A stretch of DNA of 64,000 bases, taken from positions 30,057,205 through 30,121,204 of the forward strand of contig OX393563.1 in NCBI GenBank assembly GCA_947652115.1, read 5' to 3'. The notes under the pieces are model-generated. The model was given only the letters and a program-made list of their open reading frames with translations. It was not told the origin of the DNA and searched no databases. Made by a program: the position numbers and the translations under genes. Origin of the DNA: Blastomussa wellsi (Eukaryota > Cnidaria > Anthozoa > Scleractinia > Plerogyridae). This document shows positions 1 through 64,000 of this stretch, in pieces; position 1 is the stretch's first letter; every line of letters begins with the position of its first letter.

Positions 1-1
1 C

Positions 2-1466
2 TCGAGTCTTCCGCTGCAGCAAGCGAGCCCAGATTCTTTGCAGTCCAAGTTTGGTAACTTGGCATCACTGGACATTTATAGGGCCAAACTTAAAATGATC
101 GCAGCATACAAGAATTATCAGCGCCGGCTTAAAGAATACCGACTTAAGCTGACATCTGTGGGTAAAGCCAATGTGAATCCCAGTCCCCAAGGGTTCGCAG
201 GCGCGGTTACTCAACCACCTCGTCCTGGTGTGAACGCGTTTGCTCAGCCACAGTCTTATCGCTGATATTATCGACCCGAAGCTTTAGCAGCTCAGAATGT
301 ACAAATAAACCGTGCATATCCCCAGGCCGGATACGGGGGTTATCCGAGTCAGTTTGCAAGTCCGTACGGTTATAAAGCTGTAGCCAGCATTCCGTATTAT
401 AGAAGTAAAACGTTTCGTGGTGGAAAACGACATCATGCAAAGCAGAGAAGACCTGCTCAACGTCTCGCAACCGTGAGGAAACCCGCGTTCAGCCCGCACA
501 GTGGACCAGCGCAAGTAAACAATCGAGCAGGTTATTATTACAAGCAGCAACAACCACCACGATTTAGGCAACAGCCACCGCCACAACAACAACAACAACA
601 ACAACAACAACAGCAGTTCAGACAACAGCCACAGCGACAACAATTCCAACAAGAGCCTCAACAGAAATTACGGCAACCGCCACAACAACGAGAACAGCGA
701 CAGCAATTCCAACAAGAGCCTCAACAGGAATTAAGACAACAACCACAACAACGAAAACAGCAACAGCAATTCCAAGAGCCCCAACAGGAATTACAACAAG
801 AACAACGACAACAATTCCAAGAAGATCCTCACAAAGAACAAACAAATTACAAACAGCAACAGGACTACAAGACGCCACAGGTATTCAAAGAGATCACACA
901 ATTATTATTTTAGGTTCTTATACTCTGCAGAACACTCTGATCTCTTTTAATCTGGGCCATATCATATTATGTCTGAAATACGAGTGGGAAACATAATAAT
1001 AGGCAAGTAAGTTGTATTGTTTTCTATAGAAGGGTTAAATTCGACTCGCGGATCTAGGGAAGGGCTGCGTCGTAGAATCTAAAGGTCTCTCCTCTTGTGT
1101 TTTTTCCAGGCATCCCAACCCGTGGGTAAACCAGCTCTTCCCATCCCTGAACAGTCAAGCGATTCACCAGCAAAGCCAGATACTTCAGCTCTAAAGGATC
1201 TCAAGGCAGACATAGAGAATGCCATCCAGGATGCATTGAGAAACGCGGTTTCAAAAGACAGCGAGAAGAATAAGCCGAGTCCCACTGTTCATGTTGATGG
1301 CGAGAGAGCTAAGCCCCAGTCAACTGCGGCTGCTCCCGAACAAACAGGTTCTGGTTCTGGTGCCCAGTCGCAGAGCGATACATCGCATGGCTCGGGCACC
1401 ATTGGAGATACCGTGACTGGAGATGCCGCGGGGAGTGGATCGGGTGTAAAACCGGATTCTCCATAA
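2..1466 (+). CDS. Gln-rich protein, 3' part of gene (5' end outside window), one in-frame TGA
   Basis: The reading frame is open from the first bases of the window. Exon 2-880 ends at a phase-0 donor (CAG|GTATTC) and exon 1110-1466 follows a strong acceptor (TTTTTTCCAG); the stop is at 1464-1466. The first exon runs from a charged stretch (IYRAKLKMIAAYKNYQRRLK) into a Tyr/Gly/Pro stretch and then a long Gln-rich tract with pure CAA runs. The tract contains a roughly 21-residue peptide repeat built on QRQQFQQEPQQ-LRQ-PQQR. The second exon is Ser/Thr/Gly/Pro-rich with a short predicted helix (DLKADIENAIQDALRNAV). A single in-frame TGA at 263-265 interrupts the frame; the same frame continues open for more than 600 bases after it. 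No known domain is recognised and no function is assigned. An AATAAA at 1921-1926 could be the polyadenylation signal. The 5' exons are missing, so secretion cannot be judged. Confidence 0.6.
263..265 (+). other. in-frame TGA inside the Gln-rich exon
   Basis: The TGA lies between codons for SYR and YYRPEA. Both sides are in the same frame and share the same Tyr/Pro/Gln-rich composition. A one-base change from CGA (Arg) would explain it. It may be a nonsense allele, an assembly error, an intron boundary that I cannot see, or readthrough. Confidence 0.75.
533..850 (+). repeat. CAA/CAG microsatellite and 63-bp-type coding repeat
   Basis: Pure CAA runs around 580-612 are followed by about three diverging copies of a roughly 63-base unit (CAACAATTCCAACAAGAGCC and similar). 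Each unit encodes one Gln-rich peptide repeat. The period is a multiple of three, so length change keeps the frame. Confidence 0.7.
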
Positions 1467-2547
1467 AAGACAATTCAAGATGAAGGATTACTTATTCTGA
1501 TTCTAGCGCACAGGAACTTTTAAAAAAACTGACATTGAAACAGAACTCTTTAAGCGTTCAGTATGTTTTTGCACCTTTCTGTTGGTATTTCAAATTAAAC
1601 TAAGTTCGATCGATTGGCACGTGCAGTCCATCAGCACATCACGTGGCTATCGCTGCCTTCCTAATTGCAGAAACCCAACAGATCGACATTAATGAATTAA
1701 ACAGGCTTTATCTAAACTGGCTTGAGTCCTAAAAGCCTGACTCTTTCGTGCCTTGCTTTCGCTTGTTATATAACCTTTTTTTCTTTCATCCTATGTCCAA
1801 GGCAGTAAATCGCGATCGTTTAGAACTATATGGCCAAAATGTCCATTTGTGTTCATTAGAGTCAGTTTATTTTGTATAGATTCGATATAGATCAAACCAA
1901 AGACGTATAACATAAAAGAAAATAAAATTATTTTTCTACTTGATCGTTTAATTCAAGTGTTAAAGAAACAACCCAATGTGAACGAATGTCAATATTATAA
2001 TTTCCACAAGCAATCAACACTTTTTAGCGGTCCAGTGAAATCTTAAAGCAACTTTCCTTTTTAAGCGCTGCGCAGGGTATGTGTTTAACTCAATCTTATC
2101 GTTAAAGAACGTTTCCAAATAATCCAAGTTGCATAATCTGTAACTACTCCGGGCTAAGGCGGACAGGTGGTGATTCAATAGTCATCCTTTTTCTTATAGT
2201 ATCACTTCTTTGGTTTTCTCTTCCTTAGTAAAATATTATTTTAATTGCGGTTTATTAAATTTAAAGCGTAATTCAGTTCGTCCGCTGTACAGTGACGTGA
2301 TTGCCATGCTGCTAAGGCAAGTATTGGGATTGCAACATAAAACATGTTTATAAAATACAACGCTACGTAACATCTATGAACGACCCGTGTTTTCGACAAA
2401 GGTTGCATAAGGTGTTGATGGATTTATCACGCTACAGAAGGTTTTCGATTTGCTTTTTAGATTGGTCGTTTTAGACCAATCAAATGATTCTGTTTATGAA
2501 CCAATCGGCAGTAAATCCAATACCACTCGTGGCCTGTATTACGTCTG

Positions 2548-2625
2548 TTTTCCCGCGCTTGACATCGATCGGTTTGATTATTTTTCCGCGCTTGGTACCT
2601 GTATTTTCCCGCGCTTAGCACTGGT
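2548..2625 (+). repeat. three TTTTCCCGCGCTT-like blocks
   Basis: Blocks of TTTTCCCGCGCTT or TTTTTCCGCGCTT start at about 2548, 2581 and 2604. Each contains a core resembling the E2F consensus TTTSSCGC. They may be a short degenerate tandem repeat, not regulatory sites. Confidence 0.45.
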
Positions 2626-2745
2626 TGTATCAATTTGATTGCTCCTCTGAGTTCCTTATTTTCGGTTTACTTTTTTTCCTTGTGATTTTGTGAGTCATCA
2701 AAAGTCAGACGAATAATTTTTTTTTTTGCGCCTGGAGATGTTACT

Positions 2746-3069
2746 GGGTGCTTACCATTTAGCCAAAAATTCCGGAAACTTCGGTTTGAAGTCAAATGGA
2801 AAGGTACCTTTCCGGAAAATCCGTTCGGAAATTGTGGACAACCTCCAGAGGTAGTCCTCTTTTTCCGTTCGGAACGAAACGTCGGGAACTTCCTTACCAT
2901 TTAACAAATCTTCCGTTTCCAGGCCCTTTCTGAAGGGGCGAGCGAAACTGAACGTCTTGTAGCTAAATGGAAAGCACAATCTCCTCCGGTTAGTCGCTAA
3001 ATTCGGAAAATCGCTTACATTATGCAACGGTCTCACCAACCGGATTCTTCATGCAAATGGTAAGCACCC
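2746..3069. mobile_element. 324-bp TIR element (MITE)
   Basis: Perfect 15-bp terminal inverted repeats, GGGTGCTTACCATTT at 2746-2760 and its reverse complement at 3055-3069, enclose about 290 bases rich in TTCCGGAA- and AAATGGA-type sub-repeats. No coding frame is present. A target duplication is not clear. The CAGGGTG-like right end would suit a hAT-derived MITE, but that is only a guess. Confidence 0.7.
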
Positions 3070-3601
3070 TGTGCTGGCTATGTATTTAACCTTTGATTTT
3101 AGTTTAACGCAAAAGCTGTAAAATATATCTCTCTATAATAAACAAATACTACACTGCACACGACAGGTTAAGCGTTTTTGTTTAGTAACCAAATCATCAA
3201 CAGGTTAAATGTTAATTCCATAGTAAAGCAAAATTACACACCTGTTAAAGTTCACTGATCACTTAAATAAATTCGCAAAAAAAAAATCGACATTTAAAAA
3301 TAAAAGTGGTTACCAAAACATCATGATCTTCGTGAAGGAAGTAGCACTCTTTTCACATTCCTTGTAAAAAGATCGGCAGTAAAATAAATGACTGAGAAAA
3401 TAAGTATGTGCGAAGTTGACGAATTTCAGCCAGCAATTATGTGATGCAATAACGAAACTACTCAATGGTAAGGTGACACTGACAAAATGAACCAATCAGA
3501 TTACACGAAAATGACATATGAAGGGTAAAATGTTGGGGTACCTCATATCAACATTTAGGATTCCTTCTGATATCGTATCAAAATTTCAGTCAGAATTAAC
3601 G

Positions 3602-5688
3602 ATGTTTTCAATTATATTAACGATAATCCTGTCCCTTGTGGGACCGATTTTATGTGCTCCAGCTGAACCGGTGTTTAAATTAACCGATGCCGATTTTGAT
3701 CATTTCCTCAAAGACAAAGATGCCATGCTGGTGGACTTTTACGCGCCATGGTAAGTTTCACTTTGTCGTCAGTTTGGCTTTCGCTTCACTTCGCCGTGAA
3801 AAAACAAAAGGTAGACACTAAAAGACATGCAGCCCCAAGGCGAGTAATTATTAAAAAAAATGAACAGGATTGTTAAAATATTGTTTTACTTGAACCACTG
3901 ACTTTAAGACAAACGGATTATAAATTTCCAACGAGATTATCTGTTCGTGGATCATTAATCTTACAGGTGGGACGACGTTTGTTCTCACAGTTCTCCATCC
4001 AGCTACTTTTTTTGTAAATAATGAAGCCATTACGGCTTCTAAAATCGGGGACGATTTCCCTGAAACTGTGACTAAAGCAGAAAAATTTTGACCACTGAGT
4101 AGTTTTATAATTAAGCACGGAAAACATTCATAACTGGCTATCGTGTAAGCGACTTGATTATTGATGCTGTAAGAATTCGAAAGAGTAATTTAAACCAATC
4201 AATCTAGGCCCTCGCCCGGAAAGCAACAGTTCTAAGGAAGCCAGTTAAAATCAATTGACGATCTAATGCCCATCCCCTCCCCTATTAGGTGCAGTGACTG
4301 TGCCAAGCTGAAGCCCGACTTTGACTCTGCTGCGAGGGACTTTGCATTTAAAGGAAAATTTGTTTTTGCTAAGGTTAGTCTAAATTTTGATCACTAGCTT
4401 AGTTAGACTTAAAAACTTAAGTCCTTGACCTCGTTTATTGAGAGGCATGGTTGCCAAATCGGGCTCCAGCTCGAACGGTCGGCTGTGTTCGACCGCTTGT
4501 CGAGGTATATTGCTTTTCGGGGCGTGACCCTTAGTAACACAGAGGAACAAAGCGAGATTTATTAGCACTACTGAGTAAAACGAGATTTATGCATCATGTT
4601 ACTCCATTGTTACTCCATTGTCACTCCAATGTTTTTGTTGCTCTGACTGAGTTCTGTTTTTGGGATAATGAACACTCCTGTTTGGACAACCTCGTTCCCA
4701 GGGAGGTCGCTTGAAAGGAGGTTGCTGTTTTGGAATATTTTTGCCACGGGTGTGGCAGTTTATTTTTTCATAAAGCATAGCAAAGCTCAAATGCAAAAAC
4801 CTAAAAGTATTATTCCAGCAAAGGTGAGGGGCAACTCACAATGAGGAACGAGTTGGAGGGCAAGATTTATAACGATAATTTTTCGCCACCAACAACAGTA
4901 AATCAGTTTCCAACAAAGCACGGTAACTGTAAAATTGTTCCCTCCAGAAGTGGAGGGTTTGTAGCTAAAATGCGGCGAATTACTTATTTTCTTATCTCGA
5001 TTGCTGGTGTAAACAGATTGACTGCTTCGGCGAGGGAAGGAGTATCTGCGAAAACAGGTTCAATGTGCACAGCTGGCCTCAGTTGAAAGTTTTCCGAAAG
5101 GGACAATATGCTGGAGAATACAGCGGCAACCAAGACAAAGGTAACGTTGGTCCGCAAAGCGTGCAAGGACACGCCTGGGGCATGCTTCTTCGATTAGAAA
5201 AATTATCTAATCCTATATTATTTTTCCACAAAGAAAAACGTAAATAACAGCGCAGGTTAGCGTGGTTTGTGCTGGTGATCCCAACAGAATAGTCGTATTT
5301 TGTTAGTATTTCTACCATGTATGGAGGGCGGGAGACACAGTATTCTCCCCACAGTCTACCCCACATGACACGGTGGCGGCTGTAATGAGCATACAAGCAT
5401 GTCGATAAACGCCTGAAGTTAACTTCTCATGGCAGATTTGCCATGTTAGAAGTTGCAGATTGACAATTGTTCGTCCTCTTTTGTCTTTCAGCTTCTATCG
5501 AACGATTCATGAGTGAACTCATTAAGCAAAAGGTCCCTGATAACATTCTACAAGACAAGCCGGCTTCAAAGCAGCCGTCATTCAATGGAAACCCTTACGG
5601 ACCTTGGTATCAAAATGGCTGGACATATTCATCAATTAGCCCAGGCAATGTACCTTATCAGAACCCACCGGGCTGGAGAAGAGGATAA
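3602..5688 (+). CDS. small secreted/ER thioredoxin-fold protein (PDI-like), 4 exons
   Basis: The exons are 3602-3750, 4289-4373, 5017-5140 and 5492-5688. All junctions are GT/AG and the phases join, giving 184 residues. Residues 1-18 form a signal peptide (MFSIILTIILSLVGPILC), followed by a single thioredoxin domain with the typical DFYAPW strand and a redox motif W50-C51-S52-D53-C54. The later LKVFRKGQYAGEYSGNQDK segment matches the beta4-beta5 region of PDI/thioredoxin domains. The tail is Pro/Gly/Tyr/Trp-rich (GPWYQNGWTYSS) and has no KDEL-type retention signal. The likely role is thiol-disulfide exchange on secreted proteins. The start at 3602 was preferred over an in-frame ATG at 3518 because it places the signal peptide at the N-terminus. 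A CCAAT box lies upstream near 3492. The family is secure; the exact subfamily is not. Confidence 0.85.
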
Positions 5689-7244
5689 GCTGACTCAAAT
5701 TACCTCGAAAATCAAAACTTTAAACTTTCAGATTCATGGCGACTTGTGTCCACTTGAGAAAGTGTTTAATTAAATTTTGACATTTTTTGGCAGCTTTTTG
5801 TTGGCTTCCATTTGAACCGACCAATCAAAACACGGAAACTATTAAGGGTTAAATTCACCATTCACTAATTCCAAGTCTGCAAACCGCGAATGACAAATTG
5901 TCAGATTTTTATTGCCGTTTGACAACAGAATTCAAATCCTAATCAAAAACTTTGCTGGCTGGATAAGGTGCAGAGCATCGTAAATATGAAAACAAGGCTT
6001 GAACATTAACGCCTCGTCTGTACGTTATAACAATTTAGGAGGAAAGGAATATGCCATTTCGAGCTCCTTTTGCCTCTATTTCAAAGCGGTTCGCGGCGCA
6101 ACGTTCAGGTACAATTTCATGCAAAAAGTGCTTTATCGCAAGAACTGTTTTGCATTATAGTCTTATCTTGAAACGGAGGCAAACAGGTTTTTTTCAAATC
6201 CGCTGATATAAGTGGAATGTCGTACGAACCCAGGTTTACAACAGAGACCAAAATGCCAAGTTATGAACAACATCGCTTTGAATTAAAAAAGTGCCACTTT
6301 TTTAATATCAGGTAATAATTCAAAGTTGTTGCCCTTTTTTTGTTTTCCTAGATGTATAAATGCATCATTGCCTATTTTGAAGGGAGAAATTTTGTTGTGT
6401 TCAAAATTGAAACTTATCACTGGATATTGGGATTTGGGGTCACCTAACCTATCCTATCCTAAGTCATGGAATAAAGGTGCAAAAATTGCACGTTAGCAGT
6501 GTGCCAGTTATCGATTTGATTAATCTTGCGCTTCGTTTAGTTCAGAATAAAGCAACAGAAAGACCAACAAAATTGTGTAAGAACTATTTATTATTAGAAC
6601 GTTTCAAAAAGGTGATCAGATGTCGCTAGGTTTTATTTCAGCTTTGCCTTGCATTCATCACATTAACATTTCATCTAAAATATATTTCATTGACAGTTAC
6701 GTTTGGCAGCTTTTCCAACGACCCTTCAGAAAAATTCAAGACAACAAACATCTACTTCGAGACATGCAGTATACAAAAAAACTTATAAAAAAGTAATAAG
6801 TATTTCACTCTAAAGGCCTATTTTGTTTTATGCTTCTGTGTAATTTTGTTTTTTCACAATTTCCAATTATTCACAATTTTTCCATAAACACTCTTACAAA
6901 CTCCTACTATTCAATCTTTGCTTAAGTTTTGCAATAATTCAAACTGTTTGCATTCCTTACTTTATCGTTCAATTTAATTTCATTGTAGTTATGCTCCAGT
7001 CTGAAATAAAAACCATAAAATAATATTACCTTGAAGTTAAACACTGCTTCTGATGGTATTTTGAGAAGTGTTTGTAAGAAATAGCTAGCCAAAACAGATC
7101 GCAAACTGTAGACAAGAGCAACTGCGTATAACTACATACACAGTGCAACTACGTATCAATAAACGAAACTGATAACGCATTTCTAAGTTGTCAAAAAGTG
7201 CCCCATTTTGTGAAACGCGATAAAGCCTTACCTGTTATCTTCGT
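5689..7244. other. intergenic region between convergent genes
   Basis: This is the space between the PDI-like gene (+) and the 3' end of GH27 copy A (-). AATAAA at 6546-6551 (+) could serve the PDI-like gene and TTTATT near 6585 (AATAAA on -) could serve the GH27 gene. Blocks such as 6050-6190 look like a dispersed repeat with inverted parts. No supported coding exon was found. Confidence 0.5.
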
Positions 7245-10200
7245 CTACTTCAGTGGTGTCAATTTGACCATCACCACCCCACTCGGGTTGACAATGGCAC
7301 TGAAGCTTTGACTAAATATCCCAAGATCCTTGTGTTCAAACAGATCACGTGCCACAGCGTGCGGTGCAGACAATCCAACCTGTAACGACAAATACAGGAA
7401 ATTCTTGATCAATGCTTTGTCACTGGCCCATGCCAAACAGTTTTAAGCCAATGAAGCGGCCTGGTGTATTTCTACTCCCCCTGGATGGGACGCTAGTCCA
7501 TCGCAGGTTACTCCCCCCTGGATGGGACGCTAGTCCATCGCAGGTTACTCCCCCCCTGGATGGTACGCTAGTCCATCGCAGGTTACTCCCCCCTGGATGG
7601 GACGCTAGTCCATCGCAGGTTACTCCCCCCCTGGATGGGACGCTAGTCCATCGCAGGTTACTCCCCCCTGGATGGGATGCTAGTCCATCGCAGGTTACTC
7701 CCCCCTGGATGGGATGCTAGTCCATCGCAGGTTACTCCCCACTGGATGGGATGCTAGTCCATCGCAGGTTACTCCCCCCTGGATGGGACGCTAGTCCATC
7801 ACAGGTTACTCCCCAGAATTATTTCAGGTTGCCCCAACAATTCTGAGTTCCAATTTGTCATCGTAAGTGAGTGCTAATAAAGGCGGTGGCAAACGAAGAA
7901 ACATTGAAGGTCATGCGATTTGTTGCGCACGCAACATTTTTTGCGGACACAACATGTTTCTGAATAAAATCAGAAACATTTTTTGTGTCTCGGACACAAA
8001 TTTTTTGTCTGCAACAATGTTACGTGCGCGGGCAAACAGGGAAACATTTGTGTCCGCAACAATATATCCTCGTTTGCCACCGCCTAAACAGTCCGGCAAA
8101 CACGCGCCAGTTGATGACGTAATCCCAACTCTGAGACGGGTGTTCGTACCAGACGTTGCTAAGCAACATGACGTGTTTGCCAAAACTGGCAGTTGTTCAC
8201 CCGACTGAATAAGTGTCTTGCCCAAGGACACAAGGACGACTGACTTATCCTGGCAGTTGACCAAACCTGGACTGCAAGTAGCGTGGCGTGACAGACAGAG
8301 GGGCCAGAGCTGGACTGATAGTAGCGTTGCGTGACAGAGAGATGTGCCAGAACTGGACTGCTAGTAATGTTGTGTGACAGAGAGATGTGCCAGAACTGGA
8401 CTGCTAGTAGTATTGTGTGACAGAGAGATGTGCCAGAACTGGACTGCTAGTAGCGTTGTGTGACAGAGAGATGTGCCAGAACTGGACTGATAGTAGCGTT
8501 GTGTGACAGAGAGATGTGCCAGAACTGGACTGCTAGTAGAGTTGTGTGACAGAGAGATTTGCCAGAACTGGACTGATAGTAGCGTTACGTGACAGAGAGA
8601 TGCGCCAGAACTGGACTGCTAGTAGCGTTGTGTGACAGAGAGATGTGCCAGAACTGGACTGATAGTAGCGTTGTGTGACAGAGAGATGTGCCAGAACTGG
8701 ACTGCTAGTAGAGTTGTGTGACAGAGAGATGTGCCAGAACTGGACTGATAGTAGCATTGCGTGACAGAGAGATGTTCCAGAACTGGACTACTGGACCGCC
8801 TGATCCAGAGTCCAGCATCCTAACCATTAGAGAAGCCGGCCTGCTTCGCAGATGTCGTTTAGGCTTGTCACGCAATCTTTCCTCCTCGAGATTGGGTGAC
8901 GAGTGCAAACGATGGCTACATTAGGAGGCTATGACCTGCTACACTCACCAATTTAAAACTTGCTTCAATTGGTTCAGGAGTAGAGGCAGAATGTGAAAAC
9001 AACACCACTGCTACAGACCCATCAGACAAAGGTCGGGCCCAGATCTCTTTGCTTCCTTCCTTGAATGCAACACATTAAAACATGTCACACTGCATGTTGA
9101 TATCACGACTTCGCTAAAACTAGAGCTTCCCAGATTATAATCTACTGCAAATATCCTTTTTGCAACACATGGTCTGTTTTGATATTATTTACGATTACTA
9201 AGACTCTGAATAACCATCAAGATTTCATCTTATGACTCATTAATTGATGATCGTCTTAATTTCCTTTGCCTGTCTGTTGCAAAGTGTTGCTATTATAAGA
9301 ATAAAAATGTGTCTTGTACCAATAAAGGGAAGCTCAAAATAAAACACCCGAGGCTGTGCATGAAATAAATCCCATATTTCTCATTGTTTAGTGTCTCACC
9401 AAGTAAACTCTCCTTCCCATTTTTCCCAGTTTGTCTTGATTGACAGCTATCACTTCACTGCAACATAAATATAATATTTATGTTTGATGGAATGTCCTCA
9501 GGGAAATACAGTGTCTTTTCCAGGGTATGATCTGTGTTTTGTGTATCCCTCTTGGGTTCTTAAGAGGTTTAGGGTTCCAGGGTTTGAAACCAAAGCAGCA
9601 AATGCAAAGACTTAAAACCTCTAGGGCTGAAAATAAAAAAATAAAAAAAAACAGAGCTCCAGGCTCTGTGACAAATGTTTTCAGGACTAAACAAATTCTT
9701 TGCATTGAATTATGTTCTGCTCAGCCTCGACTACAAAAACTCTCAGACAGGCTCCCACACAAGCAGAAGTCAGCCCTGATTATATGTCACTCTTTACTCT
9801 GGTAAAAGTAATCAGCTCCCAACAATAACAATTGATATTTGACAGCCACTTTCTCTTTTGCTTTGTGGTGCCTACTTCAAAGCATTTTGAAATCCCTGAC
9901 CTCGGCCCCACCACCCAACAATACATCCACTGCCACCAATTAGGACTCTGCCTTCCCTCCACAACCCCCTCATCCCCCACATCTCCTCATCCCCCTCATC
10001 CCCTCATCCCCCTTATCCCCATCAGTGAAACCTAATAATTAAAAGAAGCTTACATCCTTTAAACTTTAAATAATTAAATATTATGGTACATATCACATGT
10101 CTAACCACTTTTTAAGAGTATTCAATAACCAAATCAGCTATTTTCTTATTGTTTTCTGCATTATCTACACACCCTGTAAATTACAATCATTAGAAATTGT

Positions 10201-13200
10201 CACCTGTTTTGGAGGATTTCTTTGGCCCAAGGTGAAATTTTGCGAAGATCAGTGGACATAATCAAAGGCTACAAGAAAAAACAAATGCTACAAAATGGGT
10301 TTGGAAAACTTAAAGTGTGATTTAAGCCAACTCTTGCCTTGCGGACACCTCACTTTGTTATTACAGAGGTCCTGTTATTTAACGGACAGGAGTTGAAGTC
10401 CTGGTGAATAAGGCCCAATGAGAACTACTAAAAATAACTACAATGTGATCCAGAAGGGAGTGGGAGTTTACCATACACACAGAAGCTGTTCTCATCTGAG
10501 TTCACCTAAACTGATTTCCTGGTATGAAAATACAAAAAAGTAAGTTGCCAGTTTCTCTTACTTACAACTGCCTCATGTGACAAATGGTTTAATTATTGAC
10601 TTGTCATTACGCTCGGTGTCGTCTTTCATACACGTGTCTATGTTGCAAGAGTCGCTAGCGTCAATCTCTAGTCGTTGTAATTCCGCCGTTTATTCTTCAA
10701 CGCTTGTAATTCTTTCGGCTTTCTGGCAACATGGGTACACGTAGATCCCAACGTACGACTTCTTCGCGCCACCTATCCGATGACTTCGCCTGGGACGCAT
10801 TTCCTTCGCTGCCAGAACACACTTTCGACCTCGGTTCTTTAACACCAAAGCAGTCAAAGCAAGCCGCCAATTCATCTACTTCGAAGGACAAGAAAGTCAA
10901 AATTCGAATTCCTCCGAGCACTGAATCCGGCGTACAGCCCAGCAACGCGTCAGGCGAAGTGAATTCCCCGTCATCTGATGAATTATCTCGCTTGAGACTG
11001 CTGCGAGAGACTGAATCTCTACAAATCGAGCGACTCCAACTCGAGTTACAGCTCGCGCAGCTCAAGTTACAACAGCCCAAGCCCGCAGATCAACCAGGCA
11101 AAACAGAGAAACAACAAGGCGAAAAGTCACTGGGCGACCTCAAGGCACCTCAAAAGATCGTGGCACCACAAGAATGGCCTCACATCTTTGCCCCAGGTGA
11201 GCCTAAACTTTACCAAGACCTAACGATAACAGATTTTTCCGCGGGTTACGCCATAATAATAAAAAATTGCCAAGATCCCCCACTGCGATCGTATCTTCTA
11301 GACCATTTTTTCAATTTGATGGTTCTGGCGGGTTCCTATAAATGGCCAGCGGTTCGGGGTTTCCATTACAAGGTGTTACGGAGCATCGAAATGGGCCTTG
11401 CGTCTTGGGGGGATTCGTTCGACTCCGCCAAGCAGGCCTTTTTCCTTCCCTCCGCGCTCATTACGGAATCATCCGGCGGCAGAGCTAGTTCCAGGACCCC
11501 GCCTCCCAAACAGCCACCCAATTCTCAGCAGATTCCAAGGAGCCAAATTTGCGACGCTTGGTCATGGTTTGATGATTGTAACACGCCAGACTGCCCCCTG
11601 CGCCATGTTTGCGTGGTTTGCAAACGCGATCATCAAGCCCTCAACTGCACCAAGAGAAAGTACCCCGTCCCAGCGCGCCGTTCCGACACTCCGACCCAAG
11701 CCTGACTAGCCTCCACTAACCTCAGAACTGACCCATCTCACCCCATACCTCCTCACAGTAACCCAGCCTCGGATCCCTCGCAAAATCAGTCTGCTGCCAG
11801 CGCCTCCGGGCGCCCCCCTCTCACCTCCATTCCCTGCAAGTCTGAGCTCACCCGCCACTTCATCTCTCTTCACGCCAAACTTCAACAAGCCCCAGCTCCT
11901 AACGCTTCGTCCCTTCGTTTACCAGTTCCATCTGGTCTCAAAATCGCCGAGTGGCGATCTCGTTTAAGCGCCTACCATGACTCCTCCCTGTGCGACTTTC
12001 TTGAATTTGGTTGGCCCATCGGTTATGCCTCTCAAGCCACACCCGCCTCTACGCACACTAACCACGGCTCCGCAAAGGCAGCACCCGAAGTCGTCCAAGC
12101 CTTCCTCGACAAAGAACAGAACTTAGGCTCCCTATGCGGGCCTTTCCATTCTAACCCGCTCAGCAAAGACCTCGTGATTTCCCCTATGCAACTAGTTTAT
12201 AGTCGGTCCGGAAAACCTAGAGTAGTGGTCGATCTCAGCTTTCCAACTGGATTATCTGTCAACGACGGCATCCCAAAAGACTCCTACTTAGGGGAACCCT
12301 TTACTCTTCGATTACCTGGCATAGACGCGTTCGTCGACATCATTCGTGTCCTTGGCCCCGGCTGTTGGCTTTTCAAGAAGGACTTAAGCCGCGCATACCG
12401 TCAACTTCGCATCGACCCCAGAGACTACCATCTTCTCGGTCTGCAGCACCACAATCATCTTTATTTTGACATTGCGCCGCCGTTTGGTCTACGGTCCGCA
12501 GCCATGATGTGTCAAAGAACAACTTCAGCCGTCACGTACATGTTTCAGTCCATTGGCTTCCAGTGCACTAACTATATCGACGATTTTGGCGGTGCTGACA
12601 CTGCAGAGCTTGCCCCATCAGCCTTCCAGGCTTTAGGAAACCTTTTCTCGACACTAGGTCTCGAGTCGTCGCCTGACAAGGACTGTGAGCCATCACAAAG
12701 TATGATCTTCCTCGGCATCCTGTTTAACTCAATCGACATGACCATGTCAATCACTGCCGACCGCCTCACCGAGCTTCAAACACGTTGTCAATCAATGCTC
12801 GACTCCAGCGTCATTTCTCGTCGGGACTTGCAGTCTTTACTCGGGGTCGTGTCGTTCGTGACAGCCTGCGTTCGTCCTGCCCGTATCTTTATGTCTAGCC
12901 TCCTCAACACCCTTCGGGCTCACTCCTCTTCGCGTTTCTGCCAAGTCACCCCTGAAAACAAGTCCGATTTGCGCTGGTGGTGCCAATTCGTCCCAAGCTA
13001 CAACGGTGTCTCTCTGATCAAAACCAAACCGTGGATACACGACGCCCTTTCTTTTTCTACTGATGCGTGTGGTTCCGGCGCCGGCGGATTCTTCAACGGA
13101 AATTTTTTTCACACCCCATTTCCTGAGACAATCATGCTGCTTTACGGTCACGATATCAACATTTTGGAGCTCCTCACCATTATGGTGGCCTTGAAGCTTT

Positions 13201-16200
13201 GGGGCACCGCTCTACACGGTCAGCGGGTTATCATCTCTTGTGACAATGAAAACAGTGTTTTAGCCCTGAACTCGGGGCGTTCCCGTACTCCGGGCATGCA
13301 ACTCTGCCTTAGAGAGATTTGGTATTTGTCCGCCGTCTATGATTTCGAGTTACGCGCCGAGCACGTACCAGGCGTCTCCAACGCAATCGCCGACCATCTC
13401 AGCCGCTGGCATCTTTCCCCCAGTCACAAGGCTCATTTTGAGGCTCTCACATCTGGTGTCTCAACCACTTTTGTCCCATGTCCTCCCGAGTTGTTTAATT
13501 TCGACGTGTCCTTTTGATGTCCTTTTGCGACTACAGCTAATCGTCTCTGTCTTCGCCTCTTTCTTCAGGTTTCACCACTTCAAACATCGCCGCAGGTTCC
13601 GCTGTCTCCTTACCTCGACTGCAAGCCTTGGTTGGGGACGTTCAAGCTCAGGCCTATGCACAAGGTACCATCCGCAACGTTCGCTCACAGTGGAAAGCGT
13701 TTCTACGCTTCTGCAGTGACTTCCAGGTGTCTCCTCTGCCTGCCTCTTCATCTACAATTTCCTGCTTTCTGGTTTACCTCTCCCAGCGCACGTCATCCTA
13801 TCGTTACATCCTGAACCACATGAACTCTATTCGCATCCTTCATTTATACCATGACTTGCCTTGTGACGCTTTGTCCAGTTTTTCCGTCTGTTTGACAACC
13901 ATGGGTTTGAAACGCCTCTTAGGAACTCGGACCAATCAAAAACACCCTGTTACTCCAGATTTGCTACGCCGTATTTTTGGCCTGTTGGACACGTCCATTG
14001 CCTCGCAGTCCGCGTTATGGTGTTTGTTTCTCGTTGCCTTCTTCTCGTTTCTCCGCAAATCCAATCTGACCGCACCTTCCGCCCGGGCATTTGATCCCGA
14101 AAAACATCTAACGCGGGATGACATCAAATTCACTTCACAGGGAGCAGTCCTCCGCATTCGCTGGTCAAAGACAAGACAGCACCGTGAGGGCATTCTAATT
14201 GTTCCTTTGCCTCTCATTCCAGGTTCAGAGCTCTGCCCAGTCACCGCTATTAGGCATTATTTCAGTCTGGTTCCCGCCTCCTCGCGTTCTCCATTTTTCT
14301 GTGTTCCAAATGGCCGGCTTCTGTCGCCACTAACATCGTACGCCTTCGCCATCACTTTCAAGAAGCTGGTATCCGTTATCGGGCTCGACCCTAAAAACTT
14401 CTCACCACACAGTTTTCGTCGCGGGGGCGCCACATACGCTTTCCAGACAGGAGTCCCTGAACACCTTATCCAACTCCACGGCGATTGGCGGTCAGACGCT
14501 TACAAGCTGTACTTGGATTTACCTTTGTCCACTCGAACACAGGTGGCGGACACGATGGCCGCCGGACTTTATACACATTCTTAGTTTTAGACGTTAGGTT
14601 TTCGCCTCAGTGCGCTTAAGTAGTTTAGTCAGTTTTCTGTTCGCTCGCACCTGGTTTTCCGTCGAGTCAGGTTTTCGTTTCTTTTTGCCCATACGCATAC
14701 ATATGTTCGTTGTCCATTTTATATATAAATAAATTTTTTTTTCTTTTTTCCTTTCCTTCCCTTTTCACTTCCTATTTCTCCCCGTTTGGGCCTCTTTATC
14801 TTGGCGACATCCGTTTTATGAGTTTCCTATTAAACTTCTTTTTGGCCCAAACGTCTCGTCTCATTTGTAATGTTGTTGAGGAATAATTTGGAGGTTTGAT
14901 TGTATCAAATGGTTTAATTATTGACTTGTCATTACGCTCGGTGTCGTCTTTCATACACGTGTCTATGTTGCAAGAGTCGCTAGCGTCAATCTCTAGTCGT
15001 TGTAATTCCCCACCCTCCTCACCCATCCGTTTTATGAGTTTCCTATTAAACTTCTTTTTGGCCCAAACGTCTCGTCTCATTTGTAATGTTGTTGAGGAAT
15101 AATTTGGAGGTTTGATTGTATCAAACCTGTGGCATGCTTATGGCACGACTTGGGTCTAAATCTGCACAGGTAGGAGAACTTGACATTTCAAACTTTTACA
15201 GTAACTCAATTCTTTCAATAAGTACTGACGGCTGACAAAAAAGTGTTGGAAACTCCAGTCTACTTTGCTTGAAACATCTGCTACATTTTTCCTTCATTTG
15301 AAGAAATTAAAGACCGGCTGCCTACTTCAAATATTATTGAAATCCCTGGCAACTTAATCTATTGGAGTTCACGTACATTATATTCTCATGTAAGGTCCAC
15401 CTAAACAGGAATTGTGGTTCTTGGCAGACCAGTATATTGCTAACACTAACAAACACGAAGGTAAAGTAATGCGGTAGGGTCGGCAATCAATAACATCCAT
15501 CTAACGGCCCTCTCATCATTGGTGTGGTTTTGCAGTAGAGCTTAAATGATCCATGAAATAGGAAAATGTACTGATGACTGATCCAGCTTATCCTTACTTG
15601 TTTAGGTCAATCCAAAGCCCCGATTATGCATGGCATCACTGATTACAAAACCATGCAGACGATGAGAGGGCCATTCAACAGATGTTATCGAGTGCCGACC
15701 TGTGGGTAGCTACTAGCAGAAGCCATGTTGGACCCAGAAATGGATTTGCAAAATTATATACCCCAGTACCTTTAGGAGAGTTTCACAAGATTTCCCACAA
15801 GCATTCCTGTCCTTTAATAGGGTTGTCCCTTTCTGTGACTAATTCATTACAACAATAACATACCACACAATTATACCAAGTCTACTTACAGAAGCCATGA
15901 TGGACCAAATAGCAAACTGAGCCTTGGATTGTTCAAAACTTAAACTAAAGTCACCAATTATAAGCTGAGGAAAAAATGACAAAATTATATTTCATCATTT
16001 CAAATGTTAAAACAGTCCTCATTACAAGAAATTTTTGCAACAACTTAATTATACATGATTTTGGAAGAGCAGTGTTTGGTAACAAAGCAGTATTTCTTTT
16101 CTTTGATATCTAATTTTTTTTGGAAATGGTAAACTGTTTTGGGACTAATTATTTAAAAAAATTTGATCACAAGATGCATTTATTTTTTTATCTCTGTTTA

Positions 16201-19200
16201 AAGCAGCTTTACAATATGTAACAATGAAGAAAGGTCACTTCAGTTTTATATCATGCATGCTAAGTGGTTCACACTACACCACAGTGCGTCAGCCTGGTTA
16301 TTGTTGTTGTGCCAAGTTATATTGGTCATAAAGACCTCAGACAGATAGACCTTGTCCTGCTATATATAGAGGCAGGAATTTAAAACTTGTAACTCTATTG
16401 AAACATAAAATGGTACAAGCATATATACCATATCAGGGTCATTCCAGTTTCCTGGTCCTGCTACGGGGATCATCTCATCTTGGTGGTCGCCGTACCACTT
16501 AATTATTGTTGTAACACTCTGCCAGGAATCCTACAAAACAGTATGTCTATTAGGTATGTGCACTGTGATATATGACCACAGAAACAAGTATAGGATTGTA
16601 TTAACAATGGATAATCAACCTAACAAAGAACATTCTATGGCACGGTTAATTACTACAACGTCATGTCAAATTTCATTAATGTTACCTGTATGTCATTATA
16701 GTTTCTCCACAAGTTGCAATTTTCAGCAATCCATGTGTAATTGGGCTGAAAAATTAAAGAAAACCAATACAAGTTAAGACTTTATGTCAAGGAGCTTCAG
16801 AAATGGTGCAGCCAGTCTCTTTTTTTGCTCTTCTTTCTTTGCTTACTCACAGGTTGTGGCTTGACTGCTTGTATATCATGCTTGCTCACTATTCTTGCAT
16901 AATTCATCTCTACAAGTTAAGAGCAAAGGAGAGACTGCTTACAGTCTATTTCCTAAAAATCTCCCACAAAGATTCTCACCGTTCTACTGGAAACCTGATA
17001 AGCTGGCCAGCTACAAGAAAATACTATTGGTCGGCCTGTTTTGTTTAGTGCTTTAGTGACCATTGGGTAGCCTGTGTCCATCTTGTCAGGGTCGCTATAA
17101 CAACCATCAAGCTTTAGGTAATCAACTCCCCAGGCAGCAAATGTCTGAAAGACATAAGAACTGAACAAGTTGCAGTGGTATCCCAGTCAAATTATTCACT
17201 TAAAAGCCGGTAAGGTAGACTGCTTGTGTTCTACACTGTTTCTAGGTTTATAAATACACAAACCAGAAAGATAAAAAAGATTTACGTCATTACTTACATC
17301 CATGTCTTGTTGAATATGATCAATAGTTCCTGGATATCCAGCACATGTTTTTGTTCCATAATCTGGAAAGTAATGTTTTCAATTGTAAACGCTATGATCT
17401 ACCTGTGAGGGGCTCTGATCTATCTGACGTATTGGTTTTCCTTCATAAGCATACCCCAGGATAAGTAGTTTGGGTTCAACCTCTAGCCATGATCATAATG
17501 AGTGCACACAAACATTCAAAAAATGTTCCTTACTTTCACTAATCTCTTATAGATAGTTCGCCAAGACTGTGCTCTAGCTCTAAGCTTAAAGTAAGTTTAT
17601 CTGGTCGCAAAAGTAAGTCTCCTGAGGCACCTGGACACCCTTAGAGCACAGGCCTGTTTGCCATTAAAAAATTGTAACACAATGGAACCCCACCTTACTA
17701 TCACCTAGCTTATTAATGCGGTCACCTTGTTATTATGGTCAATTTATTTTGGTCTGGCAAAACAACCACAGATTCTCTTTTTTCTTACAAAAATCTCATT
17801 AATGTAGCCACCCCGTTAATATGACCAACAGCCACTATCTGCAATCCCAACCTGTACAATCCTTTATAATTTCACCAATTAATAGTCACTTGAACCAAAT
17901 ACCGGTGTGCATTTGTTATTGTCCAAATAAAACAAATACAGTGCTTGAGAAACAATATTTAACGTAAAGTAACATGAGAGAGGTTGGGGCCTTTGTGAGC
18001 GAGAAGGATATTTCAATCAGGTCTGGTCTTGTTTTGATTTAGAATCCCCAGTTATGTTCATATGCATGGAGTGATGAAGTTTTTCCATTCTGGATGTTTA
18101 TTAAAGAATTGACAGTTGTTTAGAAGTACAAAAAGTAACTGTCAGGACCAGTGATGAAATTTAACCCTACCCCATTTATATGGCCAAATTTTTATGGCCT
18201 GTTAGTGACCATATTAACAGAGTTCCACTATAATGGTGCACTGAGTTGCACCCATACCTAAACAGATGTGTAGTTAATGGTTCCTGTTGAGTATTTGTTG
18301 ACCTTGTACAAACAGTTGAAACAATGTTTCTTATTGATACAGGTACAATAATGCATGCAAAATGTTATGTTACAGCAGGCTTTTGAATACATTGCAGCCC
18401 TATGACACTGGGGAATTTGCAAGTATTATAGGCATGCAAAGAGTGAAAAGAACTATGAAGTTTTAAACACATTTTATCATGTTTTCTAGCAATTCTTGTT
18501 CCAGCTACAGACAGATCTAACCCTTAAATTTAATAAACGTCTTCTGTGTATAGCCACAAAGAATTGTCTAGAAATGCTACCTGCATATATTCCAAACTTT
18601 AACCCTTTAGAGTGAATCTGAAACAGAAAAATGTTTTCAGTGAAAAAAATGTCAATCCACTGTAAGGAAAAAGACGGCGACTGGTACATTTACCTATGTG
18701 CGCGAAAACCCTAAAAGAGCGTATAAAAACACAAATTAATAAAAGTTGTAAGTCGTTCAAACTCGACAAGAGCAATGTTGCAAGTAGTAGGAACGACTTC
18801 CATTAAACCATACCATTCTGTATGCCCAGTGGGCTTTGTTTGGCTCGCAAAGTATTGTGGTAAAATGTAAAGCCGCCATCTTTTCTCTTACATTGGATTA
18901 TAAACTTACGGGAATCTTAAAAAATAGTACACGGGAAACCTTGTTTTATCTGTAACACACAGCGAATATTATGGGAAGAAGAATGATATTATCACAATTA
19001 TTATTATAATAAGGCCTGCACAGTATTCCGCTAGTTGTCCAGTCTTAACTGGACCAAAAACCAACAATCAAGTAATAGCGCACTTACATATTCACCAAGA
19101 GCTTCCATTCCACTGGGAAATCTTGCAGGATCTGGTTGGAGCTGGCCATCAGATGTGCGATTATGAGACATCCAACAATCCTAAGAAACGGCAACTTTGA

Positions 19201-22013
19201 TAAAAAGCCAGAAAAAATAAGAAGCTGCTTGAAAAAGCAGTAAGTGTTGTTTACAGGGCTCATAATTAACAGTTGCATCACCAGAGTCATCCTGGGGCAA
19301 CAAAACAGAACTATGATAATCATAAATCGCAAACAGACTAAAAGGACAAAAAATACTTACATCAATGGATACATATTCATAGCCAACATCCTTAAAGCCA
19401 TCCTCTGCCATACGATCTGCCATCTCAATAATTAACTTTTCACTGAAATTGTGAAAATGTAACACTGTAGAACTGTCACATTACGACCTCCTGTCCAGAG
19501 GTCATGGCTGCTTTCCATTATATCAGTCCAACCAGTCAGACCAACCAGGATCAACTGTGCATAATGGAACGACATTTTCTGATTTAACCCGGTCCAGCTG
19601 GTCAAAGTTGTCCACCTCCAAAAGTGGCCCCCAATATTCTTATTGCAACAAACCGAAACATACCTTTCCATTTGAATTCTTACCACAATGACAAAAATTT
19701 TCTGGGTAAATGGAGAGCACACCGTCATTTTAGCTGTGGCAAGTTGTTCTTCCACTTTGTACGAATCAGAAACAAAACAAGATATAGAGCCTGTAACACA
19801 AGGTGGGAACATCCTCCCCTAAAAATATTTCATACTTCAGAGATAAGAAACTTGATGCCACTGCCCTGCCACAATTTGCATCCAAGTATGAGTAAAAGAA
19901 TGTTGAATGAAATGTTGGTCACACTTGCTAAGTGCAATTTCCCTCAGTGAAAGGATTATTTACCATGGTAAAAAAAACCCTGTGTAACTGCAACTAATGT
20001 AGATACATTAAATATAGATGGCTAAATGGACTTTTATAAGCAAAGGTTTTGTAAAACATAAACACGTAAAAATTAGCGATAGGAAAGAATAGTTTTGCTT
20101 GAATTGAGTCTGACTGGACATTGAGAGATGGTGTTAATTCTCTAATTAGCAGCATCTCATGCACTAAACAATCAAACTTATTCATGAATTTCCTGAAAAC
20201 AGAGAAATGTCTGTACAGGTCTTTCGGGACAGTACAATGTTCGTTAAAGAAGTGTTTGCCAATGGAAGAAGACTGATTAGTGTGTTCAGTCACGCGTTGG
20301 TGCAAGTGCCTGAGAGTATAGCCTAAATGGATTTAACTAAATGGATTTAAGCCAGTTTACTGCACTACAACATGTTTAAATAAAGAATTGTATAGCTGTA
20401 CCCAATGCAATTCTCTGGATCATTTGTACAGTCGATGTTACAGCGGTATCTCTCCCAGTCCATCCATCCCACTGAATTGGGAAAGAAAAAAATTAAACAA
20501 ATACAAGAATGAATTAAAACAAGATATAGATTTTACTCCAAGAAAAAGGTGCAAAGATCACCATAAGTTACATGGATGACCTATGATTTTCCACCAGTTT
20601 TTATCTGTGCAACACATCTCACCGAAGATCACTGTCTGATCCCCTGTCCCCAGCCCCCATTGAAACCCCATCCCTGACCATCTCATAAGGGATGGACCAT
20701 TTTATTTTTGAGGGGGGGGGGGGGGGTTGGCAATTTTTGCTTGGCAATATTTTTTTTTTTTCACCTTCAGGTTGAGCAAGATTGTTTTTTGGACTTTGAG
20801 CTTATGCAAGATTTTTTAAGAACATCCCAGGACCTGGACAGTAGAAACCAATTGGCAATCTCATTTTGTCTTTGCCACAATTTTCTCCTGACTTCAAAAA
20901 CTCAACATTTGCAATGGTGTGGCTGAATAACTATCTTTTCAAAACTTTGTTTAATATGTCGTCTGGATTTTTGAAAACTTAATGAAAAGAGTTTCACAAT
21001 GGAACAAAAACTGCCAAATTTGCCATCACAATGTGTGAAACTACTGCTACTTGGCCTGTTTTTGAAAACTGAAAAGTGAGTAATATTTCTTGCTTCTAAA
21101 ATTATTTTTACTTCTTTCCCTTTGTGGCTTTTTTCATTTTCATTGGACAGATGTGATAAAATGAAAGTACACTCAGCAGCGAATGTTGCCACTTCATTGC
21201 AGAAACTGGGCAACAAAAGCTCTGCACTTGTGTCAGTAAAGAAAGTCCACTACAGTTCTAAACACACACAAGCCTGCTCTTTCTTCGAAAGGTATTAGCA
21301 CTAAAAAGAGATTTGGAAGGTGAAAGAAAATAAACTGAATACGAAATACTGGCACAAAGTCGTAAATGAGTGTTGTATATATTTTTGTCAATTCGCCATT
21401 TTCGCATTGCCCATAACACACCTTGATGGCCCCCAAAAATTTTGCATAAGCATTGTCTTCAGATTCTCTTGGGACGACTGTAATACCCAGGAGAATTGGG
21501 AAACAAAGGTTAAATAAAAAATAAAATGGTCCGTTCCTAAGGTCCCAAAGCCAGGCTGAAAGTCCCTTTTAAAACAGAACGAGAAAGGCCCAACTGCAAA
21601 ATGTTCCCCATCTCTTTTTACGAGCACTACATGGATCGAGATGCTGATCAATGTCGAAAATAACAAAAACAAACAGTTTGTTTTGGTGTTTTTGTCTTTC
21701 GCTTTTAAAGGCCAGTGGAAGAGATCCGAAGTGTAAAACAAAGGCAAGCTTAAAGATTAAAGGGCGCAGAGTTGGAGTAGAACTTTCTCAGCTGAGTATC
21801 ATGTGACAGGACCGTAGACGCTGCTAGGCGGTGGGAATATCTGACAGGAACCACCAAGTGAAAAAGAGAATTAACTAGTTTTAGATTTCACTTAAGTGAC
21901 TTACTTGGTGGTGTTCGAGCTAAACCATTGTTGAGAGATTCCACAACGCTGCACGCTTGAAATGATATAACAAAAACAACAATTAAAAGTTCTCGAATCA
22001 AACAAGGCGCCAT
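7245..22013 (-). CDS. GH27 alpha-N-acetylgalactosaminidase/alpha-galactosidase, copy A, 14 exons
   Basis: Exons in transcript order are 22013-21905, 20471-20402, 19442-19361, 19180-19088, 18617-18581, 17362-17298, 17144-16980, 16745-16686, 16530-16429, 15964-15890, 10268-10204, 9457-9400, 9059-8949 and 7379-7245. All have GT/AG borders and all phases join, giving 408 residues. A signal peptide (ATG 22011-22013) precedes the conserved [12 protein letters not shown] start. The nucleophile is predicted as D165 in YLKLDGC and the acid/base as D258 in WNDPD. The substrate-loop motif FSCSWPAY (S197, A200) matches human NAGA (Ser188/Ala191) and not GLA (Glu203/Leu206), so removal of terminal alpha-GalNAc in the lysosome or secretory path is the best inference. 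The exon 2 donor (GG|GTACAG) is weak. Intron 10 carries a whole Ngaro element and intron 13 carries two minisatellites, yet the coding frame is intact. Confidence 0.9.
7469..7815 (+). repeat. 35/36-bp minisatellite, about 9 copies
   Basis: Tandem copies of a unit containing CTGGATGGGACGCTAGTCCA followed by TCGCAGGTTACTCCCC occur in GH27 copy A intron 13. Units differ by single bases and by the length of the C run. Single copies of the same unit occur in dispersed elements at about 28135, 31565 and (inverted) 25440-25480, so the array seems to have expanded from one segment of a dispersed repeat. Confidence 0.85.
7881..8085. mobile_element. 205-bp palindromic MITE
   Basis: Inverted termini AGGCGGTGGCAAACGA and TCGTTTGCCACCGCCT flank an interior of mirrored TTGTGTCCGCAACA-like motifs. 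It has no coding capacity. It sits in GH27 copy A intron 13 between two minisatellites. Flanks (TAA/AAA) are compatible with a short target duplication but not decisive. Confidence 0.7.
8268..8795 (+). repeat. 43-bp minisatellite, about 12 copies
   Basis: The unit is GTGTGACAGAGAGATGTGCC followed by AGAACTGGACTGCTAGTAGCGTT. The variants alternate (GCTAGTAG or GATAGTAG; CGTTGTG, AGTTGTG or CGTTACG). Copies 5-7 recur in the same order as copies 9-11, which points to a higher-order unit of four copies. The array lies in GH27 copy A intron 13, about 160 bases from the exon ending at 8949. Confidence 0.85.
10581..10684 (+). repeat. Ngaro left terminal repeat A1
   Basis: This 104-base block starts CAAATGGTTTAATTATTGAC and ends GTTGTAATTCC. 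It is repeated without a visible difference at 14906-15009. Confidence 0.9.
10731..11705 (+). CDS. Ngaro Gag-like protein
   Basis: This 324-residue ORF starts in a good context (AACATGG). Residues 1-100 are Ser/Lys/Pro-rich, followed by a short coiled coil ([20 protein letters not shown]). A capsid-like helical region lies around residues 150-245. The C-terminus has a Cys/His cluster (C-x7-8-C-x4-C-x4-H-x-C-x2-C-x3-H-x4-C, around [19 protein letters not shown]), the zinc-knuckle arrangement seen in Gag proteins of DIRS/Ngaro elements. It ends at TGA 11703-11705, directly followed by CTAG. The same frame then stays open into the RT domain, so a Gag-Pol readthrough product is likely. Confidence 0.85.
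   Translation: MGTRRSQRTTSSRHLSDDFAWDAFPSLPEHTFDLGSLTPKQSKQAANSSTSKDKKVKIRIPPSTESGVQPSNASGEVNSPSSDELSRLRLLRETESLQIERLQLELQLAQLKLQQPKPADQPGKTEKQQGEKSLGDLKAPQKIVAPQEWPHIFAPGEPKLYQDLTITDFSAGYAIIIKNCQDPPLRSYLLDHFFNLMVLAGSYKWPAVRGFHYKVLRSIEMGLASWGDSFDSAKQAFFLPSALITESSGGRASSRTPPPKQPPNSQQIPRSQICDAWSWFDDCNTPDCPLRHVCVVCKRDHQALNCTKRKYPVPARRSDTPTQA
11706..13517 (+). CDS. Ngaro reverse transcriptase-RNase H (Pol), probably expressed by TGA readthrough
   Basis: This frame is in phase with Gag and is open from 11706. The first in-frame ATG is at 12180, already inside the RT domain after the LVISP motif, so independent initiation would remove conserved RT sequence. RT motifs seen are [21 protein letters not shown], the FGLRSA region, and the catalytic YIDDFGG box near 12575. 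RNase H follows, with its acidic residues in [29 protein letters not shown] and AIADHLSR. The ORF stops with TGA at 13515-13517. It makes the complementary DNA of the element. No break is seen. Confidence 0.88.
   Translation, partial: LASTNLRTDPSHPIPPHSNPASDPSQNQSAASASGRPPLTSIPCKSELTRHFISLHAKLQQAPAPNASSLRLPVPSGLKIAEWRSRLSAYHDSSLCDFLEFGWPIGYASQATPASTHTNHGSAKAAPEVVQAFLDKEQNLGSLCGPFHSNPLSKDLVISPMQLVYSRSGKPRVVVDLSFPTGLSVNDGIPKDSYLGEPFTLRLPGIDAFVDIIRVLGPGCWLFKKDLSRAYRQLRIDPRDYHLLGLQHHNHLYFDIAPPFGLRSAAMMCQRTTSAVTYMFQSIGFQCTNYIDDFGGADTAELAPSAFQALGNLFSTLGLESSPDKDCEPSQSMIFLGILFNSIDMTMSITADRLTELQTRCQSMLDSSVISRRDLQSLLGVVSFVTACVRPARIFMSSLLNTLRAHSSSRFCQVTPENKSDLRWWCQFVPSYNGVSLIKTKPWIHDALSFSTDACGSGAGGFFNGNFFHTPFPETIMLLYGHDINILELLTIMVALKLWGTALHGQRVIISCDNENSVLALNSGRSRTPGMQLCLREIWYLSAVYDFELRAEHVPGVSNAIADHLSRWHLSPSHKAHFEALTSGVSTTFVPCPPELFNFDVSF
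13541..14584 (+). CDS. Ngaro tyrosine recombinase (ORF3), no ATG near its start
   Basis: The open frame runs from 13541 to the TAG at 14582-14584, shifted relative to Pol. Its conserved part starts near 13628 ([19 protein letters not shown], an N-terminal SAM-like core-binding fold). Catalytic residues seen are Arg in FFSFLRKSN, the H-x-x-R box HSFRRGG, and the [13 protein letters not shown] segment that carries the His/Trp position and the Tyr nucleophile. The enzyme would insert the circular DNA form. There is no ATG upstream of the domain. A strong polypyrimidine tract and CAG at 13546-13567 look like a 3' splice site, so a spliced mRNA may express it. Confidence 0.85.
   Translation, partial: SSLSSPLSSGFTTSNIAAGSAVSLPRLQALVGDVQAQAYAQGTIRNVRSQWKAFLRFCSDFQVSPLPASSSTISCFLVYLSQRTSSYRYILNHMNSIRILHLYHDLPCDALSSFSVCLTTMGLKRLLGTRTNQKHPVTPDLLRRIFGLLDTSIASQSALWCLFLVAFFSFLRKSNLTAPSARAFDPEKHLTRDDIKFTSQGAVLRIRWSKTRQHREGILIVPLPLIPGSELCPVTAIRHYFSLVPASSRSPFFCVPNGRLLSPLTSYAFAITFKKLVSVIGLDPKNFSPHSFRRGGATYAFQTGVPEHLIQLHGDWRSDAYKLYLDLPLSTRTQVADTMAAGLYTHS
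14808..14909 (+). repeat. Ngaro internal repeat B1
   Basis: This 102-base block starts CATCCGTTTTATGAG and ends GTATCAAA. It is repeated without a visible difference at 15024-15125 and overlaps A2 by CAAA. Confidence 0.9.
14906..15009 (+). repeat. Ngaro internal repeat A2
   Basis: This is a second copy of A1 (10581-10684), with no difference seen on reading. Confidence 0.9.
15024..15125 (+). repeat. Ngaro right terminal repeat B2
   Basis: This is a second copy of B1 (14808-14909), with no difference seen on reading. It ends the element with CAAA before CCTGTGGC. Confidence 0.9.
15477..15700. repeat. foldback repeat with about 40-bp arms
   Basis: The left arm (GGGTCGGCAATCAATAACAT, then CCATCTAACGGCCCTCTCATC) and the right arm ending AGTGCCGACC are inverted copies with a few mismatches, around a loop of about 140 bases. 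It is non-coding and lies in GH27 copy A intron 10. Confidence 0.65.
19994..20325 (-). pseudogene. 3' fragment of a GIY-YIG retroelement (Penelope-like)
   Basis: The minus-strand translation starts [14 protein letters not shown] and runs through [27 protein letters not shown] and [14 protein letters not shown]. This is the pattern of the C-terminal GIY-YIG nuclease region of Penelope-like reverse transcriptases. The reverse transcriptase itself and the first half of the GIY-YIG motif are absent. The fragment lies in GH27 copy A intron 2. Assignment is by motif recall, without a database search. Confidence 0.6.
20689..21537. mobile_element. 849-bp non-autonomous TIR element with TAA flanks
   Basis: The left end GGGATGGACCATTTTATTTTT and the right end AAAAATAAAATGGTCCGTTCC are inverted repeats. 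Both are flanked by TAA (20686-20688 and 21538-21540), a 3-base target duplication as in PIF/Harbinger elements. No transposase frame is evident. A long G run sits near the left end. It lies in GH27 copy A intron 1. Confidence 0.6.
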
Positions 22014-22201
22014 TGCTTTTCTTAGGCTCTTCCTTCGTGTGCTACCAGGAGAAATACGATTTCCAGTCCGAGATACTAAGATTTCCGGACTTCATGTATA
22101 TAGCATTGATGTTTCTACATGTTGTATGTTGTAAAAAGACGGCCGGCGAACATTTTGACTTCCGTTTACTATTTAAACAATAGAGTGTTTCTGTTGAGGA
22201 A

Positions 22202-22335
22202 CTATCGGCTGATAGATGCCCCGCGGAAATTTGATGTTCTTGAAACAAATATTTGCCCGAGAAGCGAAGCTTCGGGGGCAAATATGCTAGTTTTAAGAAC
22301 ATCAAATTTCCAAGGGGCAACTATCAGAGCGATAG
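22202..22335. repeat. palindrome (foldback) upstream of GH27 copy A
   Basis: Two imperfect inverted arms of about 60 bases (GAAATTTGATGTTCTTGAAA and TTTTAAGAACATCAAATTTC in the core) meet at GAAGCGAAGCTTC. The palindrome lies about 190 bases upstream of the copy A start codon. Confidence 0.75.
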
Positions 22336-22343
22336 AGGGGATC

Positions 22344-22378
<35 letters not shown>

Positions 22379-22580
22379 AAGTATAACAATATAATTTGGT
22401 TAACTGGGTTGATGATGTGAATTGGCCACCGTAAAGAGATTCAATAGCTAACGTTTCGAGCGTTAGCCCTTCGTCGGAGCGAATCGAGGAATTGTAGGTC
22501 GTGTGTTGTTTATATACAGAAAGATGGAGCTACGCTATTGGTTGGTGCCTGGTAACGTGAAAAACAACGGAATGGTGCAG
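22336..22580. repeat. dispersed repeat of the TATAATTTGGTT family, single-armed copy
   Basis: This copy starts with GTTTCTAAAGAAACTGTGG, then TATAATTTGG, GGCCACCGTAAAGAGATTC, CGTTTCGAGCGTTAGCCC and GTCGGAGCGAATC. The same ordered blocks occur at 25059-25325, 34773-35030 and partly at 49257-49355. Confidence 0.75.
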
Positions 22581-22947
22581 TGGAAATAGAAGGGAGGGTT
22601 TATTTTATTATCAACAAATTTCTAGTTGACAATGGTATTGGAATTCCACCTGAGGAGAATTATCCTGATTTTTTAAATGAGTGGAAAAATTTAGCAACAG
22701 TTAATAGCAAGGCAGTCTTGTGTTATCTGCCTGTGAAGAGAGAGACTGAAAGCTTCCTACTTGCTAGGATCTAAAATTTCACAGGATCATTAATGCGCAC
22801 TGCAAATAAATAGGAACTAATATTAAAATGTAATGAATTTTGGGTTATTTCTTTTGTCTAGAAGCTTGTGGGACATGGACCATTACTGCCATGCCCCAAA
22901 ATTAGATTCTGTATGAACGTGTTACAACTTTTTGACAAGCATTCCTT

Positions 22948-23146
22948 CAGGGTTCTCGTGGAACCTGGAAAGTCATGGAATTTAAGTGTGGGTCATGGAA
23001 AGTCATGGAAAATTATGTTTATTAAGAAAGTACAAAATCAATTAGGTTTTTAAAAATGTACCCAAAATGAAAGATGATAAAATTTAGGTCATGAAAAACT
23101 TGGACAAGTCATGGAATTTAAAAAGCTCAAAAGAGTACGAACCCTG
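22948..23146. mobile_element. short element with CAGGGTTC/GAACCCTG ends
   Basis: Short hAT-like inverted ends enclose about 200 bases with repeated AAGTCATGGAA motifs. A clear 8-bp target duplication is not visible, so the assignment is weak. Confidence 0.4.
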
Positions 23147-23746
23147 TCATGGAACAATTGCTTAAGATAAGCTCATTGTCTAGTTTGACTTTTTAGTCGG
23201 GGTCTGAATTCTGAACGCAGTAGGAAATGTTTATTGATAAAAGCCTATCTGTAGCTACAATAATTTTATGTAATATGCATATAGTAAACTTGTTGGTTGT
23301 TATCTTCACTTGCTTTGATATCTAAATACAGAAGAGGCTATTTACAATAAATTGAACAAAAGTACATCACATATGTTACTTATCTTTTTTTTATGTAAAA
23401 TTAGAAAATTGCTATTCTGACGCTGTAAAACTTTTTATGTTAAAAATAAAAAAAAATAATATGGCAGTTTTCAGTGAGTGTTGTAAAGGCAAAACCAAAG
23501 TACCGTAATCACAGACAATGGCCAATAATGGCAACTATCAACAAATAAAAAAGGACAACTCCAAGCAAAAACTGTGTATAACCAGTGCTAGGTGCATGAG
23601 TGGTGGGACTGAAGAACTTGGTATTTGTAGAATGATGTAACACCGATTTTCCACACCCAGTTAGAAAACACTCTAACCTACAACAAATCATTTAAATACT
23701 GGTGTACATTAAATATATCGAGGACTGCCATAACAGCCGAGCCACA

Positions 23747-25277
23747 TCACAACTCGTAATGTACAGGAGATAATTTGACCATGATCACCCCACTAGGGTT
23801 AACTTTGGCCTTGTAGCTTTTCTTGAATATCCCAAGGTCCTTTTGCTCAAAAAGATCTCGCACCTTTGCCATCATTGTAGAAAGGCCAACCTGCAAAAGA
23901 CAAAACAAAACGATTTGTACCATCACTCTTGACCCAGAAATAAAATAAGTCTGACAAAGCATATCCACATACATGCAGTAGAACCCTACCATGTCATTAT
24001 TAGGGCCATTTTATTTTGGCCCAAACAAAAGCCCTGCAGTCAGTTGTTTTCTCCTTTACACATGGTCGGAGTTTCAGTATTACATTTTATGTGGAGCGTG
24101 CGGAAACAAAAAAGATCACTGAGAAACTTGCGACAGGTACATATAATTATAAACATTAAAGGGACTCTGTCACGATATATTTGCATAAAATTGTTATAAA
24201 TTCACGAAATGGTCCCAAAATTTAGGCAATAAGAACATAATTAGCTTAACCAAATGATTAAAAGCAATTTATTGAAGAACTTCCGCACTGCAGCAACATT
24301 TTTGCAAATTTCAACGATTTTCGAGCCAAACTTGAACCTTTGAAAAGCTGACATCCTGACGCTTTTTCAAAAATCCATATCACAATCTGTTTTCATCCTC
24401 GCCATCGTTAGCCTTCCTCACTTCCTAATGGGTTCGAATCATTTGTCGAGCACTGCACTACAAAATAAAACTATTATTGTTCAGCTTCCAAAGATCGATG
24501 TATGTTTTTGAGATTTACAAAATCATGCTAAAAATGGTGACAGTGCTTCTTTAACAAAACTGTACAGCAATGCAATAAGATTTCACTTTACCATGTACAA
24601 TTTTCATCATTTCAAAAATGGTGGAGGCTGACTAGTGGCCAGATTTTTTGGTTCGTTGCTGACTGGATTGACAAGGCTCCACTTTATACTCAAAAAACAT
24701 TGTTAATAATTCTCATCCTTGGAATGAGGGGTCATAAATGATAGTCACCTTCCAAAATTTGTCAATGTTTCATGACATCCTAACTGTGGTCGGACAGAAC
24801 GCCCAGACAATTTTCTTGGCCTTCCAATACAAATGCCCATGTTTTAGCAACGCATTATCAAGCAGTACTGTAATATGATGCCTGACCTCACTGCAGGCTT
24901 GTCTGATCAAAATGTGGACTTAGTCAGACAATGTCCGTTCATGGGAGAAAAGTTATTTGCAGCCCCGAGGATAATCAAAGATAAATATCACTTAACTTTG
25001 GAACACTTGACAGGTAAAGTGACATAACGCTTAGCGCTCTGGGCTCTGAATCAAGCAATATAATTTGGTTTTATCAACTGGGTTGATAATGTCAATTGGC
25101 CACCGTAAAGAGATTCAAGAGCTGACGTTTCGAGCGTTAGCCCTTTGTTGGAGCAAATCCGACGAATGATTCGCTCCAACGAAGGGCTAACGCTCGAAAC
25201 GTCAGCTCTTGAATCTCTTTACGGTGGCCAATTGACATTATCAACCCAGTTGATAAAACCAAATTATATTGTTATAC

Positions 25278-25322
<45 letters not shown>

Positions 25323-28300
25323 CTATTCATCTGAATCAAGCAGTCCAGGGTCAAGCCTGTGTTCTTGGCCAAGACACTTTACTATTGTAGTGCGTCTCTT
25401 GACCAGAGGTGTATGAACTAAAATGGGTACTGGCGATTAACCCTGTGATGGACTAGCATCTCATCCAGGGGGAGTAGAAATACACTGCTTTGAGGAAACC
25501 ATGACAGCTCTAACCTGATGGGTCACTCTAGGCTTAATACAGATGTAACCTGTATACATTTTCGGTAAACAACTTCAGACGAATCAGTTGATATAAAAAA
25601 TACAATCTACCTCCAAGGTTGCTATTAAGAGTCACCTGTTTAGTTACTATCTTTACAATTTCCTAATCGTGAGATTTTATTGCAAGACCTCAATACAAGC
25701 TATTTTACTTTACAAAAGTCAGAATTTTTCCAAGGAGGATTGTTCCTGTCTGGGCTGCACAGTACTCAGCTACTACTACCGGTACTTGTCCAGTCCTTAC
25801 AGGCGTTTCTCACACTTTTGCATATCTTATACAGCCACTTTTATTTTGAAAAATCTGGTTCCCTTTGCTACCCTGGGTACAGCAGTTCTTTAGGACCAGC
25901 ACATTGTACCTCATGGAAGAAAGCCTCAATCGGGTAAGGTTGATCTGCCCTGCGACTAAAAAGAACCACAGCAACTGATCCATCATACAATGATCGACAC
26001 CACACTTCGGTAAACTCCCTGTAGCTCTGAAATAAACAAAGAATATTTACAGTGGAATACACAACTGAAAAAGAGAGCAATCAGTTGTTATCAGTCATAA
26101 CATTAATTGTGAAGTGCTTTTCAGTGGGTATTAGTGTTATCAAAAATGACCTTTTCCATTAATTTACAAAGATATTAGTCTCAAAGAAAAATTAATAAAT
26201 TATACAAAGACTGCATAGAAGAGTTGAAGAAGAAAGTTTGAAAGAGCAGGAGAGAAAGTTCTGTAGTTTCTGCAAACTGGCAGACTGGCTTGCATGGTAA
26301 AACATACCTGAGACACTCGACGTCCCATTTTTCCCAGTTTATCCTGATTAACGTCTATCACCTCTCTGATGTACAGTAAGAGGAGAAAACATACTTTTAA
26401 TGTTGAGAAACTCAGAAACTAATTATTACCAGTTAAACAAAATTTCTTTTAAGAAAATCAAATGCCACTCAACTCCATATGCAGGTAGCATTAATTGACT
26501 TACTTGTTCAACAAAATCTCTCTGGCCCATGGGGCAATGTTACGCAGGTCATTTGACATCATTAGTGGCTACAAAAATAATCAGTGAAAGAATAAAAAAC
26601 TTTCGTGGCTGTTTTCAATTTGCTACCAAAATTTTCCAAATTATACCTCAGAGACTTTATTGCACAACTGATACTGTAATGAAGGTTGTACCTTTATGCA
26701 CCCCGGGTATTAACAAAGGTAGTGGTACCTTTGATCTAAGACAAGTGTATGATGCAGGGGTTTCAAAACGTTTTGAAGTAGGTGTCATCGACTGGAAGAG
26801 TAGGCGGCTGTTATAGGTGAGCCTTTTGGTCACAAGCTGATTGCTATGACCAGAGTAGCCGGTGGCAAATAGTCAAGTAGACGGTGGAACTCCGGCAGTA
26901 GCCGCCTTGTTTTGAAACCCCTGAATTTGATGTTCACTTCTAGAGCAGTGGTCAATAACGTAAAAACTGCTGTACAACTGAACTCAAAGTAATTCCGATG
27001 ACCAATTGCAAACACAATAATTAAGAACTTACAGCAGCCAGAATTGCCCAGATGGCAAACTGTGACTTGGATTGTTCGTAGCTGAGACTGAAATCACCAA
27101 TCAGTAACTGGTTAAAAAACAGAACAGTTAATATTATAATTTCATTTGATGGTTAATATTATTATAATTAATAATTGTAAATCAGGTCGCTATTGAATTA
27201 TGGTGCACATTCGATCAGGGCTGTAACTAAGGGCCGGGGAATTTCCCCGGCTACTTTGAAACAAAACCAAAACACTGGAAAGTGAAAAATACATCAAACA
27301 ACAAAATCCCCTGGCTACTTTTTTACTTTCCCCACCAACTTGAAAAATTAGTGACAGCCCTGCACATTTACTAAAATTTGATTGTGCAGCTCTGATCAAT
27401 AGCTACATTGTAAGTTATAACAAGTCATTTATTATTCTACCTGATCAGGGTCGTGCCAGTGTCCTGGCCCAGCAAAAGGAATCATTTCATTCTGATGATC
27501 GCCATACCATTCAACAATTCTTATTAAACTGTGCCACGAGTCCTTCAAATATGAGTAAAATATGCACAACATGATCAGAAACAAGATGCCAGGCAGGAAA
27601 TTACAACTGCATGGATGTATTTTATTTAATAAATGATCGGTGATATATACACAGCATTCACAAGGTTGCAAATATGAGTAGTGAGTCACCAGAAATTAGC
27701 ACTTACTGTGTGATCTCTCTGTGTATTCATAGCTGAAGAATGCTCAGCTTATTAAAAAGCATGACTGTAAAGTCAGACACTTTGCAAAGTTACAATTAAT
27801 TGCCGATAACCAATATGCTTCTGGGCTGGGATGAGAAAGGAGTGACAAGATTTCATTTCCTTGCCCAGAACTTGACACAAGGAGCAGGTCACTTGTCTGT
27901 CCTGCTGGCTGACCAGCTGACTGTCCAACAAATTGAGTATATATAGTGCACAATAACTTAAAAGTTTGTAACTTCTAACATGTTACTTCTCAATACAATT
28001 TACTATCTGCTGAAAACAATTGTACTGATTGCAAGATAACGGTAAGAGGTAAAGTCTGCATAAGAGCCTAGTGGCCCATCAGGTCGAAGCTTATTCCGGT
28101 TTCCTTAGCATGAAATGGCATAGAGTATTTCTACTCCCCCCTGGATGGGATGCTAGCCCATTGCAAGGTTACCTCCCAACATTAAATTCACCAGTACCCA
28201 TTTAATAATATAAACTTGAGTGGAGAGAGGCACCATGAAAGTTAACCGTCTTGCTCAAGAACACCATGCAGGCCACTACCAGTGCTTGAAGCTGGACCGT

Positions 28301-31300
28301 CCAATCTGAAGTCCAATACACTAACCTCAAGTCAACACACCTCCCATGATTGCTTCAAAATTTCCAAGTAGGTGTCATTATTTCATTTAATAATTGACTG
28401 ACAAAAGGATATGAATGTTATTAAAATAATTTTTTATTCAGTATCTCTTCTCACCTGTATATCATTATAATTACGCCACAAATTACAGTGCTTTGCAATG
28501 AGCTGGTAATTAGGCTAAAAAGAAAGCACAACAGCGAAGAATCTTTTTAATTAATTAAGACTAACAAATATTATTAACATGATGTCCAATGAAGTGCATA
28601 TCTTATTCTAGTTTCAATTCTTGTTCTGTAGATTGAAGTGATTCCATGACAAAGCATGTTACAATGCTCATACTGTGTGGATTTACAGCCAAAATCTCAC
28701 AATAAATCTGAGACAATTGATAAAGAGAATTAGAATACCTTCATTCCTCCCCACACTTGATAGGCAGGCCAGCTGCAAGAGAACACTATGTGTCTCCCTG
28801 ACTCATTTAATGCTCTTGTCACCGTTGGATAGCCCTCGTCAAATGTAAGGGGATCAGCAAAACAACCATCCATCTTAAGGTAGTCCACACCCCAATCGGC
28901 AAACAGCTGCAGTAGAAAATAAGAGGTATAGTGTAACCAGTGTTATCCTTCTATCACTTCCAAGCTGGATTAGATCTAACTGTCGTGTGAGTGTATTTTA
29001 GGGCACATTCGTTTGGGATCAATACGGAATAAGAATAATAAGTAAGCATTTGTTTGGGAGCTATTCTCATTCCGGAATACCTGGATTTCCATTCTTGCTA
29101 TTCTGCTCCCAGGGGCAGAATAGCTGGAATACATTCTGAAATATATTCTTATTCCGGAATATCCCAAACGAACGCGCCCTCAATTTCATAACTCTAGTTT
29201 CAATCTTTAATGAAGTAACTGTGGGCTAAATTTGCAGCTACGTAATCATGGGAGGAAGACTCTCATATGAAAGATTACGAGATGGCCATTATCTTACTCA
29301 GATGTGTCAATATTATTACTGACAGAGTTTGGTCTGACCCAAAGTGTTCATTACAGAATGGTAATTTTTTACCTGATGAGGTCCAAAAAAGATTGTCATG
29401 AGTTATGCCCAGATTAGTATCATTAATCAAATTTTCTGACTTGTAAGTATCCACGTCCCTTTCATATGAGTGATGTAAAGTATATGAATTAATTCACATT
29501 TGCACTGCGGATTTCATTCCTCACAGGAAAATATGAACTCAATAAATTGACCTTGCTCCCAACGTGTGGCTTCATAGCTGAGTTGATAGAGCATCGCACC
29601 GGTATCGCGGAGGTCATGGGTTCGAATCCCATTGAAGCCATGATTTTTTCAGGCTTCTTCTTTCCAATTGCATAAATTGGAAATTCACTGCGATGATCAC
29701 TCCTCGCTTTCATTTCATGTGAGTGTTGGACTATCCCACCCCTGAGGCAAGTAATTTAGCCAGTATCAAGTGCATTGAGTTCATGCATGAGAAAGCTTCA
29801 TACCTGCATATCCTGTTGGATGTAATCTATACTCCCTGGATAACGCTCACAGGTGAATCTGCCATAATCTGAGTGATTTTAGGAACCATAGAATATATTT
29901 TATAAATATTAAGTAAATGCTGGACTGTTACGTTGCAGTTTGGTAAAGTTAAAGAGTTCATTAGGATTAACTTGGAGAGCGACTTGTTAACAAATATACT
30001 GGGGGTATTTTTATTAAATTAATTGTGAACCTATAAAAAGGTGGTCCTCGTCAATGATGAGTAACGACTTGTAAAAAGCTTGCCCTTCAAACAAGTACCT
30101 GAGTAAAAAGTTTGCTTTCCCATAGCAGTACCTGTTAACATGCTTGCATTCGTTACCTTTTTGTTTTAAGTTCATTATTTACATGAAGCTGACAGATGGC
30201 TTGCCTCAGAGTCCTTGCCCATTCCTAAACCAACAGGAAACTCTGGTTGTCCCCGATCTCAAGACAGAACTTATTTTTTGTTCCCTGATGAGACCCCTGA
30301 TGATCATAAGCTCAAGATCCTATGATATCTAAATGTAGCATACATCTAGTGACATGTATGTTGTGGTTCATTATACTTGGTGTGTATGGGGGTTGGCAAT
30401 GGTAAATTCGAGACATGGCGAGACGGCAAGACTAGTGTTTCTCTCTGCAAGTCTAATTCTTTTTGAGTTTTTGGATTGTGAGACCAAGATTGAAACACCA
30501 ATTGAAATGGCTTGCAAAAAAAATTGAGACTGTAGTAGCTTCAAAACCACTCAAAAAACGAGACTGTGAGACCTGTGAAATTTGAGTAAATTTTTATGGG
30601 ACCCTATTTTTTCAGGGACCATTCACCACCCCTACAAATGGTATTTTAATTTCTGTAAATTATATTCATTACGGTAACCATAATATCACAATTTACCATA
30701 CACCAGAACAAAGGAAAATACCAAATGTAAAATTAATAGTTACCTGCATACAATCCAAACTTAAGGCCTTTAGAATGAATCTGAATAACAAAGTGGTCTC
30801 ATAATTAGAAAATAGCAATGATTTCTTAAAATATTTATCAAGATTTATAAATTGGAAGTCTTATAATCAATGTTTGCTTCTAACACAACAGAGAGGAGAG
30901 CTAAAGTTTTGTTTGAAAGAAAAGAATTCAAAATGATCATTTTTATTACAGCATTCAACTTTCTGAAGTTGATAATTGAGACAAACATATCTTTGTCTGA
31001 GCTGTACTTACATATTCAGAGAGCTTTTTAATTCCACTTGGAAATCTTTTAGGATCTGGCTGAAGGTCACCTTCTAACGTGCGATTATGAGAAGTCCAAC
31101 AGTCCTGAAACAACATGTATCAATGCAATGTAAGTACAAAGAAAAGACACTGCGAGTCTTAATTAACTCATAAAATTAACTGTCACAAACAAGAGTTCAA
31201 TAATGTACAAGAGTTTAATAGCATATACAAAAATACAAATAGCTACCAGTACTTTAAATCTGAGCGATATAGGATCTGGCTTGGCACTCACATCAATACA

Positions 31301-33719
31301 GACATATTTGTACCCAGCCTTCTGAAAGCCATCTTCAGCAATACGGTCAGCCATTTGCATGAACAGTTTTTCACTGAATGAAAACCAAATGTCAACAACA
31401 GTATTATAATACAATGTACAATCATTGCAAAATACAAATGAATGGATGGATGAGAAAATGACTTTGTTTAATGAGATTGATAAGGTAAGCCTCACGTCAA
31501 GCAGCACATACTGCTGGAGCTTATCGAGGTTTCCGTAGCATTAAGAGGCAAGGAATATTTCTACTTCCCCATATGGAATGCTAGTCCATCGCAGGGTTAC
31601 TCCCCCGCATTATTTCGCCAGTATCCGTTTATTCTCCTGGATGGAGAGAGGCACTGTGAGAGTTAAGTGTCTTTCCCAAGAATGCAACGCAGTGCCCTGG
31701 CCAGGGCTCGAACCCGGCACTAACCAGTTCAACAATCATTAGATTTTTAGACTATATACCCATATTTTAACTTGTATAGGCATACATTTATTTTCAATTT
31801 TAATATAAAACCTATTGTAACTGTAATTTTTAAAGTTGTACAATTGTAACCACATTGTAATTCAGATTAACTGCAATGATGGTGGAATTAAACTTCTTTT
31901 ATTTAATATTAATTTATATTGTAATGATCTTCCGTATCCTCATTAAGTCTCCTGAACTACTGGGGAAACAAATTCTCAAGTTGTTTTTTCTTTGCTGTTT
32001 TTTCATTATCTTTGACTTACAGGTATAAGTAGGGCGAGAGGCCAGGCAATAAAAAAACACTTGAATTGAATTTCTTTCATGTCCAATTTAAAAGAAGGCA
32101 GGCAGGCTCTAGTGTATCTGTTGTGGTTTAAATTTATCCTTGGTTTAAAATCTTTAAAACCAGTACGATGTTGATAAGAAATGAAAATCAAACTGATTTA
32201 AAAAATTTTAAACCAAAGATAAAATTAAACCACAACATATCCACGTACTGGTACCCAGGTCTGGCCTTATAATGAGAATGTACCTTGCTCTTGATAATGA
32301 TCATTGGAAAGAAACTGATAATTACTGCTCTGTGGGCTGACACTACAAAATTGTAGTTATAAGTCAAATTTCTGTAGTTGTTTGTCAATCATCATATGCC
32401 AAACAACCTCAAGTTAAATGTTGTCCTATCCATCATCCCCACCAAGCTAATAACTGCAACAACATGATGTCTCACCTGACGCAATTCTCTGGATCATTTT
32501 CACAGTCTATGTTACAACGGAATCGCTCCCAAGCCATCCATCCCACTGTAAGTAAGCCAGTAAAAGAGAAACATATTATTGAAAAAAATCTTGAGAACCA
32601 CACAGTGACAGATTTTCTTTAGTACCCAAGTACAAATACCAGAAAGTAAACTTAAGGAGAAGATAAACTTGCTTCTTTTACAGTATAATAATTATGTTGT
32701 ATGAGAAAGTAACTTAATCTCCTCCCTAAGTGGGCAAAGAAATCCTAACCTGCAATCAGGCGTTTTCTTATGGCAGAAAGTAGAGCTGCAAAAAAAACCC
32801 TGTCTGCTTGCAGGTTACTTCTTTCTTTGTCCTCCCACCTCACGGGTAGCAGTCTGAAATTGGTACAACATCGTGAGGACTCTACTTTGTCCGACGTTGT
32901 GCTGCTTCTAGAATTTTAGCATTTTAATCTTCTGTTTTGTTTTCTTTTCTTCACACTTCTTACATACAAGACAAGTACTTTTAGTTATTTTTGCTTATTA
33001 ACATGGGATACACTGTAATTGGCTAGGCTGTAGCGGTCTCTCCACCTATAAAAGTATTGTATTTTATTTTAAATGTATTTTATTTAGTCGAATCTAAATA
33101 AATAAGTAAGTACAGGAAGCCTCAGAGGAAGGAAATGGACAGAATGTTTCATTCTAAGTTTGTTTTCAGTGTTGTTTGTAATTACTTACATTATTGAATA
33201 GTTTATCAGTGAAATTAAGGTAGTAAAAGATTGCCTCCACAGAAAAATATCGTAACTGTACATTTTTGATTAATCATTCCATAAAGACTGTCTCCACTGG
33301 GCCAAAAAGCAAATTTATTCTAATTATAAATAAATAATTTATTGGATTTAGCTCAAAATGAAATATATCGTACATACTGCAGTGCAAGCGATCGCCAACC
33401 AGCTTAAACGAATTTGTGCGATCGCTTCTTTCTAGTCTTTAAAAGCAAACGTAAAATCTTGTCAATCACATTTGCACACAGGATGACACAGTTGCATCAC
33501 AGACTGTTTTGATGATATTTATTATTCAATTTAATATCATGTGGCGTGGTATAATTTATTCAATTATGGGTTGATTAAATAAATCATAAACCAACAAAAT
33601 GCAAGTCTCAATGACTTACTTGGTGGAGTGACAGCCAAACCATTATCTAGAGAACTTGCAGGAAATATAAGCAGAAACACAAAGGGGATCGGGAAAACTC
33701 TACACTTGTTGGGCGCCAT
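23747..33719 (-). CDS. GH27 alpha-N-acetylgalactosaminidase/alpha-galactosidase, copy B, 14 exons
   Basis: Exons in transcript order are 33719-33620, 32545-32476, 31373-31292, 31104-31012, 30780-30744, 29868-29804, 28906-28739, 28514-28455, 27542-27441, 27107-27033, 26568-26504, 26365-26308, 26026-25910 and 23890-23747. All splice sites and phases fit, giving 411 residues. A signal peptide ([15 protein letters not shown]) precedes [13 protein letters not shown]. The nucleophile is predicted as D162 in YLKMDGC and the acid/base as D256 in WHDPDQ, where most family members have [14 protein letters not shown] (S194, A197) again matches the NAGA-type substrate loop. Intron positions and phases match copy A throughout, so the two are tandem duplicates. 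It shares a short promoter with the divergent coiled-coil gene. The frame is intact. Confidence 0.92.
25059..25325. repeat. palindromic insertion of the TATAATTTGGTT family with 13-bp target duplication
   Basis: Two inverted arms of about 100 bases (TTTTATCAACTGGGTTGATA ... CGTTTCGAGCGTTAGCCC and its mirror) are followed by a one-sided tail (TTCCCACCGACGCAGCACCA, then CAGTTTCTTTAGAAACTTAC). TCTGAATCAAGCA occurs just before and just after the insertion. It lies in GH27 copy B intron 13. Confidence 0.8.
25340..25530 (-). repeat. dispersed SINE-like repeat (CTGGATGGGATGCTAGTCC family)
   Basis: This is an inverted copy of the elements at 28068-28345 and 31500-31740. Shared blocks are the Gly/Asp-like GGATGAGATGCTAGTCCATC segment, the AGTACCCATTT segment and the GTCTTGGCCAAGAACAC segment. 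Confidence 0.6.
26755..26923. mobile_element. 169-bp hAT-like MITE
   Basis: The termini CAGGGGTTTCAAAAC and GTTTTGAAACCCCTG are perfect inverted repeats. The interior has no frame. It lies in GH27 copy B intron 10. An 8-bp duplication is not clear. Confidence 0.6.
27216..27362. mobile_element. 147-bp hAT-like MITE
   Basis: The termini CAGGGCTGTAACTAA and TTAGTGACAGCCCTG are inverted repeats with one mismatch. It lies in GH27 copy B intron 9, 79 bases from an exon. Confidence 0.6.
28068..28345 (+). repeat. dispersed SINE-like repeat (CTGGATGGGATGCTAGCCC family)
   Basis: It carries the ordered blocks TATTTCTACTCCCCCCTGGA, TACCCATTT, GGAGAGAGGCACC and CTTGCTCAAGAACACCATGC. A related copy is at 31500-31740 and an inverted one at 25340-25530. 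It lies in GH27 copy B intron 8. Confidence 0.65.
29000..29180. mobile_element. 181-bp TIR element (MITE)
   Basis: The ends AGGGCACATTCGTTTGGGA and TCCCAAACGAACGCGCCCT form 19-bp inverted repeats with two mismatches. The interior is built from ATTCTTATTCCGGAAT-like inverted motifs. It lies in GH27 copy B intron 6. Confidence 0.75.
29568..29639 (+). tRNA. tRNA-Thr(GGT)-like sequence, probably a SINE head
   Basis: The 72 bases fold as a tRNA. They form a perfect 7-bp acceptor stem (GGCTTCA/TGAAGCC), a D arm (TAGCTGAGTTGATAGAGCA), an anticodon loop CCGGTAT with GGT at 29601-29603, and a perfect T stem (ATGGG/CCCAT) with loop TTCGAAT. Against a functional gene, position 33 is C instead of the near-universal T, and the anticodon stem has an A-C pair at its base. 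The following bases (to about 29710) look like a repeat body, so a tRNA-derived SINE is more likely than a working tRNA gene. It lies in GH27 copy B intron 6. Confidence 0.5.
31500..31740 (+). repeat. dispersed SINE-like repeat, with GCTCGAACCC block
   Basis: It belongs to the same family as 28068-28345 (ATTTCTACTTCCCCATATGG, TAGTCCATCGCAGGGTTACT, GGATGGAGAGAGGCAC). It ends with CCAGGGCTCGAACCCGGCAC; the reverse complement of that resembles a Pol III B box (GGTTCGAGCCC). It lies in GH27 copy B intron 2. Confidence 0.6.
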
Positions 33720-33883
33720 GTTTTTAACTGCGCCAGAGACGTCTATTTTTGAGGCTAGCGGTAACTCCCATGATAAATTCAGTGGCCAATCAGTGTACAG
33801 TATTGTGAACATTTTAACCAATCAACGTTCCTATTGTAGAAGTTTGAAAACAAAGCGCGAACAACCCGACCCAACTGAGAAAG
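33720..33883. promoter_or_regulatory. bidirectional promoter between GH27 copy B and the coiled-coil gene
   Basis: Only 164 bases separate the two divergent start codons. Two CCAAT boxes in the same orientation lie at 33786-33790 and 33818-33822, exactly 32 bases apart, a spacing typical of paired NF-Y sites. A TTTGAA (CHR-like) at 33843-33848 and AAGCGCGAA at about 33853 follow, on the side of the coiled-coil gene. Transcription start sites are not known. Confidence 0.6.
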
Positions 33884-34993
33884 ATGGCGGACAATTTGAT
33901 CGAGAAAGAATCCAAAGAAATCAACTGGTTTTCCGCTGAATTGAGAATTTTAGAGGCGGAATATGAAAAATCCAAACTGCAGGTGTACCAGGACACGCTT
34001 CTCTGCAAAAGATCTATGGTAGAATTAGAGCTGTTGTGTAAAAACGAGCAACTGAAGAAGAATGTTCGTGTCAATAACAAACTTATGGAACACGACACTC
34101 GACTGCAGGTAGCGTGAAAGACGAAGCTACAAGATCTGATCTATATTTATCGACCCAGAAATTGTCGTGAAAGTCTTATGCAAACGTTCTTTCAAATTTT
34201 CTTTTCACGATCTTGTTAATTTCTGTCCTTTTCAGGAGCAGCTGGAATCCTTGTTTTCCGAACTAACGAACGCTACAAGCCAGTTACAGACCGCTCAAAA
34301 TACTCTACAGGTAATCTCTCAGCCTAAAAACTTCATAACCCAAACCTGTCGCTTGAACGTTGGGTAACATCGTAGTTGCGTTATTAAATGTAATTCTTGC
34401 TAAATTCCTGAGCCTGGACACGCTAGGGTTTTCTACCTTCCATGTGCTTCGTACTTGTGACAACACAAAGCACTAGCACATGTTATTTCCAGAGAAGAAG
34501 CGTATAAGAAAATTCAATTTCCTCAAGGTACGATAGGTTTAATTCATAATTTTGCAATGATCTGGTTATTGGTGACTAATAAAATAACTGGGTGGACATA
34601 AGCATCGTCATCGTCATCACCGTCATCATCATGAACAACAGCCGGCAACTGTCTATTCTTTTAGCCAATCAGGCCGGCCGTTAACAAAACCAGGATCGGA
34701 CCGGATCGGATCGGATCGGATCAGACCGGACGAAATCCGATTGACAAAACTCGGATCGGATCCCAAAAATATACGATATAATTTGGTTTTATCAACTGGG
34801 TTGATAATGTGAATTGGCCACCCTAAAGAGATTCGAGAGCTGACGTTTCGAGCGTGAGCCCTTCGTCGGAGCGAATCAAGGAATTGTGGGCTAACGCTCG
34901 AAACGTCAGCTCTCGAATCTCTTTACGGTGGCCAATTCGCATTATCAACCCAGTTGATAAAACCAAATTATATTGTTATACTTCCCACCTGCA

Positions 34994-35026
<33 letters not shown>

Positions 35027-38000
35027 CTATCCAAAAATATGCGGATCACTACAAATTCCCGCCAAAATTGTCACGTGACACCTATCGCTTCTCGAAGATG
35101 GCGCAGAGAGAAAGCGAAATTTAGGGATGATTTTAATTTGTAGTGTCATTTTGTTTTGACGAAAGCCAATATGGCCAAAGATTAATAACCTCTTACTAAC
35201 CGAGCACTAGGGCCATACTGGGGAATATTGGCCCAAGGTCGTGGAAGGACGGACCGAGCGCAGCGAGGTCCGTACAAAAACGACCGATGGCCAATATACC
35301 CCAGTACGTTTGAGCAGGTTTGAAGCAAGCTAGGTTAGTAAGAAGTTTATTACATGGCACTGGCGCACTTTCGGTGACTTTAATTCCGCCGTAACGTGTT
35401 TTGATACTACGAACGGAACAATTCCGAGAGAACAAGATACCACGATTTTGTTTTGTAAAACATTTTTTTAATTAGAGTAATTATATAAGTTTTCTTTCCA
35501 CGATTATAGTTGTAAATTTTAAATTATCCAACTTTACAAAAAAAAAACGCGGCTGAGGACCGTATGACAAAATCCTGACCAAGAAAGAACTAATCAGAAC
35601 GCTCAGATTTTCCTTGCTATATAATAAAAGTGTTTATCTGGTAACAATATGTTGTTAATCCTACATACATTTGATCTCTTTTTCTAGTGGGAGAAATCAC
35701 GCAAGCACAAATCTGACAAATAAGAACAAGACATCCTTTGACTTTCTTTGGTCGTTCTAAATTTATAACTAACTTTACAACAGAAATCACAAAAAGGCGA
35801 GGGGCAAGCAGTACCTCATTGGGCGCGGAAACAATAGAGAACACTCCTAAACAAAGCCTCTAGCCCTGATAACAAAGAAGTCTATTGTCAAGGAGAACGA
35901 GTGAAAAAATAGGTTCATATGAGGTGCTGGACTACTCAAAGGCGAGGATTGCACCAAAAACTTAATAATTAGGCATCGTCATGTTCGATCATGGTAGTTG
36001 AAAATGGATATTTCGGATGGGAGAATTGGCAGTATTATTTTTATCAAACGAGACATTCTCATAGTTCGAATATTCATCGTCCTGTTTACATGGTATAAAC
36101 ATTACATTGAGCAAGCGCATTCTAAAATGAGCCGTAAATATAGACACTGAACGCAATCGTGATGATGAGGTGTCACGTGACTATTTTGGCGGGAATTTAT
36201 TACGGCGATTCGCATTTTTGGGATCCGATCCGGGTTTTGTCAGTCGGATTCCGTCCAGTCCGATCCGATTCGATCCGGATTGTGTTAACGGCCGATCTAC
36301 TTAAATTATAAAATACTCTAATATTAGAGGTATAATTCGCGTCTTTCTTATTTCTCTAAATTGTTATAAAAAGGACGAAAAAGCCCATCACCAGTTGGCG
36401 AAAAAGGAACTGGAAGATAAAATGAACTCGGAAATGGAAAGAAAATTGGAAGAACACAGAGCAAGGGCGAGTCACAGAGAAAATTTTCTTCAAGATGAGA
36501 TCAAGACCTGGCAGGTGACATGAAATTATATAATTTACGTGTTTCACGAAAGATAATTTATACTCCAACAGTTTTTCGTCACTTGGCATATTTTAATTTT
36601 GTGAAGGAAGTTGAACAAGCCACCAAATTATTTATCAGTTACAATTGGATCTATCTGAGTACGCGAAAAATTTCTTGTAAACTTGTCTGGGGTTGGTGGC
36701 ACAAGCTTTTCGAGCCTGCAAACAGGCTCTCCAGTGGGGAATTTTGGGGAGGAAATTCGGCGAGCGGAGTAGGAGCAGCTTTTCTCAACCATTTATAAGA
36801 GATTTCCGCAAGCTACGCCCGCCATTGACTGGGTTTCATAATTTTTTTTTTCGTCTCTCGTTTTTCATTCGTTTGCAGGATAAGCATGTCGAAGTATTTA
36901 AAGAGGCTGAAGATCTTAGAACGGAACTGAGCAAGAAAAATGTTGCAGTGAAGGTACATGTGAGCGTATTAAACTCGAACCTCTCAAACAAATTTTTGAT
37001 TTTTCTGGAATTGGTGAAAAGGAAAGTAAATGAACAATGGCCTCCATTTAGCGCGGAAATATCCTCGAATATTTCCAGGTTGCCCGCGGACATTATCTGT
37101 TCCGAGAGCTCCAGGAAAACTGTAAGCTTAGAGGAAGATAACGTCCAAGGACAAATATCCTAGAATATCCCCGGGCCAAATGGAGGCAATATTGTGTTTA
37201 TTATCCTTCAAATACTTTTCAATTTAGCCACCCAGTTTTGGATACCTTTTCTGAAAACTATTAATACCTAAACATTTCCGTGGGCGTTCAAAATATTTTC
37301 ATTCTGTTTAAAATGCTCATTTGTATTCAAACGAACACTTGTCTTTACTCTGGATGAAAACTAGACGTGCTAACATAGATCTGACAATTCAAAACCTGGG
37401 GAATATCGCTTGGGGTATTTTTAATAATATTTAACCAGTTTTATCAGTATCACGGGGCGTGTTTAGGCCAATCGCGCGCGAAAAATGATGGATTGTAATT
37501 TTAATTATTCTTTCTTTGCATTTATTACATCAGACAAAGGCCATCCAAGCAGTGGTTAATTTGACAAACGTATCCACGATGGTTCAAGTTGATTCACAAA
37601 CATGCGATGCTGGAGTGCAAGTCCAAGATCTGGCTTCGGTGGACAATCGTTCCCGAAAGGACGACGATGATGTCCGAGAGGCTAACGAGGATTTGCGAGA
37701 AGCAAACGAGACTAGAAAGAGAAAAAATGGAATGATGGAAGCGAAAGGGAAAATGATTAAAGAAAGGAACGTAAACGAAAATAAACCAGAAATAAATAAA
37801 GGCAAGAATGTCAAGAAGAAAGAAAAGAGGGTGAGAGCGAAAGATTGGGAATTCCAAAACTGTAAGGAAACCAGTGAAGAAGTAGAAAATAAAACGATTG
37901 ATAAGAAAGTCGATAATAGACGAAAGGGTTCACGAAAGAGGAAGTCTTCGCAGGGAACAAGTGTCGCTTCTGAAAACAAAACCAATAAGCTGGCAGAAAA

Positions 38001-41000
38001 ACAAGAATCGACAACATTAACACTGGACGAACAGCAACAATCGACAACACAAGCAGGAAAACAGGTGGAATTTCATGAACGTGGCAACGCCAGCAATTCT
38101 TGGTTAGCGCCCAGTGCTTCGCAAGACGATGTCATACCTTTCAAATACAGTACAACTCCAGTAAGATTGCAGAAGTTAGAAGGGAGAAATCAAACTTTGG
38201 AGAGACCTAGAGAAGAAACCCACTCTAGTTCTCAAGATGATGTAATTGGCTCAGTTGAAGAAGGGAACAATTCGAAGGTTGCTTTAAAGGGGCTTCCTCA
38301 ACTTACATTTTGTATTGAAGACATTTCAAACAAGAAATCGATACCAAATGAAGATGAAATGAACGACGTTTTACATTATCACAGGAATGGTTCTGTGGTG
38401 ATTCCTTCGCAAGAACAATCTGCCGAAAATGAGGATATTGCACCTGTAGAACAGTTAAGCGTGTTGATTGAAGACGATCGAGAATTTCTTGGTTTGAATG
38501 AAGCTCAGATACAGCTACAAGACGAAGAGGAGTTTCGTGAGGATTCAGGAAAGATGAAAGCTTGCAAGGAAATGAAAAGCGAAGAGCTTGTGGGCGGCAA
38601 AGAGGAAGATAAGAATAAGCGAAAGAGATGCAAAGGAAAAAAAGAAAGTAAAAGCATGAAAAAGAAAACAAAACGAAATAAGCTGGCCGAAACCGAGCAG
38701 AACCCACGAGATGAAGGAAAATTTGAAGAGAATAGCAAAGAAAAGAGCAACAAAAGTCAAGGAAGGAGACTTTTGAGAAGCAGGGTAAAGGGAAAGAATC
38801 CTGGAGTTGAAGCTGGCACCTACCAACGAAAAACACTTGGCAAAGAAACCAGACAGAAACGACATGAGACCGACCGAGAGACTGTCGCCACGAAGAAATG
38901 CAAACATGGTGTCGAGAATTTAGAAGGTCGTGAACCGGCCATGTTGGAAAGGTCATCACATGACGCCGATCAATTTCCTCGTGAAACCGACATGTCATCA
39001 CGTGAAATTGATCGCCGTGTTGACGAGCCACGCCCATCACGAGGAGAGCCCGCCGGTGAAGAAACATCTCAGCGACCAGAACCGGAAATGCTGACAGGAT
39101 TGAATGAGAGCAACACGTGCGTTCAGGACGAACGTCTTAAAGATTATAAGTCAGTCCAAGGGAGCTTGGGTTTAAATGATAATCGGATCAGGAAGGCGGA
39201 AGAACAGAGTCATGGTTGTTTACATAAAGCTTTGGAAGAGGGAAAATCACCATGCCAAAATGGACTCAACCCAAATGAAAAAAATAACAATAACAAACTT
39301 GACCTTTCCTCCAAAAACCAAACCATTACACAGGAAGAACAGCAGTCACAAAATACTAATGATGTCAACGCGTCTAAGAAACCAGATTCGGTCACCACTG
39401 AAGCCGATAATAGCGAACACATACCACGGCAAACCGCCATCTCTATGTCTCGGGATTCGGGCCGCTCGAAAAGAAACGGGCAGGATCCCGCTAAAGTGTC
39501 TACTCTTCCCGCGGTACACTCGAAGGAAAACGCACCTGATGGCAGACTGAAAGGTCGAACAAAAAGGTACGAAAACTGTTCATTTTTCTCAAGGTATCAA
39601 GCTTTTCTGAACAACCTTTTAACAACGATCTTGTTACATCCTAAATCTTTTTGATCAGCGTGTTAAGTCCATTATCAAGTTTGAATTCCTTCGTTTGTTT
39701 CGCAAGTTTAAGCATGCAGAGATGACGCCAATATGACGGCACAACAGCTGGTCGTTAACTAGTAACGATTAGACATGGCGTCAAATCGCATTCCGAGACA
39801 AATACAACTGTGACAGCACTGCGTCGGGTCTAGCATTTTGAACTTTATAGCGCTTTTATTCGTCCAAAAAAGTGAATAGCAACTTGGATGAGACGTTTGG
39901 CTGGTGTGCTTCGAAATGTAAAGCCAATGATACACGGTTCAACATTTGTTGAGCAACAAATGTTGCGACTGGGATTCAACAAATGTTGAACAGTGTATCA
40001 TGTGATGTTGAACGTTGAAATATACCATTCAACATGTTGAACTTTGTTGAACGTTGTTGAACGAAAATAGAGCTTGGCTCTATTCCGTTCAACAAGTTGC
40101 CGTTTGTTGAACGACTTGGGAAAACGGAACAACGTTTCTACAAGTCGCAACGATGTTCAACATTTGTTGATCAACAAAATTTGAAAGATGTTGAACCGTG
40201 TATTATTGGCTTTAGTTTCGTGTTCCAGACATCCAGAACGATCAAATCGCGAAGTTTTGTTCAAAATGTTTGAAATTTCCAGTCTGCAAGAATGACCGCA
40301 AAAAAGCGGCCTAAACACCTGAAAATCACGTGAAAAAACGACCCCGTGGACAACTTTTGACTTTTAAAAGTGTTTTATATTGAATAAAGGCACCTCTTGG
40401 CAATTGACAGAGTTTTTCAAAGGCCGGTTTTTGAAACCAGAACGACGATGTTTATATGCATTTTATATGCATTTTGTATGCATTTAAATTGGACATATAT
40501 TTTTGGGCGCGGCTTCCGGTTGAGTGAGAATTCAGCTCTACTCAACTTATGCAACCCTGTTCATTTGTAATTTCTTAACATTGCCCCCTTTATCATTTTT
40601 TTTTACTAAGATAAAACGATGTTAACATTTACAATGGATCGGCCCAGCATGTTTCTCTATTGTTTCAATATCGAAAAAAATCCGTTAAATTTCAGATATG
40701 CGAAAACATTTTCAGTGTTATCTAAAGAATTCCAAAGTGTAAGCCATTACTATACATGGCAAAATCCGTTTTACGTGTTTTTCAGTTTTGCTCTTTGTTG
40801 AAAGACCCCCGGTCAGGCAAAATATCGGGCCGACGTTTTTAAGTTTTCCCATTGCATCTCATATGAAATCCGCGCTAACATATTTTAACTCGTTCATCTG
40901 TTTTGAATTCACTTGATGTCATAAAATTAGTGATTGAGAAACATTTTATAATCTTTTTATCTTTTAATTTAGAAAACCGACTTCGAGTGTGCGCGAGGTG

Positions 41001-41871
41001 TTAGCGCCAGCTGACCAAAAGTCCAGCTCAGAAAGCGGGACAAGCACTGAAAACCCCTCCATGTTAGACTGCACCAAAAAGCGCAAGACTTTATTCAACT
41101 CACGGGAAAATTCACTAATGGTTCCCACCTCCGGCGTCCAGGTGAGTAAAGAAAGGAGAAACGTAGTAACTGTTCAATGCGGGGGTATACGTGAGTTTGA
41201 ATGAAATTTTGAAAATTATTTTTTTAACACCAACAGACAGTTGCCCTTCATGCACGAGCATCCCAAACGATATGGACTCAGTAATTTTCAGCTTCAAATT
41301 CTTATTTTGAAATCTTTTAAAGGCCATTTCCAGTCCGTACTGCGCAGTCTCGGGATTTGTTTACATTTCTGTTTTGAATTCGTTGATACGTTACACTTCG
41401 GTAACTGCGTACATGAAGTTTTTGAGTCCGCCATTGCGGGTGGTTTTGTTTGGGAGTTCGCAATGAGCTGAAACGTCGGTTTGGAATATCGTCGAGGTTC
41501 GTCTACTCTTTATGATTGTTTTGCAAGGATATCAGATGTTAATAAGGAAGAAAAAGGTAAATTTTTACCCGTAATTTTCATTTTGGTTTGTTTACTTTTC
41601 ATCGTGTGAAACTCAATAAACATTACAGGCGGAGATTGCGCTGTACGGACTGGAAATGGCCTTTAAACAACGGAAAAATTGCCTTCGTTAACACAACCGG
41701 ATTTTTTTCAAGTTTAATGTGCCTTGTTTATTTGTTTTTGCTTTTCATTTCAACCAGATATCGTTTGCCAACACGACCCTCTCCAAAACCCGCACAAAGG
41801 CTGGCATCCCGCCATCTCTGTCGGCCTTCATGAGGAGTTTCATCGCTCCGAAGCTCAAGAAATCACACTGA
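33884..41871 (+). CDS. 943-residue coiled-coil, Lys/Glu-rich protein of unknown function, 7 exons
   Basis: The exons are 33884-34108, 34236-34310, 36374-36514, 36879-36953, 37534-39566, 40973-41141 and 41758-41871. All junctions are GT/AG and the phases join. Residues 1-172 (first four exons) are almost continuous coiled coil (for example ELRILEAEYEKSKLQVYQDT). Exon 5 encodes 677 residues of low-complexity, highly charged sequence with several basic clusters (KKKTKRNK, KNVKKKEKRVR) that would serve as nuclear signals. The C-terminus is compact and less biased (KRKTLFNSRENSLMVP, then PPSLSAFMRSFIAPKLKK) and may be a conserved interaction motif. No catalytic domain is seen. The promoter with paired CCAAT and a CHR-like site would suit a cell-cycle or meiotic protein, which is inference only. 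AATAAA at 42058-42063 may be the poly(A) signal. Small missed exons are possible. Confidence 0.75.
34676..36293. mobile_element. TIR element with about 150-bp inverted repeats, carrying a nested insertion
   Basis: The left end (GGCCGTTAACAAAACC, then multiple GGATCGGA units, then TTCCCGCCAAAATTGTCACG) and the right end (mirror image, finishing GTGTTAACGGCC) are long inverted repeats. The left repeat is split by the 258-bp insertion at 34773-35030. The right repeat shows the unsplit sequence (CCCAAAAATGCG), giving an internal empty site. A foldback block near 35205-35306 (ACTGGGGAATATTGGCC and mirror) lies inside. It is in intron 2 of the coiled-coil gene and has no supported transposase. Confidence 0.75.
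34773..35030. repeat. palindromic insertion of the TATAATTTGGTT family with 10-bp target duplication
   Basis: It has the same structure as 25059-25325: two inverted arms and a one-sided tail ending ACTTACCCCCTCTAT. CCAAAAATAT occurs at 34763-34772 and again at 35031-35040, so the insertion is cleanly bounded. Confidence 0.85.
39919..40214. mobile_element. 296-bp palindromic MITE with TA flanks (Tc1/mariner-like)
   Basis: The termini TAAAGCCAATGATACACGGT and ACCGTGTATTATTGGCTTTA are inverted with one mismatch; the outer TA can be read as the target duplication. The interior repeats the motif TTCAACA/TGTTGAA about ten times in both directions. It lies in intron 5 of the coiled-coil gene. Confidence 0.75.
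41321..41662. mobile_element. 342-bp TIR element flanked by TTAA
   Basis: The ends AGGCCATTTCCAGTCCGTAC and GTACGGACTGGAAATGGCCT are perfect 20-bp inverted repeats and continue as GCGCA-TCTC. TTAA lies at 41317-41320 and 41663-41666, the target site duplicated by piggyBac-type transposases. It is non-coding, in intron 6 of the coiled-coil gene, and ends 95 bases before exon 7. Confidence 0.8.
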
Positions 41872-42766
41872 CTGACGTCTGGGTGTGACTTCCTGTTCTT
41901 CGAACATTTAATAGGAGTTTTTATTTGTTAATAACTTGTTCAGTTGGGTTGACTCACTAAGTTAGAATAGATTTACGCTGGGAAATTTATGTGATGGTAA
42001 ATCATAAGTCCTTTTTACAATGTACAAAATTATCTGTAAATCTATATGAATCCTCAAAATAAAAGTTAACTGAGATAGAAAACACCTAGGGAATGATAAT
42101 GAACTAAACCGGAACGAGGATGGTTGAGGCTGTCAACTGCGTTGTTCGTAGCGCAGATTGGCACCCTATAGAAGGCATTTCCACGGACTACAAAACAGAG
42201 CATGTACTCGAAAATGGCCAGAAATTGCCTTCGTTCCTAACGTCGCATAGAATTGCGCTTTGAGTGGAATATTTCATATCTCATGTTTTAGTTTTGGGCT
42301 CATAATTATGCAGTATATAGTTAAACAGAGCATGGCAGCAAAGTTTTACGATCTACCAAACTCCATAGCGGAGAATGGCTATTGTTCTCGGGACATTTAC
42401 TTACAGTCGAAAAAAATCATAGGTCTGTCATGACGCTTGTAAATATTCATAGACGCACAGAAAGGGCTTCTGTGATTGGTTGCTATGAACGCGCGGCAAT
42501 GCTCATTATTTTGATTGAGGCGGTAAACTAAACAATGAACTAAGCCAGCTATTGTCTTCTCTTTGTTTCAATAAACTGCGGCGCGCTATTGTTCTGATTC
42601 GCGTGCAAAAGTTTTCGCTAACAGACACTAAATGCAGGGTTTTTTTCTAAGCTTTTCCATTTAATTTTCGGGAGATTCCGTTCGGTCGAAGATGAACTTT
42701 TAACACCGAAAACAGAACGGGTTTAGTGGCACTGCGCGCGCAAGACGATTGTGACGTAAATAAATT

Positions 42767-42799
42767 GATGTGTCTATTCACGGCGTGAATAGACACATC
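42767..42799. repeat. perfect 15-bp-arm hairpin
   Basis: GATGTGTCTATTCAC and GTGAATAGACACATC are perfect inverted arms around a GGC loop. No T run follows, and no gene is adjacent. Confidence 0.8.
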
Positions 42800-42933
42800 T
42801 TCGCGTAAAACAGTGAATAATCCTCAGGCTTGAAAAGCGCGCAGCCGGCTATGAAACAGCCTGGTATGTGCTAAAACAATTTTATAATACATTCACTTGC
42901 GTCGGCGGAGGCATAAACAACGGTGGCACTTAA

Positions 42934-43546
42934 AGTGCCCATAACGTCAATTTTTTTGTTTTCTCGACTGATTCCTCATAAGACCGAATAAACTTTCCCG
43001 AAAAAATTTTTCGATTTTGTTAAAACGCATTTTTTTTATAATTTTTTAAAGACGTTCAAATTTGCCGCCATTTTGGTCCACCATTCGCACCAGTCCTCCT
43101 CGATTTGAACTGAGTCGTGACGTATGTTCAGGGACACGTGACTTGATTCGTGACTACTGAATTGTAAACAAGATTAAAATTAAAACTCTTCTTTCATAGT
43201 ACACAAGTAAATTTGGTAGAATGTAAAGCGTGAAGACCACTTAAGACACGAAGAGAAGCTTACAATTTTTAGTAAACGATTCGCGATTCGACTGTATTTA
43301 TATGCACTGGAGGCCGAACGAGCTTCCTGAACCTACGTCACAAGCATTAGTCACGTGGCCTTTTTCGAGCACGTTATTCTTGTGATCAGCGGCAAGGGGC
43401 GACCGCAAGAAAATAGAAATTTGAAGTTTTAAAAAATTCATAAAAAATTTGCGTTTTATACAAATCGAAAAATTTCTTCGAAGAAGTTCATCGGGTTAAA
43501 TGTAGAATTAGTTGAGAAAATCAAAAAATTTGACGTTATGGGCACT
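42934..43546. mobile_element. 613-bp TIR element flanked by TTAA
   Basis: The ends AGTGCCCATAACGTCAA and TTGACGTTATGGGCACT are perfect 17-bp inverted repeats and extend imperfectly (TTTTCTC/GAGAAAA, CGAAAAATTT). TTAA lies at 42930-42933 and 43547-43550. No transposase frame is present. Its ends differ from those of the TTAA element at 41321-41662. Confidence 0.85.
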
Positions 43547-46500
43547 TTAAACTTCGTGGCTCGACAAATATCTATCTGCGTATATTGCTTGACAGTTTCT
43601 ACTGAGATGCTATTTTGGAAAGATGAAGGCCGCTAGCCACCTTTGCCACCCGCTGGATCGTTAATTTCGTCCGAAGTTTACATTATAATAATTCGTAATT
43701 TCTGTCCAGCCCTATTTATTTTACTAGAAGAATTTTTTTGTTTCCATTGAACACTATATTGAAACTCCCTGATCTATAACGATTAGCTGATATCACAATA
43801 TTATTCTCCATTTTTTTTGTTTTTTCAAGAGGCCGCTATAGATAGTAACTGAGAGATATATTTGTCTGCTTGTATGTGGTGTGTTTACTTGCTTTAAAGT
43901 GTCTTATTGGTCTTGTATGTTTCAAAGATTAAACCTTGAAATTAACGAAGGTGACTTTGCTAGAAAAGTTGTCATTGTTAGAAAAAGTCTAAATTACTAC
44001 GAAATTCCAATTTTCTTGTACGCACCACAACGGTTCCGTTTATTGGGTTTACGTTGCATGTTTCTAATGTATTCTTTAATATAAGGATTTACATGAAAAC
44101 AGAGCCTCTTGAGTTCGTCATATATACCCGAAATGCAATATCGTTAATGCGTTTTTCTCGGTATAAGCGTTTGCACTAAACATATTTACAATGGGATTTC
44201 ATGAGCAGCACGCTCGCCCACCCATTGTCAACGAGAAAAATAAAACACGTAAATAATAGTCGCATGTACAAGCTGTGTACATATTGAAGAACATTTCCTT
44301 CTCTTTTCGTGATTTTGGCGGCTAAATTTTTTGCGCGAAGGGGGTCCAAGAACAAAAAACTGTCCTAATACAGCTGTTTTTTTAATGGAACGTGCCGCGA
44401 ATTATGTTTGCAAATACAACTTATTAACAAATGGCATTGTTTACCCGCCTTCTATTTCACAAAACCCTGCGAAAAGAGACTCACGTTTTCAGTACATTTT
44501 ATGTAACCGTTACAAAATTAAATTTCCACCTAAACTTTCGCGACTTGGAAAAAGAAAGAAGGCCCGGACAAATTATTACCTTTCTCTTCAGCAGCGAGGG
44601 ATTATTGAAGAAATTCCCTGCTGTTTAACTCTTTTATTCCGTTGATGATTTGTGTTTTCCCCCGGGGGAAATACATAATTTTGTACAGCACAAGAAACCT
44701 GTGTCAATGTCGATTGAAATTAACGCACACATGTAAAAGTGGGTCACTTTTAGGGCCTTTCAGACTGAAAATTGATATATCTTTATCGCGCGCGAGCACC
44801 ACGTTTCAACGAGTAGCCACGCGCGGTGTGATGGAGTGAAATTTGGTTTCCCACGAAATCTTCTGTTCAGCTTCTTTTAAATTTATTTTGACTGGAATAT
44901 GAAGATAGAATGTATGTGATTTTACACCTAGAAGCTCTTATCGGTAGGGTAGAAATGAAGGCGTCGAAGTTTCGTTGAAATGACTGAAAAACAGAAACAT
45001 TTCATGGCGTGTCAATAACCTCTAAACCACGAGGAATTGACAATTAGTTAAACAATTGTTCTTCAGATCAGAAATTCCCCGCAAGACACCCGTCATCACT
45101 ATTTTAACCGCTAGCAGAACTGGACCCCCTAAGAACAACAAATTCGCTGAATATTTATCACTCGGAGCATAAACATCGGGTTTTAACGAGTTATGATCGA
45201 ATCTTCCGATAAAAAGTCATGCATATTTATGGTTGCCCAGAACATCTTAATTTCTTACAACTTTTTCAAAGCAAGTTCTATAAATTCCACTTTCTTTCGT
45301 GTACGTTTCTATTTAATGAAACCTTTTTCATGTCTATTTGAACCCAAAACCCCCGCGGTAGGTTTAACGAAACGTTCGCTAAAATATCAAAAAGAAATTA
45401 AACGTGCCAAGAATTGTTTCATTCAATACAGGCTTTGTTTTGATAGCTTCACGCGTTCAGCAAATCGTTCATTTTGTTTAAAAAATACAACGGAGAAGTT
45501 AGCTATCTAAGAATTTTCAGTGAACTCAGAACCCCTGTGGAGTCACAATCCTGACTTACTGTTTTCAACCAGAATTCAAGTTCCATTGATGAGCCAACGA
45601 AGCTCAAAGGTTGACAGCAAAGACATAAATACGACTGTTATCCCAACCCAAGCATAAATCCCTTAGTTTTAAGTTATATAGTTCCTCCAGGAGGACGTAA
45701 GTGGCCCGAAGTTTTACTCAAGTAATCGTTTACTCTCTCTCGAGCAGGCAAATTCTGAGACTTACACTCTTTCTTTTTTTATAAGAATATTGTTTTTCCG
45801 GCCCAGGCTGAATATTCTTATTTTTCTGCCGATTTTAGGCTGAAAATATTCTTATGAATATTCTTAGATGATACTTTTTACAGTTTAGTTCATGTCTTTT
45901 GTGCTGCATACCTTACATATGTATTACTAACAGTACCATTCATCGATCCCTAGCAAAGGCTACAGTGTAGGTTTTTATCATTTTATTGGCTAGTTTTGCC
46001 GTATAGAGAAAGAAAATTGTATTGTATTTGCACATTTTCAACACAAAATTATATTCGTTTCAAAATCTCCGCCTTGGGTTTATTCTTAAAATATTCTTAA
46101 AATTTCGCAATTTTTTTTTTAGAAAAAAGAAAAAGTGTATTTAGTTTCTCTATATTTAGACATTTAGATTGCACATTTGCAAACCGTTCTGCGTGGACGA
46201 AAACGAATTCTCGAGATCTCTCCTTCAACCCTTTTCGCCAGCACGTGACTTAAGATGCTTCTATATTTATTACAGTCATTTTATTAGAATGCACTGAGAA
46301 CTTCAATAGCCGCTTCGTTTTGTTAGTTTTAATATATTCATTGGCAAGTTCTGCTCTCTTGGCTCCGTTTAATAGTTGTCTGGTTTTCTGTTAAAAGGAG
46401 AAGTTCTTCTATTGTGCATTGTTTCCGCACAATAATTATTTTACTTTTGCTAAAAGATTTTGTTGTTTTCATTTAGAGGTGGAGACATATGCCGGCTGTG

Positions 46501-48318
46501 TGAGATCTAGAGTTTCAGGAGTTTCGCCTTTAATCCTTAATCGATGGGGGTGTGTTTTTTGCTTGAGATGTTTGCTTGAAGTCAACAAGTAGCTTCTTCC
46601 TTTTGCTAAGGTTTTTTCCTGGAACACGACATAAAAATGCGAATTGTTCGAAATTGAAAGGCGAGAATCTAAGCATACATGATTTGCATAATGTATTTAA
46701 TGGAAGACTACTTAGTACAAAGAAACTAAACACTGTGTAAAAAGGATAATTGTATTTAGGGTTCAAGGTTTGTTTGAGCTTCCGTTGCGTGTTCTAATTA
46801 TAAATTGTCTTCCGGTGCATCTGCATCTACCTGTTTATAGCGGCACCTAAAAGTTTCATCAATTTGTAAACAATCTCTAATATCCTTTACGTATGCTTGT
46901 GGCCTGACCAGCTTCCCCGCCCCCCCCCCCCTCCCCTTCCCACGTGGAGGGCCCCAAGGAGGTACATGATTGTTCCGCTGGGGTCTAGTAGCCCCTATCA
47001 CGCCTCAAACCATAATTAAACTCAAATTTGTTAACCCGTCTATACTCCAGACCGGTGCTTCTCTTTCTCGCCAACACAACAACATCCTCAATCTATTTTC
47101 GTACATTTCAAAACCGTGGGGGCTGATTTGGTTAAGTAGGGAGACATAATTCTCGCGGCACATACCCCGCATATGGCAGGGGGGGGGGGGGGGGGTGAGT
47201 TGGGGTGGACCAACCACCTGTGGTCTTATGGCGTAACTCGACACTAGTGGCGTGGTAAGCTACTCGCCCCATTAGCACAATTAGTACCGAATGCTAAACT
47301 AAAAGATGCGATAAATTTACTGAGATCACCTGCTTCCTGTAATAATACTCACAATAAAAGTTTCCATCGTAAGAGCAATTTTTAGATCCTTTTGCGATAA
47401 GTGAGGGAACAACTATATAACTTAAATATATTCGAAATCACAGAATATATTCAGTGGGTTTCCTTTTAGCCAGATTCATTCGACATCAGCCCCGCATACC
47501 ATACTCATTCGCCTTCTCAACCACGAACGCATAATTTACATTATACCACTTGGCCGCCCATTGCAGTGTAAACGTTATTTAGAAACGCACTTTCAATTAA
47601 CAAGTTTCAAATTAAACGTTGTTTTTGTACTAAAATAAATACTAGCGAGATAGCGATATTGAATGTGCATGGAAAAAGCCTTTGCATTATACGAAAACTG
47701 CCAAAAATACAAATACTTTGAAATAACTTTCTAGCGACTACGGGGATTATTTTTAAAAAAGTTTTTTTGTTTCGTGCGCGAGTTCCAATCGTGTTGTTAT
47801 GATTAGCGTAATATTGAAGTTAGGTAAAAGTTTGTTGATATTTTATGGCTTTCCGACTTGGCTCAAAGCAATTAGTCATTCGTCTGCATATCTTAGATTT
47901 TCAAAGTTGTCTGGTCTTTCTAAAGGTGGGAGGGGCATATTTAAAAAAACATATCAGAAGTCCACTCCTGAAGACAGCTTTAGCACATAAAAACATTATA
48001 TATACTAATATTCGGCGAGCGCTAATTTGAGCTGAAAGTGAATGGGGTTGGTAATTTGTCAGTAGAAATTACCTGGCACTTAACTTTGGCCGCAAAGAGC
48101 TTTTCACACGTCGTAAAAGCTTTTGCGCCTTCGCGAGCAAATAATGTCAGACTATGTTTAAAGTAAATTGCCGAAACTATTTTATGAGGCAATTAATTTA
48201 GTTAAAACGAAGCCGGCCTCTTTAAAATTCCTGTTCATACAACTATTCAAGTGGCCATGGCATAAATAAAGTTATCTATCCATCTATCTATCTTTAAAAG
48301 TTTCGATCTACTTTTAAG

Positions 48319-48562
48319 GAGACAGCGTGGCCGAGAGCCTTTAAGGCGTTGGACTTCTAATCCGTAAATCGCGGGTTGAAGTCCCGTTCTGACCACTAGC
48401 TGTTGTTGTTCTCGGTAGCCCCGAGTTCAACTCCTCGGTTGCGCCAACTGGTCTGCCTCCTGCCAGCTGGGATTCTTAGCCCTGCTATGTTTATTTACAA
48501 TATTTGTTTGTTTACATTGGGCCTGAAAAGCCCCAAAGGGGAGTGGTTAAGTAAGTAATTAT
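48319..48562 (+). repeat. tRNA-derived SINE
   Basis: The head has a Pol III A-box-like GTGGCCGAG, an anticodon-arm-like TTGGACTTCTAATCC and a B-box-like GGGTTGAAGTCCC, but its acceptor ends do not pair well. A body (CGGTAGCCCCGAGTTCAACT and so on) and a tail (GGGGAGTGGTTAAGTAAGTA) follow. Confidence 0.65.
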
Positions 48563-49256
48563 TATGCGCGTAGCCAGGATTTTCAGGGGGGGGGGGGGGG
48601 GGGGAGTCAAACCCATTGTACTCACCAGTTCGTAACGTCGACATCCACTCTGTGTTTCACTTGTTTACTAAAGAAATGTCTAACAAGGGGGGGAGTCATG
48701 GTGGCACCCCAGGAACCCCCTTGGCTACGCCCTTGCTTTGTAAATGTTCTCTTTGTTATTTCAAGAGCTGATAAGAAAGCATAAAAAAGCAAGTCCGCGT
48801 TAACGGATTCTTCCTTCAAGTTTTCTTTGAAATGCATTTTGATGGTCAAATCGTTTAGATTGTAAATATATATATATATGATTTAAGTATCGACTTTGAG
48901 AAGAATACTCAGTCGCTCTGGGGAAACTATGAAGAAACTGCCTACACCAATCGACTCAACCCTACCAAACCGGGAATGAGAACCGAACGACTTTGAGAAA
49001 CTCAACCCCCACACACTAAACTCCGCAAAGTACCTTTATCAGATGAGTAATTAGAATGTGTGGCCTGGGCGAACGCCCATGTTCCAATAACATGGCACAA
49101 TGTTTGCAATATTATGGAAGAAGAAGGATTTATTTTTCGCTCGCTCTTGGTAAGATAATTTCGAAAATGGAGAGCGCCGGTGATGATATTGGCAGTCTTT
49201 AAAGCATTGAAATAAAACGGAGCAAACTAATCACCTTCTGCTTGCAAATTTTTCTA

Positions 49257-49355
49257 AGGCTCCGACGAAGGGCTAACGCTCGAAACGTCAGCACTTGAAT
49301 CTCTTTACGGTGGCTAATTGACATTATCAACCCAGTTGATAAAACCAAATTATAT
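49257..49355. repeat. partial copy of the TATAATTTGGTT repeat family
   Basis: The ordered blocks CTCCGACGAAGGGCTAACGC, TCGAAACGTCAGC, GAATCTCTTTACGGTGGC and CAACCCAGTTGATAAAACCA are present as one arm only. Confidence 0.75.
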
Positions 49356-50059
49356 CATTGTAAGATCCTTTCCTTATCCCCCATCGCCACTGTAAAACTG
49401 AGAATTTAGGGCTCGCTGTTGGCGTGCGTCTAAAGAGCTGTGAATACACTTGTGCTGGAATTTGAAGAGCACTCGAAAACGAAAAGCTATCAATTACTTA
49501 CACCTACGCCTCTTGCTCTTGAAACTCCTACGTGCATGCAAAACTCATGAACTCTATAGATCGGGCTGAACAATTTTAAATTGTCCCCAAAACCGTCGCG
49601 AAATGATTCCGTGTTCTGAGTGACCTGTAGTGAGATTTTGATGAATGCTTTTAAATCATCAACATATTTCTTCTGGTCTACCAAGTGTGATTGTTTTCCA
49701 TGTAGTGTACGATATATAAAGTACTTATATACACGGCTTTTGCACTCAAAAGATTCACGAAACCGAGTCGAATTTACTTCGAGCGACCTATAATTTCCAA
49801 AGTGAACGCTTACAATGAAATTGAGACAAAGTTTCGAATTGCCAGCTTTTTAGCGCCAAAATCGCCGTATAATCAACATTTTGTGCCTAACGTAGTCTGA
49901 CTGCGACAGAATGCTTCTTGGTCCGATCTTAATGGGATGTCGGAGATACCAGCAGTTTATCAATATTTCGAGTTGTTTGAAGCGCTTTACACGGTGGGGC
50001 CAAACCACCCCATCAATGTTGCATTAGAGGCGCGCGATGAATAACGGGTAAAATCCAAG

Positions 50060-50713
50060 ATGGCGGCCAATTTACAATTTGCAGAAAGCCTTCGAGAACC
50101 AATTCAACGTTGTAAACGTGATATATTGGGCAGGGTTGAAACTGGAGATGGTATACGACGCATCAGTGGTTTTTTTGGAGAGCTAGAAGATGCTGTGTCC
50201 GTATTGGATGCCAAATACAGTCATCGTGGAGGGAGATTTTCGACCGTACAAAGATTAGTACCAGCAAGGGGGATGGTTGCAAGGTCCCTACGAAAGGTGC
50301 ATACCAAAATAATTCGCCGCCTGAGTACAAGGCCAAAACTTGCCAATCCATGGCATGGGGATTTCCAAATGGACATGCCGCAGGAAGTGTTCGAATGCAT
50401 TTCTAAAGACCTTTTGCAACGTACAAGCTTCGGTCAACGATTTAGGGAGACAAATACACAAGTTGTATACGAGATAACTGATATACGAAAGGCAAAATAT
50501 TTATTCGCCAGGATGGATTTAGATGGTGCAGAAGTCGATCGGGCTGTGATTTTGAAAAGGTGTATGGCGCCTGTGCAAAATAGCCTTGAGAGGTGTGAGG
50601 TGCTGGTGTCGGAGGAAAAGCCAATGGAGCTCAAATTTAACAATCGAAAAGAGCTGTTTGAATTGAAATTTCATTATGGCTACTGGAATCCAAGTGGCAT
50701 TCCGCAGCACTGA
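50060..50713 (+). CDS. 217-residue accessory protein of the CMC-like transposon
   Basis: This single-exon ORF has its ATG 70 bases inside the left terminus (CAAGATGGCGGCC context). The protein is basic and mixed alpha/beta in character, with no membrane segment, signal peptide or recognised motif. Segments such as ISGFFGELEDAVSVLDAKYS and NPWHGDFQMDMPQEVFECIS look like folded protein, not low complexity. It points toward the transposase gene. It may be a DNA-binding or regulatory partner, but nothing in the sequence proves a function. Confidence 0.75.
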   Translation: MAANLQFAESLREPIQRCKRDILGRVETGDGIRRISGFFGELEDAVSVLDAKYSHRGGRFSTVQRLVPARGMVARSLRKVHTKIIRRLSTRPKLANPWHGDFQMDMPQEVFECISKDLLQRTSFGQRFRETNTQVVYEITDIRKAKYLFARMDLDGAEVDRAVILKRCMAPVQNSLERCEVLVSEEKPMELKFNNRKELFELKFHYGYWNPSGIPQH

Positions 50714-51520
50714 ACAAACTTAACTTGACAATATAGTGCATAATTTGTAGCTTACACCATAATTAATTTCTTAGTATTTTATATATTTGTTGATATTTGA
50801 TTCCACTGTGTGATGTTGGACCTGGCTCAAACTGAAGAGTTCACACGAGAAAATATTTCATTTTTTCATTTCATTTAATTTATTTGCCTTTATGTTACAA
50901 GTTTTTTAAAGATATACAGCAGGTTGTTAGGCGAGGAGACCTCAGGAAACCACTAGGCTTTTAGGAGAGGCCACCTCGACATCACAATATACGATAAGAT
51001 AAGGGCTGCGGAGGAGTGCGGCAGATACTAACTCAGAGATTATTTTAATAAAAACTCTAGCACTTTTTTCTTAAACGTAGGAAAGCTTGACAAATTGATA
51101 ATAGAGGCAGGAAGACAGTTCCAGATCCTAGGTCCTTGGTAAAGGACCTATCATTTGAGTTAGGTTTTATTAGGTTTAATTTGAACAATGTTAATTTGAA
51201 CAATGTTATTTGGATTGGCTATCCATCGTGAAGAACGCATAAATTTAAGTTGGCTGGATGACCAAAGAATTAAGTTTGGAGTTGGCAAGAAAACATAACT
51301 ATGTTGGGTCCACCTAAGTAGGGTGTTTGACCCGGCCTAAAAAATAAATGATCTAACATGGGATCAAGTTTTGTTTACATGTGTTTACATGTATGTCTGT
51401 AGATTTATGCTTAAGGTACATATTGTCTTCAAGTCAACTTGTCGTCAAGTCAACTGCTGTGTTAGTGGACAGATTTGTTTAGACATTGTACCAATCTTGA
51501 ATAAAGCTTTGAACCTAAAT
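50714..51520. other. space between the two convergent transposon genes
   Basis: This is the shared 3' region of the two ORFs. It contains possible poly(A) signals (AATAAA at about 51049 and 51499 on +) and no further frame. Confidence 0.5.
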
Positions 51521-54500
51521 TTAATCCTGATAGAATTGATTGAGTTCAGGAGTTATCTTTCCACTTGCAACAGTTTGCTTGATGGCCTTCATCACATCAC
51601 TTGTGCAAATCTCACATCCTTGATTACCAGTGGTTTTCTTTGAGAGTCCACAGTGGCAAAACCTGTCATCACAATCGCGAACTCTCTTAGGAATATAAGA
51701 ATCACTTATGTTTCTCTTCTCACAGCGATAGGCAATACTGTAGGGATCTTTCTCTCTCAGCCATACCATGCAGACAAACTCATGTCTGAACACAGTCCAC
51801 CACCGTAAGCTCTTTTTGGCATTGCATGTGTTTTCTACGTACTTAGCCAATTTCACATGCTTTGCCTCCCTACCCTGCATTGAATTCAGGCCCAATCCAT
51901 AGCCAAGCTTCTCATGCAATTTGCTAGTGTGGTAGGGGATGGCTACTCCTACTGTCCACACGGTAGGAGTGACATCAGTAAGCAACAAACTGTTGGCATT
52001 AAAAAATTGTTGGCACAAAATCTTTAAATTTTCAACTTGCTCTATGCTCACGGTGACCCTTGTGTAAATGGAAACTGCATCTCTCAATCTGACACCAATG
52101 AAGGACAATGTGTGTAGTTTCAGAACATGTCCCTTTGAAAGAGTGGGGATCTTCAGAAGTTCCTGAATCAAAGTGGCAAATTGCCAACAGAAGTACTTTG
52201 ATTCAAGTCCTGTGAACCTGTATGAGAATGAAATGCCCTTCTTCCGCTTTTCACTGAACCACCGCAGAAAGGCCTTGTACAGTCTTCCACATTTGAGGGT
52301 GTCTTTCAGGCACTTCAAAAATGCATGGAGGGGAGAACTGTCTGGAATATCAGAAACTGCTGTTGCTGCCTTAAGATGATTCTGGTTTGTGTAATGCATT
52401 ACAATAGCAAGTGCAGTTAAAAACCAGCTCTGCCAAGCATTGTTTGTGTTGTGTAGAGGCTCAGCCTTGAGTAAATCCACATACTTTCCCAATGCAGGTA
52501 CAAATTCTTGTCTAGACTTGTTTTGAGCAATGTATTTAGTGACCTCATTTCTTTGTTTCCCCATAGGATCTCGAAGTTTTGTCTTCAATTTCGCAACTTT
52601 CTCGGCGATGACCAGTCTCTTTTTGTAATCCCACGGTTGCCATGTAGCTTTTGGACCACCAATAGTACCATCTATGGTTCTCTTGTTTGTTTGATTAACA
52701 TTGGCAAATGGAGAAAAATAGGTTGCACAATTGTTCAGTTCTCCTGAGTGGGATGACATCCACTTCATGTCGGATGGAATCAATTCAAATTTGAACACAA
52801 CCTGTTTTCCTCGTTCAGTGGTCAGTTGCTTGCCTTCTACTTCTTCCATTTCTTCTCTCAGGTGGTTGGTGTATGACTTCATGAGTGCATGGTCTTCTTC
52901 GCAGTTAGCCCCCAGAATTAAATGGTTTTCATTACAGCTTTGCACTCTTTGTAACAAGTTCAGGAAACTGACCAAATATGCAGTGGCGGTATCATCCTTG
53001 CCGAATGGTGCACCATCTGCTCCCACGGCAACATAGAGCACCCCTTCTTCCCCATTGAACCAATGTAGACATGGGTCTTTTTCATGGAGTGTCAGGTACA
53101 TGTCAGCGAGCCTCAAAAGGAAAGGTTTAAGGGGCCTGTACACACCAGGAACTGATTCTGTAGAAAGCTTTTCTGCTAGATTCTCCAAAGGTAAAACCTC
53201 ACCAAGGTCAATGTTCCTGATGTAACTCATCAGAGTTTTGTACGGAAGGATCTTGGGAATTTCACAGCTTTGCATAAATTGTGTTTTTTTATTTTCATCT
53301 GATTGATCTGGAGATTTTTTCATGACATCACTGCTGTTTCGTATGTTAGTGTACTTCCGCTTGCTTACCATTCCCCCTTCATACAATACACGCATGCTCC
53401 TAAGCTGGTTTTGATCACTTTTTTCATATTCTTGAACTCTTCTTTTAACAATCTTCGGTATAATATCATTCATGCAAATTGCTGAATTGGCGATATAAGT
53501 TTCCATCCCTTGTTTTGAAGTTGTACCAATCAACGTCGTCCATAACCCATCTTGCACAGATTGGTCATCAGAGACTGACATGGTGTTGCTTCCACAATGT
53601 ATTGGTTTTAGTGCAGCAATGGTCTTTTTTTTCCTTCGTAATAGCTGGAATCTTGATAGGTGCTCAAGCTTCTCACTACACTCATTCTGCACTTTACTGC
53701 TTACATGTGGTTTCCGAGGCTGTTTGGCTTGGATTGGACATTCATTTTCATTTGCAATAGCTTCAAGTTCAGTGATCTGTTATTGATAATACAGAAATTA
53801 TTAATGAATCACTAAGTTTAATAATATCAAGAATCAGAAAAGGAATTTTGAAAAAAAATAAATTGACTCAGGAGATCAAGATTCAGTGACTTTAATTGTT
53901 TTCATGACCTTAATAAAATAGTGATTAATTATAAAAGGAGCTGATAAGAACACTTAATATAACTGGGGTTTAATCCTGTACATTATAAGCCAGTACATTT
54001 CCTACACTCCTACAATTGAGTTGGAAAAAGTAAAAAAAATTCCATGCAATTTCTCTTTAGGGATTGCTTCCTTAATATTTTTCCCATGACTGTACTTGAA
54101 TTTATCCTGTGAGAAGAAATTTAATTTTGATCATGCAATCTTGTATTACTTTTTGTCTGATGACACACCCCTCCCCCGCCCCCCTGATACCAGCTGATAT
54201 CTCTCACACTCACTGTGGCCACAACATACAAACAGAGAAGTTAATTGAACAAACCTTTCGTTTTCGCCTCCGTACAATTTCTTGTTTGTTGTGTAATTTC
54301 GTTCCCAATTCGTCAATTTTGACTCTTTCAGCAGCCAGTTGCCTTTTGAGGTCTAATATTTGTGCATCTGCGTCAAGTAATTTCTGAATTCCAGCATTTA
54401 CACTTTCCTTCTTGAGTCTTTGGTACTTTCCGATGGAAAATCTTGCTTTCTTGTGACTTGCCGCCGATGGTGGACTGAAAAACACATGATTTATTTTTAC

Positions 54501-54678
54501 GACGAGAATACAAAGGCGACGAATAAATACATATTTAATCAAAACAGACATCGAACTAACATCGTATCATTTCAGATTTTTGGTTAAAGTTTATTACAAT
54601 CCGAAAAAATCCCAAAGAAAATGATTACCTGAACCCTTCGCCATGGTCACTTGGCTCTGTATTTTCGCTTCCAATCAT
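51521..54678 (-). CDS. 841-residue transposase-like protein of the CMC-like transposon, 3 exons
   Basis: Exons in transcript order are 54678-54629, 54474-54255 and 53776-51521. The splice sites are GT/AG and the phases join. Residues 1-90 contain a coiled coil (AQILDLKRQLAAERVKIDEL) and a basic end (RRRKRK). The large third exon holds possible acidic catalytic positions in VAVGADGAPFGKDDTA, ILGANCEEDHAL and LGLNSMQGREAKH, spaced like a DDE/DDD nuclease with a long insertion; these assignments are tentative. The C-terminus has a Cys cluster (FCHCGL ... GCEIC). Position inside matched TIRs and antisense orientation to the 217-residue gene support a transposase role. No stop or frameshift is visible. 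Confidence 0.78.
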
Positions 54679-54940
54679 ATCTTTTTTTTCCAATTCATCT
54701 AGCTAGAATATACTTTCCACACACCGACAGAAAGCTCATAAATTGAACTCTCTCAAAACGACCGCCAAAAAGGCATTGCTCGTACCAGTCCTCCACAATA
54801 CTGGCTAAACCTCGGGTAATTTGAGACATAAATCCAATATGGCGGAACCCAGAAGCCTTTGCCGACTTTTTCGGCGCCATTTTGAAAAAAAATACCCACG
54901 CGTGGCGCGCACATAGAGGGGGTGGTCTGGCCCCACCGTG

Positions 54941-57900
54941 TTATAAAGCCTAGAACGGCCGTTTGGCACAAGGCACACTTGGATACTTATGATGTTAAGC
55001 TCATCGCCAAATCTGCCACAAAAGTAAAACAAACCACTCAAAGTGGGTAATGCCTTTTTTGTCGCGAGTAAAACAAAAAGGATCTAAAATATATACGTAT
55101 GTTCATTTTCTCTTGCAACATGCGCATAAATTAACAGCAGTCCAACCCCCTCCCCAGCTAAATTATGATAGAACCGTGCTAATTTTAACGGTTTTACTTT
55201 CTTAGTTTGGGGTGATTTATGTTATTATGATTTTGCCTGGTTCGCTTGATTTATTTGGACCCTTCTCTAACGGGAATAGGAATCTTAACTCCGAAAATCA
55301 ACGTCAAAATTAAAATTACTCTGCGTTGTTTTTCAGCGGGGCAACCCCAAAACCAAGCACCGAGATGTTGTAAACTCACTAACTTTAATATTCAGCACTA
55401 AACCATGCCTGAACGCAAACCACTAATCTAAAACTAATTACTCGTAAAATCACGCTAACAACACGCAAATCAACTGCTACATTGCATTTTGCCATGAACT
55501 GCATAAATTTTGCACCGCCTTATTCATTATTTAATAAGGGTTTTCATTTGTTTTGCTAGAAAAACAATGACCACAAGAATGTTTTCAGCACCGTTTTAGG
55601 AATTGCTGTCTTCGCTCGAGCTTTCGCAGCGTTAAAAGTTTTTAGTCGTCCAGATATGTTCACCGGAATACATTTTGATTTTTCAGGGCTTGTACACGCG
55701 GCCGCGGATTCGTTTGGAAGGGGCAATTAATAGTTGTTCGAGAACCCCTACCGTCCACGAGAGGCCAATTTAACTAATTGTAAATATGGCGAAGGGTAAG
55801 ATGGATGCATTTTCGATCGAAAGTTCGATTTTATCCGGCGATAAACAGTTTTTATCCGAACAAGTGACACCTCAGTGGGAAAAAGATACTTATAAAGCGA
55901 GACAATTCAAAATTTAGCGGTCAAAGAGCAACAGCGTTATATTAAAGAATCCCGTCCAGCGTTGGTCACACTTACACATTTTAGTAACAAAGAAACTGTT
56001 TCCTTTAAATTTAAAATTTCAAATGACGGACAATTGAAGGTCGCTCTTGACCTCTCTTTTTGTGAATTCAGGCGACAATGGTTGAAATTCTCGATCGAAT
56101 CTCACGGATTTTCAAATTATTTGTCCTGCTACGTTCATCACAGAAAGAACTTCATTGGAATTCTGTTCACGTAGCTTCACAGCAGTCCTTCAAAAGTTCC
56201 AGAAATATTCGTTGTTTTCCAACCAGCCGTTTTCAAAAAGGAACTATTGAAGGTGGCTTTTCGATACAGCGTGTAAATAGGTATTAAAACGTGCCGTGAA
56301 TTCTGTGTTGCTCTAGAAAACTAATTTGTTCGTAATCAGCTCAAACTCAGTTGGAAACTTTGAAATGTGTTCATTTTTTGGACAAAAATAACCCACGGCG
56401 TTGTGCCACCTTATCTGCATATATTCTGTCTCCCACAGATTTCAATTTTCCTTCTTGAATTCCAAACAAAAATCTCTGTTGGTTGGATGTTATTACAAGC
56501 TATGCTCCATTCCACGGCTTAAATTGCGTCGGATAATTTCTTTCTCTGCCAACAGCGGGGAACAGTTTGCAATTCAAGGATTGAAAACTACTTGAAACAA
56601 TCGCCGAATGTTGTTTAACTTGTGTACCAATAACTCCGAGATGTCCGAAGAAATCATCTTCCAGGATCTTAAAACAACAGACGAAATTTTACGGCACACT
56701 TAAGATACCATTCCTGATAGAATTCTAATTTCCATTTAAATAGCTGAAACGCGGGGTGACGTTTTTTTTCGTTGAAGGCGGATTCAGAAAATTTTAGAAA
56801 CAAATGGTTAGAGTTAAGTCGGTCTAGTTAAAATTTAATAGACAAATTGCAAAGCAGTATGCAGTCCCTGACAAACCTTTTTCATTCGAAAATCATAAAA
56901 CTACAGGAAATAGGTCGCAGCAAAGCCCAGTAAGACGTTGACATTGCTTGACTATTGATTATCGAAGGACCGAAAATTATTGTTCGTAACCTAGAACGAT
57001 CTTGCTGCGTTCCCACAGATTCTCAACCTTTGTGATTCTGTTCGCATGCTGGGCTCTCGCCAGGCAAAATATGCGTTCTTGAAGCGCGCTTAAAACCTTA
57101 AATGATACCACCGGAAAAAGAGTTTTGTGTCTTCGCGGCATGAAGAAACACCAATATTCATTATTTGTGGGCGGTTCAACGTATCAATGGGATAAGAGCT
57201 TGGCGGGTTCGCAGCACGCTTTTCGCATTTTCAACCGCTTCTTTGCTACTGAATAACTTATTTATGCCGCGTTCTCACGCCAAAACCGCGTTCTGGATGC
57301 TTGTTTGAGGCCTGGTAATCAAAGAAAAGACTATTTTGCGATGTGTTGTAGCGACGTAATTCCGATCTTTTGGTCTCTGATAAAGCTTTTATGTTATCTT
57401 TGTCTAAAGTCCTCCCAAATGTGACATTTCTAATTTTCTCGAAGTGTTGAACTACAAAAGTATAATTACGCAAAATCAATAAAGTGTGCAATTAATAGCT
57501 CGCTTGGGTTAGCAAAGCTGGCCTCCACAGGAAAAGGCTTAGTCATAGCTTTGAAGCCGAAGCATGCTGTCATTCCGCAAAGGATTTAAGATTGGTTTCA
57601 CCACGAACACTTTCATTCGAAGCACTATGTGGCAGCAAAGCTCCAGAGCGCTTTTGTTGTTTGAGGTTAGAACTAACAGTCGGAGACCCCGGTGGTAGTG
57701 TCAACACTCCGTCCCCCTTTGTAATTTTTAACGCGGCTCCACCAATCACAGAACGAGAACACAAAAGGGAATATGATGAATGACAAGTCGCTCAATTATG
57801 TACGAGTTCCGTGCTGGATACCGGCTCGTGATTGGTCCGTTTGAAAAGGGTACTTTGAATAGCCGCGGGCGATAATGCTGCCCAGCGTAAACCAATGAAA

Positions 57901-58367
57901 ACAAAGAAAAGAACAGATAGTTAATTAGAATGACAGCTGCTTCGGTGCTTCTACTGTGACGGGAAACCGCGCTAGGGGGCTACTGTGAAAGCGACAGCCC
58001 CCTATAAGAGCCGGGCTTTTTTCCCAAGCCTTTTATTTGAACGTGGCTTCGCTAAAACAAACGTCTGTGGGACGATTTTCGATCTGTCATTGCGTTCCTG
58101 TCCTTAAAAAGTTCTCAATCGCTGATAAGGTCATTCGGGGCGGGAGCACAGGCGCGCTGACGACCGTGTTAATCAGTATCTTTGTGTTAGAGCTGTCAAC
58201 TTTCTGATTGATAAGCGAATTGAGCCATTTGGTTTTCATTCCCATCAAGCAAATTGGCCTGCTTCAGATCGAGCGATCGTCTCGCGCGACAAATACACTT
58301 CATCGACACAGTTACATGGTCTGGACGCAGTTATGTGCGGCAGCTCAGACGGACGGATAAAAGGGAC
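54941..58367. other. intergenic region upstream of the RGM gene
   Basis: No gene is supported over about 3.4 kb. A 43-codon ORF at 55786-55917 is described separately. The stretch 57900-58300, with GC-richer sequence just before the RGM first exon, may contain its promoter, but no specific site stands out. Confidence 0.5.
55786..55917 (+). CDS. 43-residue ORF of uncertain status
   Basis: The ATG is in a good context (AATATGGCG). The peptide contains DAFSIESSILSGDKQ, which resembles the engrailed-homology (FSIxxIL) repressor motif found at the start of many homeobox proteins, followed by a charged tail. No homeodomain exon was found downstream in the window, and no convincing donor ends the ORF. 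It may be a first exon, a fossil or chance. Confidence 0.25.
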   Translation: MAKGKMDAFSIESSILSGDKQFLSEQVTPQWEKDTYKARQFKI

Positions 58368-60304
58368 ATGAGTTTTCGATTCAAACTGGAACTGACTGCC
58401 ATCTTCCAAGTGCTGCTTTCGATTTGTTTATTTCCGCAACGTGAGTACGACTCTGTTATGTTATTTAGGGCTTTCGGATCGCGCGTTCGATCGAACCAGC
58501 GCATAATCCGGTGTTGTGATGGCCGTAACTGTAAATACACTCACATTACTCTTTATCTCATTTGTGCTTGTAGTTCTGGTCGTGTCAGCAGAGAGGCAAA
58601 ATTGTAAGCAAGTATTAAACGATCGATGCACGACGCCGTATCAGAGGACAGCGGATGAGGTCGATCCGAACAACAACCGGGAAATGTGTACTGCTTTGGC
58701 AATTTATTTGCGCTGCGTGGAGGACGTGAAAAACACTGTAAAAAGCTGCAATTCGAACTTATATTACCACGCAATATCCACGCTGATACCAAAGCTAATG
58801 AACAATCGAAAATGCGGGAATGTTACACTTCCTACAAACGAAACAGCGCTGCGAAGCACGAAGATTCCTGCTAAACCAGCTCCGAAGCAGGCCGCTTGTT
58901 TGAACTTTACATTCGAGCAAATCAAACCATCCAAAGAGCAAATTAGGCAAAACCCACACCATTTTCGATTGTGTGCTTTATTTGGGGACCCACATTTGAA
59001 AACATTTACTGAGGAACGTCAGACGTGCGTTGTGCAGGGAGCCTGGCCACTGATCGACAGTGAGTATTTCTCTGTCCAAGTAACAAACGTGCCGCTGGTT
59101 TCTGGTTCGAGTGCCACCGCTACCAACACGGTAAGCTAAGGGCTGTTAACTTAGTTTGAATTTCCACACATCTTTACACGGAACGTGTCCAAACAACACA
59201 GGGTTTGAATTATGCATACATGTCCTGCAGCTTGGGGCTTCCTTGCAATTCAAATATGGACTCCAACTGCTTGGCAAAAACACGGCGTGTATTCGGGGCT
59301 GTGCTTGTCGATTTCACAAGGTGTGTGTTTCCTGATGGGTCCGCCAGAGCTACGGCCATGTAAATTTCACTCACAGACACGCTATTCAATAACCGCATAG
59401 TGTTCTAATCATACTTGCATTGACTCAACTCGGTCGCTTTTGTGATGAAACTAATCACATATCATCATGCAATTTATTTCTGAAATAAAGCAATCCATCA
59501 TCGCAGCTCGCACAAGAGCCTGCCAAATTTGATCGATGGAGTTTTGGGCATCGTGTATACTAATCTCTTTACTTGTAATTTCTTCTTCTTCAGATCACGG
59601 TTACGATAAAAGGGCAAGGGAAAGGTTGCGTAAATCAGAAAATCTACCGAGCCAAAGCGGGCTTTCTACCCGCTGAGTTTTACGATGGAACTCGACAAAC
59701 AGGGCCTTCAGATTGCCCAGCGATAATCCATCGGCGGCAAAAGGGAGCACAAGTTCACATCGAGATTAAAATCTGTTACATTAGTACAACGATAATTATC
59801 CGACAGGTCGGTGAATATCTGACGTTTCATGTTAAAATCCCTGCACAACTACTCTATAAATCTCCCACAACGGGACTTTGTGTAACGGGATGCCCCTATC
59901 GCCAACGAATCGACTACAGGGAGCTGTTATCCTACACAGACGATCAACTTGCGAGAATGCTCCCAAGGAGAAATAAAATGTCGCGCAATGAAGCCCTTGC
60001 TAAGTGTACAGAGACAAAAATCACGGGCTTTTATCTGGACTCATGTTTATTCGACCTCTTGACAACTGGGGATGTAAATTTCAGCGCTGCGGCATGGCAC
60101 GCGCTGGACGACTCGTTTCTGCTGGATGAAATGGGAACATTAAAGGATTTACAATCTTATAATACTACGGAGCCACGGATAAAAACTACGCCCGGCAAAC
60201 CTCCGGGGCGAACTCACAGAACAAACGCTACTCAACGAAACTCTTCTCATTCCTTCTCTGTTCTTTTGGTGCTGTTTATTTCCATGTACATTTTAGCGAG
60301 GTGA
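58368..60304 (+). CDS. repulsive guidance molecule (RGM/hemojuvelin family), 3 exons
   Basis: The exons are 58368-58440, 58574-59130 and 59594-60304 with matching phases, giving 446 residues. The order is a signal peptide, an N-terminal helical Cys-rich domain (NCKQVLNDRC ... KCGNV), then a partial von Willebrand type D domain with the self-cleavage motif F-G-D163-P164-H, followed by QTCVVQGAWPLIDSEYFSVQ, VGEYLTFHVK and the LFDLLTTGDVNF segment diagnostic of RGMs. The last residues (SFSVLLVLFISMYILA) are a hydrophobic GPI-anchor-type signal. In animals RGMs are surface proteins binding BMP ligands and neogenin. An alternative start at 58519, reading straight into exon 2, gives another signal peptide (MAVTVNTLTLLFISFVLVVL). 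AATAAA at 60747-60752 may be the poly(A) signal. Confidence 0.93.
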
Positions 60305-63300
60305 CAGGAGTCCGGTAGAACTGCGCGATCAAAATAATTCATGTGCTATGCCTCCGATTGTTATCTGTCGTCTGCCAAAATATTCCCAGATTATTTTCAA
60401 TCTTTCAAAATCTACTTATATTAAAGAGCGCGATCAGGGTTCGAAAGGCAAAGGTTTTAATGAACAAACTTTTGCCGTTTATGATCCGTGAAAAAGCTGT
60501 GTAAAGGCCTCCGCGAGAGAAAAGTTGTTTATGAATTAGAGATGTACATACAGTTTGTATAGAAAGAAAATACGTCACTTGAGTATTAGAGACATACATT
60601 TTATATATTTGTACTGATATTTTCGTCCGGCACGGATCAGAGTAGTGCGTAGAAATTTATTTGTTTTATACATTCTCGATTAATTTATGAACCCACAGAA
60701 CAAGCATTTTAACAATGCACACCCCTGGCACACGCCGAAATGTTCAAATAAATCTGATCGACATTGAGATCTCTACGTTTTAGTTGAGTCCGACGCGATG
60801 TAACTGCGTAATGTTTTTCATTATCTCGCGATGTTATATGGAGCTCGCGTTTCCCTCTGCCTCGTCCATAATTTGATCGACGTGGTAATTCTGCGTAAAG
60901 TGACCCATTTATGCTTCGAATCCTTCGAGTTATCGCTTGTGAACGCCAATTGACGGGTTTTCGCTGAGAGGCAAATTTAGATACTGGCCTTATCTTACCG
61001 GAATCTGACACGTTGACCGAGGAGGAAATAGGCTTGCTCATGTTGTCTACAGCTTGAATGTTTGAAATGAAGTGTATTTTAATTTCGTTCTCCGCTAATG
61101 GCACGGAGGTTTAATAAACGCCAACTGTTAAAAATAGCACTTGAGAATATAAGCGGAGGAGTTGTTAATTGTATTATATTCAGTTACAACTCAAAGATTC
61201 GAGTCATAAAAATGAACGCGCAATTCTTCTGCTGCGATCTTGTTTTCCTCCCATTTGTTTGTGTTACAGCGCCGCGCCACCTCTCCAGGGGGGCTTTTCA
61301 ACATTCTCAAGAAATAATTTAGAGTTGATTTTGTCTGGTTCCTAAAAGGATATTATCTTGATAAAAGACAGCTAAGAAAAGATAATTGCAAGGCTTATGA
61401 TAATATCTAAAATAAGAATAAGCTACATTTTACATGGCGTCTTTCATAGCTTTCCATTAACCCTCCCCCCCCCCCCCCGAAAAAAAAAATAGTTATTTCT
61501 TTTTTGCCTGGTAATAGCTTACTTTTCAGCAAAAAAGTGTTTTTTTCCTTTTTAGGTGGCATTTAAACCGAAGTATTTAACAGGTTCGCGCTTAAAAACT
61601 CTCGACTTTCTCAGACAGACTATTTACAACAAATTAAAGTATCCAGAAAAAAAAATTCACTACTTCAACAATTGTGTTGTACTTTAATTTGCACGTAGAA
61701 TCGCAAAATCCCCGCTGAACGCTAATTTGTGTTTCTTTCTGATAACTAAAACAAGAATAATATCTTATTTCAACAAATTCTGCATTTGTCAACGTAAATA
61801 GGTCGCTTAGAGAAGAGATCAACAAAATTGCGGTGCTTAACTTCGAAAGATAAAAACAATTAGAAAGGTGTTACAGCCTTCTTACCCAGCTATTCATATG
61901 TTTATATTCGAACTTAAAGCTTAGCAGAATCTTTAGGATACTCTTATTTGGCTCACGTGTTGCTAAATGGCATAAAAGCAGATTAGTATCTTTCACGACT
62001 TAAAATTGCCTATAGTCCATATGGCGAAAAGATGGCGTCTAGCTGAGTGAGTCAGTTCGTTGATGTTATCCATGTTCTACAGACGGTATTTTAAATCCAC
62101 ACAAAGCACAAATTGTTCTTTTAAGGAGCATTGGCTTAAGTTGTCATTCATCAAAATCCCCCTTGCCTAATTATGACAACTTTCTTTGTTTGTCACTTCT
62201 TTTCTGAACCCACCAGGCGCGTGCAATTTAGGGCCAATATCAATGAACGGGAAGCCAGTTTCGTGGTAAAATTGCAAAATTCTTCCCCAGCGATCTGCAC
62301 TCTTGCCCCGAACGAAAATGTATGCTCGTAAATTAAAGAGGTTCAATTTAACTGCAATCCATCTTAATTTTTGGGGTGGAGTCTTTAAAGCGCAGAACGG
62401 ACCCCACCGACAGATTTATTAATTACGGCGCGTAATGATTTGTCCCGGGTGATTTGTACTGTACAAAACAGGTCCAAATTGGATTTTGTCTCAAAATAAA
62501 CTCATCTAGACGGTTATCCAGTGGGAAGGATTCGTGTGCCACGTTTTATTAGCTATATCATGTGCTGATATTGTCACTGTGACATGCACTGACCCCTTAA
62601 AATCTCCACAAAGAAAACACAATTAAAAAGTTTATTGGGAAATTAGTACCAGAGTAAACACAGTGCTTTACATATGAAAGAGCATACGCAATGCAGACAC
62701 GACTTGTCTTGCTTTGAATGACGTAAGATTGGTGAAAATATTCAAATCTTGGTTATCAAACGTGATTAAAAGGCAAGCGGTAAAAAGGGGTCAATATAGC
62801 GTCGATTCGACCCCCTGCTGTCCGTTAAGTTTCTTTTCAATTGCTTTGTGTCGTGAAACAAAAGAAACCGCACTGAATGTTTTTTTTGCAATCACTTTTT
62901 TGCACGATTTATAATTCTTCTTTCAAAACAAAGATCTTTAATAAACAACCATTTTTGGCAGTACTTAAAGTTCTTAAGCACAGGGAAAAATGTCCATAAT
63001 GCAAAAAATAGTACTTTATCATCGTTGGACAAGGAAGCGACTTGCTTTTTCCTCCAGAAAACCATATGTTCAATAATTGGATCATTTGTAACAGCCATAC
63101 CAAAATATTTTCTTTAGACAAAACAGCTACGAATATGCCGTTTTAACGATTGCAAGCTGGGGCAAAATGTACCGCATTAAACGTCTTGTACAACAGATGT
63201 GTGTACTAAAAGCGTATCTGAAAAGACACTTATTATACGAAACAACAAAGCCAAAAGGTTAAACGCTGGTTTTTTTTTAAAGCTGAATTTATTACTTTGC

Positions 63301-64000
63301 TATTCAGTAAAGAAAACGCGACACAAAGGAGTTGATCCTTGTTTATCCGACAAGTGCGTTTTCGAGATCAGCGGTGTTTTCCACCCATTTGGTCTCACGG
63401 AAAATTATCGTTCCATACTGACTGAGAAATGAGTTGAAACATTTGCACAAAGAATAAGTCAGAACAATGCGTTAGGGGCTCTAAGCTCTAGGAAAATTCT
63501 GCTTTATTTTTCACACCATTCATATCTTATTTTCTATTCAGCGACTTCAAGTTGCTATGAACGCATTTATGTCCACGAAGTATTTTCCTCTCCATTGCAC
63601 AGTGGCCACATTATGGGTTGCTTCTTTCGTTAAGAATGTTTCCGGTTAGACCTACGCTATCAACAATATGAATAAAAACTTTCACAAGAAATATACACAC
63701 AAACAAATTTATTCGTATGACCTTCCTTTTCCTTTCAACTTTTCATAACTGCTCAATTAAAACATTTTTGTTTACAAACAAAAAAAGTTGCACAGAACAG
63801 CCGGGTCGATCCAGATATAGCTATAAAATGAAAATAAAGACGTGTCCTTTTCAGCCGGATCATCTTTTATGCGATTCTTAATGCAGTTGGAATTGATACT
63901 GAACCGCGTTTTGTGTGCGTGCGAAAAATAATCGACATGCATTCAATTTCTATATTTTAGACGAAAAGATAATTTTAACAACAAACCTTGTCGTACATCA
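60305..64000. other. downstream region without recognised genes
   Basis: It contains the probable 3' UTR of the RGM gene (to about 60770), then AT-rich DNA with homopolymer runs (C run at 61447-61458, A run at 61460-61468). An uninterrupted minus-strand frame at 60709-61110 lacks an ATG at its start and a plausible splice site. No repeat family seen elsewhere in the window was recognised here. Confidence 0.5.

Follow-up and report, generated by a model that had tools for sequence, protein, structure and literature searches.

How Pol is produced by an element whose gag and pol genes lie in one reading frame with a stop codon between them is the question raised by a locus within the window (the whole stretch of DNA analysed here, 64,000 nucleotides of contig OX393563.1 from Blastomussa wellsi). 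In the literature covered, there is no tested answer to how tyrosine recombinase retrotransposons proportion Pol and recombinase to Gag. At 11703-11705 a gag-like gene ends in TGA followed by CTAG, and the original prediction proposed that the Gag to Gag-Pol ratio is controlled by programmed readthrough of this stop.

Structure of the element

Judged by its split direct repeats and the order of its open reading frames (ORFs), the sequence at 10576-15125 is an Ngaro retrotransposon; all of its features described below are on the plus strand. Repeat comparison gave the arrangement A1 ... B1-A2-B2, in which A1 (10581-10684) is identical to A2 (14906-15009) over 104/104 bases and B1 (14808-14909) to B2 (15024-15125) over 102/102 bases, as had been stated originally, indicating that this insertion is young. 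ORF and Pfam reading gave the order gag, reverse transcriptase (RT)/RNase H, tyrosine recombinase, and in both ORF order and split repeats the element resembles the Ngaro elements described so far (PMC8547959 and PMC4157794, in the excerpts consulted). The Pfam scores were all below Pfam's own cut-offs (RVT_1, E = 0.0016; RVT_3, E = 0.0074; Phage_integrase, E = 9.2e-5), and a Pfam scan of the three ORFs with E up to 1 found no methyltransferase domain, consistent with an Ngaro element.

The gag-like ORF (10731-11705, first ATG at 10731) encodes 324 amino acids with a Cys/His knuckle and a long helix predicted at residues 82-113, and has homologues, described below. Structure prediction gave a model of low quality (mean pLDDT 57) that matched no PDB entry at E under 0.001, so the name Gag rests on the position, the knuckle and the helix. 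After the putative leaky stop UGA-CUAG (11703-11709), the frame remains open in the same phase from 11706 to a TGA at 13515-13517, giving a pol ORF (11706-13517) of 603 residues (the 604 counted in the original prediction included the stop codon) that carries the RT and RNase H domains; a protein search with it returned 869 RT homologues, of which 120 were listed. As predicted, no ATG precedes the RT core, since the first Met in the pol frame is residue 161 (nucleotide 12186), within the conserved pol region. The stretch at 11706-11855, which we propose is a linker translated only after readthrough, contains no stop in the pol frame and one and four stops in the other two frames. The tyrosine recombinase ORF (13541-14584), assigned by ORF and Pfam evidence, lies in a frame different from that of gag and pol and has no Met before residue 94.

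Copies of the element in the genome

When the host genome (368 Mb, 124 contigs) was searched with the stretch at 11500-12200, 11 near-identical copies were found, including that of the window; full-length sequences were taken for the ten other copies (L012-L021), one of which (L012, the same copy as L001) has lost its 3' repeats. This collection of copies, which the original prediction had suggested as a check, showed TGA-CTAG conserved in 10 of the 11. The TGA stands between full gag and pol frames in eight copies, the pol frame is shifted in two, and the remaining copy (L010, the same as L020, at G000:C2:35740301-35745251) has the sense codon CGG and a frame open throughout, over 928 codons. 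L010 differs from the window copy at 25 positions, three of which (11700, 11703 and 11705) cluster within six bases at the stop and create the CGG codon. A sense codon in other young copies had been named beforehand as evidence against readthrough; it occurs this once, and the other ten copies keep TGA. L010 is also what speaks for the TGA being a mutation in a decaying copy, a reading that we regard as extremely improbable, given the retention of the codon in the other copies, most of them with both frames full, the identical repeats of the window copy and the presence of the same stop in all 13 families described below. The stop is thus not decay, as originally argued. Two bases 5' of the TGA, at 11701, three copies (L007, L009 and L011) have A for C, perhaps a subfamily mark.

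Conservation of the stop across Ngaro families

A search of the genome with the Gag protein yielded 85 matches, and 57 places were read; the remaining matches were weaker or were additional fragments of an element. After removal of L033, a truncated copy missing the junction, 56 loci remained, namely the 11 copies of the window family and 45 further loci read across the junction. We divided them, by eye and by identity, into 13 families (F1-F13), all from this one genome and recovered through gag homology. The identity of pol between family representatives was 25-60%, with one pair at 82%, compared over no more than the 420 residues that follow the TGA, and over fewer where the frame ends.

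All 13 families have TGA followed by C, and no family read usually carries TAA, TAG or a sense codon. The TGA-C tag is present in 53 of the 56 loci, the exceptions being L010 (CGG), L038 (tail lost) and L072 (deletion spanning the junction), and it persists in the DNA of four loci whose gag is shifted (L040, L065, L067 and L069). Note that the tags were derived from the families themselves, so that the count within families shows only the agreement of copies; it is the match from one family to another that carries weight. The deletion in L072, which belongs to F12, is internal and fuses Gag to Pol.

The triplet after the TGA is CTA in six families (F1, F2, F3, F4, F12 and F13), CTC in F6, CTG in F5 and F10, and CTT in F9, making CTN in 10 of the 13; the context is CAACTA in F7, CAGCTC in F11 and CCAGTT in F8. 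F12 has the full TGACTAG too, at 44% pol identity to the window family. A C-triplet other than CTA is therefore found in seven of the 13 families, and CTC, CTG, CTT and the CCA of one family are weaker readthrough contexts than CTA, a point against the readthrough reading. The CAACTA of F7 fits the motif CARYYA, a known stimulator of readthrough (PMC4132726, in the part consulted). Together, the families offer a natural set of animal UGA contexts (CTA, CTC, CTG, CTT, CAA, CAG and CCA) for the study of readthrough.

Reading frame and linker between gag and pol

Both genes were detected in 51 loci, and in 50 of these the start of pol is in frame with Gag; the exception is L069, whose gag is shifted, and a pol match is missing in five of the 56 loci (L038, L049, L050, L065 and L067). 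A stop together with a pol match was seen in 47 loci; a single stop precedes pol in 42 of them, and more than one in L040, L059, L066, L071 and L074. No family has gag and the start of pol in different frames, the frameshift arrangement named originally as counter-evidence. The statement of the original prediction that overlapping frames are usual in this order is not right for Ngaro.

For the linker, we took one representative per family, picked among the copies with an open linker. In their 693 codons there are no stops in the pol frame and 32 and 64 in the other frames. The open frame is consistent with translation across the linker and argues against both a splice that skips it and a new start. 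Reinitiation or an internal start, by which pol would begin anew after Gag, could draw on an in-frame ATG in three of the 13 representative linkers (one each in F3, F10 and F11). The other ten have none, the pol of the window has its first Met only deep in the conserved region, and a new start would leave both the shared frame and the fixed type of stop unexplained, which makes it very unlikely in our view.

Variation in the linker among copies of a family looks neutral; this is expected after insertion and gives readthrough no support of its own. In a comparison of the two close families F7 and F8, constraint on the linker is only weak (0.22 nonsynonymous versus 0.29 synonymous changes per site) and that on the start of pol strong; the representatives of F8 and F10 used for identity and linker variation differ from those used for the acceptors below. 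Pol matches were found in three F10 copies (L062, L063 and L064), and each departs from the Gag frame some 50 residues after the start of pol, through a small lesion that differs from copy to copy but falls within the same short stretch. We read these breaks as decay, though no intact F10 pol was seen. Several copies across families break the pol frame further downstream.

Local folding, which does not cover pseudoknots, detected no stimulatory RNA structure at the window junction (11700-11830, z = -0.33). The same kind of test found no local 3' structure over the 13 families (z above 0 in ten and below 0 in three, lowest -1.50).

Predicted splice sites

Donors and acceptors were scored with a simple matrix of base frequencies, not a trained model. 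The best donor of the element is CCCCAG/GTGAGC in gag (11191-11202, intron from 11197, codon phase 1), with a score of 10.4 compared with 5.5 for the next, and it is present in all ten other copies of the window family. At the donor, the window family encodes the motif PGEP, whose Gly-Glu-Pro part does not vary among the 19 aligned sequences (alignment A1). The best gag donor is in phase 1 in 45 of the 47 loci whose DNA spans the gag region of the site (counted by hand, with F13 outside the count; the exceptions are L036 and L050). It is in phase 1 in all 12 family representatives, at about the same gag position in 11; F3 is the odd one out, and its copies disagree on the site. With equal chances for each phase, the probability of 12/12 would be about 2 in a million, a figure that is too strong because the families are related.

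Before the recombinase ORF, a branch-like CTAAT and a pyrimidine tract with CAG ending at 13568 form a predicted acceptor (13537-13568, exon from 13569, phase 1), and the acceptor string is kept in nine of the ten other copies of the window family. Among the nine families with the junction of pol and recombinase read, eight have their best acceptor in phase 1 and 8-53 bases upstream of the recombinase match, with a tie in F2; in the ninth, F9, the automatic score ranks another site above the likely acceptor. In the pol regions, equally strong acceptors are found at a rate of about 0.07 per 60 bases (14 in 12219 bases). The F7 copy L084, which has no recombinase, was outside this count; its DNA at the expected site matches neither recombinase nor pol and looks repeat-like by eye. 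Donor and acceptor sites of matching phase, in gag and ahead of the third ORF respectively, are thus predicted across families, in the manner of a retrovirus.

The same kind of search bears on the possibility that pol is translated from a spliced RNA from which the TGA has been removed, for example with the donor at 11197 or a weak donor at 11660 spliced to one of the acceptors at 11759 and 11926. On paper, the phase is kept when 11660 is paired with 11759 and when 11197, the strong donor in phase 1, is paired with 11926, and a gene model of Oculina patagonica (P0034) has a predicted intron skipping the stop. The donor at 11660, however, has no G at -1 and +5, and the best acceptors before pol lie at scattered places in mixed phases over the 12 family representatives (2, 0, 0, 0, 2, 1, 1, 1, 0, 0, 1 and 2), whereas the gag donor is nearly always in phase 1. 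No predicted splice route to pol is common to the families; a spliced junction removing the TGA had been named beforehand as a finding that would count against readthrough. Splicing over the linker would not need it to be open in the pol frame, yet it is open, and splicing to pol would leave the fixed UGA-C unexplained. For these reasons, we consider that pol is unlikely to come from a spliced RNA. The agreement in phase between donor and acceptor at the recombinase, set against the mixed phases before pol, points to the recombinase, not pol, as the probable product of splicing.

Homologues from other sources

Pattern matching placed the end of 25 of the 77 Gag homologues at the corresponding position, a few residues past a conserved Arg-Arg, and P0153 and P0164 also end there by eye; most of the remainder are shifted, truncated or incomplete at that place. 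Homologues that run on have Trp-Leu (P0129, P0137 and P0178) or Ser-Leu (P0173) at the position of the stop, which fits the loss of a UGA before a Leu codon, and frame-shifted copies have Asp-Tyr or a terminal Asp there (P0149, P0152, P0162, P0167, P0169, P0179, P0182 and P0195, by eye), which fits GA-CTA. A protein search for fused junctions gave only six matches. Among the 120 RT homologues listed of the 869, only P0004 and P0034 also match Gag, P0004 over just 48 residues. The predicted introns of P0034 skip the Gag stop and join pol to the recombinase; the first of these junctions deletes a piece of the RT and has the look of a gene-prediction artefact. No relative was found among viral contigs in searches with the RT, the RT alignment and the Gag alignment, or in the genome contigs collection in one scan with the RT alignment.

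Comparison with known systems and a proposed scheme of expression

The best explanation of the TGA is, very probably, that it is a UGA stop with programmed readthrough. This reading is founded on its position, the shared frame, the conservation of UGA-C over deeply diverged families, the open linker and the lack of a consistent start codon or splice route to pol, and the copies and families support the original prediction well beyond a single copy. At the window junction, UGA is followed by CUA(G) and by an open in-frame extension, as expected for readthrough of the UGA-CUA(G) type.

Readthrough of gag stops is itself already known in other retroelements. In murine leukaemia virus, a third product is made from a spliced RNA, and the stop is UAG with a 3' pseudoknot. 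In this gammaretrovirus, Gag and Pol share one frame with one stop, which is read through (PMC4178896, in the part consulted). The Ngaro elements are alike in having Gag and Pol in the same frame with a single stop and, by prediction, a spliced third product; they differ in that their stop is UGA, with neighbours of the CUA(G) type and no local structure 3' of it, and in having a tyrosine recombinase instead of a DDE integrase. The seven bases UGA-CUAG of the window are identical to the efficient readthrough motif of mammalian OPRL1, OPRK1, AQP4 and MAPK10, and of Chikungunya virus, although those are cellular genes or an RNA virus and not the Gag-Pol switch of a retrotransposon; there, 1.5% readthrough is reached with UGA-CUA on its own, the CUAG is conserved, and about 12 nucleotides 3' of the stop suffice (PMC4132726, in the part consulted). 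A caution comes from the gag-UGA-pol junction of Tca2 from Candida albicans: in this LTR element, which shares the arrangement with the Ngaro element of the window, the junction failed to direct readthrough in a reporter, according to the portion of PMC2194720 consulted.

In the scheme that we propose, most ribosomes would terminate at the UGA and produce Gag, and a minority, aided by the 3' neighbours CUAG, would decode it and produce Gag-Pol. Readthrough would in this way fix the ratio of Gag to Gag-Pol; we infer readthrough, its rate and the importance of the ratio from the sequences. A spliced RNA would fuse the N-terminal part of Gag, up to residue 155, in frame with the recombinase exon that begins at 13569. 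On balance, we favour the picture of an animal Ngaro element expressed as a simple retrovirus is: the full-length RNA would yield Gag, UGA-C readthrough would yield Gag-Pol, and a spliced RNA would encode the Gag(N)-recombinase fusion. The Gly codon at the donor may then be held both by its role as a phase-1 splice donor and by the protein. We found no report of stop readthrough or a spliced recombinase in the Ngaro literature covered, with the founding 2004 description, which may mention it, outside our scope. The conserved UGA-C stop and the matching splice sites make this a concrete and testable scheme, and they warn against calling such stops decay or merging gene models across them.

Two further features of the window were noted beside the element. 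A tandem array with a 43-base unit, reported in 12 overlapping registers, adjoins it at 8175-8905, and on the minus strand at 16400-17400 there are exon-like stretches that have, by eye, the appearance of a host gene of the alpha-galactosidase type.
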